Positions 1-64,000 of a stretch of DNA of 64,000 nt are shown here, piece after piece. How positions within the stretch are numbered: the stretch's first letter is position 1; each line of letters starts with the position of its first letter. This stretch comes from an alpha proteobacterium BAL199 (GTDB lineage Bacteria; Pseudomonadota; Alphaproteobacteria; Thalassobaculales; Thalassobaculaceae). The stretch covers positions 1 through 64,000 of the forward strand of contig ABHC01000005.1 of assembly GCA_000171835.1 (NCBI GenBank), written 5' to 3'. Below the pieces are notes generated by a model. The model was not told the origin of the DNA, searched no databases, and saw only the letters and a list, made by a program, of their open reading frames with translations. A program made the position numbers and the translations under genes.

Positions 1-721
1 CTGGCCCCGCAGAAGGCAGGTCGGGACGAAGGGATGGTCTCGCCGGTCGAACAAAGGGATCGATGCAGGCCCGTCGTCAGGCCCCAGCTCGACAGCCGCT
101 ACCCACTCGGATTTCAAAAGAGGCCTCTATGTCGACCCGCCGGCCCACGCCATCGTGCTCAGCGTCGACGAGAAGAGCCAGATCCAGGCGCTCGACCGCA
201 CCCAGCCCGGCCTGCCGCTGAAGAAGGGCCGCGCCGGCACCATGACCCACGACTACAAGCGCCATGGCACCACCACCTTGTTCGCTGCCCTCAACGTGCT
301 CGACGGCACCGTCATCGGCCGCAACATGCAGCGTCACCGCCACCAGGAGTTCATCCGCTTCCTCAACCACATCGAGGCCCAGGTTCCGGCCGGCAAGGTG
401 ATCCACGCCGTCCTCGACAACTACGCCGCCCACAAGCACCCCAAGGTCCGCGCCTGGCTGCACCGCCATCCCCGCTGGACCTTCCACTTCGTGCCGACCT
501 CATGTTCCTGGCTCAACGCCGTCGAAGGCTTCTTCGCCAGGCTCGCCAAGCGCCGCCTCAAGCGCGGCGTCTTCCGCTCTGTCGCCGACCTCCAGGCCGC
601 CATCAACCGCTTCCTCGACGAGCACAACGCCTCAGATCCGAAGCCCTTCAACTGGACAGCCGATCCCGACAAAATCATCGCCGCCGTCAGGCGTGGGCAC
701 CAAGTGTTGGATTCTATCCAC
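1..721 (+). mobile_element. IS630-type element, right-hand part only
   Basis: The 3' part of an IS630/Tc1-type insertion sequence that enters from beyond the left edge. The coding frame of its transposase runs to the very end of the element. The last element bases read CCAC and are followed by TA, the expected IS630 target dinucleotide. Read inwards, this terminus is GTGGATAGAATCC, which resembles the ends of the small element at 57.8 kb. The first 121 bases do not continue the transposase frame recognisably, so the element is probably damaged as well as cut by the window edge. IS1182 copy 1 sits 4 bp outside its end. Confidence 0.75.
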
Positions 722-724
722 TAG
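122..724 (+). pseudogene. IS630-type transposase, C-terminal fragment
   Basis: DDE transposase fragment. Recognisable sequence starts at [10 protein letters not shown], followed by the first catalytic aspartate in [16 protein letters not shown]. The second Asp lies in [13 protein letters not shown], and the Asn/Glu region in [13 protein letters not shown]. The C-terminus is GHQVLDSIH. The helix-turn-helix N-terminal third of the family is missing, and a short stretch just before GLYVD seems deleted. The TAG stop codon is formed by the TA target dinucleotide outside the element plus the next G. A GTG at 155 could start translation, but the product would lack the DNA-binding domain, so this is treated as non-functional. 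Confidence 0.8.
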
Positions 725-725
725 A

Positions 726-2302
726 GAGCCTGTTGCTGAATGAGTCTGGCTTGACGGCATGAAGCAGCTATCCGGTGATTTTGCCCTCAGACGGCATTTT
801 TCTTGTCCAATTGCTTCAGTTCAAGAGCCATTTTCCACCCTTTCTTCCTCTGCGGACGGACTCCGAGTGTAGTTTTTTGATGTTGTGGGCGGCGCAGTGC
901 AGGTTCCATTCACCCTGGGTCTCCTGCTCCCCGCGCATCATGAATCCGTCTGCGCCCTGGGTCTCCTTCATTTGCCCGAACACCGGTTCCACGGTCTGGC
1001 CGCGCAGCCGGTAAAGTTTTCGGCCCCGTTGGGTCAGGAGCTTACGCTCCATCTGGTCACGGGCACTCATGTCCCTGGGTATACGGCCCCGGGGTGGTGG
1101 AGCATCACGCATCGCCTTGCGCTGCTTCCAATCCTTAGTGGTGGCGATCAGGTATTCGCATTCCGCTGTTTCCGTGGCCGCGTTCTCGTCAGACCAATAG
1201 CCCGCGTCAAACAGGCCAACCCCCAGCACCGCCTCGTCGCCGGTCACCGCCTCCATCATCGTCAGGGTCCGGGCAATCATCGGGGCCAGTTGGCGAACGT
1301 CGTTGGCCTGGTTCGTCACATCGGTGGCGAGGATGATCTGGTCCGCCGTCACCACCGCCTGGGCATTGTACCCCTGGAGATATCCCTTGCGGCTCTTCAT
1401 GATCCGGCTGTCCGGGTCGCTCACGTTGGCCTTGGCCTCTTCCTTGACAACCGCCTCGGCTGTCTTCGGCTTCCGCCCGCGTTTGGCTTTTCCGTTCGCC
1501 TTTTCCTCGGCAATCCGGGCGTTGATCTTCTCCTGCTGCTCGACCCGTTGATGGTCGGCTTCGCGCAAGAGACGTTCATGACAGGAGCGAAGACGGGACA
1601 GCCGATCTGACGGCTTCCTCAGCCCGACGGGAACATCGTCACCTCGGCCCTCCCCGAACATCCCGTCCTCGGCGGCATCGATCGCCTCGGCCTCCGACAG
1701 CATGGCGGCAACCTCCGCCTCCAGGGACTTCGAGGTCTGGTTCGCCGCAAGCGACGCATTTGCCTTCACCTTGGTCCCATCCAGCGCCACCACGCCCAAC
1801 CGCACCAGCCCCGCCGCATGACACAGCTTCAGGACCTCCACGAACAGGGTCTCCAGGTCGCCCCGGTGCCGCTTGCGGAACCGCGCTATCACGCTGTGGT
1901 CGGGAACCTCGGCGCACACGATCGTCCGAAACCCAGCATCCCGCACGCACAGGCGCTCGATCTTGCGGCTTGAGCGTTGCCCGTTCGCATACGCATAAAC
2001 AAGGAGACTAACCATCATCCTCGGCGCGAACGGTGGCGCTCCCGACCCACGCTTCCGGTAGTGCGTCTCGAATGCCGATAGATCCATCAAACCCACGGCA
2101 TCCAGAAGAAGGTGCACGAGGTCTGTGTCCGGAACCCAATCCGCCATGTCCACCGGCAGAAGAAACCGCTGCCTACGATCTGGTTCTCGGTAAAAATTTG
2201 CCATCTCCCCCCCCTTCAAATTGCCTCTCCCAACGGAATCAGGACCCCGTCAGTGGGTCAAGCGGAGATCGTCGGTGGAACCGGTGATTCTGCAACAGCC
2301 TC
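726..2302 (-). mobile_element. IS1182-type insertion sequence, copy 1
   Basis: Complete 1577-bp element. Terminal inverted repeats are GAGCCTGTTGCTGAATGA at the left end and GAGGCTGTTGCAGAATCA read inwards from the right end, 15 of 18 matching. It is flanked by the 4-bp direct repeat TAGA (722-725 and 2303-2306), so insertion created a target duplication. It carries one transposase gene on the minus strand. It appears identical to the element at 36126-37702, which is in the opposite orientation. The target overlaps the boundary of the IS630-type element. Confidence 0.92.
816..2204 (-). CDS. IS1182 family transposase (copy 1)
   Basis: 462-residue DDE transposase. The N-terminal IS1182-type domain (about 1-160) contains DWVPDTDLVHLLLDAV and the segment PDHSVIARFRKRH. 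The catalytic core has VALDGTKVKANAS (first Asp), a basic coiled linker rich in Lys/Glu (about 230-270), then DPDSRIMKSRKGYLQGYNAQ and the late segment GQTVEPVFGQMKETQG with the last acidic residue. The start is the ATG preceded by the purine-rich AAGGGGGGGGAG. A TTG 15 bp upstream in the same frame is less likely. The protein matches copy 2 residue for residue, so both are probably functional and young. Confidence 0.93.
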   Translation of the reverse strand: MANFYREPDRRQRFLLPVDMADWVPDTDLVHLLLDAVGLMDLSAFETHYRKRGSGAPPFAPRMMVSLLVYAYANGQRSSRKIERLCVRDAGFRTIVCAEVPDHSVIARFRKRHRGDLETLFVEVLKLCHAAGLVRLGVVALDGTKVKANASLAANQTSKSLEAEVAAMLSEAEAIDAAEDGMFGEGRGDDVPVGLRKPSDRLSRLRSCHERLLREADHQRVEQQEKINARIAEEKANGKAKRGRKPKTAEAVVKEEAKANVSDPDSRIMKSRKGYLQGYNAQAVVTADQIILATDVTNQANDVRQLAPMIARTLTMMEAVTGDEAVLGVGLFDAGYWSDENAATETAECEYLIATTKDWKQRKAMRDAPPPRGRIPRDMSARDQMERKLLTQRGRKLYRLRGQTVEPVFGQMKETQGADGFMMRGEQETQGEWNLHCAAHNIKKLHSESVRRGRKGGKWLLN

Positions 2303-2340
2303 TAGAGGGGAGTTTATTCATTTGGAAAGCGTTAAGAAAA

Positions 2341-3234
2341 GTGGACAATAAGAGAATTAGGATATATTTAGATAAAAGAAAGGACCTATTTGAACGCATC
2401 TACTTTAATGTAAACATTAAGTCTGAAAAGGTATCGAAATTTCATCAAACCTGGAAAGATCTGTGCATTGAAGAGATGCTTGGAGTTACCCCGACTGCAA
2501 TCCATGGAGAACCGAGGCGACCTGTCGTTATCTGTGCGTCGCCGAGATCGGGAAGCACCTATATCGGTTACTTAATTTCTAGTTATCTTGAGCGTGAGCA
2601 CGCATCTGCTCACGGAAAAAATATGATCGATTCAGGAGTTTTTGTTGAGTACGATTTCGAAAAGCTGAAGAAGTTGTTTCCAGAGAAAGCCGTGATCCAG
2701 ACGCACTGGGCCCCCAGTTTGCAGCTAATAGTTCTAATGCATGCGGTAGATATAAAGCCGATTATCATATTTCGAAACATATTTGATGTTATAGCGTCAA
2801 AAGCGAATCGTCTCGAAGGCAGCTTCACGGATAAATTTTTTAAATTTTATACAAATAGAGCATTAAGTTCGGCGGATAGCCTTGCTTATATAAGTGACCG
2901 ATACACAATGAAACTTTTTGAGTTTGCCCATAGCTGGCAAGCATCTTCAAATGTAATGGGCTATAAAATCTATGATTTTAAAGACATGAGGGTCGATTGG
3001 CTTGAATCTCTGGAGTCAATGATCAGATATCTAGGGTACAATTGGAATAAGCAACGAGGGCAGGAAGTAGTAGAAAAAATGGAGGAATATTCAAAAATTC
3101 ACCCAGAATCTTTCAATAGAATGTCACGGCAATCCAAAGAGAAGACAATAGAAATACCAATTAATGTGCGAGAGGATATTCTTAGAATTGGAAAGTACTT
3201 CGATTCTGAAGCCGTGAACCGGATTTTGTCATAG
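2341..3234 (+). CDS. Sulfotransferase-like protein, probably truncated at its 5' end
   Basis: Cytosolic sulfotransferase fold. ASPRSGSTYIGYLIS is a typical 5'-phosphosulfate (PAPS) binding loop, and RNIFDVIASKANR fits the 3'-phosphate binding segment, so the inferred role is sulfate transfer from PAPS. The frame is open through the whole gap back to IS1182 copy 1, with plausible protein sequence (FIWKALRKV) before the first candidate start. The gene may therefore have lost its real 5' end when elements inserted. GTG at 2341 is the best remaining start, but it has no convincing ribosome binding site; ATG 2476 is an alternative. Base composition is far more AT-rich than any neighbour, a sign of horizontal transfer. 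The acceptor substrate cannot be told. Confidence 0.65.
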   Translation: MDNKRIRIYLDKRKDLFERIYFNVNIKSEKVSKFHQTWKDLCIEEMLGVTPTAIHGEPRRPVVICASPRSGSTYIGYLISSYLEREHASAHGKNMIDSGVFVEYDFEKLKKLFPEKAVIQTHWAPSLQLIVLMHAVDIKPIIIFRNIFDVIASKANRLEGSFTDKFFKFYTNRALSSADSLAYISDRYTMKLFEFAHSWQASSNVMGYKIYDFKDMRVDWLESLESMIRYLGYNWNKQRGQEVVEKMEEYSKIHPESFNRMSRQSKEKTIEIPINVREDILRIGKYFDSEAVNRILS

Positions 3235-3418
3235 ACGAGCGTCGACATCCGTCGTCGTGGCTCCCCATTTTATTGGACTATTCTGATTGAGAGTCGATCC
3301 ACAAAGTTGTTGAGTCGTTGGAATCGATCGGGATTCCTTCCCCGGCGCCTGAACTGAGCCGAAGGGGTGTCGAATATGGAAGCCTGAGCATCGCCATGCT
3401 GCCGCGCGCCACGGCCTT
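3235..3418. other. Unassigned spacer beside relics
   Basis: No gene recognised. The segment lies between the AT-rich sulfotransferase gene and the transposase relic, and composition rises back to the GC-rich background within it. Confidence 0.5.
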
Positions 3419-3605
3419 CGTTACCCGAGCGACACGACGGATGGCGAGTGGTCGCTGGTAGCGCTGCTGATCCCGCCGGCCGAGCACGGTCGACATGCGC
3501 GAAATGCTGAACACCACCTTCTATGTGCAGTCGACACCCTCGGCCTGCTCCTGAGCGTCGTCATTCACCTGGCCGGCGTCCAAGATCGGGACGGCGTCCA
3601 GGCGA
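3419..3605 (+). pseudogene. IS5-type transposase relic with internal deletion
   Basis: Two short blocks of an IS5-family (IS4/IS5 DDE) transposase are readable. The first is RYPSDTTDGEWSLVALLIPP, the usual N-terminus, followed after a one-base shift by MREMLNTTFYV. Directly after this comes VDTLGLLLSVVIHLAGVQDR, which in intact proteins lies far downstream around the first catalytic Asp. Roughly a third of the gene between the blocks is missing, and everything after the second block is lost. It abuts an integrase relic on the other strand. Confidence 0.7.
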
Positions 3606-3808
3606 CCGATCTTCGGGAGCACGTCACGCGTGACGGCCCGTCGTGCCTCATTAGTATAGCGGGTCGATCGGATGGCATCGAGCCGCGACAGGAACCGCTC
3701 GGCAAGGTCCGCGACCGTCATCGTTCGCGCAACCCGAGCACGCTCCGCCGCCGGGTCGGTGCCTCTGCCCACTTTGCCGAGGATGATCCGCGCCTCGCGC
3801 TGTGCCAT
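3590..3808 (-). pseudogene. Tyrosine recombinase (phage or island integrase) relic
   Basis: The minus strand reads AREARIILG-type arm-domain sequence followed by GRGTDPAAERARVARTMTVA, DLAERFLSRLDA and AVTRDVLPKIGRLDAV. This is the linker and core-binding (SAM-like) domain of an integrase. The catalytic domain is absent because the frame runs into the IS5-type relic. Upstream, GNLEVRVRAGRPAR fits the end of the N-terminal arm domain but is separated by a TAG stop. The relic suggests that this spot once held an integrated element. Confidence 0.6.
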
Positions 3809-3934
3809 CTACCTCGCTGGTCGACCGGCACGCACGCGGACTTCCAAGTTTCCGCTGGAGCATCGTGCCGCGTCGCGTCACCCTCGAACGGTGCGTATCT
3901 TCACCGGAGACCTTGACAACCGCAGGAGGGAACG

Positions 3935-4900
3935 ATGCCGATACTCGAAGCCGATCCATGGCGGCTGCAGTATTTCGAAGGCATCGCCTGCCCCGAAGCA
4001 GTGCGGGTTCCGACCGAGGATGGCGACGCCTGGCAGTGGTTCCCGACGCACCGATGGGTCTACGACAAGCTGCGGGTCGCCGAGAGCCAGGACTTCCGGT
4101 GCGGGCCTCACGGACTGGAGCCGCCGGCGTATCCCGTCTTTTCCAAACCGGTCTTCAACATGCGCGGGATGGGGATCGGCAGCCGCATCATCCGTACCGC
4201 GCGCGAATACAAGGCCAATCAACGTCCGGGCCATATCTGGATGCCCTTGCTCGAAGGCGAGCACGTGTCCACCGATGTGGCGGTGGTCAACGGCGTTCCG
4301 CAGTGGCAACGGCATTCGATCGGCAAGGCCCTGGACGGCGGCATGTTCGACTACTGGGTGGTGCTGGCCGAGACCAGGCCCGCAATCGAGGCCTATCTGA
4401 CGGACTGGATCAGGCGACATCTGCCGGACTACAGCGGGATGATGAACTTCGAGACCATCGGGGCGAAGATCATCGAGGTCCATCTCCGGTTCGCCGACCA
4501 ATGGCCGGACCTCTACGGTGGCAGACCGTGGGTCGAATCGCTGATCGGCCTGTACGAAAAAGGCACATGGTCCTATGATGACTCCGTGCGGCGCGACGGC
4601 TACAGCGTGGTGCTGTTCGGCGGTCACGGCCTGCAGTACGCGCATCCACCCAAAGACCTGTTGGAGGAGATCCGCGCCACACCCGGAGTCGAGAGCGTTC
4701 AGATCACCTTCCACGAGGACCGCCCCCCGTCCTGGCACGCCATGCCGCCGGGCGGGTTCCGGCTGGCGATCGTCAACACTTTCGATCTCGAGCTCGGGAT
4801 GCGCATGCGCGAGCGGCTCGCCCTCAGCTTCTGGTCGACCCAGCAGCTGACCCCCGCCAAGGCGCGCCGAACACGCACCGAGAGTTCCGCCGGTGAATGA
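3935..4900 (+). CDS. Uncharacterised protein with ATP-grasp-like features
   Basis: 321 residues; family not recognised with certainty. Features that recall the ATP-grasp fold are a central KPVFNMRGMGIGS segment (lysine plus glycine loop), LLEGEHVSTDVAVVNG in the place of the conserved strand with an acidic pair, and NFETIGAKIIEVHLRF, resembling the metal-binding strand at the end of the core. If so, it would be an ATP-dependent carboxylate ligase; this is inference. No signal peptide or membrane segment is seen. The start is supported by a strong AGGAGGG four bases before the ATG. The last eight bases overlap the downstream CocE-type hydrolase gene, which implies co-expression. Confidence 0.6.
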   Translation: MPILEADPWRLQYFEGIACPEAVRVPTEDGDAWQWFPTHRWVYDKLRVAESQDFRCGPHGLEPPAYPVFSKPVFNMRGMGIGSRIIRTAREYKANQRPGHIWMPLLEGEHVSTDVAVVNGVPQWQRHSIGKALDGGMFDYWVVLAETRPAIEAYLTDWIRRHLPDYSGMMNFETIGAKIIEVHLRFADQWPDLYGGRPWVESLIGLYEKGTWSYDDSVRRDGYSVVLFGGHGLQYAHPPKDLLEEIRATPGVESVQITFHEDRPPSWHAMPPGGFRLAIVNTFDLELGMRMRERLALSFWSTQQLTPAKARRTRTESSAGE

Positions 4901-6941
4901 CGCATCCGAAGGCTTCGCCGAAGCGGACTTGGTCCGGATCACGGAAATCGAGAATCTGTGGATTCCAATGCCGGACGGCACACGGCTTGCCGCCCGGCTT
5001 TGGCTGCCACGTGACGCCGAGCAAAGGCCCGTACCAGCGATCCTGGAGTACCTGCCCTATCGCAAGCGCGACTTCACGCGGTCCCGTGACGAACCCATGC
5101 ACCGGTTCTACGCGCTGTCCGGTTACGCAAGCCTGCGGGTCGATATTCGCGGAACCGGCGATTCCGAGGGCTTGATCCGCGACGAGTACAGCCAAGCGGA
5201 GCACGAGGATGGGCTGGCGGTGATCGGCTGGATCGCGGCGCAGCCTTGGTGCGACGGCGCCGTCGGGATGACCGGCATCTCGTGGGGTGGGTTCAATAGC
5301 CTGCAGATCGCCGCCCTGCGGCCACCATCCCTGAAGGCGGTGATCACACTGTGCGCCGCCGATGACCGCTACAGCGACGATGCCCACTACAAGGGCGGCT
5401 GCCTGCTCAACGAGAATATGCAGTGGGGCTCCATCCTGATCATGAACAACGCCCTGCCGCCAGACCCCGAGATCGTCGGCGATACTTGGCGCGAGGCCTG
5501 GCGGGCCCGGCTCGATGCCCTGGAGCCGTTTCCGGCTCTCTGGATGCGGCACCAGGCCCGCGACGAGTACTGGCGCCACGGCTCGGTCTGCGACGACTAC
5601 GCCGCCGTTCAATGCCCGGTCTACGCCATTGGCGGCTGGGCGGACGGCTACACCAATGCGGTTTCCCGCCTGGTCGCCAATCTGAAGGTCCCGGTAAAGG
5701 GGCTCATCGGACCCTGGGCACACGCATTCCCGCACGACGCCTTACCCGGCCCCGCGATCGGGTACCTGCAGGAGGCGGTTCGCTGGTGGGACCACTGGCT
5801 GAAGGGGATTGACACCGGGATCATGGACGAGCCGGTCCTGCGGGTCTGGATGCAGGAGTCGGCACCACCACTCCCTCAGCACAAGGTGCGCCCCGGGCGG
5901 TGGGTCGCAGAAACGGAGTGGCCGAGCCATCGGATCACCCAGCGGCTGTTCCACCTCGATTGGGGGCATCTGGCGGATGAAGCCGGCGAGGACGACGAAG
6001 AGTGGTTCAGTTCACCCCAGACCCTTGGATCGCGTGGCGGCGAATGGTGCGGCTTCGGATCCGACGGCGAGGCTCCGCGCGATCAGCGATCGGACGACGG
6101 TGGATCACTGGTCTTCACCAGCGACAGCCTGCAAGCGCCGATCGAGATCATGGGGTCCCCCCGGTTGACCCTGGACATCAAGGCGGATCAGCCGGTCGCC
6201 TCGTTGGTTGCGCGGCTGTGCGACATCCGGCCGGACGGCGCGTCGTCACGGATCTCGTTCGGTGTCCTCAACCTGTGCCATCGCGCCGGCCACGAAGCTC
6301 CGGAGATGTTGGAGCCTGGCCGTTGGTATCAGGTCACCATGCTGCTCGATGACTTGGCGCAGGCCGTGCCCGCCGGACATTCCCTGAGGCTGGCATTGTC
6401 CACCTCCTACTGGCCGATGATCTGGCCCGCGCCAAAACCTGTCACCCTGTCGGTCCGGATCGGCTCGGGAGTCTTCGAGATTCCGATCCGGCCTCCGTCC
6501 GCCGACGATGAGGGCCTTCGGCCGTTCGGGCCGCCCGCGTCGGCTCCGGGGAGCCGCCACAAGAAGCTCCAGCATCTAGACATGAAGCGCCGGATAGAGA
6601 CCGACCTGACGACCAACGAAATGACCTACACCCTCAAAAGTGACGGGGGCGAATTTGGCGGAGCGTCCCTCGCGCGCATTGAGGAAATCGGCCTCGATCT
6701 GGGCAACACCCTGATGAAGCGATACCGGATTCTGGAGGATGATCCCCTCTCCGCTCAGACGGAGATGGCGCAGACGACCACCTTACGCCGCGATGGCTGG
6801 AACATCCGGATCGACTGCCGGACCCGCCTCGCCTCCACCGCGGACGCGTTTCAGTTCAGCGCCGACCTTGACGCGTTCGAGAACGATGTGCCGTTCGCGT
6901 CACGAAACTGGGTGATCGCGATCCCCCGGGAGTTTCTTTAA
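4893..6941 (+). CDS. CocE/NonD family hydrolase (peptidase S15-like)
   Basis: 682-residue serine hydrolase of the CocE / X-Pro dipeptidyl-peptidase S15 group, acting on esters, amides or N-terminal dipeptides. The alpha/beta hydrolase domain holds nucleophile Ser130 in TGISWGGFNS, the acid in GGWADGYT and the histidine in GPWAHAFPHDA. A C-terminal jelly-roll domain (about 340-560) follows, as expected for the family. The C-terminal extra segment of about 120 residues, beginning near RRIETDLTTNEMTYTL, is seen in only some members. The start is GTG, overlapping the preceding gene by eight bases. Specificity is unknown; the partner gene suggests an amide or peptide substrate. Confidence 0.88.
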   Translation: MNDASEGFAEADLVRITEIENLWIPMPDGTRLAARLWLPRDAEQRPVPAILEYLPYRKRDFTRSRDEPMHRFYALSGYASLRVDIRGTGDSEGLIRDEYSQAEHEDGLAVIGWIAAQPWCDGAVGMTGISWGGFNSLQIAALRPPSLKAVITLCAADDRYSDDAHYKGGCLLNENMQWGSILIMNNALPPDPEIVGDTWREAWRARLDALEPFPALWMRHQARDEYWRHGSVCDDYAAVQCPVYAIGGWADGYTNAVSRLVANLKVPVKGLIGPWAHAFPHDALPGPAIGYLQEAVRWWDHWLKGIDTGIMDEPVLRVWMQESAPPLPQHKVRPGRWVAETEWPSHRITQRLFHLDWGHLADEAGEDDEEWFSSPQTLGSRGGEWCGFGSDGEAPRDQRSDDGGSLVFTSDSLQAPIEIMGSPRLTLDIKADQPVASLVARLCDIRPDGASSRISFGVLNLCHRAGHEAPEMLEPGRWYQVTMLLDDLAQAVPAGHSLRLALSTSYWPMIWPAPKPVTLSVRIGSGVFEIPIRPPSADDEGLRPFGPPASAPGSRHKKLQHLDMKRRIETDLTTNEMTYTLKSDGGEFGGASLARIEEIGLDLGNTLMKRYRILEDDPLSAQTEMAQTTTLRRDGWNIRIDCRTRLASTADAFQFSADLDAFENDVPFASRNWVIAIPREFL

Positions 6942-7034
6942 AAAGGCCGCAAGAGGTCCACAGTACCTTTGACAATTCGGTTTGAGGCCACGGCCATACG
7001 CTCTTCGTTGTCTGAAACGATGGGCGGGTTCCGC

Positions 7035-7661
7035 CTACAACTTGGTGCGCATTGCCTGGTGGCGCCGTCGGCGCAGGCTGACGATCGGCCGATCTTCGGG
7101 CTCGCGAGCCGCACGGCCGTCGACATACAGGGTCGGACCTTCCGCATACGTGCCGAGTGTGCCCGGATCGGCGGAAGCTGCACGACCCGGTGTGACGGCC
7201 AGCCTGCGGCGGATCACCTGCGGATCAACCCGGCGTGGCGCGGCCGGCACCCCGGTCGCCGTCTTCGGAACCGACAGTATTCCAAGCAGCAGATGGTCGT
7301 GGTTGACCACACAGAACTGGTCGATCTCGGTCTGCGCGGCGATCGATGCGGCCAACGACAGCGCGTCGTCGGCGTATAGGAACGGCACGGTCGCCCGCAT
7401 ACAATCCCGAACGGCGATCTCCTGGCTGTCGTCTCCGCAATCAGCGGCCAGACGGCTTTCCGTCACCACTCCGACGATTGCATCGCCATCAACGACCGGA
7501 GCGAAGAACCGGCCCTTCTCCCGCAGCCGCAACAACGCTTCGTCAACCGTATGGTCGGGATGCAGGACGACGTCGGCGGACGACGATAGGTTCTCGCCTA
7601 CGGTCGGCGGCTCCGCCTTCGGCTGTGCCGTGCCGGGTAGCGGAGTGTTGGATTTGGTCAT
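7035..7661 (-). CDS. CBS-domain pair protein
   Basis: About 208 residues. Two tandem CBS motifs form one Bateman module: the first around VVLHPDHTVDEALLRLREKG and FFAPVVDGDAIVGVVTESRL, the second around VRDCMRATVPFLYADDALSL and DQFCVVNHDHLLLGILSV. Such modules bind adenine nucleotides and act as energy sensors. Here there is no attached enzyme or channel, only a short basic C-terminal tail (SLRRRRHQ). The ATG at 7661 (MTKSNTPLP) is preferred over an upstream in-frame ATG at 7718 that adds an Arg/Gly-rich stretch. It lies directly downstream of the SYLF-domain gene on the same strand and may share its transcript. Confidence 0.8.
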   Translation of the reverse strand: MTKSNTPLPGTAQPKAEPPTVGENLSSSADVVLHPDHTVDEALLRLREKGRFFAPVVDGDAIVGVVTESRLAADCGDDSQEIAVRDCMRATVPFLYADDALSLAASIAAQTEIDQFCVVNHDHLLLGILSVPKTATGVPAAPRRVDPQVIRRRLAVTPGRAASADPGTLGTYAEGPTLYVDGRAAREPEDRPIVSLRRRRHQAMRTKL

Positions 7662-7739
7662 GACAGCCACTCGACTGGTTGTGCCAAGGCCTTGTCCACG
7701 CACCCCACCACGACGCAAACATGGCTTGCTGGAAATTGG

Positions 7740-8429
7740 TCAGCGGGCCGACAACGCCGACTGCAGTGAAGCCGCGCCGGCGTTTGATGCCGTTCCGTCG
7801 ATCAGGATCGCTTTCACATCAGTGCCGGCACCATAATAGGCCGCATTCTTCTCCGGCTGCGGCCTGATCAGCGTTCCGTCCAGCGAACCGCCGCCGAACA
7901 GGCCCTTTGAACGGGAGAACGTGACCATGTCGGCCTCCATCGAGCCGACCGAACTCGCTCCCACACCGCCGCCGACGGTCCCCACCGAGATGCTGGCGTC
8001 GGCGCCGACCTCAAGCTGATTGCTCATCAGCTTGTTCAGAGCCTTGTCGGTCATCACGGCAATGATCACCCGCTTCGCTTCAGCGCCCGCCTGCAGGCCG
8101 ATGCTGCCGCCGGCCATCGTGTAGAATGCCGGCGCGGTCCATCCGCCACCGGTTCTCTTCGCCAAAGCCACGGCCTCTCCACCCTCGCCGCCAATGATCA
8201 GGCCTGCCTTGAGCAATTGCGGCACAATGATCACCGCCTTCGCACGATCAAGGTATTCGGCGATTTCCGGATAGTGCGGGTCGGCCGACATCTCGAGGAC
8301 CACATCCGCCGCCGCGTCCACCAGAACCTGCGGTGGCTGGGTTTCCTGGGCATTGGCGGATTTATACGCCGGGCCGGCGACCGCCAGGCAGGATACGGCG
8401 ACGAGAGCGGGAAGGAAATGGAAAAGTAG
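7740..8429 (-). pseudogene. SYLF (DUF500/Ysc84) lipid-binding domain protein, start codon lost
   Basis: The coding sequence from GTG 8321 gives a 193-residue SYLF/Ysc84 domain, with AVIIVPQLLKAGLIIGGEGG near its start and FSRSKGLFGGGSLDGTLI near its end. Upstream in the same frame, a signal peptide is still encoded (FLPALVAVSCLAVAGPAYKS, then ANA before QETQ). The frame is closed by TGA at 8430-8432 and has no ATG, GTG or TTG before 8321. The exported form therefore cannot be made by standard initiation. The 5' end appears deleted and joined to the end of the amidohydrolase gene. Translation from GTG 8321 would yield a cytosolic, signal-less domain. Confidence 0.75.
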
Positions 8430-9973
8430 TCACGATCGAGTACCGCCACATCGGCGAGCTTTCCGATCTCCAGCGAACCTTTCAGATGCTCCTCCCGGCC
8501 GGAATAGGCGCCAAGCCATGTATAGGCCCGCAGCGCCTCGGTCGGGGTTACTGCCTGGCTGGCATCGAGATCACCGCCGGTGTCGGACCTGCGGTTCACC
8601 ATCGACCACAGCGCCAGGAACGGGTTCGCCTTCACAATCATCGCGTCCGAATGGCCAGGAGCGGGAATGCCGGCATCGATCAGGGACCGGTGCGGCCACA
8701 TCCGTGCCATCGCCGCCTGACCTCGGTTGGCGGCGTAGGCATCGCCCAGCTCGTACATGAAGCCGGTGGCGGAGCTGTCGATCACGCCAAGCCGCTTGAT
8801 CCTCGCCTCGATCTCCGGCGTCACATAGCAGCAGTGCTCGACCCGCATCCGGTGATCGTCGACCGGATGATGCTTCAGGCAATGCTCGATCGCGTCCAGT
8901 GCGAAGTCGATCCCGCGATCGCCCACGCCCTCGATCATTACCTGCAGCCCGGCCCGATGAGCGACCAGCGCGCGCGCCTTCAAGTCCTCCAACTCATAGA
9001 GCAGGATCCCGGTGTTCGGATCAGGTTCGCCCTCGATCTTGCGGCCTACATACGGCTCGTAATAGGCAGCGGTCCGCCCCGAGGTTGAGCAGTCGGGACA
9101 CCACTCGACGCCGATTACCCGTACCCAGTCGTCGCCAAAGCCGGAGCGGATGCCGGATCTGGCAAACGACTCGACCAAGCCGTCCTGCCGACCGGAGACA
9201 ATGATTCCGACCCGCATACCGAGCCGTCCCTGATCCTTCAACAGTTGGTAGGCCGCAACCGCGTGAGAGGGCGTCAAGGAGTTATAGACTGAGGTAATGC
9301 CGACCCGGGTCCACTCGGCGAACACCCGTTCGAGACCGTCGGCAATGGTCTCGGACGTATCGCCGGAGTGGATCTTTTCGAGGAAGAGATGGGCCGCAGT
9401 CTCACGGACCACACCAGTCAGCTTGCCAGTCTGCGGGTCTTTGTCGAACTGCCCGAATTCCGGCGGCTGTGTTGTTTCGTCGATTCCCAACAGCGCAAAC
9501 GCCCGGCTGTTGGCGAGCCCGATATGCCCGTCGGTGCGCAGGATGAACAGCGGACGCCCTTTCGACGCCGTGTCCATCTCGGACAAGGTCGGATAGCCGC
9601 CGGACTTGTTCTCGTTCAACCGGTAACCGGCGATCCAGTCGTCCGCGCCGCCGCTGTCGGCCACCTGGCTGATCCGTGCCAGCAGCGCCTCACGGCTGTG
9701 GATTCGGTCGGGGCTGAGCAGTTCCCAGGACGCGAGGCGCGCTGCGTAGGCGTCCGGATGGCAATGGCTGTCGACGATCCCCGGAATGGCCGTGCGGCCG
9801 TCCAGATCGATCACCCGCGTGCCCGGTCCGATCAACGGGTCGATATCGCCGTTCGAACCCAGTGCGACGATCCGGCCATCGCGCGCCGCCATTGCCTGCA
9901 CAAAGCGCTCCTGGGCGTCCATGGTGGCGATCTTGCCCGATCGCAGAACGAGGTCGGCCGCAAGGCTTGTCAT
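8231..9973 (-). CDS. Amidohydrolase (YtcJ-like, amidohydrolase_3) with replaced C-terminus
   Basis: Metal-dependent amidohydrolase of the YtcJ-like group, hydrolysing an unknown amide or cyclic amide. It has the N-terminal composite beta-sandwich, then PGIVDSHCHPDAYA (HxH metal ligands), RVEHCCYVTPEIE (His) and PAPGHSDAMIVKANP (late Asp). The C-terminal GKLADVAVLDRDYFSI normally continues for about 30 residues of beta strands. Here it switches near 8420 to Arg/Pro-rich sequence that is the out-of-frame reading of the SYLF gene. The last 60 or so residues are thus foreign and activity is doubtful. ATG 9973 is chosen because homology starts at MTSLAADLVLRSGKIATMDA. It is divergent from pxpA. 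Confidence 0.8.
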   Translation of the reverse strand: MTSLAADLVLRSGKIATMDAQERFVQAMAARDGRIVALGSNGDIDPLIGPGTRVIDLDGRTAIPGIVDSHCHPDAYAARLASWELLSPDRIHSREALLARISQVADSGGADDWIAGYRLNENKSGGYPTLSEMDTASKGRPLFILRTDGHIGLANSRAFALLGIDETTQPPEFGQFDKDPQTGKLTGVVRETAAHLFLEKIHSGDTSETIADGLERVFAEWTRVGITSVYNSLTPSHAVAAYQLLKDQGRLGMRVGIIVSGRQDGLVESFARSGIRSGFGDDWVRVIGVEWCPDCSTSGRTAAYYEPYVGRKIEGEPDPNTGILLYELEDLKARALVAHRAGLQVMIEGVGDRGIDFALDAIEHCLKHHPVDDHRMRVEHCCYVTPEIEARIKRLGVIDSSATGFMYELGDAYAANRGQAAMARMWPHRSLIDAGIPAPGHSDAMIVKANPFLALWSMVNRRSDTGGDLDASQAVTPTEALRAYTWLGAYSGREEHLKGSLEIGKLADVAVLDRDYFSISFPLSSPYPAWRSPARRINPPMPRKPSHRRFWWTRRRMWSSRCRPTRTIRKSPNTLIVRRR

Positions 9974-10077
9974 TGATCGAATCTCCGAGTGTCGATGGAT
10001 CGGTCCTGCCAACTGTATTGAACCGGCGGCGGGCATGGCATCAACTATATGGCCAATCCGTGCCGCAGGAGCCTCAC

Positions 10078-10854
10078 ATGACAGACCGCGTCGACCTCAA
10101 CTCCGACCTCGGCGAAAGCTGGGGCGCCTACACGATGGGCGAGGACGCTGCGATGCTGGAGATTGTCAGCACCGCCAATGTCGCCTGCGGCTTCCACGGC
10201 GGCGATCCGGACGTGATGGCCAAGACGGTAGCCCTGGCCAAGGCCAATGGCGTCGCAATCGGCGCGCACCCCGGCTTCATGGACCTTTGGGGCTTCGGGC
10301 GCCGGCAGATCCGCGGCGACTCGCCCGACAGCATCCGCAACATGCTCGTCTACCAGATCGCCGCCCTGGCCGGCATGGCCAAGGCCGGCGGGTATTCGAT
10401 CACCCATGTGAAGACCCATGGCAGCCTTGGCAACATGGCCGCCGTCGACCCGGAGCTGGCTGGGGTGGTGGCTGATGCCGTCAAGGCGGCCGACCCGAAC
10501 CTGATCCTGGCAATCATGCCCGGCAACCAGCTCGACATCGCGGCCAAGGCGGCCGGACTGCGGGTCGCCAACGAGGTCTATGCCGACCGCACCTACGATG
10601 ACGACGGCAACCTGACACCACGCAGTGAGCCCGGTGCGGTAATCCACGACGCGGCCGAAGCCAAGGACAGGGTGCTGCGCATGCTGGACGAACAGGCGAT
10701 CCGTTCGACCTCCGGCAAGCGCATCCCCGCCCGCATCGACACCATCTGCGTGCACGGCGACAACGTGGCCGCCGTGGATATGGCACGTGGGCTGCGCCAG
10801 GCGCTGGAAGCGAACGGCGTGACCATCGCCCCGTTCAGCACCTTCGTGCCGTAA
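10078..10854 (+). CDS. pxpA: 5-oxoprolinase subunit A (LamB/YcsF family)
   Basis: 258 residues, the usual length. It opens with VDLNSDLGESWGAYTMG, the hallmark of the LamB/YcsF family, followed by ANVACGFHGGDPDVM, AIGAHPGFMDLWGFGRR and VHGDNVAAV near the C-terminus. PxpA works with PxpB and PxpC in ATP-dependent opening of 5-oxoproline to glutamate; neither partner is in the window. The ATG follows GGAG at a good distance. Its company (gamma-glutamyltransferases, amidohydrolases) fits a role in gamma-glutamyl or cyclic-amide breakdown. A role in a related cyclic amide cannot be excluded. Confidence 0.9.
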   Translation: MTDRVDLNSDLGESWGAYTMGEDAAMLEIVSTANVACGFHGGDPDVMAKTVALAKANGVAIGAHPGFMDLWGFGRRQIRGDSPDSIRNMLVYQIAALAGMAKAGGYSITHVKTHGSLGNMAAVDPELAGVVADAVKAADPNLILAIMPGNQLDIAAKAAGLRVANEVYADRTYDDDGNLTPRSEPGAVIHDAAEAKDRVLRMLDEQAIRSTSGKRIPARIDTICVHGDNVAAVDMARGLRQALEANGVTIAPFSTFVP

Positions 10855-10965
10855 CAAAGACGGTTCACCCCTCGACGCTCCAGTCGTATCGTCCGGTTTG
10901 TTCCATTCCGCCGGTATCGGTCGATGCCGCGAACTCCCATCTGACCACTGCTAGGACGACCCGTC

Positions 10966-13001
10966 ATGAACGCGCGTCTTGCCCTATCGATTGACGACCG
11001 TCGCACCTTCGCCGACGGCCATGCCTTCGGTGATTCCGGAGCCTATGAGCGTCTGACCGGCCGGGTTCGGTTCTGGGCCGATCCGGTCAACGGCAACCAT
11101 CCGACGGTCACCGATCTCGACAAGGCACCGCGCAACAGCGACGGACTGGTCGAGTACACGGCTGATTTCTGTCTGTTGAAACCGGTCGAGATGGCGCGCG
11201 GCAATCGCCGAGTGTTCTTCGACTACGGCAACCGCGGCAACAAGCGCGCGCTGCAGTTCTTCAACGACGCGGTCGGCTCGGGCAGCCCGACCGCCCTGGA
11301 GCATGCCGGCAACGGCTTTCTGATGCGGCGCGGCTACACCATCGCCTGGCTGGCTTGGCAGGGCGATCTGTTGCCCGGCGACGGCCGCATGCTGCTCGAC
11401 GTGCCCGTCGTCACCGACAACGGCAATCCGATCACCGGCACTGTCCGCAACGAATACATTGTCAACGCCCCAGGCGTATCGGTGATGCCGCTGAGCGGGC
11501 TGGCGCCGTCGCGCAGCTACCCCACGGTCTCGCTGGACACCCGACAGGCGCGGTTGACCCGGCGTCGCTACGCCGCCAGCCCACGCGAAGCAATTCCTCA
11601 CGACGCATGGTCGTTCGCCCGGTTGGAGGAATCGCCGGCGGTCGACGGGCTCGGACGAGACCGGGCCGTGGTGCCCTCCGACATTCACCTGTACCTGCAC
11701 GCCGGGTTCGAGACCGGCTGGATCTATGAACTGATGTATGAGGCGCGCGACCCTCGGGTGCTGGTCTCGGCCATCTGCGGTACGCGACTCATCAGTTTCT
11801 GAAGCACGGCGACCGGGACGCAGGGGCATCCGAACCCGCTGCGCGAGGGCGGCGGACGGATAGAGAAGGCTACGCCTGGGGCCGCTCGCAAACCGGTCGC
11901 TGCATCCGCGATTTCATCCATCTCGGCTTCAACGCCGACGAAGCCGGCCGCCGGACGTTCGACGGCGTGCTGCCGCACGTTGCCGGCGGCGGCAAGATGT
12001 GGATGAATCACCGGTTTGCACACCTGACCGTCCTGCCGGGACAGGAGCATGAGAACCACTACACGGTGGTCGACCGGTTCCCGTTCTCCTACGCCCGCTC
12101 CACCGACCACCTGACCGGGCAGGAAGACGCGATCCTGAAGCGTCCGGAGACCGACCCGCTGGTCATCCACACCGACAGCTCGTCGGAGTACTGGCACCGC
12201 CGGGCGTCACTGGTGATCACCGACACCCAGGGCCAGGATCTGCCGCAACCGGAAACGGTGCGGGTGTATTGCTGGGCAAGCTCGCAGCATTACGCCTCGC
12301 CGCTGGTTGCCAAACCGGAATACGGCATCGCGGCCAATCTGCAGAACACCGTCGCCACCACGATGTTCTTCCGCGCGAATCTGGACGCGCTGGACCGCTG
12401 GGCGACCCACGGCACTCCGCCGCCACCGAGCCGCACCCCGACCCGGCGCGACGGAACGCTGGTACCGGTCGAGGAATGGCGCGCCGGCTTCCCAGCGATC
12501 CCGGGGGTTGCCCTGCCGCGCGGGCCCAGCAGGCTCGAACGGCTCGACTTCGGACCCGACGTCGACCGCGGCCTGACCGAGGAGCCGCCCCAGGTGATTG
12601 CAGACGAAGAGTATCCGATCCTGGTCCCGGCCGGCGACACCGACGGCAACGACCGGGCCGGGGTACGCGCGCCGATGGTGGCCGCGCCGCTGGGCACCTA
12701 TGTCGGCTGGAACCTGCGCCGCCCTGAGCTGGGGCGCGGCGCGATGGTCGGCATCACCGGCAGCTACATCCCATTGCCGGAGACCGAGGACGAACGAATG
12801 CGGACCGGCGACCCTCGAGCATCGGTTCTGGAGCGCTACCCGAGCGCGGCAGCCTACGTCAGCGCAATCCGGCAAGCGGCCGAAGCGTTGGTGCGCGACG
12901 GCCTGATGCTGGAAGAAGACGTGGAACGCGCAGTCGCCGGAGCCGCCGGATGGGGCCGCAGCCGCCACACTGTCAGCCTGCCAACAGACCCCGCGACTTA
13001 A
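10966..13001 (+). pseudogene. Alpha/beta hydrolase domain protein (Abhydrolase_10-like), frameshifted in the middle
   Basis: One gene read as two halves. 10966-11802 gives the N-terminal 278 residues (GHAFGDSGAYERLTGRVRF, RRVFFDYGNRGNKRALQ). The frame entering ATG 11967 and ending at 13001 gives the C-terminal half with PHVAGGGKMWMNHRFAH. The nucleophile segment YAWGRSQTGRCIRDF lies just before that ATG. Between 11760 and 11872 the expected sequence is intact but scattered over all three frames (GLGH, AVRD, LISF, LKHGDRD, HPNPLREGGGRIEK). That requires about six single-base shifts, nearly all losses. Either this is a pseudogene or the base calls there are wrong. The stop is 2 bp before the CobW-type gene. 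Confidence 0.8.
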
Positions 13002-13003
13002 CC

Positions 13004-13990
13004 ATGACAACCCTGTCCGATACTCCGAGCAAGTTGCCGGTCACCGTGCTGGCCGGGTTCCTCGGCGCCGGCAAAACCACCCTGCTGCGCCGCATCCTGT
13101 CGGACCCGCACGGCGTGCGCTATGGCGTGCTGGTCAACGATTTCGGCGCCATCAACATCGACGCAGATCTGGTGGTGGAGACCGGGGTCGACCAAGTGTC
13201 GCTCGCCAATGGCTGCATCTGCTGCACCATCAAGGACGATCTGGTCGAGGCCATCAGCCAATTGATCGCGCTCGACCCGGCACCCGACCACCTGCTGATC
13301 GAGACCAGCGGCGTGTCACGGCCGATCGCCGTGGCTGACGCCCTGCTCGACCCATCGGTTGTCGAACGGGTCACCCTCGACGGGATCTTCTGCCTGATCG
13401 ACGCCGTCGGATTCCGCGAGTTGGACTACGCCTCGACCGAGCTTGCGATCGAGCAGGCGTCGTCTTCCGACATGGTGATCCTGAACAAGTGCGATATCGC
13501 TACGTCGCAGGATCTGGCGACCGTCACGTCTACCCTGCTCGGCCCGGTGCCAAACACCCGGTTCCTGCCGACGCAGTTCGCCGAGGTGCCGTTCGAGATC
13601 CTGTTCGGCTCAAAGAGCGACCGCCCTGCACGCGTCGCCGAGCCAGAACATCGCCATGAGCACGATCACGATGGTCATCACCATGACCACGACCACGGGG
13701 AAGAGTTCCAGGCATGGTCCTGGCAGAGCCCAACCCCGCTGGACCGTGACGCATTCCGCGTGGCGGTCCGCCGGCTTCCGGCGGCCCTGTTGCGCGCCAA
13801 GGGCGTCATCGCCTTCAGCGACCGTCCGGCCGAACGCGCAGTGTTCCAGATGGTCGGTCGCCGGCACACCATCGAAACCGAGGGCGGTTCGGCGCCAACA
13901 ATCAGTTCACTGGTGGCGATTGCCCGGACCGGCAGCCTCGACCCGGCGGCTCTTACCGCCCTACTCGACGGCTGCGTGGCGAAGATTTAA
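13004..13990 (+). CDS. CobW/COG0523 family GTPase (metal chaperone type)
   Basis: 328-residue G3E GTPase. Walker A GFLGAGKTTLLRR (Lys near residue 24), VNDFGAINID, the metal-binding CxCC motif in NGCICCTIKDDL, LIETSGVSRP and NKCD base recognition are all present. A histidine-rich loop with many alternating His/Asp (about 210-225, HEHDHDGHHHDHDHG) and a C-terminal CobW_C domain follow. Members of this family deliver zinc or another metal to target enzymes. Here the likely clients are the metal-dependent amidohydrolases nearby, which is inference. The start is 2 bp after the preceding hydrolase gene. The 3' end overlaps the convergent permease gene by 4 bp. Confidence 0.88.
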   Translation: MTTLSDTPSKLPVTVLAGFLGAGKTTLLRRILSDPHGVRYGVLVNDFGAINIDADLVVETGVDQVSLANGCICCTIKDDLVEAISQLIALDPAPDHLLIETSGVSRPIAVADALLDPSVVERVTLDGIFCLIDAVGFRELDYASTELAIEQASSSDMVILNKCDIATSQDLATVTSTLLGPVPNTRFLPTQFAEVPFEILFGSKSDRPARVAEPEHRHEHDHDGHHHDHDHGEEFQAWSWQSPTPLDRDAFRVAVRRLPAALLRAKGVIAFSDRPAERAVFQMVGRRHTIETEGGSAPTISSLVAIARTGSLDPAALTALLDGCVAKI

Positions 13991-14871
13991 CGCCGGTAGC
14001 GCTTGTGCAGGCTGAGGCCGGCAATCACCGTCAGCACCAGGGTCGTGGTCATCAGGATGAACGAGACTGCGGCACCGAACGGCCAGTTGCCTAGCTGCAT
14101 CTGCCCGAACACCAGCGGCGCCATCATCTTGAACTCCGGGCCACCGAGCAGCACCGGAGTCGCGTAAGCGTTCATCCCGAGGATGAAGGTCAGGATGATG
14201 CCGGCGACGATGCCGGGCAACGCCAGCGGCCACAGCACGCGCCAGAACATGTGCCAGGGATCGGCACCCAGGCTGAACGCTGCCTCTTCGACCGCCCGGT
14301 CGATGCTTTCGATCACGCTTTGCAGGGTCAGCACCATGAAGGGCAGATTGACCGCGATGATGCCGACGATCACGGCGCCCTCGGTGAACATCATCTGCAC
14401 CGGCACGTCGACCAGGCCGAAGCCGACCAGACCGGCATTGATCATTCCCTTGCTGCCGAACAGCGTCATCCAGCCGGCCGCTCGCACGGCATTGCCGACG
14501 AACAGCGGCAGGACCACCAGCATGATCAGGATGTTCTTGTACCGGGTCCGGGTCCGCGCCAGCGCGTAGGCGAGCGGAAATCCCATGATCAGGCAGGCAA
14601 TGGTGCAGATCATCGCGACCTTCACGGTCGTGAAGAACACACCCAGGTAGAAGGCGTCGGTAAAGAACTTGACGTAGCTCTCGATGGTCAGCGCATCGAC
14701 CATCATCAGGCGGGGTACGAACTTGTTCAGGCTGTAGCGGAACAGGATGACAATCGGGATCAGCAAACCCGCGGCAACGATGAACGTCGCCGGACCGATC
14801 AGCGCCGCCGCCGAGAGCCGTGAACCGCCACGCTCTTCAACGCTGACCGCGGTAGTCGCCGCTGTTGCCAT
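13987..14871 (-). CDS. ABC transporter permease (spermidine/putrescine type, PotB-like)
   Basis: 294 residues with six predicted membrane helices. The EAA-type cytoplasmic loop is EEAAFSLGADPWHMFWRVLW, the contact with the ATPase. The N-terminal tail is short and hydrophilic, followed by FIVAAGLLIPIVILFRYSL. It is the last gene of a minus-strand transporter operon: permease, ATPase, binding protein, then this permease. Sequence type points to the polyamine/opine class, but the real substrate is unknown and may be an amide related to the neighbouring enzymes. Confidence 0.85.
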   Translation of the reverse strand: MATAATTAVSVEERGGSRLSAAALIGPATFIVAAGLLIPIVILFRYSLNKFVPRLMMVDALTIESYVKFFTDAFYLGVFFTTVKVAMICTIACLIMGFPLAYALARTRTRYKNILIMLVVLPLFVGNAVRAAGWMTLFGSKGMINAGLVGFGLVDVPVQMMFTEGAVIVGIIAVNLPFMVLTLQSVIESIDRAVEEAAFSLGADPWHMFWRVLWPLALPGIVAGIILTFILGMNAYATPVLLGGPEFKMMAPLVFGQMQLGNWPFGAAVSFILMTTTLVLTVIAGLSLHKRYRR

Positions 14872-14909
14872 CAGGCTCTTCCTCGTTCCTCAACAAGCTG
14901 CCGCCGCCC

Positions 14910-14938
14910 GTTCCGCCCCCACTACACGGGAGCGGAAC
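14910..14938 (-). promoter_or_regulatory. Intercistronic stem-loop after the binding-protein gene
   Basis: An 11-bp stem with one mismatch (GTTCCGCCCCC with GGGAGCGGAAC) and a 7-base loop lies in the 97-bp gap between the binding-protein gene and the downstream permease gene. No T-run follows on the transcribed strand. It is therefore more likely an mRNA-stabilising or processing hairpin than a terminator. Confidence 0.6.
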
Positions 14939-14968
14939 AAAGCGGACAAGCTAAGTCTCAGGCGGTGT

Positions 14969-16042
14969 TCAGGTCTTGAAGTCCTTGTCCCACCATTCCT
15001 TCAACTCGACGTCATGGTCGGTCATGAAGCCGAAATCCATGTCCACGAGCTTCGCGATCTGCTCCGGCGTGAAGCCGATGCGATCGTTGCGCTCCGGCGC
15101 AACCACCGCGTTGGTCACCGTCGGGTTGTAGCCCATGTCGACCGCGAAGGCCTCCTGGGCCGACTTCTCCATCATCGCGTCGAGGTACGCATAGGAGCCG
15201 TCCTTGTTCGGCGCGTTCTTCGGAATGACGAAGCCCGACGTATAAGCCAGCGCACCCTCGCTGGGCGTCACTGACTTCACGTTGATCCCGGCATCCTGCC
15301 ACTGCACCGTTCGGGCCTTCCACATGACGCCGACACCGAACTCATCGGCCTTCAGGCCCTGCGCGAATGCCTCGTTGGTCGGGTAGATGCGGGCCCCGGC
15401 CTTGCGAACCTCCAGCAGCAGCTTCTTGGCGGCATCCATGTCGGTGACACCGCCACCAGCCGCCAGAGCCGCCGCCACCAGCGTGTACTGGTACTGGATA
15501 TCGATGATGCCGAGGTTGTTGCCGTGCTTCGGATCAAACACATCCTTGTAGCTGGTCGGCGCGGTCTTGAGGACGTTGGGATTGTAGACCGCCACCTTGC
15601 CGGAATAGATGTGGCCGATTCCGTACTTGTACTTCATCGACGGCAGCAAATTCTTGGCGTTCTTCAGCCGCGAGTAGTCGATCTCGTCGGTCATGCCGGC
15701 TTCGAACATCTGGAACATGTTGAGAGCCGACAGGCCCTGCACGTCGCTGGTGCCACGCGGCAGGCGGCGCTCTGCCTGCATCTTGGCACGGCGCTGCGGA
15801 TCACCCGCCTGATCCTGGACGACTTCCCAGCCGTTCGCGATCAGGTGCGGCTGCTCGATGTTCTTGTTCAGCAGGCGCGCATAGTCACCGCCCCAGGTAC
15901 CGACGACGATCTTTCCCTTGGACTGCGCGAGCGCATCGCCGGCGCGGCCCAATGCCGCCGTTCCCGCGATCGCCGCCGCACCCTGCATCAGCGTCCGGCG
16001 CGATACCCCGATCCCGTACTTGCTCGTCTTCATTTTTGGCAC
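14969..16042 (-). CDS. ABC transporter periplasmic substrate-binding protein (PotD-like)
   Basis: 357 residues. The N-terminus has a Tat-like signal: SRRTLMQGAAAIAGTAALG with a cleavage site near GDALAQ-S. The mature part starts GKIVVGTWGGDYARLL, the typical opening of polyamine/Fe3+-type binding proteins. It shows YKYGIGHIYSGKVAVYNPNV and the late SGFVIPKNAPNKDGSYAYLD of the PotD/SBP_bac_8 group. It captures the solute in the periplasm for the two permeases. The start could also be the ATG at 16033 (MKTSK). It is followed by a strong hairpin before the next gene, consistent with higher expression of the binding protein. Confidence 0.87.
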   Translation of the reverse strand: MPKMKTSKYGIGVSRRTLMQGAAAIAGTAALGRAGDALAQSKGKIVVGTWGGDYARLLNKNIEQPHLIANGWEVVQDQAGDPQRRAKMQAERRLPRGTSDVQGLSALNMFQMFEAGMTDEIDYSRLKNAKNLLPSMKYKYGIGHIYSGKVAVYNPNVLKTAPTSYKDVFDPKHGNNLGIIDIQYQYTLVAAALAAGGGVTDMDAAKKLLLEVRKAGARIYPTNEAFAQGLKADEFGVGVMWKARTVQWQDAGINVKSVTPSEGALAYTSGFVIPKNAPNKDGSYAYLDAMMEKSAQEAFAVDMGYNPTVTNAVVAPERNDRIGFTPEQIAKLVDMDFGFMTDHDVELKEWWDKDFKT

Positions 16043-16102
16043 TCCCTGTCCTGTTGGCTCACCGATTGTTCCAACGTCCTTCAGCCGGCAGAGCTGCTCC
16101 GA

Positions 16103-17191
16103 CTAAAGATCCGCGGAGTCGGCGTCGTCGCCGCTCCCCGGGAAGACAGAGGCCGAAGCCACCGTCCAACCCACATGCACTTTGTCGCCTGTCCTCGGCA
16201 TGAACCCGTCCTCGCGGTTCGGGATCTGCGCAATCACAAGATCGCTCGGCGACAGACGGACGTGGAGATCGATCAGGCCGCCCAGATACGACACGAACTC
16301 GACCTCGCCGACAAAACCGTTCTCGACGTCGCTGATAGCCTCCGGCGTCACCGTCACCCGCTCGGGGCGAAGCGCCAGGGTGGCCGGCCCGATTGCAACC
16401 GTCGAAGGACGACAGGCTACGGCAATCCCGCCCGCGCTGCGGAACCGCTCCGGCGTTTCCAACGACCCGCTCAAGAAGCTGCTGCGCCCGACGAAGCCCG
16501 CCACGAACCGGTCAGCCGGCCGCTCGTACAGATCGCGCTGACTGCCGACCTGCCGCACCGCGCCCTCGCTCATGACCACCAGGCGATCAGCCATGGTGAG
16601 GGCTTCCTCCTGGTCGTGGGTCACCATCACGGTTGTCAGGTTCAGCGACTGCTGCAGCTTGCGGATCTCGACCCGCACTTCCTGACGCAGCTTGGCGTCC
16701 AGGTTCGACAGCGGCTCATCCAGCAGCAGCACATCGGGCTGGAACGCCAGCGCCCGAGCCAGCGCCACCCGCTGCTGCTGCCCGCCGGACAACTGCCGCG
16801 GCAAACGATCCCCCAGATGGCCGAGACGCACGAGTTCCAGCGCCTCGCCCACCCGCTGGGTGATCTCGGATCTCGGCGCCTTGCGCATCTCCAGTCCAAA
16901 CGCGACGTTCTGCGCCACCGTCAGGTGCGGAAACAGCGCGTAGCTCTGGAACACCAGACCGGTGTTGCGCTTCCAGGCCGGCAACTGCGTGACGTCGTTG
17001 TCGCCGATCCGCACTGCACCGGAGGTCGGCTCGACAAACCCGGCGATCATCCGCAGCGTCGTGGTCTTGCCACAGCCGGATGGCCCGAGCAGCACCAGGA
17101 ACTCGCCGTCGGCAACATCCAGGGTGACGTCCCGGGCCGCGAAGAAATCGCCGTAGCGCTTGGACAGCTGATTCAATTCAAGGCGGGCCAT
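16103..17191 (-). CDS. ABC transporter ATP-binding protein (PotA-like)
   Basis: 362 residues. Walker A GPSGCGKTTTLRMIAG, Q-loop VFQSYALFPHLTV, signature LSGGQQQRVALARAL, Walker B DVLLLDEPLSNLDAKLR and the H-loop TVMVTHDQEEALTMAD are all intact. A C-terminal TOBE domain (about 280-350) is typical of polyamine/maltose/iron importers. It powers uptake through the two permeases of this operon. It lies 7 bp downstream of the upstream permease gene, so the two are surely co-transcribed. Confidence 0.93.
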   Translation of the reverse strand: MARLELNQLSKRYGDFFAARDVTLDVADGEFLVLLGPSGCGKTTTLRMIAGFVEPTSGAVRIGDNDVTQLPAWKRNTGLVFQSYALFPHLTVAQNVAFGLEMRKAPRSEITQRVGEALELVRLGHLGDRLPRQLSGGQQQRVALARALAFQPDVLLLDEPLSNLDAKLRQEVRVEIRKLQQSLNLTTVMVTHDQEEALTMADRLVVMSEGAVRQVGSQRDLYERPADRFVAGFVGRSSFLSGSLETPERFRSAGGIAVACRPSTVAIGPATLALRPERVTVTPEAISDVENGFVGEVEFVSYLGGLIDLHVRLSPSDLVIAQIPNREDGFMPRTGDKVHVGWTVASASVFPGSGDDADSADL

Positions 17192-17198
17192 CGCTTCC

Positions 17199-18032
17199 TC
17201 ACACCACTCGACTGATTTTGACGAAGCGATCGGTGACCAGCATGGCCGTTCCGATCAGCACAATCTGTACGACCGACACGGCCGCAATCGACGGATCGAT
17301 CTTCCATTCCAGGTACTGCAGAATGGCGATCGGCAGGGTCGTCCGGCCCGGTCCGACCAGGAACAGGCTCATCTCCAGGTTCCCGAACGAAGCCACGAAC
17401 CCGAACATCGCACCCGCGACCACGCCCGGCAGGATCCCCGGCAGCGTGATCCGACGGAAGGTGGTCCACCGGTCGGCACCCAGATTCTGTGCGGCCTCCT
17501 CCAGCGTCCGGTCGAACCCGGCGAGGCTGGCCAGGACCAGCCGCACCACCCACGGGATCACCACCAGTACATGGCCCGACAAAAGGCCCAGGGTCGAGCC
17601 GAGGATCGCGAAGCGTCCGCCGGTCGCGATCTCCGCCTCAACGTGAAAGACATACAAGGCGGTTCCGAGAACGACGCCCGGAACCATCAACGGCAGCAGC
17701 AGCAGGTTGTTCAGCGTTTCGCGGCCAGGAAACCGGAAGCGCGACAGGCACAGCGCTGCCGGCACGCCGACAAACAGGCCGATGGCGGTGGCGCTTACAC
17801 CGAGTTGGACGCTGAGCAGCAGCCCATCGACGAATCGCGCGTTGCCGGTGATCAGTTTGTACCAGCGCAGCGAATACCCCTCCGGCGGGAAGGATGGAAT
17901 TTCCTGCTCGTAGAATGACAGCCAAGTGACCGAAATCAGGGGTGCCAGAATGTAGAGCATGGCCAGCGTTGCCGCTGTGAGCAGCGCCCACCGACCGAGC
18001 TTTCGACTGTCGATAGCGAGTGCCCCTCTCAT
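17199..18032 (-). CDS. ABC transporter permease (PotC-like)
   Basis: 277 residues from ATG 18032, six predicted membrane helices, and the coupling loop EEAAQNLGADRWTTFRRITL. The upstream in-frame start at 18083 would overlap the amidohydrolase gene and adds a non-family stretch, so the internal ATG is chosen. It is separated by 19 bp from the amidohydrolase gene, making a polycistronic unit of two hydrolases and a complete importer. Confidence 0.86.
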   Translation of the reverse strand: MRGALAIDSRKLGRWALLTAATLAMLYILAPLISVTWLSFYEQEIPSFPPEGYSLRWYKLITGNARFVDGLLLSVQLGVSATAIGLFVGVPAALCLSRFRFPGRETLNNLLLLPLMVPGVVLGTALYVFHVEAEIATGGRFAILGSTLGLLSGHVLVVIPWVVRLVLASLAGFDRTLEEAAQNLGADRWTTFRRITLPGILPGVVAGAMFGFVASFGNLEMSLFLVGPGRTTLPIAILQYLEWKIDPSIAAVSVVQIVLIGTAMLVTDRFVKISRVV

Positions 18033-18051
18033 CTCGTCATGCCCATCCGTC

Positions 18052-19296
18052 TCACGCCAACCGATTCTTGTGGAAGGCGCCACCCTTCATGATCGCGGCC
18101 AGATGGGCGCCTTGCCCCTCCAGCAACGTTATGTCCTTCAGCGGGTCGTCGTCGACCACGATCAGATCGGCCCAGCCCCCCGGCTCGACCACGCCCAGCG
18201 TGCCGGGGCGCCGGATGACCTCGGCGGCGATTGTAGTGGCCGAGCGGATAACCTCCATCGGGGATACCACTTCGGTGCGGATCGAGAACTCGCGGCTCTG
18301 GTCTTCCAGCAGGGCGCCCAGCAGATCCGATCCGTAGCCGACCTTGACCCCGGCGCGCTTGCAGATTTCCAGGGAGCGATAACCGCCCTCCAGAACCATG
18401 TCGTTCTTCTCGAGCATCTCGGCCGGCATGCCGTACTGCGCCGCCCGCTCCTTCATCGCCACATAGGCGACCAGGTTGGCGACCAGATAAGCGCCTTCGC
18501 GAGCCATCAACTCGGCACGGGCATCGTCGATCAAATTACCATGCTCGATCGTGCGCACGCCGTTGGAGACCGCCCGGTCGATCGCCTCGGCCGAATAGGC
18601 GTGAGCACAGACGTAACGGCCGAATGCCTCGGCCTCTTCAACCGCGGTCTGGATCTCGCCGACCGAGAACTGCAGCGAGTCGAGCGGATCGAACGGCGAT
18701 GCAACACCGCCGGAAACCATGATCTTCACGTGGTCGCAGCCTTGGCGCATCTGTTCGCGCACCACCCGGCGCAGAGCGTCCTCGCCGTCGACGATCTCGC
18801 GCAGATTGGCGAAGGCGTTGCAGCAATAGCAAGGATAGCCGGTGTTCTGCCGTCCCCGCCCGTCGGAGTGCCCACCGGTCGGGCCGATCGAACGGCCGGC
18901 AATGAACAGCCGAGGGCCGACGATCAATCCCTGGTCGACCGCCGCCTTCACACCCCAGTCGGTGCCACCGGTGTCGCGCACCGTGGTGAATCCGCGATCC
19001 AGCATCGAACGGAGCCGGACGGCGGCTCGCGCGGTCGCCAGCGTCAGCGGCACATCCTCCATGCGCCGCATGTACACTTCGCTGTGCATGCAGTGGACGT
19101 GGCAGTCGATCAGGCCCGGCATCAAGACCCGGCCGCCGCAGTCGATCACCGTGGCCGACGCCGACGACAGTGGGCCGTCGGCCACCTCGCAGATGCGACC
19201 GCCTTCGACCAGCACTTCATAGCCGCCCCGTGCCTCGTCGAAGCGCGGGTCCAACAGGCGCAGGTTACGGAACAGGAAAGCACCGGTCTGGACCAT
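18052..19296 (-). CDS. Amidohydrolase, Xaa-Pro-dipeptidase/imidazolonepropionase-like (paralogue 2)
   Basis: 414 residues of the amidohydrolase superfamily subgroup that cleaves N-acyl or dipeptide substrates with a C-terminal Pro, Lys or Arg. Metal ligands are visible: PGLIDCHVHCMHS (HxH), DHVKIMVSGG (bridging Lys), CAHAYSAEAI, RTIEHGNLIDD and GYGSDLLG (Asp). There is no signal peptide. It is closely similar along its whole length to the next gene upstream. It sits directly before a polyamine-type importer, so the importer probably brings in its substrate or a related one. Confidence 0.87.
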   Translation of the reverse strand: MVQTGAFLFRNLRLLDPRFDEARGGYEVLVEGGRICEVADGPLSSASATVIDCGGRVLMPGLIDCHVHCMHSEVYMRRMEDVPLTLATARAAVRLRSMLDRGFTTVRDTGGTDWGVKAAVDQGLIVGPRLFIAGRSIGPTGGHSDGRGRQNTGYPCYCCNAFANLREIVDGEDALRRVVREQMRQGCDHVKIMVSGGVASPFDPLDSLQFSVGEIQTAVEEAEAFGRYVCAHAYSAEAIDRAVSNGVRTIEHGNLIDDARAELMAREGAYLVANLVAYVAMKERAAQYGMPAEMLEKNDMVLEGGYRSLEICKRAGVKVGYGSDLLGALLEDQSREFSIRTEVVSPMEVIRSATTIAAEVIRRPGTLGVVEPGGWADLIVVDDDPLKDITLLEGQGAHLAAIMKGGAFHKNRLA

Positions 19297-19365
19297 TAGG
19301 CATCGTCCTTGGTCTAGCGTCGTGGTCGGCCGGTGACCCCAGAAACGGGGCCGGCGAAGCAGGCG

Positions 19366-20601
19366 TCAGTGCAGCGTGTTCTTATGGAAGCTGCCGCCCT
19401 TGACGATGGCAGCAAGGTTGGTTTCCGGCTTGTTGAAGATGCTGAGATCCTTGAGGGGGTTGCCCTCGATCACCAGCAGGTCGGCATAGGCACCCGGCCG
19501 CAGGCATCCAAGCTGGCCTTCGCGACGCAGCACCTGGGCTCCGATCAACGTGGCCGACCGGATGATTTCCATTGGCGACAGAACCTGGGAGCGGATCTCG
19601 AACTCGCGGGTCTGCTCGACCTGGAGTTGGCCCAGCAGGTCAGTGCCGTAAGCCACCGGCACACCGGCGCGCTTGCAGATCTCCAGCGACCGCAGGCCGC
19701 CGTCGATCACCATTTCGTTCTTCTCCAGCATCTCCGGTATCATGCCGAGATCGGCCGCGCGCTCGCGCATGGCGTAGTACGCTACCAGATTGGCAATCAG
19801 GAACATGTCGTTCTCGGCCATCAGCTTGGCGGAAGCATCATCGATCAGATTGCCATGCTCGATGGTGCGCACCCCGGCCTTGGCGGCACGGGTGATGGTT
19901 TCCGGCGTGTAGGCATGGGCGCAGACATAGCGGCCGAAAGCGTGCGCCTCCTCCACTGCGGCGGCGACTTCGCCGAGAGAGAACTGCAGGCTGTCGATCG
20001 GATCGTAGGGCGACGCAACGCCACCGGACATCATGATCTTCACGTGGTCGCAACCCTGACGCATCTCCTCGCGCACTGCTTTGCGCACCTCGTCTGGGCC
20101 GTCGGCGATTCCCATGGAAAACACCAGTGCGTTGCAGCAATTGCAACTGGGACCGGTATCGGTGCGCCGCCGGCCGTCGCTGTGGCCGCCGGTCGGGCCG
20201 ATTGCCTTGCCGGCGATGAACAGGCGGGGACCCGGGACCAGTCCCTGATCGACCGCCGCCTTCAGACCCCAATCCGCACCGCCGGTGTCGCGCACCGTGG
20301 TGAAACCGCGATCCAGCATGGCGCGCATCAGCTTCATCGCGTGCGCGGTCATCAGGGTCAGCGGCATGTTCTCGAGCGTGCGCAGGAACACCTCGCTCAG
20401 CACCACGTGGACGTGGCTGTCGATCAGGCCAGGCATCAGAGTACGACCGCCACAGTCCACGACCGTGGCGCCGTCGGATTTGATCGGCCGGTCCGACACT
20501 TCGCGAATCCGCTCGCCTTCAACCAGCAGTTCGAAGCCGCCCGCGACCTCATCGCGTTCGGGATCGAGCATCTGGAAGTTCCGGAAAAGAGTTTGGACCA
20601 C
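19366..20601 (-). CDS. Amidohydrolase, Xaa-Pro-dipeptidase/imidazolonepropionase-like (paralogue 1)
   Basis: 411 residues, tandem paralogue of the gene downstream. Equivalent active-site segments are PGLIDSHVHVVLSE, DHVKIMMSGG, CAHAYTPETI, RTIEHGNLIDD and AYGTDLLG. Both share an unusual cysteine cluster (here SCNCCNAL, there YPCYCCNAF) after GPTGGHSDGR. Well over half of residues agree by eye, so this is an old duplication retained with some divergence, perhaps for different side chains. It is the first gene of the operon and is divergent from ggt at 20770. Confidence 0.87.
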   Translation of the reverse strand: MVQTLFRNFQMLDPERDEVAGGFELLVEGERIREVSDRPIKSDGATVVDCGGRTLMPGLIDSHVHVVLSEVFLRTLENMPLTLMTAHAMKLMRAMLDRGFTTVRDTGGADWGLKAAVDQGLVPGPRLFIAGKAIGPTGGHSDGRRRTDTGPSCNCCNALVFSMGIADGPDEVRKAVREEMRQGCDHVKIMMSGGVASPYDPIDSLQFSLGEVAAAVEEAHAFGRYVCAHAYTPETITRAAKAGVRTIEHGNLIDDASAKLMAENDMFLIANLVAYYAMRERAADLGMIPEMLEKNEMVIDGGLRSLEICKRAGVPVAYGTDLLGQLQVEQTREFEIRSQVLSPMEIIRSATLIGAQVLRREGQLGCLRPGAYADLLVIEGNPLKDLSIFNKPETNLAAIVKGGSFHKNTLH

Positions 20602-20769
20602 GTTCGGTCTCCTCGACCATGCGCCGCGACCCGCGAAGCAAAGGTCAAAAAAACCGTGCCGTCAATGTGACTGCCCGTTCAACAAATGCCTTCACCGATT
20701 GCCTTCTTTCGCGGCAGGATGGGTTGGGCCTGTCCTGCCGCCCGGACCATTCCACGGAGAACTCTCCCT

Positions 20770-22473
20770 ATGATAGAACCTTGGAAAACTGAGGTTGCCG
20801 GCACCCGACACATGGCGGTCGCCGGACATTACCTGGCCGCCCATGCCGCCTTCATGGTGCTGGAAGCTGGCGGTAACGCGGTCGATGCGGGGGTGGCCGG
20901 TGGGCTCGCGCTCGGCGTCGTCCAAAGCGATCTCGTCAACATCGCTGGCGTTGCTCCGATCATGATCCGACCGGCGTCGGGAACAACCATCACGATTGAT
21001 GGCCTCGGTGGTTGGCCCCGAGGCCTCGACCCCGACCTGTTCATGCGCGAACACGGTGGCGCGATACCGCACGGGCTGTTGCGTACCGTCGTGCCCGCCG
21101 CACCGGCTGCTTGGATCCAGGCACTGCAACAGTTTGGCACCATGTCCTTCGGAGAGGTCGCGCACAGCGCCATCCGGCTGGCGCGCGAGGGTTTTCCACT
21201 GCATCGACTTACCGCCAGCGTCATCGCCGAGCATGAAGCCGAATACCGGCGCTGGCCTTCGAACACCGCGATTTACATGCCGGGCGGCAAGCTGCCGCAG
21301 GCCGGCGATCTCTTTCGGCAGAAAGACCTGGGACGTTCGCTGCAATACATGGTCGACCAAGAAGCCGCGTCGGCCAGCCGGGGGCGGGAAGCCGGGCTCG
21401 GCGCTGCCCGCGACGCGTTCTATCGCGGCGACCTCGGCCGGCAGATCGTTGCCTTTCACGAAGCCAACGGCGGCCTGCTGCGCGAGCGCGACCTGACCGA
21501 CTACCAAGTTTCGATCGACTCGCCGGTGGCGACCGACTTTGCCGGCGGTCGGTTGCTCGCCTGCGGGGTCTGGTGCCAGGGCCCGACGTTGATCCAGGTG
21601 ATCAACCTGCTGAAGAGCTTCGACCTCGGCAGCCTGACCCACAACAGCCCCGAGCACCTGCATCTGGTCATCGAGAGCATCAAGTTGGCCTTCGCCGACC
21701 GCGAGCACCTGTTCGGCGATCCACGCTTTGTCGACGTGCCGGTCGAGCGGCTGATCAGCGCGGTCTACGCCGACGAGCGCCGCGCGGCGCTACGCCCTGA
21801 CCGCGCCTACCCGGATCTGCCCCCGCCGGGCATCCAACACGCCACCGTCCGCGAGCCGGCGTTGGTCGGCGCCGGCGATCCGCCGCCGCCGCCGGACACG
21901 TCCTACGTCTGCACGGTCGACCGTTGGGGCAACGCGTTCTCGGCAACGCCAAGCGATGTGTCCTATCAAAGCCAGGTCATCCCCGGCACCGGGCTGGTGC
22001 CGTCATCGCGCGGCTCGGCGAGTTGGGGCGACCCGCGCCACCCGAGCGGCGTCGCTCCCGGCAAGCGGCCCCGGCTCACCCCGAACCCGGCGATGTGGAT
22101 CAGCCCGGACGGACGGGCCATGCCGTTCGGCACCCCCGGTGGCGACGTGCAGATCCAGGCGATGACCCAGTTCCTGCTGAACCTGCTCGTGTTCAAGCAG
22201 CATCCGCAGGTCGCCGTTGAGCAACCGCGCGTCGCAACCTACAGCCAGCCCGACACCTTCGAGCCGCATCCCGCTTTTCCAGGAATGGTGAAGGCAGAGG
22301 CGCGGATCGCCGAGGAGAGCGTTGCTGGTCTCAAGGCTCTTGGTCACCAGATGAGCCCATGGCCGGAGCGCACGCATCTTGCCGGATCGATCTGCGCGAT
22401 CGTGCCCGGTCCCGGTGGCTCCATGGTCGCCGCCTCGGATCACCGTCGACCGACCTATGCCCTGGGCTGGTAA
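20770..22473 (+). CDS. ggt: Gamma-glutamyltransferase family protein
   Basis: 567-residue N-terminal-nucleophile hydrolase. The N-terminal part has MVLEAGGNAVDAGVAGGLAL. The likely autoprocessing nucleophile is Thr377 in PPPDTSYVCTVDRWGNA, preceded by an unusual run of prolines. The C-terminal part has FGTPGGDVQIQAMTQFLLN, the GTPGGD motif. No signal peptide is evident, so the enzyme may be cytosolic, as in acylase-like members. The ATG at 20770 is chosen because family homology starts at once. Expected chemistry is removal or transfer of gamma-glutamyl or related acyl groups. It is followed after 29 bp by a racemase-type gene. Confidence 0.87.
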   Translation: MIEPWKTEVAGTRHMAVAGHYLAAHAAFMVLEAGGNAVDAGVAGGLALGVVQSDLVNIAGVAPIMIRPASGTTITIDGLGGWPRGLDPDLFMREHGGAIPHGLLRTVVPAAPAAWIQALQQFGTMSFGEVAHSAIRLAREGFPLHRLTASVIAEHEAEYRRWPSNTAIYMPGGKLPQAGDLFRQKDLGRSLQYMVDQEAASASRGREAGLGAARDAFYRGDLGRQIVAFHEANGGLLRERDLTDYQVSIDSPVATDFAGGRLLACGVWCQGPTLIQVINLLKSFDLGSLTHNSPEHLHLVIESIKLAFADREHLFGDPRFVDVPVERLISAVYADERRAALRPDRAYPDLPPPGIQHATVREPALVGAGDPPPPPDTSYVCTVDRWGNAFSATPSDVSYQSQVIPGTGLVPSSRGSASWGDPRHPSGVAPGKRPRLTPNPAMWISPDGRAMPFGTPGGDVQIQAMTQFLLNLLVFKQHPQVAVEQPRVATYSQPDTFEPHPAFPGMVKAEARIAEESVAGLKALGHQMSPWPERTHLAGSICAIVPGPGGSMVAASDHRRPTYALGW

Positions 22474-22502
22474 CCGCCGCCCATCCGGCAAGGAGTAGAG
22501 AC

Positions 22503-23231
22503 ATGACCATCCCGACCCTGCGGCTCGGCATGATCACGCCGTCGTCCAACACTGTGCTGGAGCCGATGACGGCCGCCATGCTGGCCGACACGCCTGACAT
22601 AACGGCCCATGCGGCACGGATCCGGGTCACCCAGATCTCGATGGGCAGCGGATCGGTCGGGCAGTTCGACACAGCACCGATGCTGGAAGCGGCTCGGTTG
22701 CTGGCCGAAACCAAGGCCGGTTCAATCTGCTGGAACGGAACCTCGGCCGGCTGGCTCGGCCCGGAGCAGGACCGGGTCATGGTGGAAGCCATCGAAAACG
22801 AGACCGGCCTGGCCGCCACCACCGCGGTGCAGGCCACCCTCCAGGCGCTCGAACTTCTCGACACCGACGGCTTCGGGCTGGTCACGCCATACATCGAGGA
22901 CGTCCAGGCCCGGGTCCGCAAGAATTTCGCCGACGCCGGCCACCCCTGCCGCAGCGACCGCCGTCTCGACATCACCGAGAATTTCGCATTCGCCGAAGTG
23001 ACCGAGGCGACCATCGAACGGATGATCCGAGAGGTGGCCGCCGACGGAGCGACCGCCGTGGTCGTGCTCTGCACGAACCTGCGCGGGGCCCGGCTTGCTC
23101 CAGCTCTTGAGACCGAGCTCGGAATCACGCTGCTGGACAGTGTCTCGGTCGCGCTTTGGGGAGCGATCCGCGCCGCCGGCCGCGATCCGTCCGTCATCCG
23201 TGGGTGGGGCCGTTTGTTCGACTTGCCATGA
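22503..23231 (+). CDS. Asp/Glu racemase superfamily protein (maleate isomerase/arylmalonate decarboxylase type)
   Basis: 242 residues. Two cysteines in characteristic positions serve as candidate catalytic residues: ICWNGTSAGW, and VVLCTNLRGA in the second half. GMITPSSNTVLEPMT at the N-terminus is typical of the maleate isomerase/AMD branch. A clear AAGGAG precedes the ATG. It is likely co-transcribed with ggt and may isomerise or decarboxylate a product of it. The exact reaction cannot be read from sequence. Confidence 0.82.
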   Translation: MTIPTLRLGMITPSSNTVLEPMTAAMLADTPDITAHAARIRVTQISMGSGSVGQFDTAPMLEAARLLAETKAGSICWNGTSAGWLGPEQDRVMVEAIENETGLAATTAVQATLQALELLDTDGFGLVTPYIEDVQARVRKNFADAGHPCRSDRRLDITENFAFAEVTEATIERMIREVAADGATAVVVLCTNLRGARLAPALETELGITLLDSVSVALWGAIRAAGRDPSVIRGWGRLFDLP

Positions 23232-23363
23232 GATTGCAGCGTCCTCCAGCGCATCTCCGCCAATAGGATTGAAAAGAGCGCGCCCGCCAATCGGGAACTT
23301 CTGCCAATTTTGGTGGTTTTCCGACGTGTAGTTCGAGCGACACGGCGACGGGCGAGCAAAACC

Positions 23364-24572
23364 ATGTCTCAGATGACCGAGAACGAGACCGACAAGCGGA
23401 CTCTGCCCAAGCTGCCGGACCACGTCAGCCTGCACTTCATGGGCAGTCAGGGGCTCTTGCTGGACGCGCATAGGCAGTTGCTGTTTTCGGCGACACCGGC
23501 AGCCACCCTGGTCTGGTGCTGTCTTGCCGAGTTCGACTCCCGCGCCGAGGTTCTGTCCGAACTGCGACAGAGAACCGGGCTTTCGGCCAGACGGGCGGCG
23601 AACTGTATCGACGAAGCGGTGCAGAGCTGGCGTACCGCCGGCTTGTTCGACACCCCAGGCTCCGCCCTGCCCAGTGCCCTGCCCGAGCCGGTGGAGTTTG
23701 ACCGCGACGCGCCGGCCCCAGCAGTGCCAACGATCGTACCGTCGAGTGAGGCTGCCTACCGATTGCTGGATACCACCTTCGCCATCGCGTTCAGCGATCC
23801 GACACTTCGTGAGGCCGTCGACCCTGTGATCCGCCACCTGCAGACCGCGCCCGTCGCCCGACCGGATGCCGTTCTGGTGGTTGCCCGCGACGACGGAGGG
23901 TTTGTGGTGTCGCAGGTCGACGTCGGCCAGGTTCGATGCGGCCATATCGACGAGGTCGCTCCTCTCGTGCACACAATCCTGGCTCACGCCGCCGTCCACC
24001 GGGCGGACGCCTTGTGCGCCATCCACGCCGGCGCGGTCAGTGTCGGCGAAGGCTGCGTCCTATTGGCGGGAGAGGCCGGGGCCGGGAAGAGCACCTTGGT
24101 GTCCGGGCTTGCCGCTGCCGGCTGGCGCGCCCTGTGCGACGACACCGTTCTGCTGAGCAACGACACCCTGGAAGTCCGACCGTTGTGCGGCGCCTTGGGC
24201 GTCAAGGCCGGATCCTGGCCGATCCTGTCGGACGCCTTCCCCGAGTTGCTCCAAAGCCCGGTGAACCTTCGATCCGACGGCCGAGCGGTTCGCTATCTGT
24301 CCCGAAATCCACACCCGTTGGATCGAGACCGCTATCCGGTCCACCGGATCGTGTTCCCCCGCTACGACGCCGGTGCCGGCCGCGGGTCTCTCGAGGAACT
24401 CGCCCCGGCGACGGCACTGACGCGCCTGATGAAGTGCGCCTACTTTCTGGAACACCCGTTGAGTCCAGAACTGATGGAACGGCTCATCCAGTGGATCGCC
24501 GGGATCGATTGCTTCGAGATGCGATACGCATCGCTCGCCGATAGTGTCCGCCTGTTTCGAAAGCTGGACTGA
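23364..24572 (+). CDS. PqqD-like domain fused to HPr-kinase-like domain
   Basis: 402 residues in two parts. Residues about 10-95 form a PqqD/RRE-like winged fold (LPDHVSLHFMGSQGLLLD, LVWCCLAEFDS). Such domains bind leader peptides of ribosomally made peptides. Residues about 215-390 form an HPr-kinase-like P-loop domain: AIHAGAVSVGEGCVLLAGEA leading into GEAGAGKSTL (Lys near 242), then GWRALCDDTVLLSND. No PTS genes are nearby, so the target is not HPr in the classic sense. The stop overlaps the next start by one base. With the nucleotidyltransferase and the Tat-exported His-rich protein it forms a candidate peptide-modification module. Confidence 0.82.
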   Translation: MSQMTENETDKRTLPKLPDHVSLHFMGSQGLLLDAHRQLLFSATPAATLVWCCLAEFDSRAEVLSELRQRTGLSARRAANCIDEAVQSWRTAGLFDTPGSALPSALPEPVEFDRDAPAPAVPTIVPSSEAAYRLLDTTFAIAFSDPTLREAVDPVIRHLQTAPVARPDAVLVVARDDGGFVVSQVDVGQVRCGHIDEVAPLVHTILAHAAVHRADALCAIHAGAVSVGEGCVLLAGEAGAGKSTLVSGLAAAGWRALCDDTVLLSNDTLEVRPLCGALGVKAGSWPILSDAFPELLQSPVNLRSDGRAVRYLSRNPHPLDRDRYPVHRIVFPRYDAGAGRGSLEELAPATALTRLMKCAYFLEHPLSPELMERLIQWIAGIDCFEMRYASLADSVRLFRKLD

Positions 24573-25690
24573 TGCTCGGGTTGGTGACTAGGCGTGGAGC
24601 GGCGCTGCGGGCCCTGCTCGACGGATTGCATCTCGATCCGGGCCGCCGTGGCGCGATCCTCGCAACGCTGGACTCCGACGCATGGATACCGGTGATCGGA
24701 TTGGCCAACGAACATCGGCTGGCGCCCGCCCTGGGATCAGCACTGCAGGACGCAGGGGTCCTCAATACCATCCCCGACGACGCGCGCCATTATCTTGAAC
24801 TCCTTCATCACAGCAACGGCGCCCGCAACGGGATCATCCGAAATCAGGCCGTCGAGATCATCGCGACGTTGAACCGCCGTGGCATTCGGCCACTCGTTCT
24901 GAAGGGAGCGCTGTCGCTGTTCGCCGACCGGGAGCGCGACCCGGCCGCTCGGATGATGTCCGATATCGACATCGTGGTGCCGATGTCCGCGCGGACAACC
25001 GCGGAGGAGACCCTCTATTCCCTCGGTTATCACATCGCGGACCGTTATCCCGAAGGACATCACGCCGTCGGCGAATTCAAGCGCGAGGGCGATCCGGCAG
25101 CGGTCGACCTGCATCTGGAACTGATCGACCAGCGGTACATCCTTCCGGCCGTCTCTGTGTTCTCGGACGCCCGACCGACGATCGTGGAGAACGCCACGAT
25201 CCTGTTGCCAAGTGCCACGCACCGGGTCCTGCACACGCTGCTGCACGCCCAGATCCATCATCTCGGAAACTTCTATCGAGACCATGTGTCACTTGGCCAA
25301 TTGTATGATTTCGCGACGATCGTCGCTCTGCATCGATCCGATGTTGACTGGCTGTCCATCGACCTGTGCATGCAGGAACATCGTTTGACCCCTGCGCTCG
25401 ACAGCTATCTCGCCCTGGCCGACGAGCTTTTCGGATTGCCGTGGCCGCTGTGCCGAGCTCCAGGGACGGCCGGGCAACGCCACGCCCAGCGATGCCTCCT
25501 GCAACTGCATCTGCCCGCGCTCGAGGGTGTGTTCATTCTGGTTGGAAATCTCCGCGCGGCCTTCGCCTGGCATCGTATGCGCGCCACCTACGGGGACCGC
25601 GGTGGACCCCTCACCTGGCATGGTCGCCACACGTGGCAGTACCTCAAGCGCCACGATGTCCGTCAGACGATCGCGCGGCTGTTTCGATGA
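24572..25690 (+). CDS. Nucleotidyltransferase family protein (NTP_transf_5-like)
   Basis: 372 residues. The nucleotidyltransferase core reads RPLVLKGALSLF, then MMSDIDIVVPMSARTTAEE with the DxD metal pair and AAVDLHLELID with the third acidic position. The rest is helical. The family is typically found beside HPr-kinase-like and PqqD-like genes in exopolysaccharide or peptide-modification clusters; its substrate is unknown. It starts on the last base of the upstream stop (TGATG), so translational coupling is likely. Confidence 0.8.
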   Translation: MLGLVTRRGAALRALLDGLHLDPGRRGAILATLDSDAWIPVIGLANEHRLAPALGSALQDAGVLNTIPDDARHYLELLHHSNGARNGIIRNQAVEIIATLNRRGIRPLVLKGALSLFADRERDPAARMMSDIDIVVPMSARTTAEETLYSLGYHIADRYPEGHHAVGEFKREGDPAAVDLHLELIDQRYILPAVSVFSDARPTIVENATILLPSATHRVLHTLLHAQIHHLGNFYRDHVSLGQLYDFATIVALHRSDVDWLSIDLCMQEHRLTPALDSYLALADELFGLPWPLCRAPGTAGQRHAQRCLLQLHLPALEGVFILVGNLRAAFAWHRMRATYGDRGGPLTWHGRHTWQYLKRHDVRQTIARLFR

Positions 25691-25839
25691 TGCATTGAGC
25701 CGGAAGAGAGCGGACCGCCGTTGGCGTTCCGCATCGCCAACGACATGACAACCGCGTCCGTGAGGTGCCCCAGAACCGGGAAGCCGTCTCGGACGCGGCT
25801 GCCGCTGTGTCGATATCCGGCGACTACCGGATGTCTTGG

Positions 25840-26145
25840 TTAGCGTGTGATGTCCTGATGGTTCGAGCGGCCGGGTACTCCGTCGCGGCCGCCATTTCCG
25901 TATCCGTTGTTGCCCTTCTTCTTCCAGTGGTGATGGCCATGCCCGTGTCCATGCCCGTGTCCACCGCCATTGCCCGGCGGCGGGAACGGGCTGCCGCCGG
26001 ATGCGGCGGTTGCGTAGTTCTGCCGCGAGGCAGCCACCAGCAGCGTCACCGCGGCCGGTGTCACCACCGCGTACTTACCGCATGAAGCAAGAAAGTTCCG
26101 TCGGGCGACACGCATTCGCTCTTCGGTCTGCTTATCAGTGTTCAT
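25840..26145 (-). CDS. Small Tat-exported His/Gly-rich protein
   Basis: 101 residues. The N-terminus holds a twin-arginine signal, ARRNFLASCGKYAVV, followed by a hydrophobic stretch ending near VAAS. The mature part of about 60 residues is low complexity: SPFPPPGNGGGHGHGHGHG, HHHWKKKGNNGYGNGG, DGVPGRSNHQDITR. The His run could bind metal. AAAGGAGACGTCCG before the ATG is a good ribosome binding site, which with the Tat signal argues that this is a real gene. It converges on the nucleotidyltransferase gene. It is a possible substrate of the PqqD/kinase/nucleotidyltransferase genes; this is inference. Confidence 0.75.
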   Translation of the reverse strand: MNTDKQTEERMRVARRNFLASCGKYAVVTPAAVTLLVAASRQNYATAASGGSPFPPPGNGGGHGHGHGHGHHHWKKKGNNGYGNGGRDGVPGRSNHQDITR

Positions 26146-26582
26146 CGGACGTCTCCTTTCCGATAACTGCATCGACGTGTGAGCTTTGCCGATTTCCGGC
26201 AGGGGATGCCGCGCCACCGCACGGTGGATCGCCGCGATTCACACGCGTCCACCAACATATCCGCCAACGCCACCGCGGCGTTGTGATCAGCCCGTGGCCT
26301 GCTGTGGCAACTATTTCTTCCAAATTAGATTAATAAAAGTACATAACTAATTAATATATATTAGTTTAATGAAACCTTGGTTCCGCGAAAAAGGCGATCC
26401 GGTCAACGTCGTGCACATCGATGTCGCTTTGCGGTTGATGAAATGCTGCATCAGGAACAGCGCTCGTTCGGGCAGCGGGTATGGTGGTTTGGACCTGGAA
26501 ACCAGAGACGGCGCGGACACGGTGATGCAATCTGCCAGAGCCCGCACATGACCTACCGAACTCGCCTCTTCCCGTCTTTCGT
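26146..26582. other. Promoter-type gap with an AT-rich patch
   Basis: 437 bp without a recognised gene, between divergent genes. About 26312-26380 is strikingly AT-rich and contains an inverted repeat AACTAAT (26345-26351) / ATTAGTT (26360-26366). The rest is GC-rich and unremarkable. It probably carries the promoter of the Tat protein gene and perhaps that of the MFS gene. Confidence 0.5.
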
Positions 26583-27803
26583 ATGGCGCTGATGCGCAAC
26601 GTCCCGCTCTGGTTGACCGCGCTGGGCGCTGCCCTGCTGATGCAGACGTCGAGCGCGTTCCTGACCCGAATCTTCCCGATACTGGGCCCGGCGCTGACCG
26701 ACGCTGCCGGGGTAGCGCCGGAGCGGATCGGCCTGCTGGCCTCGGTCGGGTCGCTCGGAACGATGTGGTACCTGCTTGCCGGCGGCGATCTGCTACCGCG
26801 CTTTGGGCCGGTGCGCAGCCTCCAGATCGGCGCCGGCGTCGGCGCGATCGGCTTGCTGGCGACCGTTCTCGGGTCGTGGGAGGCGATGCTGCTGGCTGCG
26901 TTCCTGGTCGGGGTCGGCTACGGCCCGTCGCCACCGGCCGGCAGCGATCTGCTGAACCGCCATGCACCGGCTGGCCGTCGATCCCTCATCTTCTCCATCA
27001 AGCAGTCCGGCGTCCCGCTCGGCGGTGCCGTCGCCGGACTGCTGATCCCGCCGCTGCTGCTCGTCGGCGACTGGCGGTTCGCCTGCGGAGTGGCAGCGGC
27101 CCTCTCCTTGTTGACGGCGGTGCTGGTCCAGCCGGTGCGCGCCACCATCGACGCCGAGCGCGATAGAAGTCATCCGCTGAGCCTGGCCGCGGCCCTGCAT
27201 CTCCGCAGCCTGATGCGACCGTTCCGCGCCGTCGCCTTCGGCCCGGTGATGCTGGCGACCACCTATGCCGGGTTCTGCTTCGCGGTCGTCCAAGGCTGCC
27301 TGTTCGCATTCTTCGTCACCTTCCTGGTCACTCGGCTGGATCACTCCCTGGCCGTGGCCGGATTGGCGTTTGCCGTCATGCAGATCGTCGGGGTCGTGGC
27401 ACGCGTCGTCGTCGGCTGGATCGCCGACCGCATCGGCTCGGCCCGCCGGACGCTGACCGCATTGGCGCTTGCTTCTGCCGCCGTTACCGCCGGTGTTGCG
27501 TGCCTGTCCGAGGCATGGCCGGTCTGGACCATCGTCGGGCTGGCCGGAGTTGCCGGGTTCGCGGCCGCTAGCTGGAACGGCGTGTATCTGTCCGAAGTCG
27601 CAGCCCAGGTTCCGCATGCCCTGGTCGGACAGGCAACTGCCGGCTCCACCTTCTTTGCGTTCATCGGCTACATCGTCGGGCCGGCTGCGTTCGGCGCGAT
27701 GGTGGTAGCGACCAACTCCTATCCGACCGCCTTTGCGCTTGCGGCAATCGCGCCACTGACCGGTGCTGCAGCACTGCTGGCCGTTTCACGACGGCACGGA
27801 TGA
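26583..27803 (+). CDS. MFS transporter
   Basis: 406 residues with about 12 hydrophobic helices in two halves joined by a loop around RATIDAERDRSHPLSLAAAL. The conserved MFS loop between helices 2 and 3 is degenerate (GGDLLPRFGPVR), while the equivalent in the second half, GWIADRIGSARRT, is clear. The N-terminal half shows PPAGSDLLNRHAPAGRRSLI, typical of cyanate/organic-anion-type MFS carriers. Substrate unknown. It stands between the Tat peptide gene and DUF4197. Confidence 0.85.
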   Translation: MALMRNVPLWLTALGAALLMQTSSAFLTRIFPILGPALTDAAGVAPERIGLLASVGSLGTMWYLLAGGDLLPRFGPVRSLQIGAGVGAIGLLATVLGSWEAMLLAAFLVGVGYGPSPPAGSDLLNRHAPAGRRSLIFSIKQSGVPLGGAVAGLLIPPLLLVGDWRFACGVAAALSLLTAVLVQPVRATIDAERDRSHPLSLAAALHLRSLMRPFRAVAFGPVMLATTYAGFCFAVVQGCLFAFFVTFLVTRLDHSLAVAGLAFAVMQIVGVVARVVVGWIADRIGSARRTLTALALASAAVTAGVACLSEAWPVWTIVGLAGVAGFAAASWNGVYLSEVAAQVPHALVGQATAGSTFFAFIGYIVGPAAFGAMVVATNSYPTAFALAAIAPLTGAAALLAVSRRHG

Positions 27804-27856
27804 CATCATGATACGCTGTTGCCGACTGCTGCCCCCTCCACCGCGAGGCCATCGAC

Positions 27857-28621
27857 ATGCTCCGCCGAACCTTCCTGACCGCCGCATTGGCAACCGTCGC
27901 CTGCGTTGCCACGCCCGCATGGGCTCAGTCGCTGCTCGACAAGGCTGGCAGCCTGTTCGGCGGCAGCAAAGCGCCGAGCTTGGGCGGCAGTTCCAGTTCT
28001 TCGGGTGGCCTTGGGGCTGGCTTGTCCAACAGCCAAATTGCCAGTGGGCTAAAAGAGGCGCTGCGGGTCGCTACCGGACGGACAGTCGACACGGTCGGTC
28101 GCACCGACGGGTATTTCGGCGATCCCAACATCCATATCCCGCTGCCCGGATCGCTGAAGATGGTGAAGCAGGCACTGGACCTGACTGGCTACTCAAGCTT
28201 GACCAATGATTTGGAACTAAAACTCAATCGGGCGGCCGAAGCCGCCGCGCCGCAGGCCCGCGACGTGTTCGTGGAGTCGATCCAGCAGATGACCCTCGAC
28301 GACGCGACCGGAATCCTGAACGGGCCGAAAGACAGTGCCACTCAATACTTCCAGCGGACCATGTCCAGCCCGCTGAAGACCCGGATGCACCCGATCGTCG
28401 ACGCCCAGCTGTCGCAAGTCGGCGCGGTGAAAAGCCTGGATGCCATGATGGGTCAGGCCAAGGCCATTCCCGGGGTGCCGACCGCATCGGGTGGCCTGAC
28501 CGACTACACCCTCGATGCCGCGCTCAAGGGAGTGTTCTTCTACCTCGCCAAGGAAGAGGCCGCGATCCGCGACAACCCGGCGGCCCGCACCACCGATCTG
28601 CTGAAAAAGGTGTTCGGATAG
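27857..28621 (+). CDS. DUF4197 domain protein, exported
   Basis: 254 residues. A signal peptide MLRRTFLTAALATVACVATP with cleavage near AWAQ-S is evident, then a Gly/Ser-rich linker (about 35-55) and the DUF4197 helical domain with SQIASGLKEALRVATGRTVD, NIHIPLPGSLKMVKQAL and the C-terminal TDLLKKVFG. Periplasmic protein of unknown function, widespread in proteobacteria. No link with the flanking genes is obvious. Confidence 0.85.
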   Translation: MLRRTFLTAALATVACVATPAWAQSLLDKAGSLFGGSKAPSLGGSSSSSGGLGAGLSNSQIASGLKEALRVATGRTVDTVGRTDGYFGDPNIHIPLPGSLKMVKQALDLTGYSSLTNDLELKLNRAAEAAAPQARDVFVESIQQMTLDDATGILNGPKDSATQYFQRTMSSPLKTRMHPIVDAQLSQVGAVKSLDAMMGQAKAIPGVPTASGGLTDYTLDAALKGVFFYLAKEEAAIRDNPAARTTDLLKKVFG

Positions 28622-28645
28622 GGATCTCTGGCCAGGGAGCGTTCG

Positions 28646-30940
28646 ATGGCGGGCGGTTTGATCAATGACGAAAACATGGGCGACGTCTGGCCCGTGGTTC
28701 ACCCGGGACGGGCAGCGGACGAGTACGGATCGGCGAGCATCAGCCCGCCCGGACCGTTCGAAGTGCGGTCGTTCCAGACCATCGTGTTGACCTACACCGT
28801 CGGCCGGTTCGGGCTGGACGACAGCGGCAGCATCAAGATCGTGCAGCGGTTTCCCAACGACGGCGGCCGCCTCCAGGTCGACGATCCCACCGCCATGAAC
28901 TTCGTCTCAGCCCGCGCCAGCAAGTACTGCCGCCTGACCGTCGTGCCGGAGCGCAACGGCCACCAGCGGCCGTGGGAGCGATCGCTGCGGATCATCGTCG
29001 GCGGCGGCTCCCTGCACCAGGGCGACACCATCACCGTGACGTTCGGCGACCGGTCCGGCAGCTCGCCGGGTCTGCAGCTGCAGACCTTCTGCGAGAGCGC
29101 CCACGAGTTCCGGGTCCTGGCCGACCCTTGCGCCACGGGACATTTCATCCCGCTGCCAGATCGTCCGCACGTCGCGATCGTTGCCGGGAAGCCGGAACGC
29201 TGGAAAGCAATCCTACCGACCCACGGCAAGCCGGGCGCCTCATTCGCTCTCGGACTCAAGGCCGAGGATCTGTGGGGTAACCCGTCACATCAGGCCGGCA
29301 GAGCCCTGCGTCTGGAAGCCGACGGAACCGTTCAGGGTCTGCCCGGCCGGATCGATTTCCCGGCGGGAGAGCGCTCGCTTCGCATCGACGGGCTGGTCGC
29401 CTGCAGTGAGGGCGTCGTCCGCATCCGGGTTCTCGACGCTGACGGGATACTACTAACCGCATCGAACCCGCTGGTGGTCCGCATCGACGGGGCGACCGGC
29501 TTCTGGGGCGACCTGCACGGGCAGAGCGGCGAGACCGTTGGGGTGAACCCGATCGAGGAATATTTCGCGTTCGGCCGCGATCTGGCGTTCCTCGACATCA
29601 TGAGCCATCAGGCCAACGATTTCCAGATTACCAACGCCTTCTGGCAGCGCATCAACACGTTGACGTCCGAACTCGACGATCCAGGCCGCTTCGTGGCGTT
29701 TCCCGGCTATGAATGGTCTGGCAACACCCCGATGGGCGGCGATCACAACGTGTTCTTCCGCAAGGCTGGCGAGACGATCCGGCGGTCGTCCCACGCCCTG
29801 CTGGTCGACCGGTCGGACCTGGACAACGACGCCAACACCACCACCGAGCTGTTTGAATCGCTGAAGAACGAAGACTGCGTGCTGTACGCCCATGTCGGCG
29901 GCCGGCCCGCCGACATCGCGCGCGACGACGGCGGCACTTTGCGGACGGCGGTCGAGGTCCATTCCGACTGGGGCACCTTCGAATGGATCATGAAGGACAG
30001 CTTCGCGCGCGGTTACCGCCTGGGGCTGGTGTGCAACAGCGACGGTCACAAGGGCCGGCCGGGCGCCAGCTATCCGGGCGCTTCGCAGTTCGGCGCGCGC
30101 GGTGGCCTGACCTGCTTCCTGGCCGACACGCTGTCGCGCGATGGGATCTTCGAAGCGCTCCGTCGACGGCATCACTATGGCACCACCGGCTGCCGTATGT
30201 TCCTCGACGTCCGGGTGTCGCTGCCGACCGGTGGCCGGCGCTTCGATACCGACCCACGGTACGGGCAGTCCGGGTCGCAGGAAGTGAACCACGCCGTGAT
30301 GGGCGACATCGTCCAAACCACCGACGGAACCTGCAGGCTGAACGTCGAGGTCGCGGCCCACGCCCCGATCCTGCGGGTCGACGTGCTGAACGGGCCGGAC
30401 GTCGTCGACAGCGTCCGGGGTTACTCAAAGAGCGAATTGGGCGATCGCATCCGGGTGACCTTCCACGGCGCCGAGTACCGCGGCCGCGGACGCCAGACCA
30501 CCTGGAAGGGCGAAGCCCGGTTCGATGGTGCCGGGATCGAACGGTTCCAGCGGATCAACGCCTGGAACCACGACCGTCTGTTGGCGCAGCATGACGACAA
30601 CACCGTGGCGTTCGACGTCCTGACCACAGGAAACTTCATCGGTTTCGACGCATGGCTGTCCAACGCAGCGGGCGACCTGACGATCGGAACCGATCACGCC
30701 GGCGGCCGCTTTCGGCTCGCGGACATCGGCATCGACGAGACCGTGGTGGAAGCCGGCGGCCTGGAGCGTCAGATACGCATCGCCCGGCTGCCCGATATCT
30801 GCCGACAGGATCATCTGAAGCATGCGTTCGACCTCGCCCTGAAGCCGACGGGCGACAACCCGATCTGGATCCGGGTGACCACCGAGGACGGCTACAACGC
30901 GTGGTCGAGCCCGATCTACCTTTTCCGAGGCGACGCCTAA
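28646..30940 (+). CDS. DUF3604 family protein
   Basis: 764 residues, no signal peptide. The N-terminal 270 residues are beta-rich. The central domain has ATGFWGDLHGQSGETVG, DIMSHQANDFQI and FPGYEWSGNTPMGGDHNVFF, then LVCNSDGHKGRPGAS and RRHHYGTTGCRM. These His/Asp motifs resemble a PHP-type metal-dependent phosphoesterase or hydrolase fold, the basis of DUF3604. A beta-rich C-terminal domain follows. Function is unknown; the conserved metal ligands suggest hydrolysis. Confidence 0.83.
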   Translation: MAGGLINDENMGDVWPVVHPGRAADEYGSASISPPGPFEVRSFQTIVLTYTVGRFGLDDSGSIKIVQRFPNDGGRLQVDDPTAMNFVSARASKYCRLTVVPERNGHQRPWERSLRIIVGGGSLHQGDTITVTFGDRSGSSPGLQLQTFCESAHEFRVLADPCATGHFIPLPDRPHVAIVAGKPERWKAILPTHGKPGASFALGLKAEDLWGNPSHQAGRALRLEADGTVQGLPGRIDFPAGERSLRIDGLVACSEGVVRIRVLDADGILLTASNPLVVRIDGATGFWGDLHGQSGETVGVNPIEEYFAFGRDLAFLDIMSHQANDFQITNAFWQRINTLTSELDDPGRFVAFPGYEWSGNTPMGGDHNVFFRKAGETIRRSSHALLVDRSDLDNDANTTTELFESLKNEDCVLYAHVGGRPADIARDDGGTLRTAVEVHSDWGTFEWIMKDSFARGYRLGLVCNSDGHKGRPGASYPGASQFGARGGLTCFLADTLSRDGIFEALRRRHHYGTTGCRMFLDVRVSLPTGGRRFDTDPRYGQSGSQEVNHAVMGDIVQTTDGTCRLNVEVAAHAPILRVDVLNGPDVVDSVRGYSKSELGDRIRVTFHGAEYRGRGRQTTWKGEARFDGAGIERFQRINAWNHDRLLAQHDDNTVAFDVLTTGNFIGFDAWLSNAAGDLTIGTDHAGGRFRLADIGIDETVVEAGGLERQIRIARLPDICRQDHLKHAFDLALKPTGDNPIWIRVTTEDGYNAWSSPIYLFRGDA

Positions 30941-30978
30941 TCGAGCGTCGTGCCGACCGATACCAGGAGTGATTTGCC

Positions 30979-31992
30979 GTGCGTGTTTCCATTCTCGACC
31001 AGTCGATTGCCGCCGCCGGCCGGCCGCAAGGGGCCGCGATCCGCGACACCCTGGCGCTCGCCCAGCATTGCGACACCCTCGGCTACCACCGGTTCTGGGT
31101 GTCGGAGCACCACAGTCATCCGACGATCGTCGGCACCGCGCCGGAGATTCTGATCGCCGCGATCGCCACCCACACCACGCACCTGCGGGTCGGCAGCGCC
31201 GGGGTGATGCTGCCACACTACGCGCCGCTGAAAGTCGCCGAGCAGTTCCGCGTGCTCGACGCCCTGGCACCGGGGCGGATCGACCTCGGGCTCGGCCGGG
31301 CTCCCGGGTCGGACGGCCGAACCGCCTTCGCGCTGAACCCGATGGCCAACGAACGGCCGGCGCAGTTCCCGAACGACGTCGCCGACCTGATGGCCTGGGT
31401 GCACGGCGAACCGTTGGCCGAGAATCATCCGTTCGGCGTGGTCGAGGCGATGCCGAAGGGCGAAACCGCTCCGGAAATGTGGATTCTCGGCAGTTCCCTG
31501 TACGGCGCCCAGGTGGCAGCGCATTTCGGCCTGCCCTACAGCTTCGCCTGGTTCTTCACCGACGGTCGCGGCGGACAGGAGGCCCTCGACATTTACCGAC
31601 AGACCTACCGGCCGAGCAAACGGCACCCGGAGCCGAACGCCGGCATCTGCGTGTGGGCGCTGGCCGCCGACACCGAGGACGAGGCGCAGCACCACTACAG
31701 CTCGCGGGCCCGCTGGCAGCTGTACCGCGACCGCGGGCTGTACCTGCCGCTCGACCCGCCGGAAGTGGCGATGGGCTACGACTATTCGGAAGCCGAGATG
31801 GCGCGGATCGACGAATTGCGCCGCACCGCCTTCGTGGGCGCGGCGCCCCAGGTTGCGGACCGCATCCGCGAGTTGGCCGAGCGGACCGGTGTCGACGAAT
31901 TGGCGATCGTCACCTGGACCCATGACGAACAGGCGCGCCGCAACAGCTACAGCCTGCTGGCCCGCGAACTTGCGCTACCCGCGCGGGGATAA
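30979..31992 (+). CDS. LLM class flavin-dependent oxidoreductase
   Basis: 337 residues, luciferase-like monooxygenase family. YHRFWVSEHHSHPTIVGTAP and LRVGSAGVMLPHYAPLKVAE are the hallmark early motifs, and RIDLGLGRAPGSD and WILGSSLYGAQVAAHFGLPY follow. This is the VC_A0859-like group 1 pattern. It uses reduced flavin (FMNH2 or F420) to oxidise an unknown substrate. The GTG start is preceded by CAGGAG. An MFS gene follows 27 bp downstream, suggesting a transport-plus-oxidation pair. Confidence 0.88.
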   Translation: MRVSILDQSIAAAGRPQGAAIRDTLALAQHCDTLGYHRFWVSEHHSHPTIVGTAPEILIAAIATHTTHLRVGSAGVMLPHYAPLKVAEQFRVLDALAPGRIDLGLGRAPGSDGRTAFALNPMANERPAQFPNDVADLMAWVHGEPLAENHPFGVVEAMPKGETAPEMWILGSSLYGAQVAAHFGLPYSFAWFFTDGRGGQEALDIYRQTYRPSKRHPEPNAGICVWALAADTEDEAQHHYSSRARWQLYRDRGLYLPLDPPEVAMGYDYSEAEMARIDELRRTAFVGAAPQVADRIRELAERTGVDELAIVTWTHDEQARRNSYSLLARELALPARG

Positions 31993-32019
31993 AGCGAAAC
32001 AGCACACCCAAACCATCCG

Positions 32020-33261
32020 ATGCTCACCGCGACCACACGCACGATCTCCCCTCGCCGCCTTGTTGCGGTGGTGTGTGCCGCGCAGATCCTGGCGCAGATC
32101 GGGGCGTATGCCTGGCCGGCGCTGATTCCCGGGCGGATGGCCGCCTGGGGCATCGACAACACTGATGCCGGCTGGATCACCGGCCTGTTCTATCTCGCTT
32201 ACACCGTCTCGGTGCCGGTGCTGGTGACCCTGACCGATCGGGTCGATCCCAAGCGCGTCTATCTGTTCGGCGTGGCGGTAACCGTGCTCGGCCATGTCTG
32301 CTTTGCCACCCTCGCCGATGGGTTCTGGACCGCCGCGTTCGCCCGGGTGCTGGCCGGGGTCGGCTGGGCCGGCACCTACATGACCGGGCTGAAACTTCTG
32401 GCCGACCGGGTCGACGGCAAGCTGATGTCGCGGGCGGTCGCCGGCCACGCGCTCAGCATTGGTGTCGCCGGTGCGGCATCGTTCGCGTTCACCGGCATCG
32501 TCGAGGATCTGCTCGGTTGGCAAGCCGTGTTCTGGGCGTCGGCCGGGTGTGCGGCGATCGCGTGGCTGATCGTCGGCCTGGCGGCTCCGGCGCAGGAGCC
32601 GAAGACCGAGGTGCCAACCGGCCGGCTGTTCGATTTCGCCCCGGTCCTGCGCAACCGCTCAGCCATGGCCTACGCGCTCGCCTACTGCGTCCACACCTGG
32701 GAAATGAACACCCTGCGCGGCTGGGGCGTCGCCTTCCTTGCCTGGGTGGCACTGACCACCGGCAGCGGCGATCCGTGGCTGCCGGCGACGGCGGCGATCA
32801 CGCTGGTAGGCCTCGTCGGCACCTGGGCCAGCGTCGCCGGCAACGAGGTCTCGATCCGGCTCGGCCGACAGCGGCTGGTGCGTGTCGCGATGGTCGCCTC
32901 GGCGGTCTGCGCCGCGCTGATCGGCTTTCTCGGACCGTTCTCCTACGAGTTGGCGGTCGTGCTGATCCTGATTTACGGCGTGGTGATCTGGCTCGACTCC
33001 TCGTCGCTGACCGCCGGAGCGGCCGGCAGCGCCGATCCCGGCCGGCGCGGCGCCACCTTGGCGGTGCACTCGATGCTCGGCTACGCCGGTGGCTTCGTCG
33101 GCCCGCTGGCGATGGGGGTGATCCTGGATCTCGCCGGCGGGATGTCGACCGCCGGCTGGGGGCTGGGCTTCCTGCACGTCGCGGCGGCCATGCTGCTCGG
33201 CCGCGTCGCCTTCGCCGTACTGCGCCCCAAGACGCTGGCCGGCGACCGGGCGGAAACGTAA
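32020..33261 (+). CDS. MFS transporter
   Basis: 413 residues, about 12 membrane helices. TLTDRVDPKRVYLFG is the conserved loop of the first half. Helix 5 region WAGTYMTGLKLLADRVDGK and the second-half segment LGYAGGFVGPLAMGVILDLA support MFS membership. Probable co-transcription with the LLM oxidoreductase gene upstream. Substrate unknown. Confidence 0.85.
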   Translation: MLTATTRTISPRRLVAVVCAAQILAQIGAYAWPALIPGRMAAWGIDNTDAGWITGLFYLAYTVSVPVLVTLTDRVDPKRVYLFGVAVTVLGHVCFATLADGFWTAAFARVLAGVGWAGTYMTGLKLLADRVDGKLMSRAVAGHALSIGVAGAASFAFTGIVEDLLGWQAVFWASAGCAAIAWLIVGLAAPAQEPKTEVPTGRLFDFAPVLRNRSAMAYALAYCVHTWEMNTLRGWGVAFLAWVALTTGSGDPWLPATAAITLVGLVGTWASVAGNEVSIRLGRQRLVRVAMVASAVCAALIGFLGPFSYELAVVLILIYGVVIWLDSSSLTAGAAGSADPGRRGATLAVHSMLGYAGGFVGPLAMGVILDLAGGMSTAGWGLGFLHVAAAMLLGRVAFAVLRPKTLAGDRAET

Positions 33262-33286
33262 CCGACCGCTCAATCGCCGGGCGCCG

Positions 33287-33922
33287 TTACTTCATCGGTG
33301 AATGCGCCGACGGCATCAGGATCGAGGAGTGCATCTCCTCCAGCATTTCCGGCCCGTTCTTCAGGAACTCCCGCCAGTCCGGGTCGCGCAAGGCAGCCGC
33401 CCTCACCTCGGCCCGGTGGTTCAGGCTGTCGTAGGCCCAGAGGTGCGAGACCTCGTTCGGCTGGCCGGCCTCCGTCAGCCAGATGGCGACGTTCTTCGAG
33501 TACTTCTCCCGCGCCGGCAGCACGTCGCGCAATTTCTCCGCAAACGGCCGCGACTTGCCGACCCTGCAGCGGTAGAACCGATACTCATAAACATGTCCGG
33601 TTCCGGTTGGGGCAACCACCGGCTTCATCGCCCACATCAGCCGAACGTCCTGGCGCCGGATCAGCGGACCGGCGACCGACAGGTACTTGGTCCGCCAATC
33701 CTCGTTCTGGCCGAGCGCGGTGCGCAGTTCCTGGCGAGCGTTCAGGTCGGCGTAGGACCACAGGTGCATGACCTGGTTGAGCGGGCCGATCTCGGTCAGC
33801 CAGTAGCCTTCCAGCTTGCCGTAATCATCCTTCCGGATGTTGCGTCCGATCTCACCCGACAGCCGGGCCAACTCCGGTGCCATGCCGATCGGGGTGGTAT
33901 AGGTTCTGAATTCGTAGATCAT
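33287..33922 (-). CDS. NIPSNAP family protein
   Basis: 211 residues made of two NIPSNAP-type alpha/beta ferredoxin-like repeats. The first is MIYEFRTYTTPIGMAPELAR with NQVMHLWSYADLNARQELR. The second is GHVYEYRFYRCRVGKSRPFA with NEVSHLWAYDSLNHRAEVR. Function is unknown in bacteria. A good GGGAGGA precedes the ATG. It is divergent from the lipocalin-like gene, with a perfect 16-bp palindrome between them. Confidence 0.88.
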   Translation of the reverse strand: MIYEFRTYTTPIGMAPELARLSGEIGRNIRKDDYGKLEGYWLTEIGPLNQVMHLWSYADLNARQELRTALGQNEDWRTKYLSVAGPLIRRQDVRLMWAMKPVVAPTGTGHVYEYRFYRCRVGKSRPFAEKLRDVLPAREKYSKNVAIWLTEAGQPNEVSHLWAYDSLNHRAEVRAAALRDPDWREFLKNGPEMLEEMHSSILMPSAHSPMK

Positions 33923-33944
33923 GGAATTCCTCCCTGGACGGCTC

Positions 33945-33960
33945 GATCGGCCGGCCGATC
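33945..33960. promoter_or_regulatory. Perfect 16-bp palindrome between divergent genes
   Basis: GATCGGCCGGCCGATC lies in the 62-bp gap between the NIPSNAP gene and the lipocalin-like gene, a position suited to an operator shared by both. A chance origin is possible in GC-rich DNA. Confidence 0.4.
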
Positions 33961-33984
33961 ATTTTGACAGACGGACGCTAGCAA

Positions 33985-34380
33985 ATGCCAGACATCGTCG
34001 GTACTTGGCGGTTGGTGGAAACCACTGCCCACGATCTGGACGGCAACGCCATGCCGCAACCCTACGGCCCAAGCCCGATGGGTGTGGTCACCTTCAACGC
34101 CGAAGGCCGGATGATGGCGGTTTTGTGTGACGGACGCACCGCCATGCCGGACGAGCAGCCGGACCGCGAGTACGCCTCGTACTGCGGCAACTTCACTTTC
34201 GACGGCACGCGTCTGATCACCAAAGCCGATGCAGCATCGCACCCATCGCGCATGGCGATCGATCAGATACGTCAGGTCAGCTTCGAGGGCGAGCGCATGG
34301 TCTTGCGTCCGCCGATCGATCAGGTCGGCGGCGTCGACCGCCAGCGCGTGCTGATCTGGGAAAAGATCAGCCCGAAGTGA
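33985..34380 (+). CDS. Lipocalin-like domain protein
   Basis: 131 residues matching the lipocalin-like (DUF1348/PF13924-type) fold. IVGTWRLVETTAHDLDG opens the barrel, PYGPSPMGVVTFNAEGRMMA is the usual second block, and YCGNFTFDGTRLITKADAAS the third. No signal peptide. Possibly binds or acts on a small molecule together with the SDR enzyme encoded 22 bp downstream. Confidence 0.85.
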   Translation: MPDIVGTWRLVETTAHDLDGNAMPQPYGPSPMGVVTFNAEGRMMAVLCDGRTAMPDEQPDREYASYCGNFTFDGTRLITKADAASHPSRMAIDQIRQVSFEGERMVLRPPIDQVGGVDRQRVLIWEKISPK

Positions 34381-34402
34381 CATCAACTCCAGAGGATCGA
34401 TC

Positions 34403-35209
34403 ATGACTGACCGTCTCAAGGGCAAAATCGCCATCGTCACCGGCGCCGGGTCGATCGGTCCCGGCTGGGGCAACGGCAAGGCATCGGCCACGCTGTACGC
34501 GCGCGAGGGTGCCAAGGTGCTGCTGGTCGACAACCGCGCCGACGCGGTGGCCGAAACCCGCAAGATCATCGAGGCCGAGGGCGGCGTCTGCGCCACCCAT
34601 GTGTGCGACGTCACCAAGTCCGACGAGGTCAAGGCGATGGTCGCCGCTTGCATCGAGGCGTTCGGCGCGCTGAACATCCTGCACAACAACGTCGGTGCGG
34701 CGAAGCCCGGCGGCCCGGTTACCCTGTCGGAGGAAGATTGGGACGCCCAGATGAACGTGAACCTGCGTCACGTGTTCCTGGCGACCAAGTACGCGATCCC
34801 GGAGATGGAAAAAGCCGGTGGGGGCGCCATCGTCAGCATCGGCTCCACGTCCGGCGTCACCTTCACCGGCCAGCAGCAGATCGCCTATCAGGTCGCCAAG
34901 GCCGCGATCGTGCGGTTCTCACGCTCGGTGGCGCTGGAATACGCGCCCAAGGGCATCCGAGCCAACACCGTGATCCCCGGCCAGATGCACACCCCGATGG
35001 TCGAGGCCTATCTGGCCGGACAGCAGAGCGGCGGCGATTCCGAGACGCTGATCGCCCGGCGCAACTCGCGGATCCCGATGGGCTTCATGGGCACCGGCTG
35101 GGACGTCGCCCAAGCCTGCCTGTTCCTGGTCTCCGACGACGCTCGCTATGTCACCGGCGCCGAGATCGTGGTGGACGGTGGCCTGACGTTGAAATGCACG
35201 GATCGCTGA
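34403..35209 (+). CDS. SDR family NAD(P)-dependent oxidoreductase
   Basis: 268 residues, classical short-chain dehydrogenase/reductase. Cofactor motif VTGAGSIGPGWGNGKA is a longer variant of TGxxxGxG. LHNNVGAAKPGG stands in the NNAG position. Catalytic Ser is in VSIGSTSGV and the YxxxK motif is IAYQVAKAAI. The C-terminus is TGAEIVVDGGLTLK. Acidic residues after strand 2 (LLVDNRAD) suggest preference for NAD. Likely oxidises an alcohol in the pathway served by the lipocalin-like and NIPSNAP proteins. Confidence 0.92.
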   Translation: MTDRLKGKIAIVTGAGSIGPGWGNGKASATLYAREGAKVLLVDNRADAVAETRKIIEAEGGVCATHVCDVTKSDEVKAMVAACIEAFGALNILHNNVGAAKPGGPVTLSEEDWDAQMNVNLRHVFLATKYAIPEMEKAGGGAIVSIGSTSGVTFTGQQQIAYQVAKAAIVRFSRSVALEYAPKGIRANTVIPGQMHTPMVEAYLAGQQSGGDSETLIARRNSRIPMGFMGTGWDVAQACLFLVSDDARYVTGAEIVVDGGLTLKCTDR

Positions 35210-35627
35210 TCCGCTCGACGACCGACAATCGAATAACACCTCCGACATTCAAGCCAAAGGACGGTGACAATCACTCCGATCAGAGTTCACATTAACCGAT
35301 ACGTACAGTCCACAATCTTCAATCATGGCAATTAATACTATAGTTATACGATGATGATAATCACCGAAACTTATCACCGATAAGCACGCGCTACAGGCGT
35401 TGCTGGCGCAGAAACATGTTCAATTTGAACATTTGCGCGCAGCAGCCTCCCACGCGGAGGCCATTGGCCTGCAATGCGAGAATTAGTTCAGGTTGATCGA
35501 CGGACGGCGATCCACTGCCGGTCAAGGTGAGCCAACGCAAAGGGGCATGCATGCACCACCGTCAGTCAATGGCGAACCCACGACCTATTAAGCAAGCACG
35601 GCTGGTCGAGCACGCCCCTTCGTCGCG
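35210..35627. other. Gap of lower GC before the PAS gene
   Basis: 418 bp without a gene. Composition drops towards AT around 35290-35400. It contains one clear inverted repeat (separate entry) and probably the promoter for the PAS/histidine kinase pair. No RNA gene was recognised. Confidence 0.5.
35416..35432. promoter_or_regulatory. Perfect inverted repeat, possible operator
   Basis: ATGTTCAA-T-TTGAACAT is an 8-bp perfect inverted repeat with a one-base centre. It lies about 200 bp upstream of the PAS_5 gene. Size and symmetry fit a dimeric repressor site. Confidence 0.45.
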
Positions 35628-36065
35628 ATGGCATGCACAATCTATCGCCCTATACAATCACTGGATATCGCACTCCTGACCGGCGCACCGCCCTGGGAAG
35701 CATTCGATCCTCTGGATTGGCCGAGTTTTCTGCCGAATATCTGGCTTCTTGACGTCACCCTGGCACCATTCCGGATGAAATTTCGTCTGGTCGGAACAAG
35801 GGTTGTCGAACAGATTCAGACTGATCCGACCGGCCGCTGGCTGGATGAAGCGCTGCCCCATCTAGCCAGCAATATCGAGTTCCTCGAGCGGTACCGAACA
35901 TCCGCAATCGAGAGGGTGCCGGTATGGACAATTGGTCCGGCCGACATTCGACCGAACAATCCAATTCGGGCGGTCGAGAACCTCATTCTTCCTTTCACAA
36001 CCGATTCTCGTGAAAACTGCATACTGCTCATGTTTGCCATGTTTCATGTTGACATTCGCAATTAG
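35628..36065 (+). CDS. PAS_5-type sensory domain protein
   Basis: 145 residues forming a single PAS domain of the PAS_5 (PF07310) kind. WEAFDPLDWPSFLPNIWLLD, then FRMKFRLVGTRVVEQIQTDP and TGRWLDEALPHL are the family pattern. No output domain or membrane helix is present. The gene ends 2 bp before the start of the disrupted histidine kinase gene, so the pair was probably one operon with this PAS protein feeding signals to the kinase. No good ribosome binding site precedes the ATG. Confidence 0.78.
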   Translation: MACTIYRPIQSLDIALLTGAPPWEAFDPLDWPSFLPNIWLLDVTLAPFRMKFRLVGTRVVEQIQTDPTGRWLDEALPHLASNIEFLERYRTSAIERVPVWTIGPADIRPNNPIRAVENLILPFTTDSRENCILLMFAMFHVDIRN

Positions 36066-36125
36066 CAATGAACTTCCCCAAAATCCAACTATCTATAATT
36101 TCACTAATACTTTGGATTATCTTAT

Positions 36126-37702
36126 GAGGCTGTTGCAGAATCACCGGTTCCACCGACGATCTCCGCTTGACCCACTGACGGGGTCCTGATTCCGTTGGGA
36201 GAGGCAATTTGAAGGGGGGGGAGATGGCAAATTTTTACCGAGAACCAGATCGTAGGCAGCGGTTTCTTCTGCCGGTGGACATGGCGGATTGGGTTCCGGA
36301 CACAGACCTCGTGCACCTTCTTCTGGATGCCGTGGGTTTGATGGATCTATCGGCATTCGAGACGCACTACCGGAAGCGTGGGTCGGGAGCGCCACCGTTC
36401 GCGCCGAGGATGATGGTTAGTCTCCTTGTTTATGCGTATGCGAACGGGCAACGCTCAAGCCGCAAGATCGAGCGCCTGTGCGTGCGGGATGCTGGGTTTC
36501 GGACGATCGTGTGCGCCGAGGTTCCCGACCACAGCGTGATAGCGCGGTTCCGCAAGCGGCACCGGGGCGACCTGGAGACCCTGTTCGTGGAGGTCCTGAA
36601 GCTGTGTCATGCGGCGGGGCTGGTGCGGTTGGGCGTGGTGGCGCTGGATGGGACCAAGGTGAAGGCAAATGCGTCGCTTGCGGCGAACCAGACCTCGAAG
36701 TCCCTGGAGGCGGAGGTTGCCGCCATGCTGTCGGAGGCCGAGGCGATCGATGCCGCCGAGGACGGGATGTTCGGGGAGGGCCGAGGTGACGATGTTCCCG
36801 TCGGGCTGAGGAAGCCGTCAGATCGGCTGTCCCGTCTTCGCTCCTGTCATGAACGTCTCTTGCGCGAAGCCGACCATCAACGGGTCGAGCAGCAGGAGAA
36901 GATCAACGCCCGGATTGCCGAGGAAAAGGCGAACGGAAAAGCCAAACGCGGGCGGAAGCCGAAGACAGCCGAGGCGGTTGTCAAGGAAGAGGCCAAGGCC
37001 AACGTGAGCGACCCGGACAGCCGGATCATGAAGAGCCGCAAGGGATATCTCCAGGGGTACAATGCCCAGGCGGTGGTGACGGCGGACCAGATCATCCTCG
37101 CCACCGATGTGACGAACCAGGCCAACGACGTTCGCCAACTGGCCCCGATGATTGCCCGGACCCTGACGATGATGGAGGCGGTGACCGGCGACGAGGCGGT
37201 GCTGGGGGTTGGCCTGTTTGACGCGGGCTATTGGTCTGACGAGAACGCGGCCACGGAAACAGCGGAATGCGAATACCTGATCGCCACCACTAAGGATTGG
37301 AAGCAGCGCAAGGCGATGCGTGATGCTCCACCACCCCGGGGCCGTATACCCAGGGACATGAGTGCCCGTGACCAGATGGAGCGTAAGCTCCTGACCCAAC
37401 GGGGCCGAAAACTTTACCGGCTGCGCGGCCAGACCGTGGAACCGGTGTTCGGGCAAATGAAGGAGACCCAGGGCGCAGACGGATTCATGATGCGCGGGGA
37501 GCAGGAGACCCAGGGTGAATGGAACCTGCACTGCGCCGCCCACAACATCAAAAAACTACACTCGGAGTCCGTCCGCAGAGGAAGAAAGGGTGGAAAATGG
37601 CTCTTGAACTGAAGCAATTGGACAAGAAAAATGCCGTCTGAGGGCAAAATCACCGGATAGCTGCTTCATGCCGTCAAGCCAGACTCATTCAGCAACAGGC
37701 TC
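36126..37702 (+). mobile_element. IS1182-type insertion sequence, copy 2
   Basis: 1577 bp, flanked by the 4-bp direct repeat TTAT (36122-36125, 37703-37706). The same terminal inverted repeats as copy 1 are seen in opposite orientation. It interrupts codon 20 of the histidine kinase gene. Its own flanking repeat, different from the TAGA of copy 1, shows an independent transposition event. Confidence 0.94.
36224..37612 (+). CDS. IS1182 family transposase (copy 2)
   Basis: 462 residues, identical to the transposase at 816-2204. The ATG lies just after the purine run AAGGGGGGGGAG. The DDE core acidic segments (VALDGTKVKAN, GLFDAGYWSDENA, VEPVFGQMKET) are intact, so the element is probably still able to move. 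Confidence 0.93.
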   Translation: MANFYREPDRRQRFLLPVDMADWVPDTDLVHLLLDAVGLMDLSAFETHYRKRGSGAPPFAPRMMVSLLVYAYANGQRSSRKIERLCVRDAGFRTIVCAEVPDHSVIARFRKRHRGDLETLFVEVLKLCHAAGLVRLGVVALDGTKVKANASLAANQTSKSLEAEVAAMLSEAEAIDAAEDGMFGEGRGDDVPVGLRKPSDRLSRLRSCHERLLREADHQRVEQQEKINARIAEEKANGKAKRGRKPKTAEAVVKEEAKANVSDPDSRIMKSRKGYLQGYNAQAVVTADQIILATDVTNQANDVRQLAPMIARTLTMMEAVTGDEAVLGVGLFDAGYWSDENAATETAECEYLIATTKDWKQRKAMRDAPPPRGRIPRDMSARDQMERKLLTQRGRKLYRLRGQTVEPVFGQMKETQGADGFMMRGEQETQGEWNLHCAAHNIKKLHSESVRRGRKGGKWLLN

Positions 37703-39176
37703 TTATACGAATCTTCAGGGATTTTGGTTTTCTCGCTACAAGACGGTGGAGGCGCGTCGCTCTGGTATCCGCCGATCGCGATCGGAACCGTGTTCTTATT
37801 GCGTCTCGGCAAGCGGTATTTTTTCCTGATTATTTTGATCGACCTACCCATCGCACTTCTGCAATACGACGCACTACTGATGGCAACGCTCGTTTCTGCT
37901 GGCACCTCCCTTGAAGCCCTCAGTCTGGCGTTTCTGATCGAGCGATTTCGCTTGTCAGATGGAACAGCCCCACTTGCCAGTTTAGCGAACATGACGGGCC
38001 TCGCCGCAGTGTCAGCCGCGTTCGGGGCGGCGTTGGGCATCGCGAGCTCAGTGGCGCTCGGTGGGTTGAGCATCGCGGAAGCACCATCGAACTGGCTGCA
38101 ATGGTGGCTGGGCGATTGGACAAGCCTCGTTGCCTTCACGCCGCCACTCATTCTGTTCCTCGCTCGGTTTTCGGAGATGAGCGCACAGCTTCGGGCCAGT
38201 CGCAGAGTGCAGATCCACGCATGCGGCGCGGTGGCGGTTGTTGTCCTGATCTCGATGCTTGACTTCTATTTCGGCCTGATCCAGGTCACGCGCATCCAAT
38301 CGGCAACCTTGTTCATGCTGCCTGTCATCTGGTCATCGTTCCGCCTGAGCGCTGGGTTCACTTCTGGCCTGCTGATCTTGATCAACATTATGTCGGCTGT
38401 GAACGCCGCGTCCGGATTCGGCGACACCGTCATCGTTGCCGATATTGATCTGCATCGTTTGGGTACTCAGATTGGCAACATCGTCATCGTCATCGCGGGT
38501 TTGAGCCTCGCGCTCGCGCTGGAGCGCGAGCGCGGCAACAAGCGTCAGGCGGACGAGTTGAAGGAACGCCTCGCGGCAATCCTCGACACAGCGATGGTCG
38601 GCATCATCACCGTAGATGAGCGCCTCAACATCGTGACCTTTAACCAGCACGCCGAACGGCTGTTTGGCTGGGATATACAGGACATGCTCGGCGGTCCTAT
38701 TGACCGCCTGATCGAAGCAGACAAGCGTGGACAACACGCAAATCTGATGGCCCGCTTCCTCAAAGATGGAACCCGTCATACGAACGCATCGACGTGGCTG
38801 AACGTTTCCGGAGTCCACAAAAGCGGCAAGTTGTTCCCGATTGAAGCAGCATTATCACGCGTTGAAGTGGACGGCGCCTCGACCATGACCGTGATCTTGC
38901 GGGACATGACGGAGATCCGGCAGTTTGAGGACAGCCTTGCAAGGGCTTTGGCTGAAGAAAAACGCCAGCGAAAGTTGGCGGAAGCAGCAAATCTCGCGAA
39001 GTCCGAATTCATGGCTGCCATGAGTCACGAGTTGCGTACTCCGCTGAACGCCGTCATCGGCTTCTCGACAATGATCGAGAGCGAGTTGCACGGGCGTATT
39101 CGCAACGCCAAGTACCCTGAATACGCAACCAATATCCGAACCAGCGGCGAACATCTATTGTCATTGATCAATGACG

Positions 39177-40256
39177 CTTGCCTATCCGGTTGTTACCCAC
39201 ACCCACTAAATGTAGGGTGAGTCCATTCTCCCGAGTAGAGCCCGTCGAAGGTCGGCGCTGCGGCCCCGCCGGCGATTCCGAGCAGTGAGCGGAACGAGTT
39301 GAACGGATAGAAGCGCCGATTGAAGCGGAACGTGAACTCGTTGAGGTAGGCTTGCAGATGCTTGGCACTGACGCCGTGATGGATGCCATTGATCCAGGTC
39401 TTCAGATTGGCGAAGACCAAGTGGATGATCGGCAGGAATTCCTCTGCGATCTCCGGGTCTCCGCATTCGGCGATCGCGTGGTGGTCGAATCCGCGCTTGC
39501 GAAGCCCGGCATAGCCGCTCCAGTCGTCGGTGACGATCAGCGATCCGGGAGCAACGGCGTTTTCGACGAAACTGCCGAGCGAATTGGCGCTGCGGTCGGG
39601 GACGACGGCGAGACGAACGCGTCCCGCGTAGCGACCGTCTTTCCGATTGTCGAGTTTGGTTCCCGGCTTTCGGCGACGCACCTCCACGGCGCAGGAGACG
39701 AGAACCTTGTGATGGACTCCCCGGCCCTCGCCTCGGGTGCGCCCTCCAACCCACGTTTCATCCACTTCGACATGCTCTTGCGGCTTGCCGCCAATCTTGT
39801 CGCGCTCTGGGCGCACCATCGCGGCGCGGAGCTTGTGAAGGATGCCGAATGCAGTCTCATAGCGCGACAGGCCGAGTTGCCGTTGAAATTGAACGGCCGA
39901 CATTCCGGGCGTCTGGCTGGCCATCAGGTAAGCCGCCCAGAACCAGGTCGACAACGGCGTGTGACTGCGCTCCATGACAGTCCCAGCCATCAGGCTTACG
40001 TCTTTGCGACAGGCGCGGCAGCGCAGAACGCCCGGACGCGCCTCGAAACGGAACGGTTCGCCGACAACGCCGCATCTCGGGCAGACGAACCCACCATTCC
40101 AGCGGGCCTTTTCGAGATATGCAGCACAGGCCGCGTCGTCGGGAAAAAAGCACTGAAATTCCGGCAGCGACTGCGGAAACGGCAGATCTTCTCGGGCCAG
40201 GACATCCATGCCAAACGCTAGATCTAGTGGGCATGGGAGTCAACCGGATAGGCAAG
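39177..40256 (-). mobile_element. IS1595-type insertion sequence
   Basis: 1080 bp. Perfect 16-bp outer inverted repeats CTTGCCTATCCGGTTG at both ends, with further similarity inward (CCCACTA). It is flanked by the 8-bp direct repeat CAATGACG (39169-39176, 40257-40264), the length expected for IS1595. It interrupts the histidine kinase gene between the HisKA and HATPase domains. Confidence 0.94.
39193..40209 (-). CDS. IS1595 family transposase
   Basis: 338 residues. The N-terminal zinc ribbon has CPRCGVVG and, later, CRACRKD. The catalytic DDE-type (ISXO2-like) domain has VEVDETWVGGRTRGEGRGVH, IVTDDWSGYAGL and the C-terminal LNEFTFRFNRR, the family signature. The ATG lies 47 bp inside the element end. 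The protein appears full length and intact. Confidence 0.93.
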   Translation of the reverse strand: MDVLAREDLPFPQSLPEFQCFFPDDAACAAYLEKARWNGGFVCPRCGVVGEPFRFEARPGVLRCRACRKDVSLMAGTVMERSHTPLSTWFWAAYLMASQTPGMSAVQFQRQLGLSRYETAFGILHKLRAAMVRPERDKIGGKPQEHVEVDETWVGGRTRGEGRGVHHKVLVSCAVEVRRRKPGTKLDNRKDGRYAGRVRLAVVPDRSANSLGSFVENAVAPGSLIVTDDWSGYAGLRKRGFDHHAIAECGDPEIAEEFLPIIHLVFANLKTWINGIHHGVSAKHLQAYLNEFTFRFNRRFYPFNSFRSLLGIAGGAAAPTFDGLYSGEWTHPTFSGCG

Positions 40257-40772
40257 CAATGACGTTCTCGATCTATCACGCCTTGAAACCAAACATCGAT
40301 CTGTTGCTCTAGAACCAATACTTATTACTGATACATTTGAAGAACTCAAAACGATCACAACAACGATCGCCAATCATCAGGATATTCACATCAATTATCG
40401 TGAATCCCCGGGCACCTGCATTTTAGCAGACCGGCGTGCAATACTACAGGTGTTAATCAATTTGCTGACCAATGCGATTAAATTCAGCCACAGGGGCTCG
40501 GATGTACTCCTGTCGGCGGAACAGGCTTCACATGGCTGGGTCCGCATAAGCGTCGAAGATCGCGGGATAGGTATTCCGGCGGCCGATATTGCCAACCTGG
40601 GCACACCGTTCACCCAGGTTCATGGCCCCTACATCAACAAGGAACAGGGCGCAGGGTTGGGGCTCGCCATCACAAAGTCCCTGGTCGAGGCAATGGGCGG
40701 AACGATCGACTTCGACAGCACAGAGGGTCAAGGCACCCAGGTGGTGGTCACCCTTCAAGCTGCCAAAGCCGC

Positions 40773-41690
40773 TTAATCCGGCGGCCCGTCGTTGTAGGCC
40801 GCGACAGCAGCCCCCCCAGTGCCGTCAGCCTCCACGAACCAGTCGCCGATCTGGCTCGACGTCATGAAGACTACGTCGTCCCGGGCCATTAACAGGTCGA
40901 GGCAGCGATCGAACTGATGGGCGACGTGCGCCACGCCGATCTGGTGCGGGTGCAGGGCCAGGGTAAGCACCCGCGGCTGGGTCTTGGCCTCACGCCCGAA
41001 CACCGCCAGGGTCGCTTCCAGGCGCTTATAGATCTCGTCTGTCGAGTTGTGCTGGACGCCGTAGATCGGCACGTCGTTCAGTTCGAAGGTGTAGGGCATC
41101 GCCACCATCGGGCCATGCCGGGTGCGCATCCAGCACGGCAGGTCATCGAGCAGCCAGTCATGCAGGAACTGGATGCCATGCTTCTTCAGGACGTCCGGCG
41201 TATCCAAGGTCTCGCCGATACCGGCGCCGAGCCACGCCCGCACCTTCTGGCCTGACAACTCGCGCAGCCGGGTCAGCGAGCGGACGATCACCGCCTCCTC
41301 GTCGTCGACTTGCTTCAGCGACTGCTGGAACCAGCCGTGGCCGACCAGTTCCCACTCGGCTGCCAGCACCGCGTCGGCAACGGTCGGGTACACATCAGCG
41401 ACCTGGGCGTTCATCAGCGCCGACGCCTTGATGCCGCGTTCCGCCAACGCCCGCATGATGCGCGGCAAGCCACTGCGCAAGCCGTATTCGACCCAGGCGA
41501 AGTTGGCCACGTCCGGTGGATCGCTCGGCTTGCCATGCGGCGGCGGCAGCACGCCGCGCGGCATCGGCCGGTCGAACGGCCAGTACTCGATGTTCATCGC
41601 CACGTTGACCATGATCGGCTTGCCCTGGAACGGGCGCAGGGCCGGACGATCGCTCGACAACTGGAAAGGAATGCGGGGGTTCGACCACAT
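40773..41690 (-). CDS. Polysaccharide deacetylase family protein (PuuE-like)
   Basis: 305 residues with a NodB-like fold of the allantoinase PuuE type. MVNVAMNIEYWPFDRPMPRG, VANFAWVEYGLRSGLPR and WELVGHGWFQQSL are typical, and the C-terminal LTLALHPHQIGV provides the late His. In place of the usual DD pair, the first metal position reads NIEY, as in PuuE relatives. The expected reaction is hydrolysis of a cyclic amide or N-acyl group. It is transcribed downstream of the TRAP genes and is probably part of that operon. Its end overlaps the disrupted kinase gene by 4 bp, convergently. Confidence 0.83.
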   Translation of the reverse strand: MWSNPRIPFQLSSDRPALRPFQGKPIMVNVAMNIEYWPFDRPMPRGVLPPPHGKPSDPPDVANFAWVEYGLRSGLPRIMRALAERGIKASALMNAQVADVYPTVADAVLAAEWELVGHGWFQQSLKQVDDEEAVIVRSLTRLRELSGQKVRAWLGAGIGETLDTPDVLKKHGIQFLHDWLLDDLPCWMRTRHGPMVAMPYTFELNDVPIYGVQHNSTDEIYKRLEATLAVFGREAKTQPRVLTLALHPHQIGVAHVAHQFDRCLDLLMARDDVVFMTSSQIGDWFVEADGTGGAAVAAYNDGPPD

Positions 41691-41743
41691 TCGACGTCAC
41701 CTCGGCTCGGTTCGGGCACCCAGGCCCAGTTGAAAGGCGGCGG

Positions 41744-43048
41744 TTAGCCGCGGGTCATCTTGGCCGGCAGGTAGGTTGCCAGTTCGGGGACCAGGATCAG
41801 CAGGACGACCATCACGACCATGACCAGGAAGAACGGCAGGGCGGCACGCGCCAGATACAACAGGTCTCGGCCGGTCAATGACTGAATCACGAACAGGTTC
41901 AGCCCGATCGGTGGCGTGATCTGCGACATCTCGACCACCACGACGATGTAGATGCCGAACCAGATCAGATCGATGCCGGCCTGCTCGACCATCGGCATGA
42001 TCACCGCCACGGTGAGCACCACGATCGAGATGCCGTCCAGAAAGCAGCCGAGCACCGCGAAGAACAGCGTCAGCGCGAACAGCAGCATGATCGGCGACAA
42101 CTGCATGCCGGCGATCCATTCCGCCAGATGGCGGGGAATGCCGGTGAACCCCATCGCGACCGACAGGAACGCCGCGCCCGCCAGGATGAAGGCGATCATG
42201 CAGGACGTGCAGGTCGCACCAAGCAAGCTGCTCTTGAACGTCTCCCAGTTCAGCGAACCGGTCACTGCCGACAGCAGCAGGGCGCCGGCGACGCCGACGG
42301 CCGCCGCCTCGGTTGCTGTGGCGATCCCGACGTAGATCGACCCGATGACGCCGACGATCAGCAGGATGATCGGAATCAGGTTTCCGGTCGCCCGCAGCTT
42401 CTGGCCGAACGACATGTTGAACTCGGCCGGCGGCACCTTCGACGGGTGCAACAGCGACCACACCATGATGGTGGCCATGAACAGGGCGATCAGAACCAGC
42501 CCCGGGATCACGCCGGCGATGAACAGCCGGCTGATCGACACGTCAGCGGCCACCCCGTACACGATCAGGATGATCGACGGCGGAATCAGCAGGCCAAGCG
42601 TGGCCGAGCCGGCCAACGTACCCAGGCTCATGCGCTCGTCATAGCCGCGCTTCGCCAACTCCGGAATGGTGATCCGGCCGATCGTCGCGGTGGTCGCCGC
42701 CGACGAGCCGGAGACTGCCGCGAAGATGCCGCAGCCGACCACGTTCACGTGCATCAGGCGTCCGGGAATCTTGGTCATCCATGGTGCCAGACCCTTGAAC
42801 ATGTCCTCCGCCAGCCGCGTCCGGAACAGGATCTCGCCCATCCAGATGAACAGCGGCAGGGCAGTCAGCGACCACGACCAGGACTGGCCCCAACTGGTGG
42901 TCGCCATGATCGCCCCGGCCGGCGCCGACGAGAACGCAGCGATCCCGAGGATGCCGACGGCAAACAGCGACATGCCAACCCAGAACCCGCCCGCCAGAAG
43001 CAGGATGAGAACCAGGCCGAGGAACGCACCGAGGATGCCTGCGTCCAT
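41744..43048 (-). CDS. TRAP transporter large permease (DctM type)
   Basis: 434 residues, about 12 membrane helices. GSATLGLLIPPSIILIVYG is the conserved loop after the SG(S/T)AATTA region, here VSGSSAATTATIGRI. MSQITPPIGLNLFVIQSLTG is the second signature. Main channel of a sodium- or proton-driven carboxylate-type importer. It lies 3 bp downstream of the small permease gene. Confidence 0.92.
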   Translation of the reverse strand: MDAGILGAFLGLVLILLLAGGFWVGMSLFAVGILGIAAFSSAPAGAIMATTSWGQSWSWSLTALPLFIWMGEILFRTRLAEDMFKGLAPWMTKIPGRLMHVNVVGCGIFAAVSGSSAATTATIGRITIPELAKRGYDERMSLGTLAGSATLGLLIPPSIILIVYGVAADVSISRLFIAGVIPGLVLIALFMATIMVWSLLHPSKVPPAEFNMSFGQKLRATGNLIPIILLIVGVIGSIYVGIATATEAAAVGVAGALLLSAVTGSLNWETFKSSLLGATCTSCMIAFILAGAAFLSVAMGFTGIPRHLAEWIAGMQLSPIMLLFALTLFFAVLGCFLDGISIVVLTVAVIMPMVEQAGIDLIWFGIYIVVVVEMSQITPPIGLNLFVIQSLTGRDLLYLARAALPFFLVMVVMVVLLILVPELATYLPAKMTRG

Positions 43049-43051
43049 GGC

Positions 43052-43576
43052 CTAGATCATTTCCTGGTTGATGTTCGCCTGACGATCGGCACGGGCGGCG
43101 ACCAGGTAGGTCGGCTCCAGGCCGCGCAGCACCCGGATACCGTCGCAGAGAAACGCCAGCGTCAGCACGGTCACGCCAATCATCATGCCGGATTGCGGCA
43201 CCCACAGCGGGATCGGCACCAGCCCCTGTGTGAGGTCGCCGAAGGCCAGCGAGTAGTAGACCATCTCGCCGGTGTAGAACGTGATGAACAGGCTCAGCAC
43301 GAGGCCGCCCAGAACGCATGCCGCTTCGACGATGCGGCGGCGGTTGGCCGGCAGGCGGTCGAGGATCAGCGTCACCCGGATGTGGCTGTTGTTGCGCAAC
43401 GCGTAGCCGAGCGCCAGGAACGACGAAGCGGATAGGCAATACCCGGCGAACTCGTCCGCCGACGGAACCGCGATTCCCATCAGCCGGCCGACGACCTGGG
43501 CAAGCACCAGCACACAGATGCCGGCAAGGAAGAATGCCGCAAGCGCGCCGCAAACCGTGAACAGACGGTCCATCAA
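43052..43576 (-). CDS. TRAP transporter small permease (DctQ type)
   Basis: 174 residues with four hydrophobic helices. ADEFAGYCLSASSFLALGYA and NNSHIRVTLILDRLPANRRR are the characteristic core motifs of DctQ. It pairs with the large permease encoded immediately downstream. Confidence 0.9.
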   Translation of the reverse strand: MMDRLFTVCGALAAFFLAGICVLVLAQVVGRLMGIAVPSADEFAGYCLSASSFLALGYALRNNSHIRVTLILDRLPANRRRIVEAACVLGGLVLSLFITFYTGEMVYYSLAFGDLTQGLVPIPLWVPQSGMMIGVTVLTLAFLCDGIRVLRGLEPTYLVAARADRQANINQEMI

Positions 43577-43602
43577 CAGACCTCCGATGGGGCATCAAAA
43601 CA

Positions 43603-43635
43603 ATGCGCCCGCCCGAAGCATCCAGGCGGGCGCAT
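43603..43635 (-). terminator. Strong hairpin between TRAP binding-protein and permease genes
   Basis: Perfect 11-bp stem ATGCGCCCGCC / GGCGGGCGCAT with an 11-base loop, followed on the transcribed strand by TTGTTTTG. It lies just after the binding-protein stop. It likely acts as a partial terminator or mRNA-stabilising element that makes binding-protein transcript more abundant than permease transcript. Confidence 0.75.
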
Positions 43636-43647
43636 CACGAGCCGGTG

Positions 43648-44619
43648 CTACTTGCGGTAGGCCTCAAGCAGCTTGGTGCCGTCGACACCGGCACTCTTCT
43701 CCCAGTCGGCCGCCATCTTGGCGCCGACATCCTTGAGCCCGGCAACCAGCTTGGCCGAACCGGCTTCAACGGTCATGCCGTTGGTTGCCAGTTCCTTGGC
43801 GCTGGTGTCGGAGACTTCCTTGCTCATCGCCCAACCACGCGTCTCTGCAGCGGCGGCAGCGGCCAGGACGGCCTTCTGCTCAGCTTCGGAAAGCGTGCGC
43901 CATGCCCGCTCGTTCACGAACACCATGTTCTTCGGCATCCAGGCGTTGAGGTCGTAGAAGTACTTGGCAAAATCCCAGGCCTTGGTGCGAAGGCCGGTGG
44001 CACCGGACGTCACCATGGCGTCAACCACGCCAGTTGAGAAAGCCTGCGGAATCTCGACAGCCTCGACGATCGTCGGGATCGCGCCGACCAGCTCAGCCAT
44101 CGCCGCCGTCGCCGAATTGTAGGTCCGGAACTTCACACCCTTCAGGTCGTCCAGCGAGGCAATCGGCTTCTTGGTGTAGAAGCCCTGCCCCGGCCACGGA
44201 ACGACGTACAGCAGCTTCAACCCTTGCTTTGACAACCGCTCCTCGACCATGCCCTTCTGTGCCTTCCAGAGCTTGGCGGCTTCGTCGTAGTTCGACGCCA
44301 GGAACGGCACGGCGTCGGCACCGAAGATCGCATCCTCGTTCAGCAGGTTCGCCATCAGCATCTCGGCGATCTGGACCTGCCCGGTCTGGGCGGCGCGCTT
44401 GATCTCCGGGTGCTTGAACAGCGACTGCCCGCTGTGCACGTTGATCGTCAGGGAGCCGCCGGTTGCCTTGGCGACGTCTTCGGCGAACAGGCGAACGTTC
44501 TTGGTGTGGAATTCCGCTTCCGGATACGGCGTCGGCATTTCCCAGGTGGCCGCGGTCGCCGCGGACATCGAGAGCAGGCCGACCGCCGATGCGACGGTCA
44601 GCATTCGAGCGAATGACAT
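43648..44619 (-). CDS. TRAP transporter substrate-binding protein (DctP type)
   Basis: 323 residues. A signal peptide MSFARMLTVASAVGLLSMSA with cleavage near ATAA-T is evident. The mature protein shows FHTKNVRLFAEDVAKATGGS, HSGQSLFKHPEIKRAAQTGQ, the ligand-binding region LKGVKFRTYNSATAAMAELV (Arg contacting a carboxylate) and IPQAFSTGVVDAM. ATG 44619 is chosen because it starts the signal peptide and follows CAAGGGGAA. An operator-like site lies upstream. Confidence 0.9.
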   Translation of the reverse strand: MSFARMLTVASAVGLLSMSAATAATWEMPTPYPEAEFHTKNVRLFAEDVAKATGGSLTINVHSGQSLFKHPEIKRAAQTGQVQIAEMLMANLLNEDAIFGADAVPFLASNYDEAAKLWKAQKGMVEERLSKQGLKLLYVVPWPGQGFYTKKPIASLDDLKGVKFRTYNSATAAMAELVGAIPTIVEAVEIPQAFSTGVVDAMVTSGATGLRTKAWDFAKYFYDLNAWMPKNMVFVNERAWRTLSEAEQKAVLAAAAAAETRGWAMSKEVSDTSAKELATNGMTVEAGSAKLVAGLKDVGAKMAADWEKSAGVDGTKLLEAYRK

Positions 44620-44667
44620 TGGATTTTCCCCTTGCTGTGGACGCGTCGGACGACATGCCTCGCACAC

Positions 44668-44683
44668 CATTGTGTATACAATG
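44668..44683 (-). promoter_or_regulatory. GntR/FadR-type operator upstream of the TRAP operon
   Basis: CATTGTGTATACAATG is a 16-bp near-palindrome (14 of 16 symmetric) built around ATTGT-ATACAAT. This is the usual form of sites bound by FCD-type GntR regulators, which often control TRAP and organic-acid genes. It lies 49 bp upstream of the binding-protein start. No GntR gene is in the window. Confidence 0.6.
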
Positions 44684-44721
44684 AGCGCGAAAAGCAAAGG
44701 CTGGCACGACCGAGCCGAACA

Positions 44722-46044
44722 TCACCGTTGGTAGTATTTCCCGCTTATCTCATTGATTTCAGTCGGAATTGCATTGTGCCAGGCGGTCGCCGACTGTAGA
44801 CGGATGGCGAGGGCAAGCAGGTCGCCATCGCTTCCGGCCCGACCCACGATCTGCAGCCAGACCGGCAGTCCGCGATCATCGAAACCGACCGGCAAGGCCA
44901 CCGCCGGAAAGCCGAGATAGTTCACGAACCGGGTGTAGGCGCTGAGGGCATACAGGGTCCGAGGCGTGAATTCGGGCGAGCCCGGTGTTACCTCGACCAA
45001 CGGCGGTGTGCGGACCGGCATCACCGGCAGAACGACGAAGTCGGCTCCCGCGAACAACCGGTCTTCCGCCGCCTTCACCGCCTCGCCGCGCGCTGCCAGA
45101 CTGTCCGCGAGTTGGTCATCGCCGATCGAGCCTCCCTTGGCTAGGCGCTTGGCCATGACCGGATCGCACCGGCCCTGCTCGATGACCGGCGCCCAGGTCC
45201 GCCACGCTTCGGCCTGCATCACGAGCAACGTCTGCTCGCCAATCTCCCGCATGAACTCCAATGCATCGACCCGACGATCAGACGAGGCGGCTGACAGAAG
45301 CTGGTTGATGCCATCGCGACACGCTCGCTGCACCGGCTCCTCGCAGGCCGACAGGGCGTCCACGACGACCGCGATGGTCGGCCGCGACGTGTCGGACTGA
45401 ACGACCTGTCCGGAGGTCAGGACCTGCGCAACCGAAGCGATTTCGATCGCGCTCTGGCCCAGCACACCGATGGTGTCCAGGCTGGGGGACAGCGCCATGG
45501 TTCCGTCCACGGGGACCAGGCCCCAGGTCGGCTTCCAGGCGGTAACCCCGCAGGCCTGGGCCGGGATGCGTACCGAACCGCCTGTATCTGAGCCGAGAGC
45601 GACGACCGCCGCCCCCGATGCCACGGCGGCCGCCGGTCCGGAGGACGAACCGCCTGGTGCGAACGCTGTATTCCAGGGATTTCTCGCCGTTCCGGCGCCC
45701 GACGGCTCATAGGCCAACGCGGTCATGCGGGTGAATCCGACCCGAACCGCACCAGCCTGATCCAGAAGCGTTAGAACCGACGCCTGTTTCGTTGTCCCGA
45801 GATCCGGAGCGGCAGGCAGGCCACAGGACGGACGGCGGTTCGCCGAAGCGATCATATCCTTGACGGCATACGGTAGGCCGACCAACGCACCACCCGCGGG
45901 CATAGGTGCCGGAACCTCGAATTCCACAAAGACATCGAGTTGCTCTTGAAGCGCCCGTGCCAGGCTCTGACACCGAGAAAGCGCTGCCGAACGCCCTGAT
46001 TCCGGCAACGACGACCAGTCCGGCCAACGATCCGATGCAGTCAC
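44722..46044 (-). CDS. Amidase (amidase signature family)
   Basis: 440 residues with the Ser-cisSer-Lys triad region intact. Lys is in LPYAVKDMIAS, the cis-Ser in FAPGGSSSGPAAAVASG and the nucleophile in GSDTGGSVRIPAQACG. Cytosolic; cleaves an amide to acid and ammonia. It precedes the TRAP operon on the same strand, so transporter, amidase and PuuE-like deacetylase may serve one amide substrate. The TRAP genes have their own operator and probable promoter after it. Confidence 0.92.
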   Translation of the reverse strand: MTASDRWPDWSSLPESGRSAALSRCQSLARALQEQLDVFVEFEVPAPMPAGGALVGLPYAVKDMIASANRRPSCGLPAAPDLGTTKQASVLTLLDQAGAVRVGFTRMTALAYEPSGAGTARNPWNTAFAPGGSSSGPAAAVASGAAVVALGSDTGGSVRIPAQACGVTAWKPTWGLVPVDGTMALSPSLDTIGVLGQSAIEIASVAQVLTSGQVVQSDTSRPTIAVVVDALSACEEPVQRACRDGINQLLSAASSDRRVDALEFMREIGEQTLLVMQAEAWRTWAPVIEQGRCDPVMAKRLAKGGSIGDDQLADSLAARGEAVKAAEDRLFAGADFVVLPVMPVRTPPLVEVTPGSPEFTPRTLYALSAYTRFVNYLGFPAVALPVGFDDRGLPVWLQIVGRAGSDGDLLALAIRLQSATAWHNAIPTEINEISGKYYQR

Positions 46045-46203
46045 GATCGATCCTCCTTGCCGTCACGGCGTGTCCCGCCGGGAACTGCTGGACGCCGGCG
46101 GCCCCAACGCACGACACTGCATCGGTCATAGCACGTCCACCTTTCTTCACCCGCCGAACGATCCGCTCGCTTCTGACGAAACCGATCCCATGAGCACCAA
46201 TCG

Positions 46204-47403
46204 ATGACTGCATTCGGCGCCTGCATCCCCGTCTGGGTCCGAACCGCCATCGGCGCCCAGGCGACGCTGCTGGTGGGGATGGGGCTAGGGCGCTTCTCGT
46301 ACTCACCCATGGTGCCGGCGTTGATCCAATCCGGAGCGCTGTCTCCGCCGGAGGCCGGCTATGTCGGGGCCGCCAACCTCGGCGGCTATCTAGTCGGCGG
46401 ACTGGCAGTGCCGTGGCTGCTGCGCCGTTCCGACGCGTTCGCGATCCTGCGAACCTGCCTCATCCTGTCGTTCATCGCCCTGTGCGCCAGCGCGGTGCCG
46501 GCGGGGTTCGTGTGGCTGATCGCCTGCCGCGGGGTGCTCGGCATAACGGTGGCCGTCATGATGATCCTGGCGATCGCGACGGTGACCGCCAACGCGCCGC
46601 CCGGCCGCCTCGGCCAAGCAGCGGGCATCGCGTTCACCGGGGTCGGCTTAGGCATCTTCATCTCAGCCGCGGCCCTGCCGTTCCTGCTGGATCGCGGCCT
46701 GGTCTGGGCCTGGATCGGCGCCGCCGCGATCGGCGCCGTCGGTCTGGTCCTCGGGCTTTGGGGTTGGAGCGCCCGATCGCGTGCCTTTCGCCCGGTCGGC
46801 GTCGGCTCCCAGACGCAATCCATACCCCGGCCTCGCCGGATGAACACCGACGCGATCCGACTGGTGATCGCCCAGGGCCTGTTCTCGGTCGGCTTGGTGC
46901 CGCACTCGATCTATTGGGTCGACTACCTGGTGCGCGAACTGAACTGGTCCATGGCCGAAGGAAGCTGGCAGTGGACCCTGTTCGGTGTCGGGGCGGTCGT
47001 CGGCACCGTGGCCTGGGGCCGGTTGGCCGACCGCATCGGGTTCTCGCATGCGCTGGCGGCGGTGTTCGCCAGCCTGGCGCTCGGCATTGCGTTGCCGTTG
47101 GTTGCCCCCAGCCTGGCAACGGTGATCTTCTCGTCCCTGGTCGTCGGCGCCCAGCCCGGTCTGTCGGCCGTCATCGCCGGACGGGCGCAACAGGCCATGG
47201 GTTCCGGCTCGATGCTGGGGCTTTGGCGCTGGATGGTCCTGGCGGTCGGCACCGGCCAGATGGTCGGCGGCTACGGGCTGGTCGCGCTGTTCAACGGCCG
47301 GGGCAGCTACCTGGAGGTCTTCCTGATCGGCTCGGCCGCCATGCTCGGCGGCGCGATCCTCGCCCTCGGCCTGGGCAAGGACCGGCCGCCGTCATCCCCG
47401 TGA
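46204..47403 (+). CDS. MFS transporter, YbfB/YjiJ type
   Basis: 399 residues, about 12 helices. GMGLGRFSYSPMVPALIQSG near the N-terminus is the YbfB/YjiJ family hallmark; AGYVGAANLGGYLVGGLAVP follows. WGRLADRIGFSHALAAVF is the second-half MFS loop. Substrate unknown. It is divergent from the amidase gene over a 159-bp gap. Confidence 0.86.
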   Translation: MTAFGACIPVWVRTAIGAQATLLVGMGLGRFSYSPMVPALIQSGALSPPEAGYVGAANLGGYLVGGLAVPWLLRRSDAFAILRTCLILSFIALCASAVPAGFVWLIACRGVLGITVAVMMILAIATVTANAPPGRLGQAAGIAFTGVGLGIFISAAALPFLLDRGLVWAWIGAAAIGAVGLVLGLWGWSARSRAFRPVGVGSQTQSIPRPRRMNTDAIRLVIAQGLFSVGLVPHSIYWVDYLVRELNWSMAEGSWQWTLFGVGAVVGTVAWGRLADRIGFSHALAAVFASLALGIALPLVAPSLATVIFSSLVVGAQPGLSAVIAGRAQQAMGSGSMLGLWRWMVLAVGTGQMVGGYGLVALFNGRGSYLEVFLIGSAAMLGGAILALGLGKDRPPSSP

Positions 47404-47896
47404 CCCACTCTCAGCCAGCGCTCAGCGCGACGCCGTCCCGCCCCGGATCGGCCGCTCCATCCAGCCGGTCCGGCAGGATGCGGATGCCGTGCACCCAGCC
47501 GATGGTGTGACCGAACGGGTTGCGGATCACCTCATAGCCCTGCGCTTCGAGTTCGCGCATCAGGTAGCGCGGGATCCGGTTCGAGACGTCAATGGCGTTG
47601 CTGGTCGACGAGAACCGCGGCGCGCTCACCGCCTCTCCCATGGTCATACCGAAGTCGATGACGTTCAGAATCGCCTGCAGCACCCCCATCACGATCTGCG
47701 TTCCGCCCGGCGCGCCCAGCACCAGCAGCGGCTTGCCGTCCTCGAACACGATGGTCGGGCACATGGCGCTGAACCGCGCCTTGCCGGGCGCGATGCTGCC
47801 GGCCCGGCCGGGGCGCGGGTCGAACACCCCCATGCAGCCGTTGTACATGAAGCCCAGTCCGTCGGTGATCACGCCCGATGGCATGCCTAGGGAATG

Positions 47897-49222
47897 GGAC
47901 AGTTTGATCTACCGGTCTGCGGTGAGGGCCTGATTTGATCTCGGTCGTGATCCAGCCGTCGAGGCACGGCTCCTGTGTTTGTGGATGAGTTCGGAGGCGG
48001 GGTTCCACCTGTCGGAGGTGCTGACAACTCCCAGGCTGCCCGTCAGGTCGCTTGTGATGTCGTCTCCAACCAGATCAGCCGGCGCATGTTGTAGGCCAGA
48101 TTGGCGAGCCCGATCTTGATGGTTGCGCGGTCGATCCCGACGGTTCGTATGAACAGTCCCATGCGGGCCTTCTGCTCGGCGAACACATGCTCGACCGCCG
48201 ATCGGATCTTCGACCGCGCCCGGTTCGCGCGGCGGTGGGGCTCCGGCATCGCCTGCCCCTTGGGCTTCCTGAAGTGCACCATCGACCGGCGGCCGGCCGA
48301 GCGGATCGCCGCCTCGTTGACCTTTGAGCGGTAGGCGGTGTCGGCCCACACCGGGCTGGAGAAGGCGTCCGGATCGAGCAGGCCGGGCAACCGCGCGCCG
48401 TCATGTGCCGCGGCATGGCTCACCGTCCAACGCCGGATCAGCCGGTAGCGGCGATCGATGTTGACGTGGCTCTTGTAACCGAACATCGGGATCATCAGTG
48501 CCTCGGCGCTCCGCTCGGAGGTCGCCACCGGCCCGTCGCGTCCCGGCTTCGGCTTACGGCGACCGCGCTTGACCGTCCAACGCGCCGTCGTGTCCTTGTG
48601 GGCAGCCTTGGCCGGACGGTCCGGCCAGATCTCGCGGGCCGTCGCACCGGCCTTGATCCGAGCCTTCTCCGCGTCGCTCAGGCGCTGCTTCGGCGCCTCG
48701 ACGATCGAGGCGTCGATCACCTGGCCGCCAAGCGCGAAGTAGCCGCGATCCTTCAACGCCGCATCGAACCGGGCGAACAGCGCCTCGATCGCACCGGCTG
48801 CCACCAGCGCTTCGCGGAACCGCCAGATCGTCGAATAATCCGGCACCGCGTCGCCGAGCCCCAGCCCCAGGAACCGCATGAACGTCAGTCGATCCTGGAT
48901 CTGGTACTCCGCCTGCTCGTCCGACAGCCCGTAGAGCGCCTGCAGCACCAGGATCTTGAACATCAGCACCGCGTCGCTCGGCGGACGGCCGCCCTTCGAG
49001 CGCTCCGAGCGGCCCAAGGCCCGGTCCAGTTCCGGTCGAAAGATCTCGAAGTCGACCACCCTGGCCAAGCGCTCCAGAGGATCACCGGTCTTGCTCAATA
49101 CTCCGAGACGATCATCGAGATCGAAGAACCCTGGCTGACCGACCATTCCACGCCTCCCATCGACAACACCGCGATGGAATCACGCACACCGGCTACACGC
49201 CAGCCAGTTCTGCAAACCGTCC
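47897..49222 (-). mobile_element. IS5-type insertion sequence
   Basis: 1326 bp. Ends are GGACAGTTTGATCTACCGG and, read inwards from the other side, GGACGGTTTGCAGAACTGG, which match at most outer positions. It is flanked by the 4-bp direct repeat AATG (47893-47896, 49223-49226). One transposase gene on the minus strand. It interrupts the second ggt. Confidence 0.9.
48043..49146 (-). CDS. IS5 family transposase
   Basis: 367 residues. The N-terminal DUF772-type domain has PLERLARVVDFEIFRPELD, GGRPPSDAVLMFKILVLQAL and VPDYSTIWRFREAL. The DDE core has GGQVIDASIVEAPKQR (first Asp), SSPVWADTAYRSK (second Asp) and SAVEHVFAEQKARMGLF (Glu). Intact and apparently full length. Confidence 0.92.
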   Translation of the reverse strand: MVGQPGFFDLDDRLGVLSKTGDPLERLARVVDFEIFRPELDRALGRSERSKGGRPPSDAVLMFKILVLQALYGLSDEQAEYQIQDRLTFMRFLGLGLGDAVPDYSTIWRFREALVAAGAIEALFARFDAALKDRGYFALGGQVIDASIVEAPKQRLSDAEKARIKAGATAREIWPDRPAKAAHKDTTARWTVKRGRRKPKPGRDGPVATSERSAEALMIPMFGYKSHVNIDRRYRLIRRWTVSHAAAHDGARLPGLLDPDAFSSPVWADTAYRSKVNEAAIRSAGRRSMVHFRKPKGQAMPEPHRRANRARSKIRSAVEHVFAEQKARMGLFIRTVGIDRATIKIGLANLAYNMRRLIWLETTSQAT

Positions 49223-50543
49223 AATGGGTCATCGACACGCAGTTGCCGTCGGCGTCGACCACCGAGACGTGAGTTGTGTCCTTGGGAACCACGTCCGCTG
49301 GCTGCAGCCGAGAGACCTCCGCCTTCACGCCGTGTCGGATGTCTTCGGCTAGTTCGGCTGCGTACACTTTGGAGGTCAGGCGGTCGATCGGGATGTCGAC
49401 GAACGCCGGATCACCGACCAACCGGTCCTTGTCCACGGTCGCCCGCTTCATGGTCTCGCACACCACTCGGATGAACTCCGGCGTGTTGTGGCCGAGTGCG
49501 GCGAGATCGAACTGCTCCAGGATGTTCAGCATCTCCAGCAGCATGATTCCGCCGCCGGGTGGCTGGTTGGTGGCGATGCGTCGGCCCCGGTAGGTGCCGT
49601 CCAGCGGCGCCACCCGCTTCGGTCGGTAACTTTCCAGATCGGCCTTGGTGATCAACCCACCGTGTGCCGCCATGTCGGCAACGATCCGGTCGGCGATCTC
49701 ACCGCGATAGAACACGTCGGCGCCGTCCTCGGCGATCTGCCGTAGGGTGGCGGCATAGTCCAGGTTGCGCAGCGGGGCACCGATCCGCTTCGGGGAGCCG
49801 TCCGGCCGGCAATACATGGCACGCCCTGACGCACTGTAAGCCAGCCGATCGGCGCTCGACGCCCGCCCCATGGTGCCCTCGTCGAGCCAGAACGAGTACA
49901 TCGCCGGCCGGACGAAATAGCCGTCCTCCGCCCAGCGGATCGCCGGCTCGCACACCGCCTTCCACGGCAGCCGGCCATGCGCCCGGTGTGCCATTTCATA
50001 TGCCCGCAACGATGCCGGCACGCAGATCGACTGATAGCCGAGGTCGTTGACCTGGCCCTTCAGCACGAAGCCGAAGCCGTCGCGGGTCTCGCCCTCAACC
50101 AGATCGGCCCACATGTCCGGGCGGGCCGCTTTCGGCGCCGGAGCGTGGAAATCCAGGTACTCGTGAACGCTTTCCGCCGGCTTGTAGATCGCCAGGCTGC
50201 CGAAGCCGGCAATGCCGCACATCAGCGGATCGACGACCGTCTGCGCCAACCCGCAGGCGATCGCAGCATCGACGGCGTTGCCCCCGGCACGCAGGATCTC
50301 GATCCCGGCCTCGGCGGCCTCCGGCTGCGGACACACCACCATTCCCCTGTTCGACATTCCCCATCTCCCGCGTCGACGCTTGTGCCAGACCGCAGTTTCC
50401 CATCTTCGGCTCCGCACGCATAGCGAACGCGCATCATCTTCAAAGCGCATCGGCATTCGATTCCACCAGCGAACGCCCCGATCTTCAGGCCAGTCCCCGC
50501 CACGCCGGCGGGCCCACATGTCCAGTACGCAAGGAGATGCGTC

Positions 50544-51002
50544 ATGATGATCCGTCCGGTGATCGCCGCAGCCGCGCTGGTCGCGGCAAGCTATCTTTCG
50601 ACCCCGGTCCATGCGGCCCCGGCGGATGAGGTTACCGCCCTGTACGAACAGTTCGTCGCCGCCCAGAACCGTCATGACCTGACAACCGTGCGGGCTCTTC
50701 TGGTGCCGACCGACGCCTTCGTCTGGGTCAGTGACGGCAAGGCGTTCTGGGGCCCAGAGACCATGATCGAGCGGATGAGCCGCTTCCAGGCCTCGGAGGT
50801 CTGGGAGGTCATCCCGGACCGGGAGCGCCGGCGGTTCATCGACCTGTCGGCCGACAGTGCTTACCTGTACCAGCCCCTGACGCTGCGGATCGGCTCCGCT
50901 GCTCAGCCCGACGCCATCCCATTTCTCGTCAGCGTCCTGTGCGTACAGACCGAAGACGGATGGCGGATCAAGGCGTTGCTCACCACCGTCGAGAAGCCGT
51001 GA
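50544..51002 (+). CDS. Exported NTF2/SnoaL-like protein
   Basis: 152 residues. A signal peptide MMIRPVIAAAALVAASYLST with cleavage near VHAA-P is followed by a cone-shaped NTF2-like domain (EVTALYEQFVAAQNRHD, FVWVSDGKAFWG, GWRIKALLTTVEK). Probably periplasmic. Function unknown. It has a good AAGGAG before the ATG. Confidence 0.78.
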   Translation: MMIRPVIAAAALVAASYLSTPVHAAPADEVTALYEQFVAAQNRHDLTTVRALLVPTDAFVWVSDGKAFWGPETMIERMSRFQASEVWEVIPDRERRRFIDLSADSAYLYQPLTLRIGSAAQPDAIPFLVSVLCVQTEDGWRIKALLTTVEKP

Positions 51003-51137
51003 CGCCAGCTGGTCGCTGAATCAGGTCGCGGATGCTCGCGTTGCATCGACACCATAGAGACCCGGCATTTCCACCGACCGACCTGCAACGTCACCTTCAA
51101 GACACGGCACTATCACCGCACTCAGGAGGGATCCGAC

Positions 51138-51839
51138 ATGAACGTCACCTACGCCGTCCGCGTGCCCAGCATCCGGACCTTCACCGCACTCGTCGCTGGT
51201 GGCTACCGGATCGTCGAACGCGGGGGCGTCAAGGTCGGCGTCGTCGGACAGGCATTCCCCTACACGCCGATCGCCAACCCGCGCTGGATGTTCCCGAACT
51301 GGTCGTTCGGCATCCGCGAGAACGACGTCGCCAAGAACGTCGCGGCGGTGCGGGAGGAAGGTGCGGAATTGGTCGTCCTGCTCTCGCACAACGGCTTCGA
51401 CGTCGACCGCAAGCTAGCCGGCCGAGTGCCCGGCATCGACGTCACGGTCGAGGACCTGCACAACGCCTGCGCGATGACCTATCCGGCGGCGTACCGCTCG
51501 CCGATGACCGGAGCCTTCCTGAAGGAAATCCTGGAGGACGTCGCCGACAACCTGTTCAACGCCGATCCGTACTACCAGCAGGGCGGCGACATGGTCCGGG
51601 TCGGCGGTATGGGCTATCGGATCAACCCAACAGCCGCCATCGGCAGCCGGATCTCCGAAATGACCGTGCTGAAGACTGGCGAAGCGATCGATCCCAAGCG
51701 TGAATACGTGGTAGCCGGCTGGGCATCGGTCAACGAGGCGACCGAGGGTCCGCCGATCTGGGACGTGGTGGAAGGTTATCTCGCCCGTAATCCGGTCGTT
51801 CGCCTGGAAGAAAACCGCTCGGTCAAGGTGACGTCATGA
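51138..51839 (+). pseudogene. soxB: soxB remnant (thiosulfohydrolase) with two large deletions
   Basis: SoxB is a periplasmic dimanganese hydrolase of the thiosulfate-oxidising Sox system, about 560 residues long. Here 233 residues remain. From GGYRIVERGGVKVGVVGQAF through YTPIANPRWMFPNWSFGI to LLSHNGFDVDRKLAGRVPG the sequence is SoxB. It then jumps from GIDV straight to TVEDLHNACAMTYP, skipping about 150 residues including the GHTHD metal motif. The C-terminal part with DVADNLFNADPYYQQGGDMV is good. The N-terminal 200 or so residues with the signal peptide and first metal ligands are also gone and replaced by unrelated codons. AGGAGGG precedes the ATG. It overlaps soxC by 4 bp. Inactive. Confidence 0.88.
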
Positions 51840-53158
51840 GCCACCAAGCATCGCCAAAGCCAACGATGACCCCGCAGAGCCCAAAGACCGACCGACCCGG
51901 CGCCAGCCGCCGGCAGTTCCTGTCATCCGGCCTGCTGGCCGGCGGTGCCGCCGTCGCCTCCGGCTTGGGGGTTGGGCGCTCCGCGTCCGCCGCTGGCGAC
52001 CCGGCGATCACCGAGGTCCAGGACTGGAACCGCTATCTCGGCGACGGCGTGGTCAGCCGCCCATACGGCACGCCGTCGCAATTCGAGTCCCAGGTGGTTC
52101 GGCGTGACGTCGAATGGCTGACAGCCTCGCGGGAAAGTTCGGTCAGCTTCACGCCGCTGCACGAACTGGACGGCATCATCACGCCGAACGGCCTGTGCTT
52201 CGAACGCCACCACGCCGGCGTCGCCGAAATCGAGCCGTCCAAGCACCGGCTGATGATCAACGGCCTGGTCGACACTCCGCTGGTCTTCACCATGCAGGAT
52301 CTCATGCGGTTCCCGCGCGAGAACCACGTGTACTTCCTGGAGTGCGCCGCCAACTCCGGCATGGAGTGGCGCGGCGCCCAATTGAACGGCTGCCAGTACA
52401 CCCATGGCATGGTGCATTGCGTGGTCTACACTGGCGTGCGGCTGAAGCACCTGCTGGACGAAGCCGGCCTCAAGCCGTCGGCCAAGTGGCTGCTGCCGGA
52501 AGGTGCCGACGCGTCAGCGATGACCCGGTCGATCCCGCTGGAGAAGGCGCTCGACGACTGCCTTGTCGCCTTCAAGATGAACGGCGAGGCGTTGCGCCCC
52601 GAACAGGGCTACCCGGTCCGTCTGGTCGTTCCCGGCTGGGAAGGCAACATGTGGATCAAGTGGCTTCGCCGGATCGAGGTCGGCGACCAGCCCTGGCAGC
52701 AGCGCGAGGAAACCTCGAAATACACCGACCTGTTGGCCAACGGCACCGCCCGGCGCTTCACCTGGGTGATGGACGTGAAGTCGGTGATCACCAGTCCGAG
52801 CCCGCAAGCGCCCATTACTCACGGCCGCGGCAAGGCCGTGATCTCCGGCTTGGCGTGGTCGGGGAACGGACGGATCAAGCGGGTCGACGTGTCGCTCGAC
52901 GGCGGCCGCAACTGGACGACCGCCCGGCTCGACGGGGTCAGCCTGCCGAAGGCGCTGCATCGCTTCTATCTGGATTTCGACTGGGACGGCTCGCCGCTGC
53001 TGCTGCAGTCCCGGGCGATCGACGAAGCCGGGTTCGTGCAACCGACCAAGGATGCGTTGCGGGCCGCCCGCGGGTCGAACTCGATCTACCACAACAACGG
53101 CATCCAGACTTGGCATGTCAAAGCCGACGGGACGGTCGAGAATGTTGAAGTTTCCTGA
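51836..53158 (+). CDS. soxC: Sulfur dehydrogenase molybdenum subunit SoxC
   Basis: 440 residues, sulfite-oxidase family. The Tat signal is ASRRQFLSSGLLAGGAAVAS. The molybdopterin domain contains the Mo-ligating cysteine in YFLECAANSGMEWRGAQLNG. GYPVRLVVPGWEGNMWIKWL and the C-terminal dimerisation domain (VISGLAWSGNGRIKRVDVSL, NGIQTWHVKADGTVENVEV) are complete. SoxCD oxidises the sulfane sulfur bound to SoxY in the periplasm. It overlaps soxD by 17 bp. Confidence 0.95.
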   Translation: MSHQASPKPTMTPQSPKTDRPGASRRQFLSSGLLAGGAAVASGLGVGRSASAAGDPAITEVQDWNRYLGDGVVSRPYGTPSQFESQVVRRDVEWLTASRESSVSFTPLHELDGIITPNGLCFERHHAGVAEIEPSKHRLMINGLVDTPLVFTMQDLMRFPRENHVYFLECAANSGMEWRGAQLNGCQYTHGMVHCVVYTGVRLKHLLDEAGLKPSAKWLLPEGADASAMTRSIPLEKALDDCLVAFKMNGEALRPEQGYPVRLVVPGWEGNMWIKWLRRIEVGDQPWQQREETSKYTDLLANGTARRFTWVMDVKSVITSPSPQAPITHGRGKAVISGLAWSGNGRIKRVDVSLDGGRNWTTARLDGVSLPKALHRFYLDFDWDGSPLLLQSRAIDEAGFVQPTKDALRAARGSNSIYHNNGIQTWHVKADGTVENVEVS

Positions 53159-54251
53159 ACTCGCCCTGCTGTGCGGCCTAGCGTTGCTGCTCGCTGCCCC
53201 GGTCGAGGCCGCTGGCGACCCCGAGAAGGGTGCTGCCGTGTTCAAGAAATGTGCGGCCTGCCATCAGGTCGGCGACGACGCCAAGAACCGCATCGGGCCG
53301 CATCTGAACGGGTTGATCGGTCGGACCGCCGGGGCCCTCGACGGTTTCAAGTATTCCAAGGCGATGCAGGACGCCGGAGCCGGCGGCATGGTGTGGACCG
53401 TCGAAACCCTCGACGCCTACCTCGAGTCGCCCCGCACAGCGGTGAAGGGTACCCGAATGGCCTTTCCGGGCCTGAAGGACGCCGACGACCGGGCTGACGC
53501 CATCGCCTATCTGGCGGAATACTCGAAACAGGCGACTGCACCCGCCGAAACCAAGACCACTGCGGCACCAGCCGAAAGCCCTGCTCCTGCGACAGCCGCC
53601 GAGACCGCTACCGGAACATCTGCCGACCAACCGGTCCCGACGCACGGCGTTCTTCACCTCGGCCGGGTGGCAACGCCTGATGAGATCGCAGCCTGGGACA
53701 TCGACGTACGGCCTGACGGCGCTGGTTTGCCTGCCGGCAAAGGCACCGTCGCCCAGGGCGAGGTGCTGTTCACCGAGCGCTGCGCGTCCTGCCACGGCGA
53801 TTTCGGCGAAGGCACAGGGCGCTGGCCGGTTCTCGCCGGTGGACGGGATACGCTGAAGAACGACCGACCGGAGAAAACCATCGGCTCGTACTGGCCGTAC
53901 CTGTCGACGGTCTACGACTACGTCCGCAGGGCCATGCCGTATGGCGACGCCCGGTCGCTCAACGATGACGAGGTGTACGCGATCACCGCCTACCTGCTGT
54001 ACCTGAACGATGTGGTGACCGATGACGCGTTCGTACTGTCGAGCGATAACTTCTCCGACGTGCGCCTGCCTAACGAAGCCAACTTCACCGACGATACCCG
54101 ACAACAGGAAGCCCACTACACGGCACCGACCGAGCCTTGCATGCGCGACTGTAAAGCCGACGTGACGATCACCTCACGAGCGCGGGTGTTGAACGTGACC
54201 CCCGACGGCGGCGGCGACAGCGACAGCGAAGCGGCCACCAAGGTCGACTAA
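53142..54251 (+). CDS. soxD: Sulfur dehydrogenase dihaem cytochrome SoxD
   Basis: 369 residues. A signal peptide with cleavage near VEAA-G is present. There are two c-type haem motifs: CAACH in FKKCAACHQVGDDAKNRIGP, and CASCH in FTERCASCHGDFGEGTGRWP. A Pro/Ala/Thr-rich linker (about 125-165) separates the two domains. Electron acceptor for SoxC. The Asp/Ser-rich C-terminal tail is unremarkable. Start ATG lies inside the end of soxC. Confidence 0.94.
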   Translation: MLKFPELALLCGLALLLAAPVEAAGDPEKGAAVFKKCAACHQVGDDAKNRIGPHLNGLIGRTAGALDGFKYSKAMQDAGAGGMVWTVETLDAYLESPRTAVKGTRMAFPGLKDADDRADAIAYLAEYSKQATAPAETKTTAAPAESPAPATAAETATGTSADQPVPTHGVLHLGRVATPDEIAAWDIDVRPDGAGLPAGKGTVAQGEVLFTERCASCHGDFGEGTGRWPVLAGGRDTLKNDRPEKTIGSYWPYLSTVYDYVRRAMPYGDARSLNDDEVYAITAYLLYLNDVVTDDAFVLSSDNFSDVRLPNEANFTDDTRQQEAHYTAPTEPCMRDCKADVTITSRARVLNVTPDGGGDSDSEAATKVD

Positions 54252-54344
54252 CTTCGCTCGCCATCGGCGACATGCCGGGTGACACTGGGGCACGGCACTT
54301 CAGATCGGTTTCACTGGCCTGGAGCGCGCCAAGGAGGACCAGCC

Positions 54345-55622
54345 ATGCTGCGGGTTTCCCGTCGCCGCTTTGGCCGCTACGCCGGCGCCGCGTTCGCCAC
54401 CCTGGCAGCCCCCACTGTCCTGCGGGCAAAGACGCGACCTCGGGTCGTGGTGATCGGCGGTGGTGCCGGCGGCGGCACCGCGGCGCATTTCATCGCCAAG
54501 GACAGTTCCGGTGCGATCGAAGTTGTCTTGATAGAAGCGGATCGACGCCACGCCACCTGCATCTTCTCCAACCTCCATCTCGGTGGCTTCCGCAGCTTTG
54601 AGTCGATCACCCATGGCTACCAGCACCTGTCGGCCAATCATGGCGTAACGGTGGTAAATGCCCGGGCAACGGCGGTCGACCGTGCGGCGAAGCGGGTCAC
54701 CCTGGCCGACGGCAGCGATCTGACCTACGACCGGCTGGTGGTCGCGCCGGGCATCGACCTGATCTGGGACTCGGTGCCGGGTTATTCAAAAGCCGCCAGC
54801 GAGATCATGCCGCACGCCTGGCAGGCCGGACCGCAGACCCAGTTGTTGAAGGCCAGGCTGGACGCGATCGAAAACGGGCAGCAGATCGTCGTCGTCCCAC
54901 CGCCGAACCCGTACCGTTGCCCACCTGCCCCGTACGAGCGCGCATCGATGATGGCGCACCGGCTGAAGGCCAAAGGCTTTGGGGCCAGTCGGATCATCAT
55001 CCTCGATCCGAAGCCGAAGTTCTCCAAGCAGGCGCTGTTCGCGGAGGGTTGGGAGAAGCATTACCCGGGCATGATCGAGTGGTATGGGCCCGACGTGCAT
55101 GGCGGCATCAAAGGCGTTGACCCTACAACCGGCACCGTGGCCACCGACTTCGACGACTTCACGGGCACCCTGGTCAACGTGATCCCGGCACAGCGGGCGG
55201 CGGCCGTCGCTGTCGATGCCGGGCTGACCAACTCCACTGGGTTCTGTCCGATCGACCCGAACTCCATGCGCTCAACCCTCGATGATGCGGTGTTTGTGAT
55301 CGGTGACGCCTGCATCGCCGGCGACATGCCCAAGTCCGGCTTCGCCGCGAACAGTCAGGCGAAGGTCGTCGCCCTGGCCATTGTTGGCGATCTCAGCGGG
55401 ACGGCCGCCCCGCCGACCCGCTATGCCAGCGCCTGCTGGAGCCTTATTGCTGCCGGCGATGGCGTGAAGGTGGCAGGAGAGTATGGGCCGAACGGCACGA
55501 CGATCGCCGCGACCTCCGAGACCATCAGCCATACCGATGAGCCGGCAGCGATCCGGCAGGCCAACTATACGGATTCGGTCGTCTGGTACGACCGCATCAG
55601 CGCCGAGATGTTTGGACGATGA
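54345..55622 (+). CDS. fccB: Flavocytochrome c sulfide dehydrogenase, flavoprotein subunit (FccB/SoxF type)
   Basis: 425 residues. The Tat-like signal is SRRRFGRYAGAAFATLAAP. FAD binding GxGxxG is VVVIGGGAGGGTAAHFI. Redox-active cysteines lie in HATCIFSNLHLGG and, later, NPYRCPPAPYERASMMA. FVIGDACIAGDMPKSGFAAN is the second FAD motif of the FCSD group. Oxidises sulfide in the periplasm. The usual cytochrome partner fccA/soxE is absent here. RBS AAGGAGG precedes the ATG. Its stop overlaps the next start (ATGA). Confidence 0.9.
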   Translation: MLRVSRRRFGRYAGAAFATLAAPTVLRAKTRPRVVVIGGGAGGGTAAHFIAKDSSGAIEVVLIEADRRHATCIFSNLHLGGFRSFESITHGYQHLSANHGVTVVNARATAVDRAAKRVTLADGSDLTYDRLVVAPGIDLIWDSVPGYSKAASEIMPHAWQAGPQTQLLKARLDAIENGQQIVVVPPPNPYRCPPAPYERASMMAHRLKAKGFGASRIIILDPKPKFSKQALFAEGWEKHYPGMIEWYGPDVHGGIKGVDPTTGTVATDFDDFTGTLVNVIPAQRAAAVAVDAGLTNSTGFCPIDPNSMRSTLDDAVFVIGDACIAGDMPKSGFAANSQAKVVALAIVGDLSGTAAPPTRYASACWSLIAAGDGVKVAGEYGPNGTTIAATSETISHTDEPAAIRQANYTDSVVWYDRISAEMFGR

Positions 55623-56818
55623 CCGTGGCTGCAACGAGTCGCCCGGCCGTGCTGCGCCGGATCATCCTCGACCTGACGCTGCTGCTCAGCGCGGCTTGCG
55701 GCCTGGTCGTTGAAATTGTCGCGGGCCGGCTGATCGCGCCCTATGTCGGGATGTCGCTGTACACCTGGACGGCGATCATCGCTGTCGTTCTGGCAGGACT
55801 GTCGGCCGGACATTGGATCGGCGGACAACTGGCGACGGCCCAGGCGTCCGACACGGTTATGATCCGTCGGCTGTCGCTCGCCCTGGTGTTCGCCAGCGTC
55901 AGCAGCTTGGCATCCCTCGGCCTCTTGCGGATGATCTCCGGCCCGCTGCTGAGCAGCGGAATGGGCGACGTCCCGGCCGTGATCCTGCTGTGCACGGCGT
56001 TGTTCCTGCTACCGAGCCTGTTCGTCGGGATCGTGGCACCGATCGTGACCCGGTTGGCGGTCGACCAGCGGCCGAACGACCCCGGTCCAGTGATCGGGCG
56101 GATGTACGCACTCGGAACCCTGGGCAGCATCGCCGGCACCCTGAGCGCCGGGTACCTGTTCATCGCCTGGATCGGGTCGACCGGCACCATCGTCGCCGTG
56201 GCGGTGACCTATGCCGGGCTCGCAGTACTGTGCGCGCTGTATGCCGGCCTTCGCCGCGTGCTTGGTCGACGCGACCGATATCTGAACATGCTCAGCCGAT
56301 TCCTGGACGGCCAGTCACAGGTTGTTCATCGCATTCGAAGTGCCCTGGCTGAGGGTGAGGCCGCCACAGCCGAGCGCGAGGCCCACACGGCACGCTCAAC
56401 CGGGGCCAACATCGGTGCATCAGCAGTCGCGCAGTGCGCTGAAGCGGTCGAGGTCGCGATCCGCACGGGCGAGCCTGCACCGCGCATTGGCGCACTGATC
56501 GAAGCCCTGGATCTCAGCCTGCAACCGGTTCTTCACGGCATTGCCGCCCTTGCGGAAGTCGCCGAGCCGCAGCCGCAGCCGTCAGGCGACACTACTGAAT
56601 CCGCGATACAGGCGCTCAACGCGTTGTCACATCTGCTGGCCGATGATGACGCTGAGGCACAGGACCTGTTCGCGGCGCACGGCGCCGCCCTCCGCGAAAC
56701 GCTGGGGAGCAAACGCTACACCGCGCTTGCCTCGGCGATCGACCAGTTTGACTTCGAAACGGCACGTTCGATCTGCGCGGCCGTGGATCTGCAATCCGGC
56801 GCCAAAGAGACGGTTTGA
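55619..56818 (+). CDS. Chimeric protein: membrane part of a fused MFS/spermidine-synthase type protein joined to an Hpt domain
   Basis: 399 residues. Residues 1 to about 208 form six or seven membrane helices of the 'fused MFS/spermidine synthase' type (GLVVEIVAGRLIAPYVGMSL, GRMYALGTLGSIAGTLSAGY). The soluble synthase domain that should follow is missing. From about residue 210 the sequence is the C-terminus of a hybrid histidine kinase: Hpt domain GLRRVLGRRDRYLNMLSRF, with phospho-acceptor His256 in EREAHTARSTGANIGAS, then the usual tail ALRETLGSKRYTAL, IDQFDFETARSI. The junction is in frame. An HD-GYP regulator follows with overlapping start and stop. Most likely a deletion fusion of two genes; a functional chimera cannot be excluded. 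Confidence 0.75.
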   Translation: MTVAATSRPAVLRRIILDLTLLLSAACGLVVEIVAGRLIAPYVGMSLYTWTAIIAVVLAGLSAGHWIGGQLATAQASDTVMIRRLSLALVFASVSSLASLGLLRMISGPLLSSGMGDVPAVILLCTALFLLPSLFVGIVAPIVTRLAVDQRPNDPGPVIGRMYALGTLGSIAGTLSAGYLFIAWIGSTGTIVAVAVTYAGLAVLCALYAGLRRVLGRRDRYLNMLSRFLDGQSQVVHRIRSALAEGEAATAEREAHTARSTGANIGASAVAQCAEAVEVAIRTGEPAPRIGALIEALDLSLQPVLHGIAALAEVAEPQPQPSGDTTESAIQALNALSHLLADDDAEAQDLFAAHGAALRETLGSKRYTALASAIDQFDFETARSICAAVDLQSGAKETV

Positions 56819-57798
56819 TGAACCAGGATGCGCGATCACGCTTTACCGTCCTGGTAGTGGACGACACGCCGGACAATCTCGTCCTGATGAGCGGGCTTCT
56901 GAAGGATCACTATCGCGTCAAAGTGGCCAACGGCGGCGAACGCGCTCTGACGATCGCGGCAACGGCCCCGCAGCCAGACATCGTGCTGCTGGACGTAATG
57001 ATGCCCGGACTGGACGGTTATGAGGTCTGCCGGCGTCTGAAAGCCCATCCATCGACCAGCGACATCCCTGTGGTCTTTCTGACGGCTCGATCCGATCAGG
57101 CCGACGAGCGCCGCGGTCTTGAGTTGGGCGCTGTCGACTACATCACCAAGCCGATCAGCCCACCGATCGTCCTGGCGCGGGTCCACAACCACCTGCAACT
57201 CAAACAGGCCAACGACCTGCTGCGCCATCACAACGCATCGCTGGAAAGCGAGGTTCAGCGCAGGACAGCGGATCTGCGCGCGAGCCGCGACGCCACCATC
57301 GTCGCCATGGCGTCGCTGGCAGAGACCCGTGACAACGAGACCGGCAACCATATCCGCCGGACCCAACACTACGTGCGGGTTCTAGCCGAGGGTCTCAGGG
57401 ATCATCCGAAGTTTGCGCGGTTCCTCGATTCGGAGACGATTGATCTGCTGCACCGCTCGGCGCCGTTGCACGATATCGGCAAGGTGGGCATTCCGGACTC
57501 GGTTCTGCTGAAGCCGGGCCCGCTGACACCGGACGAATTCGAAGTGATGAAAACCCACACCACGATCGGCTACGAGGCGATCAAGGCGGCGGAACGGGTG
57601 ATGGGACACAGCGACCTGACGTTCCTCAGCCTCGCCCGGGAAATCGCTCTGACCCATCACGAACGCTGGGACGGTAGCGGTTATCCGCAAGGACTGAAGG
57701 GCGACGCGATCCCGTTGGCGGGTCGGTTGATGGCAGTCGCCGATGTCTACGATGCCTTGATCTCAGAACGGGTCTACAAGCCGGCGTTCTCATGCTAG
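56818..57798 (+). pseudogene. Response regulator with HD-GYP domain, C-terminus missing
   Basis: 326 residues. The receiver domain (about 8-125) has the acidic pocket VVDDTPDN, phospho-acceptor in IVLLDVMMPGLDGYE and the Lys in YITKPISPP. After a coiled linker, the HD-GYP domain shows AETRDNETGNHIRRT, APLHDIGKVGIPD (HD), THHERWDGSGYPQGL (GYP) and DVYDALISERVYKPAF. The family continues for 30-40 more residues ending in HFDPxVV, but here the frame stops after FSC at the edge of a small inverted-repeat element. Cyclic-di-GMP hydrolysis is the expected role. Loss of the last helices may or may not abolish it. It was probably the partner of the kinase whose Hpt end survives upstream. Confidence 0.85.
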
Positions 57799-57893
57799 TG
57801 GTGAAAATCAAACGGGTGAGTCCGTCTGGATCGGCAGATTTCCGCCATGCGTTTGCTGATGCACGGGTTTCATCTGTCTGATTCCCACCACTA
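57796..57893. mobile_element. MITE-like element with IS630-type ends
   Basis: 94-bp non-coding element bounded by TA dinucleotides (57796-57797, 57892-57893). The left end GTGGTGAAAATCAAAC and the right end read inwards GTGGTGGGAATCAGAC form imperfect inverted repeats that continue with GGTGA/GATGA. The ends resemble the terminus of the IS630-type element at the start of the window (GTGGATAGAATCC). Probably a non-autonomous derivative moved by an IS630-type transposase. It lies exactly between the truncated HD-GYP gene and the transglutaminase gene. Confidence 0.8.
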
Positions 57894-57922
57894 GCGTGAA
57901 CCGGCAAACGAGCAGGCTGGCG

Positions 57923-58765
57923 ATGCCACGCGAGATCTGGGTAACGCACGAGACTATCTACGACTTCGATCGAGACGTTGAGGGACTTTCCGTTCGCGCC
58001 CGCCTGAAGCCGGTCGACGACGATGCGCAAACGGTCCTGGAAAGCGACGTGCTCTGCCATCCGCGTCCGGAACGCCGATCCCAGAAGACCGACGCCAACG
58101 GCAATCCGGTCGAGCATCTGCTGGTGACCGGGCCTCTGAAGCGGATCGAACTTCGAAGCCAAAGCAGAATACGTTGGTCGCCGGACGCTCCGGCCGTTCG
58201 CCCGTGGCCGCAGCCAGACGGCAAGGCGCTTGCCGTACCTAGATGGAGTCAATCCGATGGCGGGATCTGGTCTTGGGCGCGCCAAGCCTTGCCCGACGCG
58301 CGTCCGAACCCCGCCGACGTCGCGGCGTTCATGGAACTGATCGGCTCAACCTTTACCTTTGATCCAAGCGCCTCAGACGCAACGATCTCCGTTCCGGCGT
58401 TCTTTGCCGCCAAGCGAGGGGTTTGCCAGGACTATGCCCGGCTGGCCGCCGGATGCCTGCAAGCCCGCGGACTTGAGACGCGCTTGGTCCTCGGCTACCT
58501 GATTCGGCAACCGGACGATGGCCCCCGCTTCGAGGTGAGCCAACCGCACGCTTGGCTGTCCATATGGAATCCCTCGGAAGGTTGGATGGACCTCGACCCC
58601 ACCACGGGGTTCTCACCACCGTCTCATCACATTACTCTGCGTCGCGGCCGCCGACTGCGTGATGTCCAGCCGGTTTCCGGTGTGTTGGTCGCAACTCCAC
58701 GGGCGGAGCAGAGGCTGGGAGTTCGGGTTACTATCGTCGGTGCCGACGCACTGCAAGTGCTGTAG
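57923..58765 (+). CDS. Transglutaminase-like cysteine protease family protein
   Basis: 280 residues from ATG 57923; GTG 57896 is an alternative. The N-terminal beta domain (about 1-120, IWVTHETIYDFDRDVEGLSV) is typical of bacterial transglutaminase-like proteins. The catalytic triad is Cys in KRGVCQDYARLAAGC, His in SQPHAWLSIW and Asp in WMDLDPTTGF. Cytosolic, no signal peptide; expected to act on amide bonds. The MITE-like element lies directly upstream, so its native promoter may be displaced. Confidence 0.85.
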   Translation: MPREIWVTHETIYDFDRDVEGLSVRARLKPVDDDAQTVLESDVLCHPRPERRSQKTDANGNPVEHLLVTGPLKRIELRSQSRIRWSPDAPAVRPWPQPDGKALAVPRWSQSDGGIWSWARQALPDARPNPADVAAFMELIGSTFTFDPSASDATISVPAFFAAKRGVCQDYARLAAGCLQARGLETRLVLGYLIRQPDDGPRFEVSQPHAWLSIWNPSEGWMDLDPTTGFSPPSHHITLRRGRRLRDVQPVSGVLVATPRAEQRLGVRVTIVGADALQVL

Positions 58766-58794
58766 AGGCGCGACATAGGGAAGGATGATCGACC

Positions 58795-61317
58795 ATGGCC
58801 GATGCCTATGCTCAGAGCCTGGAATTCACGGTCGACGGCCAGCCATCCAATGCCTTTTCCGTCTTTCGGCTGACCGGCCGTGAAGCCGTTTCGGAGCTGT
58901 TCCGTTTCGAGATCGACGTTGTATCGGACAATTCCGGAATCGCGTTGCCGACACTCGCGGGCAAGGACGCGGCACTGACCATCACGCGGCTTGGGCACAC
59001 TCGGAAAGTTCACGGGATGCTTGAGGGGATCGAACTGCTCAGCAGTACCCCGCAAGGCCAGTACGTCTATCGAGCGATCCTGGTCCCACGCCTTCAGAAG
59101 CTGACGCTGTCGCGGCAAAATCAGATCCATGGGACGACCACGCCGGTGTCGGTACGCGAGGTCTTGAACGATGAGCTATCGGCCAGTGCCCTCAAGGGAG
59201 CCCCGGCCGCCGGCGTGTCCGGTCGACTTGGCCTCAACGATTTCGAGCTTCGGCTGACCCACTCCTACCCGAAGCGCGACTACATCGTGCAGTACGACGA
59301 GAGCGACTTCGCGTTCATCTCCCGGCAGTGCGAACACTACGGTATCTTCTATTTCTTCACCCACGATAACGGCGGCGACGTCGTGGTGTTCGGCGATTCC
59401 CGGATCGCTTTTCCACAGGTTTCCGGTCCGGGGCACATCGCCTACCGACCGGGCAGCGGCCTCGCCAACGCGTCTGCCGCCGCAGTGTTCCAATTTTCGG
59501 GCCGCTCGACCCTTGTGCCCGCACAAGTTTGGATGCGTGACTACAACTACCGATTGCCCAATCTGACTCTGGATGTCGACGAGACGGTCGACGCCGACGG
59601 CCATGGCGTGGTCGTCGATTACGGCTCTCACTTCCGGACCCCCCAGGAAGGACGCGATCTGGCCCGAGTCCGAGCCCAGGAACTGGCCAGCCACAGGCTA
59701 TCGTTCCAGGGTCGCAGCGATAGCGTGCACATGATCGCCGGCGCGGTGTTCGACTTGACGGAACATTTCCGCAGCGACTTCAACGCCGGCTACCTGATCA
59801 CTTGGATCGAGCATGAGGCGACCCAGGCGCTGCCCGGCATCGCCGAGTTTGCCGGGCCGGACCACCAGACGGCCTATAGGAACCACTTCGGATGCCTGCC
59901 GAAATCCGTCGAGTTCCGGCCCGCTCGAAAGACGCCCAAGCCCCGCATGGCCGGCCTGTCGAACGCGACGGTCGACGCCAGCGGCAGTGGTCAGCGCGCC
60001 GAGATTGATGGCTCGGGTCGCTACAAGATCCGCCAGCAGTTCGATCAGCGTGGTGAAGGTGCCGGCCAGGCGTCGCGCTACATGCGAAAAGCCGAACCGT
60101 ATGGCGGCGCCAACACCGGCATGCACTTCCCTCTTCTGAAGGACACGGAGGTGATCCTCGCCTGCGTCAACGGAGATCCGGATCGGCCGATCATCGTCGG
60201 CGCCATGCAGAACGAGCAGTACCCGAGCGTCGTGAACTCCCGCAGCAGCACCAAGAACCGCATGCGCACCACCAGCGGCGCCTTGTTCGAGATCGACGAC
60301 GGACCGGCCAGCGGTGGTGGAAGCAGCGGCGCTTCGTCGGGCGGAGCGCTGGCGCCACAGCGGGCGCTGGAGGGCACCGACATGCCTTATCCGACGACGC
60401 AGGGGTCGATTGCGCAACCTCTTGCCGCTCAACGAGCCGAGTCCGAGATCGAGACTTCCGGCGACTCGACATCGTCCTACGCTCGACTCCAGGTCACCGC
60501 AGGTACCGAAAGCTATTGGCGGCTGGGCTCGGAGCCCACCGACACCACAGAGGACAGCCGGACGCCCGGCATGTCCGACATGGACGGCGGCAGTTCAGCC
60601 GGAGCCGGAGGGTTGTTCGAATACACCGCCGGGGATCAGACTTCGCTCATCAAGGGATCGAGCTACGCCCAGGTAGATGTCGATCGACTCGACTATGTGG
60701 CCGGCACGCGCCGGATCAGTGCTGCCACCCACAACGCCGTCAGCAAGGGCCAATACCAGGTCATCGCCAACGGCGTCAGCATTGAGGCCAGTACCAGCAC
60801 CATCAGCGACAGCTCTTCACCGTCATCGGCAGGCGCCGGCGAACTCGTGTTGACCTCGAAAAACAATCTCACTGAGAATATCGGCGGTTCCTACAATCAG
60901 AACGTCACTGTCGACAGCATCACCCGAACCGATGGCACGGAGGTCAGCCAGACGTGGGGCAGCACTGCTTCATTCATGATGGGCAGCGCGATCTCGATGA
61001 CGTTGGGCTCCGAGATAACCATCAATCTGTCGTCGGCGATCAGCATCACGTCCGGAATCAAGTTCGAGCTGTTCCTCGGCATCGCCTATTCATTCCGGAT
61101 CGGCCCTTCGTTCGAACTATCGACCAGTCCGGCGATCGAGTTGAGCGCCATCAGCGACATCACCACCAAGAGCTCCGAGATTACGACGGTTGCCGCCAAG
61201 GTCGGTGCCGCGCCGCTGCAATTGCTGACAGCGGCGGCCACCGTGGCACAGAACGGCGTTCAAGCGGCCGTCGGGAGCATAAAGGCAAAGATTACCGGCG
61301 CCGACGTCACCGTCTAA
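58795..61317 (+). CDS. vgrG: VgrG-type spike protein (first tandem copy)
   Basis: 840 residues. The gp27-like part runs from FSVFRLTGREAVSELFRFEI through YPKRDYIVQYDESDFAFISR and CEHYGIFYFF to the gp5 OB-fold. The OB-fold shows GRYKIRQQFDQRGEGAGQAS, YGGANTGMHFPLLKDTEVIL and NGDPDRPIIVGAMQNEQYPS. After a Ser/Gly linker (near 500-545), a long beta-helical needle and an extension of about 290 residues follow, rich in Ser/Thr, with TWGSTASFMMGSAISMTLGS. Such proteins form the tip of type VI secretion or similar contractile systems. No enzymatic effector domain was recognised in the extension. No other secretion genes are in the window. Confidence 0.9.
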   Translation: MADAYAQSLEFTVDGQPSNAFSVFRLTGREAVSELFRFEIDVVSDNSGIALPTLAGKDAALTITRLGHTRKVHGMLEGIELLSSTPQGQYVYRAILVPRLQKLTLSRQNQIHGTTTPVSVREVLNDELSASALKGAPAAGVSGRLGLNDFELRLTHSYPKRDYIVQYDESDFAFISRQCEHYGIFYFFTHDNGGDVVVFGDSRIAFPQVSGPGHIAYRPGSGLANASAAAVFQFSGRSTLVPAQVWMRDYNYRLPNLTLDVDETVDADGHGVVVDYGSHFRTPQEGRDLARVRAQELASHRLSFQGRSDSVHMIAGAVFDLTEHFRSDFNAGYLITWIEHEATQALPGIAEFAGPDHQTAYRNHFGCLPKSVEFRPARKTPKPRMAGLSNATVDASGSGQRAEIDGSGRYKIRQQFDQRGEGAGQASRYMRKAEPYGGANTGMHFPLLKDTEVILACVNGDPDRPIIVGAMQNEQYPSVVNSRSSTKNRMRTTSGALFEIDDGPASGGGSSGASSGGALAPQRALEGTDMPYPTTQGSIAQPLAAQRAESEIETSGDSTSSYARLQVTAGTESYWRLGSEPTDTTEDSRTPGMSDMDGGSSAGAGGLFEYTAGDQTSLIKGSSYAQVDVDRLDYVAGTRRISAATHNAVSKGQYQVIANGVSIEASTSTISDSSSPSSAGAGELVLTSKNNLTENIGGSYNQNVTVDSITRTDGTEVSQTWGSTASFMMGSAISMTLGSEITINLSSAISITSGIKFELFLGIAYSFRIGPSFELSTSPAIELSAISDITTKSSEITTVAAKVGAAPLQLLTAAATVAQNGVQAAVGSIKAKITGADVTV

Positions 61318-61474
61318 GAGCCGATGAGCGGTCGAATAGGCATGCGCGGGTGATCGCCAGTGGGTGTCCATTGTCGATCCGACGGACAACTATCGCTCGA
61401 AGTCGCTTCTCGCCATAATCGCTGAGCGACACAACGATTGGCCTGGTAGTTGGACTACAGCAAGGAGAAGGCTG

Positions 61475-64000
61475 ATGGCCGACACCCTCGTTCAGCTCCT
61501 GGAATTCACCGTAGACGGTCAGGCACCCGACACCTTCTCCGTGTTCCGAATGCGCGGCCGCGAAGCCATCTCGGAACTGTTTCGCTTCGAGATCGAGGCC
61601 GTGTCCGGCAACGAATACCTGGATGCCGATGCGATCATCGGTGAGAAAGCCTGCCTCACCGTGGGACGCCTCCAGTGGTCTCGCAAGATCTACGGCATGG
61701 TCCAGCAGTTCGAGCTGCACGACATCACGCCACAGGGCCAATACATCTACCAACTGGTTCTGGTGCCACGCCTGCAGTTGCTGACGTTGACACGACAGAA
61801 TCAGATCCACGGCACGACGGCCGAGATGTCGGTTCGTGAGATTCTAAACGTCCAGTTGACCGCCTCCGACTTGAAGGGGGCGCCTGCAGCGAAAGTTTCC
61901 GGACGGCTTGGCTTGAACGACTTCGAGCTGCGACTGACCCGATCCTACCCGAAGCGCGACTACACCGTGCAGTACGACGAGAGCGACTTCGCCTTCATTT
62001 CGCGTCTTTGTGAGCACTACGGGATTTTCTATTTCTTCGCCCACGAGAACGATAGGGACTCCGTGGTGTTCAGTGATTCCCGGATCACCTTCCCGACGAT
62101 TGGTGAGCCAGGTGAGATAGCCTACCGACCGCGCAGCGGTCTCACCAACACGCAATCGGCCGGCGTGTTTCGGTTCGTCAGTCGCAACAGCCTGGTGCCT
62201 GCCCAGGTGTGTCTGCGCGACTACAACTACCGGATGCCCAACCTGACGCTCGAGGTCGACGAATTGGTCGATACCAATGGCCACGGGGTGGTCGTGGAAT
62301 ACGGCGCCCATTTCCGAACCCCACAGGAGGGCCGTGATCTGGCCCGGATTCGAGCCCAAGAACTGGCCTGCCGCAAACGGGTATTTCAGGGCGCCAGTGA
62401 CAGTGTGCAACTGACAGCCGGCTCGGTGTTCGATCTGAACAACCACTTCCGCAACGACTTTAATGCCAGCTACCTAGTCACCTGGATCGAGCATGAAGCG
62501 ACCCAGGCGACACCCGGCATTGCCGACTTCACCGGAGCGGACCACCAGATCTCGTATCGCAACCGCTTCGAATGCCAACCGAAGACCGTGGAATATAGGC
62601 CTGCCCGCGTTACCCCACGGCCGAAGATCACGGGTTTGACAAACGCCGTGGTCGACGCTGTCGGAGATGGTCTGCGCGCCGAGATCGGTCCGGCCGGTCG
62701 CTACAAGATCCGCCAGCAGTTTGACCAACGCGGTGAGGCCGCCGGCCAGGCGTCGCGCTACATGCGCAAGGCCGAGCCCTACGGCGGCGCCAACACCGGC
62801 ATGCACTTCCCGCTGCTGAAGGGCACCGAGGTGGTCATGGCGTGCGTCAACGGCGACCCGGACCGGCCGATCATCGTTGGCGCCGTGCAGAATGATCAAT
62901 ACTCCAGCGTGGTGAACGCCCTCAACAACACCAAGAACCGCATTCGGACCACCAGCGGCACAGTGTTCGAGATCGACGACGGGCCGGCCTCCAGCAGTCC
63001 TGGCGGCAGCGGCGCGACGGGCGTCACGCTGGCACCACAGCGCGCGTTGGAAGGAGACGACGCGCCGGTTTCCGACTTCGACCGGTCCATCACGCAACCG
63101 CTCAAGGCTCAACGCGCAGAGGCCGAGACTCAGACCGCTATCAGCTCGTCATCACCCCACGCGCGCCTGCGCGTGTCGGCCGGCACCGACAGCTACTGGC
63201 GGCTGGGCGCAAAGCCAACCGACACTATAGAAAGCACCCGAAAACCCGGCATGTCCGACATGACCGGCGGTGGCGCGGCCGGCGCTGGTGGATTGTTCGA
63301 GTACACTGCCGGAGACCAATGTTCACTAATTGCCGGGTCGAGCTACGCTCAGGTCGGTGTCGATCGCCTCGACTATGTCGTCGGCAAACGACGGATGAGT
63401 GCCGCCACTCACAACGCCGTCAGCAAGGGGCAATATCAGGTCATCGCAAACGGCGTCGCCATCCAGGCCACTACCGGCGCAATCACCGACAACTCGTCAC
63501 CCGCCAACGCGCCGGCAGGCAACATCGTGATCACGGCATCCGGCAACTTCACACAAAACGTCACGGGGAACGCCTCGGCAACGACCTCCGGCAACAGCAT
63601 CACCAAGACCAACGGTACGAAGGTGACCGAGACGTGGGGCAGCACTGCGTCTTTCATGATGGGCAGCACCGTCTCGATGACCCTTGGCAGCGCCATAGGA
63701 GTCACGCTGGGCGCCAAAACCGATATCACCGGGCTCTTGAAGATCGATATTCGATTGGCCTTGGACATCATGCTTCGTCTTGGATTTGTATTTGACTATG
63801 CCTTAGCCGGAAAGACCACCTTCGTGATCGGCCCCGAAATCAAAGTCAATTCGACTAAGGTAAAGACGACTGTCCTTGCCGATATCAAGGCCGCAGCGAC
63901 CAAACTTGAAACCGCAGCCGCCGTGGTGGACCAGAAAGCTGTTCAAGCTTCCGTCGGAACCGTAGAAGCAAAGGTTACCGCCGCAGACGTCACTGTATAG
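61475..64000 (+). CDS. vgrG: VgrG-type spike protein (second tandem copy)
   Basis: 841 residues, closely similar to the preceding protein along its whole length. FSVFRMRGREAISELFRFEI, YPKRDYTVQYDESDFAFISR and YGGANTGMHFPLLKGTEVVM are nearly the same, as is TWGSTASFMMGSTVSMTLGS in the extension. Divergence concentrates in the Ser/Gly linker and in the last 90 residues, where one has SAISITSGIKFELFL and the other GAKTDITGLLKIDIRL. Both end with the same ADVTV. CAAGGAGAAGG precedes the ATG. The gene ends exactly at the window edge. Confidence 0.9.
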   Translation: MADTLVQLLEFTVDGQAPDTFSVFRMRGREAISELFRFEIEAVSGNEYLDADAIIGEKACLTVGRLQWSRKIYGMVQQFELHDITPQGQYIYQLVLVPRLQLLTLTRQNQIHGTTAEMSVREILNVQLTASDLKGAPAAKVSGRLGLNDFELRLTRSYPKRDYTVQYDESDFAFISRLCEHYGIFYFFAHENDRDSVVFSDSRITFPTIGEPGEIAYRPRSGLTNTQSAGVFRFVSRNSLVPAQVCLRDYNYRMPNLTLEVDELVDTNGHGVVVEYGAHFRTPQEGRDLARIRAQELACRKRVFQGASDSVQLTAGSVFDLNNHFRNDFNASYLVTWIEHEATQATPGIADFTGADHQISYRNRFECQPKTVEYRPARVTPRPKITGLTNAVVDAVGDGLRAEIGPAGRYKIRQQFDQRGEAAGQASRYMRKAEPYGGANTGMHFPLLKGTEVVMACVNGDPDRPIIVGAVQNDQYSSVVNALNNTKNRIRTTSGTVFEIDDGPASSSPGGSGATGVTLAPQRALEGDDAPVSDFDRSITQPLKAQRAEAETQTAISSSSPHARLRVSAGTDSYWRLGAKPTDTIESTRKPGMSDMTGGGAAGAGGLFEYTAGDQCSLIAGSSYAQVGVDRLDYVVGKRRMSAATHNAVSKGQYQVIANGVAIQATTGAITDNSSPANAPAGNIVITASGNFTQNVTGNASATTSGNSITKTNGTKVTETWGSTASFMMGSTVSMTLGSAIGVTLGAKTDITGLLKIDIRLALDIMLRLGFVFDYALAGKTTFVIGPEIKVNSTKVKTTVLADIKAAATKLETAAAVVDQKAVQASVGTVEAKVTAADVTV

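Follow-up and report, generated by a model that had tools for sequence, protein, structure and literature searches.

The window analysed here is a stretch of 64,000 nucleotides from the alpha proteobacterium BAL199 (contig ABHC01000005.1), in which a fusion kinase gene, an NTP_transf_5 gene and a convergent gene for a small Tat-signal protein lie together, all three at the positions stated by the first-pass annotation. The first of these (23364..24572, + strand) encodes a 402 aa protein with a PqqD/RRE-like domain (residues ~15-94) and an HprK-like P-loop kinase domain (residues ~211-401). The second (24572..25690, + strand) encodes a 372 aa NTP_transf_5 protein that matches PF14907 with 130.1 bits (E 1.4e-37; gathering threshold 31.2); its KG and DxD residues (K111, G112, D131 and D133) are invariant in all nine rows of alignment A6, and its predicted model resembles ANT(2'')-Ia, LnuA and, weakly, FKRP. 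The kinase TGA (24570-24572) shares one base with the NTP_transf_5 ATG (24572-24574), and therefore translational coupling of the two genes, which the first-pass annotation had put forward, is plausible, while its call of an NTP_transf_5-type partner is borne out by the Pfam match. No Rfam family was found in the window at gathering thresholds.

The fusion of a PqqD-like domain to an HPr-kinase-like P-loop domain had also been noted beforehand, and it is confirmed at 23364-24572 by profiles and by a predicted model that gives the same two domains as the profile matches. The N-terminal domain (23406..23645, + strand), a putative leader binder, is modelled with three strands and three helices, and model and profile together assign it a winged-helix fold like that of TbiB1 and TfuB1. 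The Foldseek comparison of this domain with TbiB1 chains (5v1u) gave TMt values of 0.75-0.80, and a fusion-kinase profile of 14 rows, window included, matched the lasso B1 structures of TfuB1 (6jx3, 4.6e-9) and TbiB1 (5v1u, 1.1e-7). The window protein alone scores 17.3 bits against PF05402 (PqqD), below the Pfam cut-off of 23.4, which is passed by four of the six scanned fusion relatives (25.5-32.6 bits); two of the six had no PqqD match in Pfam at E<=0.01. From this homology, we infer that the N-terminal domain is an RRE-type domain which may bind the leader of the small protein. The kinase domain (23994..24566, + strand) carries a P-loop, GEAGAGKST, and a DD motif, and the same 14-row profile matches HPr kinase 3tqf at 1e-7, among other P-loop proteins. 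H221, K242, D259 and D260 do not vary across the 14 fusion kinases of the alignment, the window's own among them. When searched for with a strict regular expression, the kinase motif went unrecognised in 8 of the 47 rows at or above 140 bits and in 11 of the 33 others; differences in spacing are the suspected cause, and the alignments were relied on instead.

The small protein (25840..26145, - strand) has 101 aa, and a convergent Tat-signal gene of this length had been proposed at this place. Its leader, RRNFLASCGKYAVVTPAAVTLLVAASRQNYATAA, in which the twin-arginine signal and AxA cleavage region expected of a Tat substrate are read directly from the sequence, is followed by Ser49 (codon 25999..26001, - strand), the proposed phosphorylation site, and its C-terminal tail is GNNGYGNGGRDGVPGRSNHQDITR (25843..25914, - strand). 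The gene looks real, since a Shine-Dalgarno AAGGAG (26153..26158, - strand) ends 7 bases ahead of the ATG, and leader profile A3, of which the window leader is itself one row, scores 75.7 bits here, compared with 16.5 for the runner-up position in that genome and at most 10.7 for 1000 shuffled window leaders (local copy of A3). Among 62 compared leader proteins, RR is present in all, the leaders having been picked by a profile of such leaders, and Ser occupies the column at the mature N-terminus in 57, being missing in all four small proteins of genome G114; a Ser following AxA could also reflect signal-peptidase or Tat constraints. This set leaves out two rows, a truncated version of the window protein and a frameshifted copy from Ensifer, along with leaders below 14 bits (including L005, L058, L188, L200, L203 and L204). 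NNGxGN-type tails occur in 30 of the 62, and a DxxR or DxxxR end in 23; the window protein ends in ...DITR, with no C-terminal Ser. No Pfam or NCBIfam family was matched at E<=0.01 by ten small proteins of both leader kinds.

The His/Gly-rich mature part described by the first-pass annotation is present in the window protein, which has 8 His within the 53 residues from Ser49 onward, but it does not hold as a trait of the family, as His reaches at least 15% after the leader in only 5 of the 62 leader proteins, window included. What the family conserves is the Tat-type leader, the Ser that directly follows and, in roughly half of the members, an NNGxGN-type tail; the His/Gly-rich stretch is an insert that varies. 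An exported metal-binding protein whose neighbours are linked to it for some other reason would fit these His residues and the HGHGH stretches of some relatives; however, other tails range from basic or amphipathic to Thr-rich and Cys-rich, and we regard this explanation as very improbable. The 5/62 count was the reason for setting aside the idea that the His stretch connects the module to metal handling.

The association of the three genes extends well beyond the window. An A3-type leader protein lies within 3.5 kb of 31 of the 39 fusion kinases scoring at least 200 bits, a set of loci that is not independent, since close relatives are part of it, and an NTP_transf_5 gene is near 36 of them, while A3-type leader proteins were found in none of 44 control 3-kb windows. 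Without L018 and L019, both fetched through the small protein, the adjacency is 29/37; L058, L200, L203 and L204, which entered the adjacency listing by hand, are not among the 39. The first-pass annotation had proposed co-occurrence across genomes as its check, and had named absence of the small gene beside most homologous kinase/nucleotidyltransferase pairs as the outcome that would speak against it; the counts run the other way for the fusion kinases. The kinase, NTP_transf_5 and small genes occur in at least six orders, among them kinase-NTP-small on a single strand, small-NTP-kinase, small-kinase facing a convergent NTP gene, small-kinase-NTP, kinase-NTP facing a convergent small gene, and a small gene that diverges from kinase-NTP. 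Within 1.5 kb, a loose Tat-leader regular expression had matches at 27/41 fusion loci and at 17/27 HPr-rel-A loci, compared with 2 of 44 control windows; some of these matches (e.g., that of L070) are not the leader protein that was counted afterwards.

Co-occurrence was also counted by genome, in a class draw and in a second draw, and both spoke for the proposal. In a second draw of 149 genomes from the family of G393, the nine with the small protein all fall within the ten with a fusion kinase (E<=1e-60; Fisher test 1.3e-13, ancestry not corrected for), and the tenth kinase genome has a more divergent leader-like protein ~1 kb from the kinase. This draw is cleaner than the class draw, for which the seeds of A3 included sequences of the window and of four kinase genomes drawn there; G393 was part of both, and L020, an A3 seed on a Bradyrhizobium plasmid with no kinase beside it, may belong to the G393 family. 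Genomes G538 and G520 each have one kinase match and five small proteins with different tails. Separation of the genes is found as well: G148 and G156 have the small protein and no fusion kinase (best A1 matches 1.7e-7 and 5.6e-10), the fusion kinases L006 and L007 have no leader protein by profile within ~16.5 kb, nor does L006 have NTP_transf_5 in that range, and among Sinorhizobium plasmid records, 71 carry the small gene and 6 a detectable kinase, a count that covers plasmids only and used a distant kinase query. Viral contigs and plasmids queried with the window's small protein gave no matches, whereas a Sinorhizobium relative and the leader profiles did find some.

When the homologous pairs are widened to more distant kinases (95-140 bits), the A3-type leader family is absent (0/33; the flank is shorter than 1.5 kb on one side in 19 of these rows and in 5 of the 39 fusion rows), but most of their main clade has another kind of Tat-leader protein. 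This second kind lies upstream of HPr-rel-A kinases in 22 of 27 loci; of these 22 matches, 13 had served as profile seeds after being picked by regular expression, and that of L205 is weak (7.7e-4). A TIGR04353 gene stands between the Tat-leader protein and the kinase in all four scanned HPr-rel-A loci, and these four PqqD genes recognised by TIGR04353 have no PqqD match in Pfam. In a tree with long branches and 16 open forks, several of them deep, the window kinase falls outside the clade (support 100/99) that unites the 27 HPr-rel-A-type rows. Against TIGR04352 (NCBIfam HprK_rel_A; cut-off 200), the C-terminal part of the window kinase scores 90 bits and five fusion relatives 59-99, compared with 291-395 for the three of the 27 clade rows that were scored.

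The genomic surroundings offer little else that is shared. The window's genome (G000) gives no match to the lasso B2 protease PF13471, in agreement with the earlier remark that no lasso-peptide enzymes are nearby, and this family is absent from 16 of the 17 kinase genomes tested, being present in G708 only; a lasso cluster was set aside on these grounds. A shared wider operon was sought in 28 loci (ORFs >=130 aa), and only a partial polysaccharide context was found: one protein cluster is common to 5 of the 28, its L009 member being a sugar transferase (PF02397), and by annotation, the Leisingera and Parasedimentitalea plasmid loci sit among polysaccharide genes. The kinase and nucleotidyltransferase might on that account act on a different substrate, an exopolysaccharide or a lipid carrier for instance, with the small exported protein as a partner or sensor, and the weak likeness of the NTP_transf_5 model to FKRP structures, some with CDP-ribitol, points the same way. 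We consider this unlikely, since no non-core neighbour cluster exceeds 5/28 loci, the window neighbours tested encode an enzyme of decarboxylase/racemase type and an MFS transporter, and the predicted fold of the N-terminal domain is that of a leader-peptide binder.

The reading we prefer, with a probability of roughly 0.6, is that the genes form a leader-guided module in which the kinase acts on small Tat-exported proteins. Its computed basis is the genetic link, the conservation of leader and Ser, the predicted folds, the retained catalytic-type residues, and the lack of the lasso B2 protease in 16/17 genomes. In the cytoplasm, the PqqD/RRE domain of the fusion would bind the Tat-type leader of the small protein, judging from domain homology, and the fused HprK-like domain would then phosphorylate the bound precursor, most likely on Ser49 at the mature start. 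NTP_transf_5 may subsequently add a sugar or nucleotide to the phosphate, by analogy with what is reported for PsmN in pseudomycoidin, and the tagged protein would exit via the Tat pathway, as its signal sequence suggests, with removal of the leader. The genetic link supports the proposal that the small protein is the substrate of the pair, which would phosphorylate or nucleotidylate it, and the best reading of its Tat signal is that it might double as a RiPP-like leader for the RRE domain.

The conserved portion of the small proteins is a signal peptide while their tails vary, and binding of Tat signal peptides by maturation proteins is known (PMC8428690); the fusion might, therefore, act as a proofreading chaperone for Tat export, comparable to the maturation proteins of redox enzymes, binding the signal peptide and using ATP to control export with no lasting covalent mark. 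However, such a chaperone leaves NTP_transf_5 and the conserved Ser without a role, and the kinase retains its four invariant residues, so that we hold it to be quite unlikely. A leader-guided kinase module, by comparison, would join RiPP-style leader recognition to Tat export. No substrate assignment for HPr-rel-A and related kinases was found in the open-access literature; the families are catalogued but little understood, and the conserved gene beside them, with its export leader, offers a likely and testable substrate. More tentatively, and at somewhat less than even odds, the module could belong to a widespread new class of exported phosphopeptides in Alphaproteobacteria and other Pseudomonadota. 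In this class, a Tat signal would serve as the RiPP leader for HprK-related kinases, those of the fusion family as well as HPr-rel-A; the kinases would phosphorylate a Ser/Thr near the mature N-terminus, NTP_transf_5 would build a phospho-linked sugar or nucleotide, one kinase would serve several precursors with markedly different tails, and the product would have its role outside the cytoplasm, with the cell surface as one candidate site.

Among known systems, the HPr-rel-A system (kinase TIGR04352 and PqqD family chaperone TIGR04353, often beside NTP_transf_5) shares the kinase superfamily and the kinds of partner gene, whereas in the window the PqqD-like domain is fused to the kinase, the small protein is of another leader family, and the kinase stays below the TIGR04352 cut-off and outside the 27-row clade. 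HPr kinase/phosphorylase has the P-loop kinase domain in common, but the window kinase reaches 19.8 bits against TIGR00679, the cut-off of which is 240. With PqqD and the lasso B1 RREs (TbiB1 and TfuB1), the N-terminal domain shares its predicted fold and sequence profile, although it is fused to a kinase instead of serving a protease and cyclase. The lasso-peptide kinases PadeK, ThcoK, SyanK and PsmK (the last with PsmN) are described in PMC9266682 as HPr-kinase-like enzymes with a His-Lys-Asp-Asp motif acting on a ribosomal precursor, in one case with a nucleotidyltransferase-type partner; H221, K242, D259 and D260 fit this motif by order and spacing. Unlike the lasso tailoring systems, the window has a Tat signal in place of a lasso leader, a PqqD-like domain fused to the kinase, and a proposed site, Ser49, that is not C-terminal, and PF13471 is missing from nearly all the genomes tested, which suggests that the kinase and nucleotidyltransferase pair of some lasso clusters exists without lasso enzymes too.

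The three genes lie where the first-pass annotation had placed them, with the fusion kinase at 23364-24572 (+), the NTP_transf_5 gene at 24572-25690 (+) and the convergent small gene at 25840-26145 (-). The kinase gene ends in TGATG, in which its stop shares one base with the NTP_transf_5 start, and the small gene, with a clear Shine-Dalgarno sequence 7 bases ahead of its ATG, codes for a 101-residue protein that has a twin-arginine leader. The suggested PqqD-HprK fusion is also borne out, residues ~15-94 being PqqD/RRE-like and 211-401 HprK-like. AlphaFold models (mean pLDDT 78.6 for the kinase and 80.5 for NTP_transf_5) agree with this sequence-based assignment: the predicted N domain resembles leader-bound TbiB1 (TMt 0.75-0.80), pointing to a fused leader-binder-like fold, and the predicted C domain best matches PEP carboxykinase and, more weakly, HPr kinase. 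An HPr kinase proper is ruled out by score. The NTP_transf_5 model resembles ANT(2'')-Ia and LnuA, and FKRP more weakly. Just upstream of the kinase lies an Arylmalonate-decarboxylase/Asp-Glu racemase family gene (22503-23231, +; PF17645, 6.2e-20), and at 18052-20601 (-) two neighbouring, mutually similar long ORFs appear amidohydrolase-like from their translations.

The small protein is probably the substrate of this module, at a probability of about 0.6. The small gene had been expected to recur beside homologous kinase/nucleotidyltransferase pairs, and it does. A leader protein (a relative sharing its leader family) lies within 3.5 kb of 31 of the 39 distinct kinases of at least 200 bits, with an NTP_transf_5 gene close to 36 of them, versus none of the 33 kinases of 95-140 bits (Fisher 2.8e-13, the 39 containing close relatives and not being independent). 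As a control, 44 three-kilobase windows lying over 4 kb away from every kinase gave no match with the leader profile and two with a loose regular expression. Kinase relatives were mostly collected without reference to the small gene; L018 and L019 were obtained via the small protein, and excluding both gives 29/37. Among 21 plasmid records found by tblastn with the window kinase, 12 were examined, and a Tat-leader protein of the window kind was close to the kinase in 10 (frameshifted in L010, and in L005 a seed of the search profile) but not in L006 and L007. A profile of 14 kinases matched 27/385 class genomes at E<=1e-20. A scan of genome contigs, for which four close kinases served as queries, yielded 18 loci: the small gene adjoins the kinase in the five nearest (Vineibacter terrae, a Rhodospirillales MAG and three Rhizobium), and the leader profile had no match close to the kinase in the remaining 13, among which L119/L058 has a weaker leader-like protein upstream.

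The eight misses among the 39 kinases are varied. The leader protein of L005 is present and more divergent, L188 has a leader-like protein ~1 kb upstream, the contig of L027/L055 ends inside an apparent one, and L199, L054 and L028 have 3, 3 and 4 copies, respectively, elsewhere in their genomes; around L006 and L007, no leader protein was found within ~16.5 kb. Among eight kinases of 140-200 bits, a leader-like protein lies directly upstream in L200 (RKR replacing RR), L203, L204 and L119/L058, three of these belonging to genomes that fall outside the class. L201, L202 and L057 yielded none, and L030 is cut off by the end of its contig; in the same genome (G402), a leader protein lies beside the other kinase fragment, L060. 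Relatives with names are Alphaproteobacteria, and we infer that the module also occurs in other Pseudomonadota. Polysaccharide-type genes lie near the modules L005, L009, L018, L054 and L181-L183, as judged by annotation in L005 and L018 and, in L009 and the proteins that cluster with it, by PF02397.

Gene order differs widely. It is kinase-NTP-small in one direction in Sinorhizobium and Ensifer, small-NTP-kinase in Rhizobium sullae and R. gallicum, small-kinase with NTP convergent in R. tropici and R. rhizogenes, and small-kinase-NTP in Leisingera, Novosphingobium and Parasedimentitalea. The small gene is convergent to kinase-NTP in the window, Vineibacter, G220, G414 and G122, and divergent in G538, G455, G522, G482, G520 and G501, with additional variants in G794, G512 and G561. 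That the genes have stayed linked through so much reshuffling speaks for a functional connection.

Co-occurrence across genomes, which the first-pass annotation had called for, points the same way. Among 385 class genomes, the fusion kinase (E<=1e-40) occurs in 10, the small protein (E<=1e-6) in 10 and both in 8 (Fisher 1.8e-13); profile seeds came from the window genome and four more of these 8, and without the five, 3 genomes have both, 2 only the small protein (G148, G156) and 2 only the kinase (G345, G266). Among 149 genomes of the G393 family, the small protein occurs in 9, all within the 10 with a kinase at E<=1e-60 (Fisher 1.3e-13; both Fisher values ignore shared ancestry), and it was not found in four more whose kinase matches are all weaker (1e-38 to 1e-20). 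Co-occurrence does not depend on adjacency, since the small genes closest to the kinase in G393 and G883 are still ~50-70 kb away from it. Against the linkage stand G148 and G156, with the small protein and without the fusion kinase, and the Sinorhizobium plasmid records, 71 with the small protein and 6 with a detectable kinase. The stand-alone copies examined, on Sinorhizobium and Bradyrhizobium plasmids (L015, L016, L017, L020), have no kinase nearby; L015 and L017 adjoin a ligD-type ligase gene. On the Ensifer adhaerens Casida A plasmid (L010), kinase and small gene are each broken across two frames and apparently decaying.

Among 62 distinct leaders picked by profile, RR is present in all 62 as so selected, F two positions later in 61, T-P-P in 56, 59 and 58, T/S in 57 and L in 60, and the Ser that opens the mature part (Ser49 in the window) in 57, the exceptions being four from G114 and one off by a residue. 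The mature part had been described as His/Gly-rich behind a twin-arginine leader; the leader holds, and the His-rich tail is not general, with NNGxGN-type tails in 30/62 and the remainder His-, Thr- or Cys-rich, basic or amphipathic. In five G393-family genomes (L182-L186), the kinase-adjoining small protein has a Trp/Leu-rich C-terminal end of amphipathic appearance (for example LPNWLERLLDWLF), and further copies in the family carry the NNGxGN tail. G114 (L093, L138) has three tandem leader proteins that have Cys-rich CEPCSTCTPCDAICKDY-like tails and lack the aligned Ser, possibly another product class. G538 and G520 have five leader-protein matches and a single kinase match each. Conserved leaders, variable tails and, in these two genomes, five leader proteins to one kinase, as read from sequence, look like one enzyme with variable products, as would be expected if modification is guided by the leader.

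Four residues in the order of the His-Lys-Asp-Asp motif reported for lasso-peptide kinases (PMC9266682) are invariant in 14/14 fusion kinases, as are the KG and DxD residues in nine aligned NTP_transf_5 proteins. The leader would be bound by the fusion kinase, Ser49 might be phosphorylated and the phosphate then decorated, and the small protein would be exported via Tat; the exact site and the chemistry of the NTP_transf_5 partner are less certain.

The majority of the more distant kinases fall into a single clade of 27 rows, three scored members of which are HPr-rel-A (TIGR04352; 291-395 bits, cut-off 200); the window kinase is ruled out as HPr-rel-A by model cut-off and by tree. In 22/27 clade loci (L061-L063, L065, L067-L070, L205-L209, L212-L216, L218-L221), another Tat-leader protein family (RRRLLKGLAAGVPAIVTLQSGAALA-type) lies upstream on the kinase strand, 13 of the 22 proteins being profile seeds; this profile matched 0/44 control windows. 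The frame between is TIGR04353, the HPr-rel-A system PqqD family chaperone, in 4/4 loci scanned (40.0-53.5, cut-off 35). This arrangement suggests that HPr-rel-A may likewise act on an exported protein.

Among the papers listed, which dealt with lasso peptides, Tat and unrelated subjects, titles and the openings of abstracts gave no account of such a fusion or of Tat-exported substrates of HprK-related kinases. A lasso system is ruled out for the window module, the protease being missing. Compared with lasso-type tailoring kinases (PMC9266682), the window kinase has its own recognition domain, and it may work like such a kinase with that domain built in.
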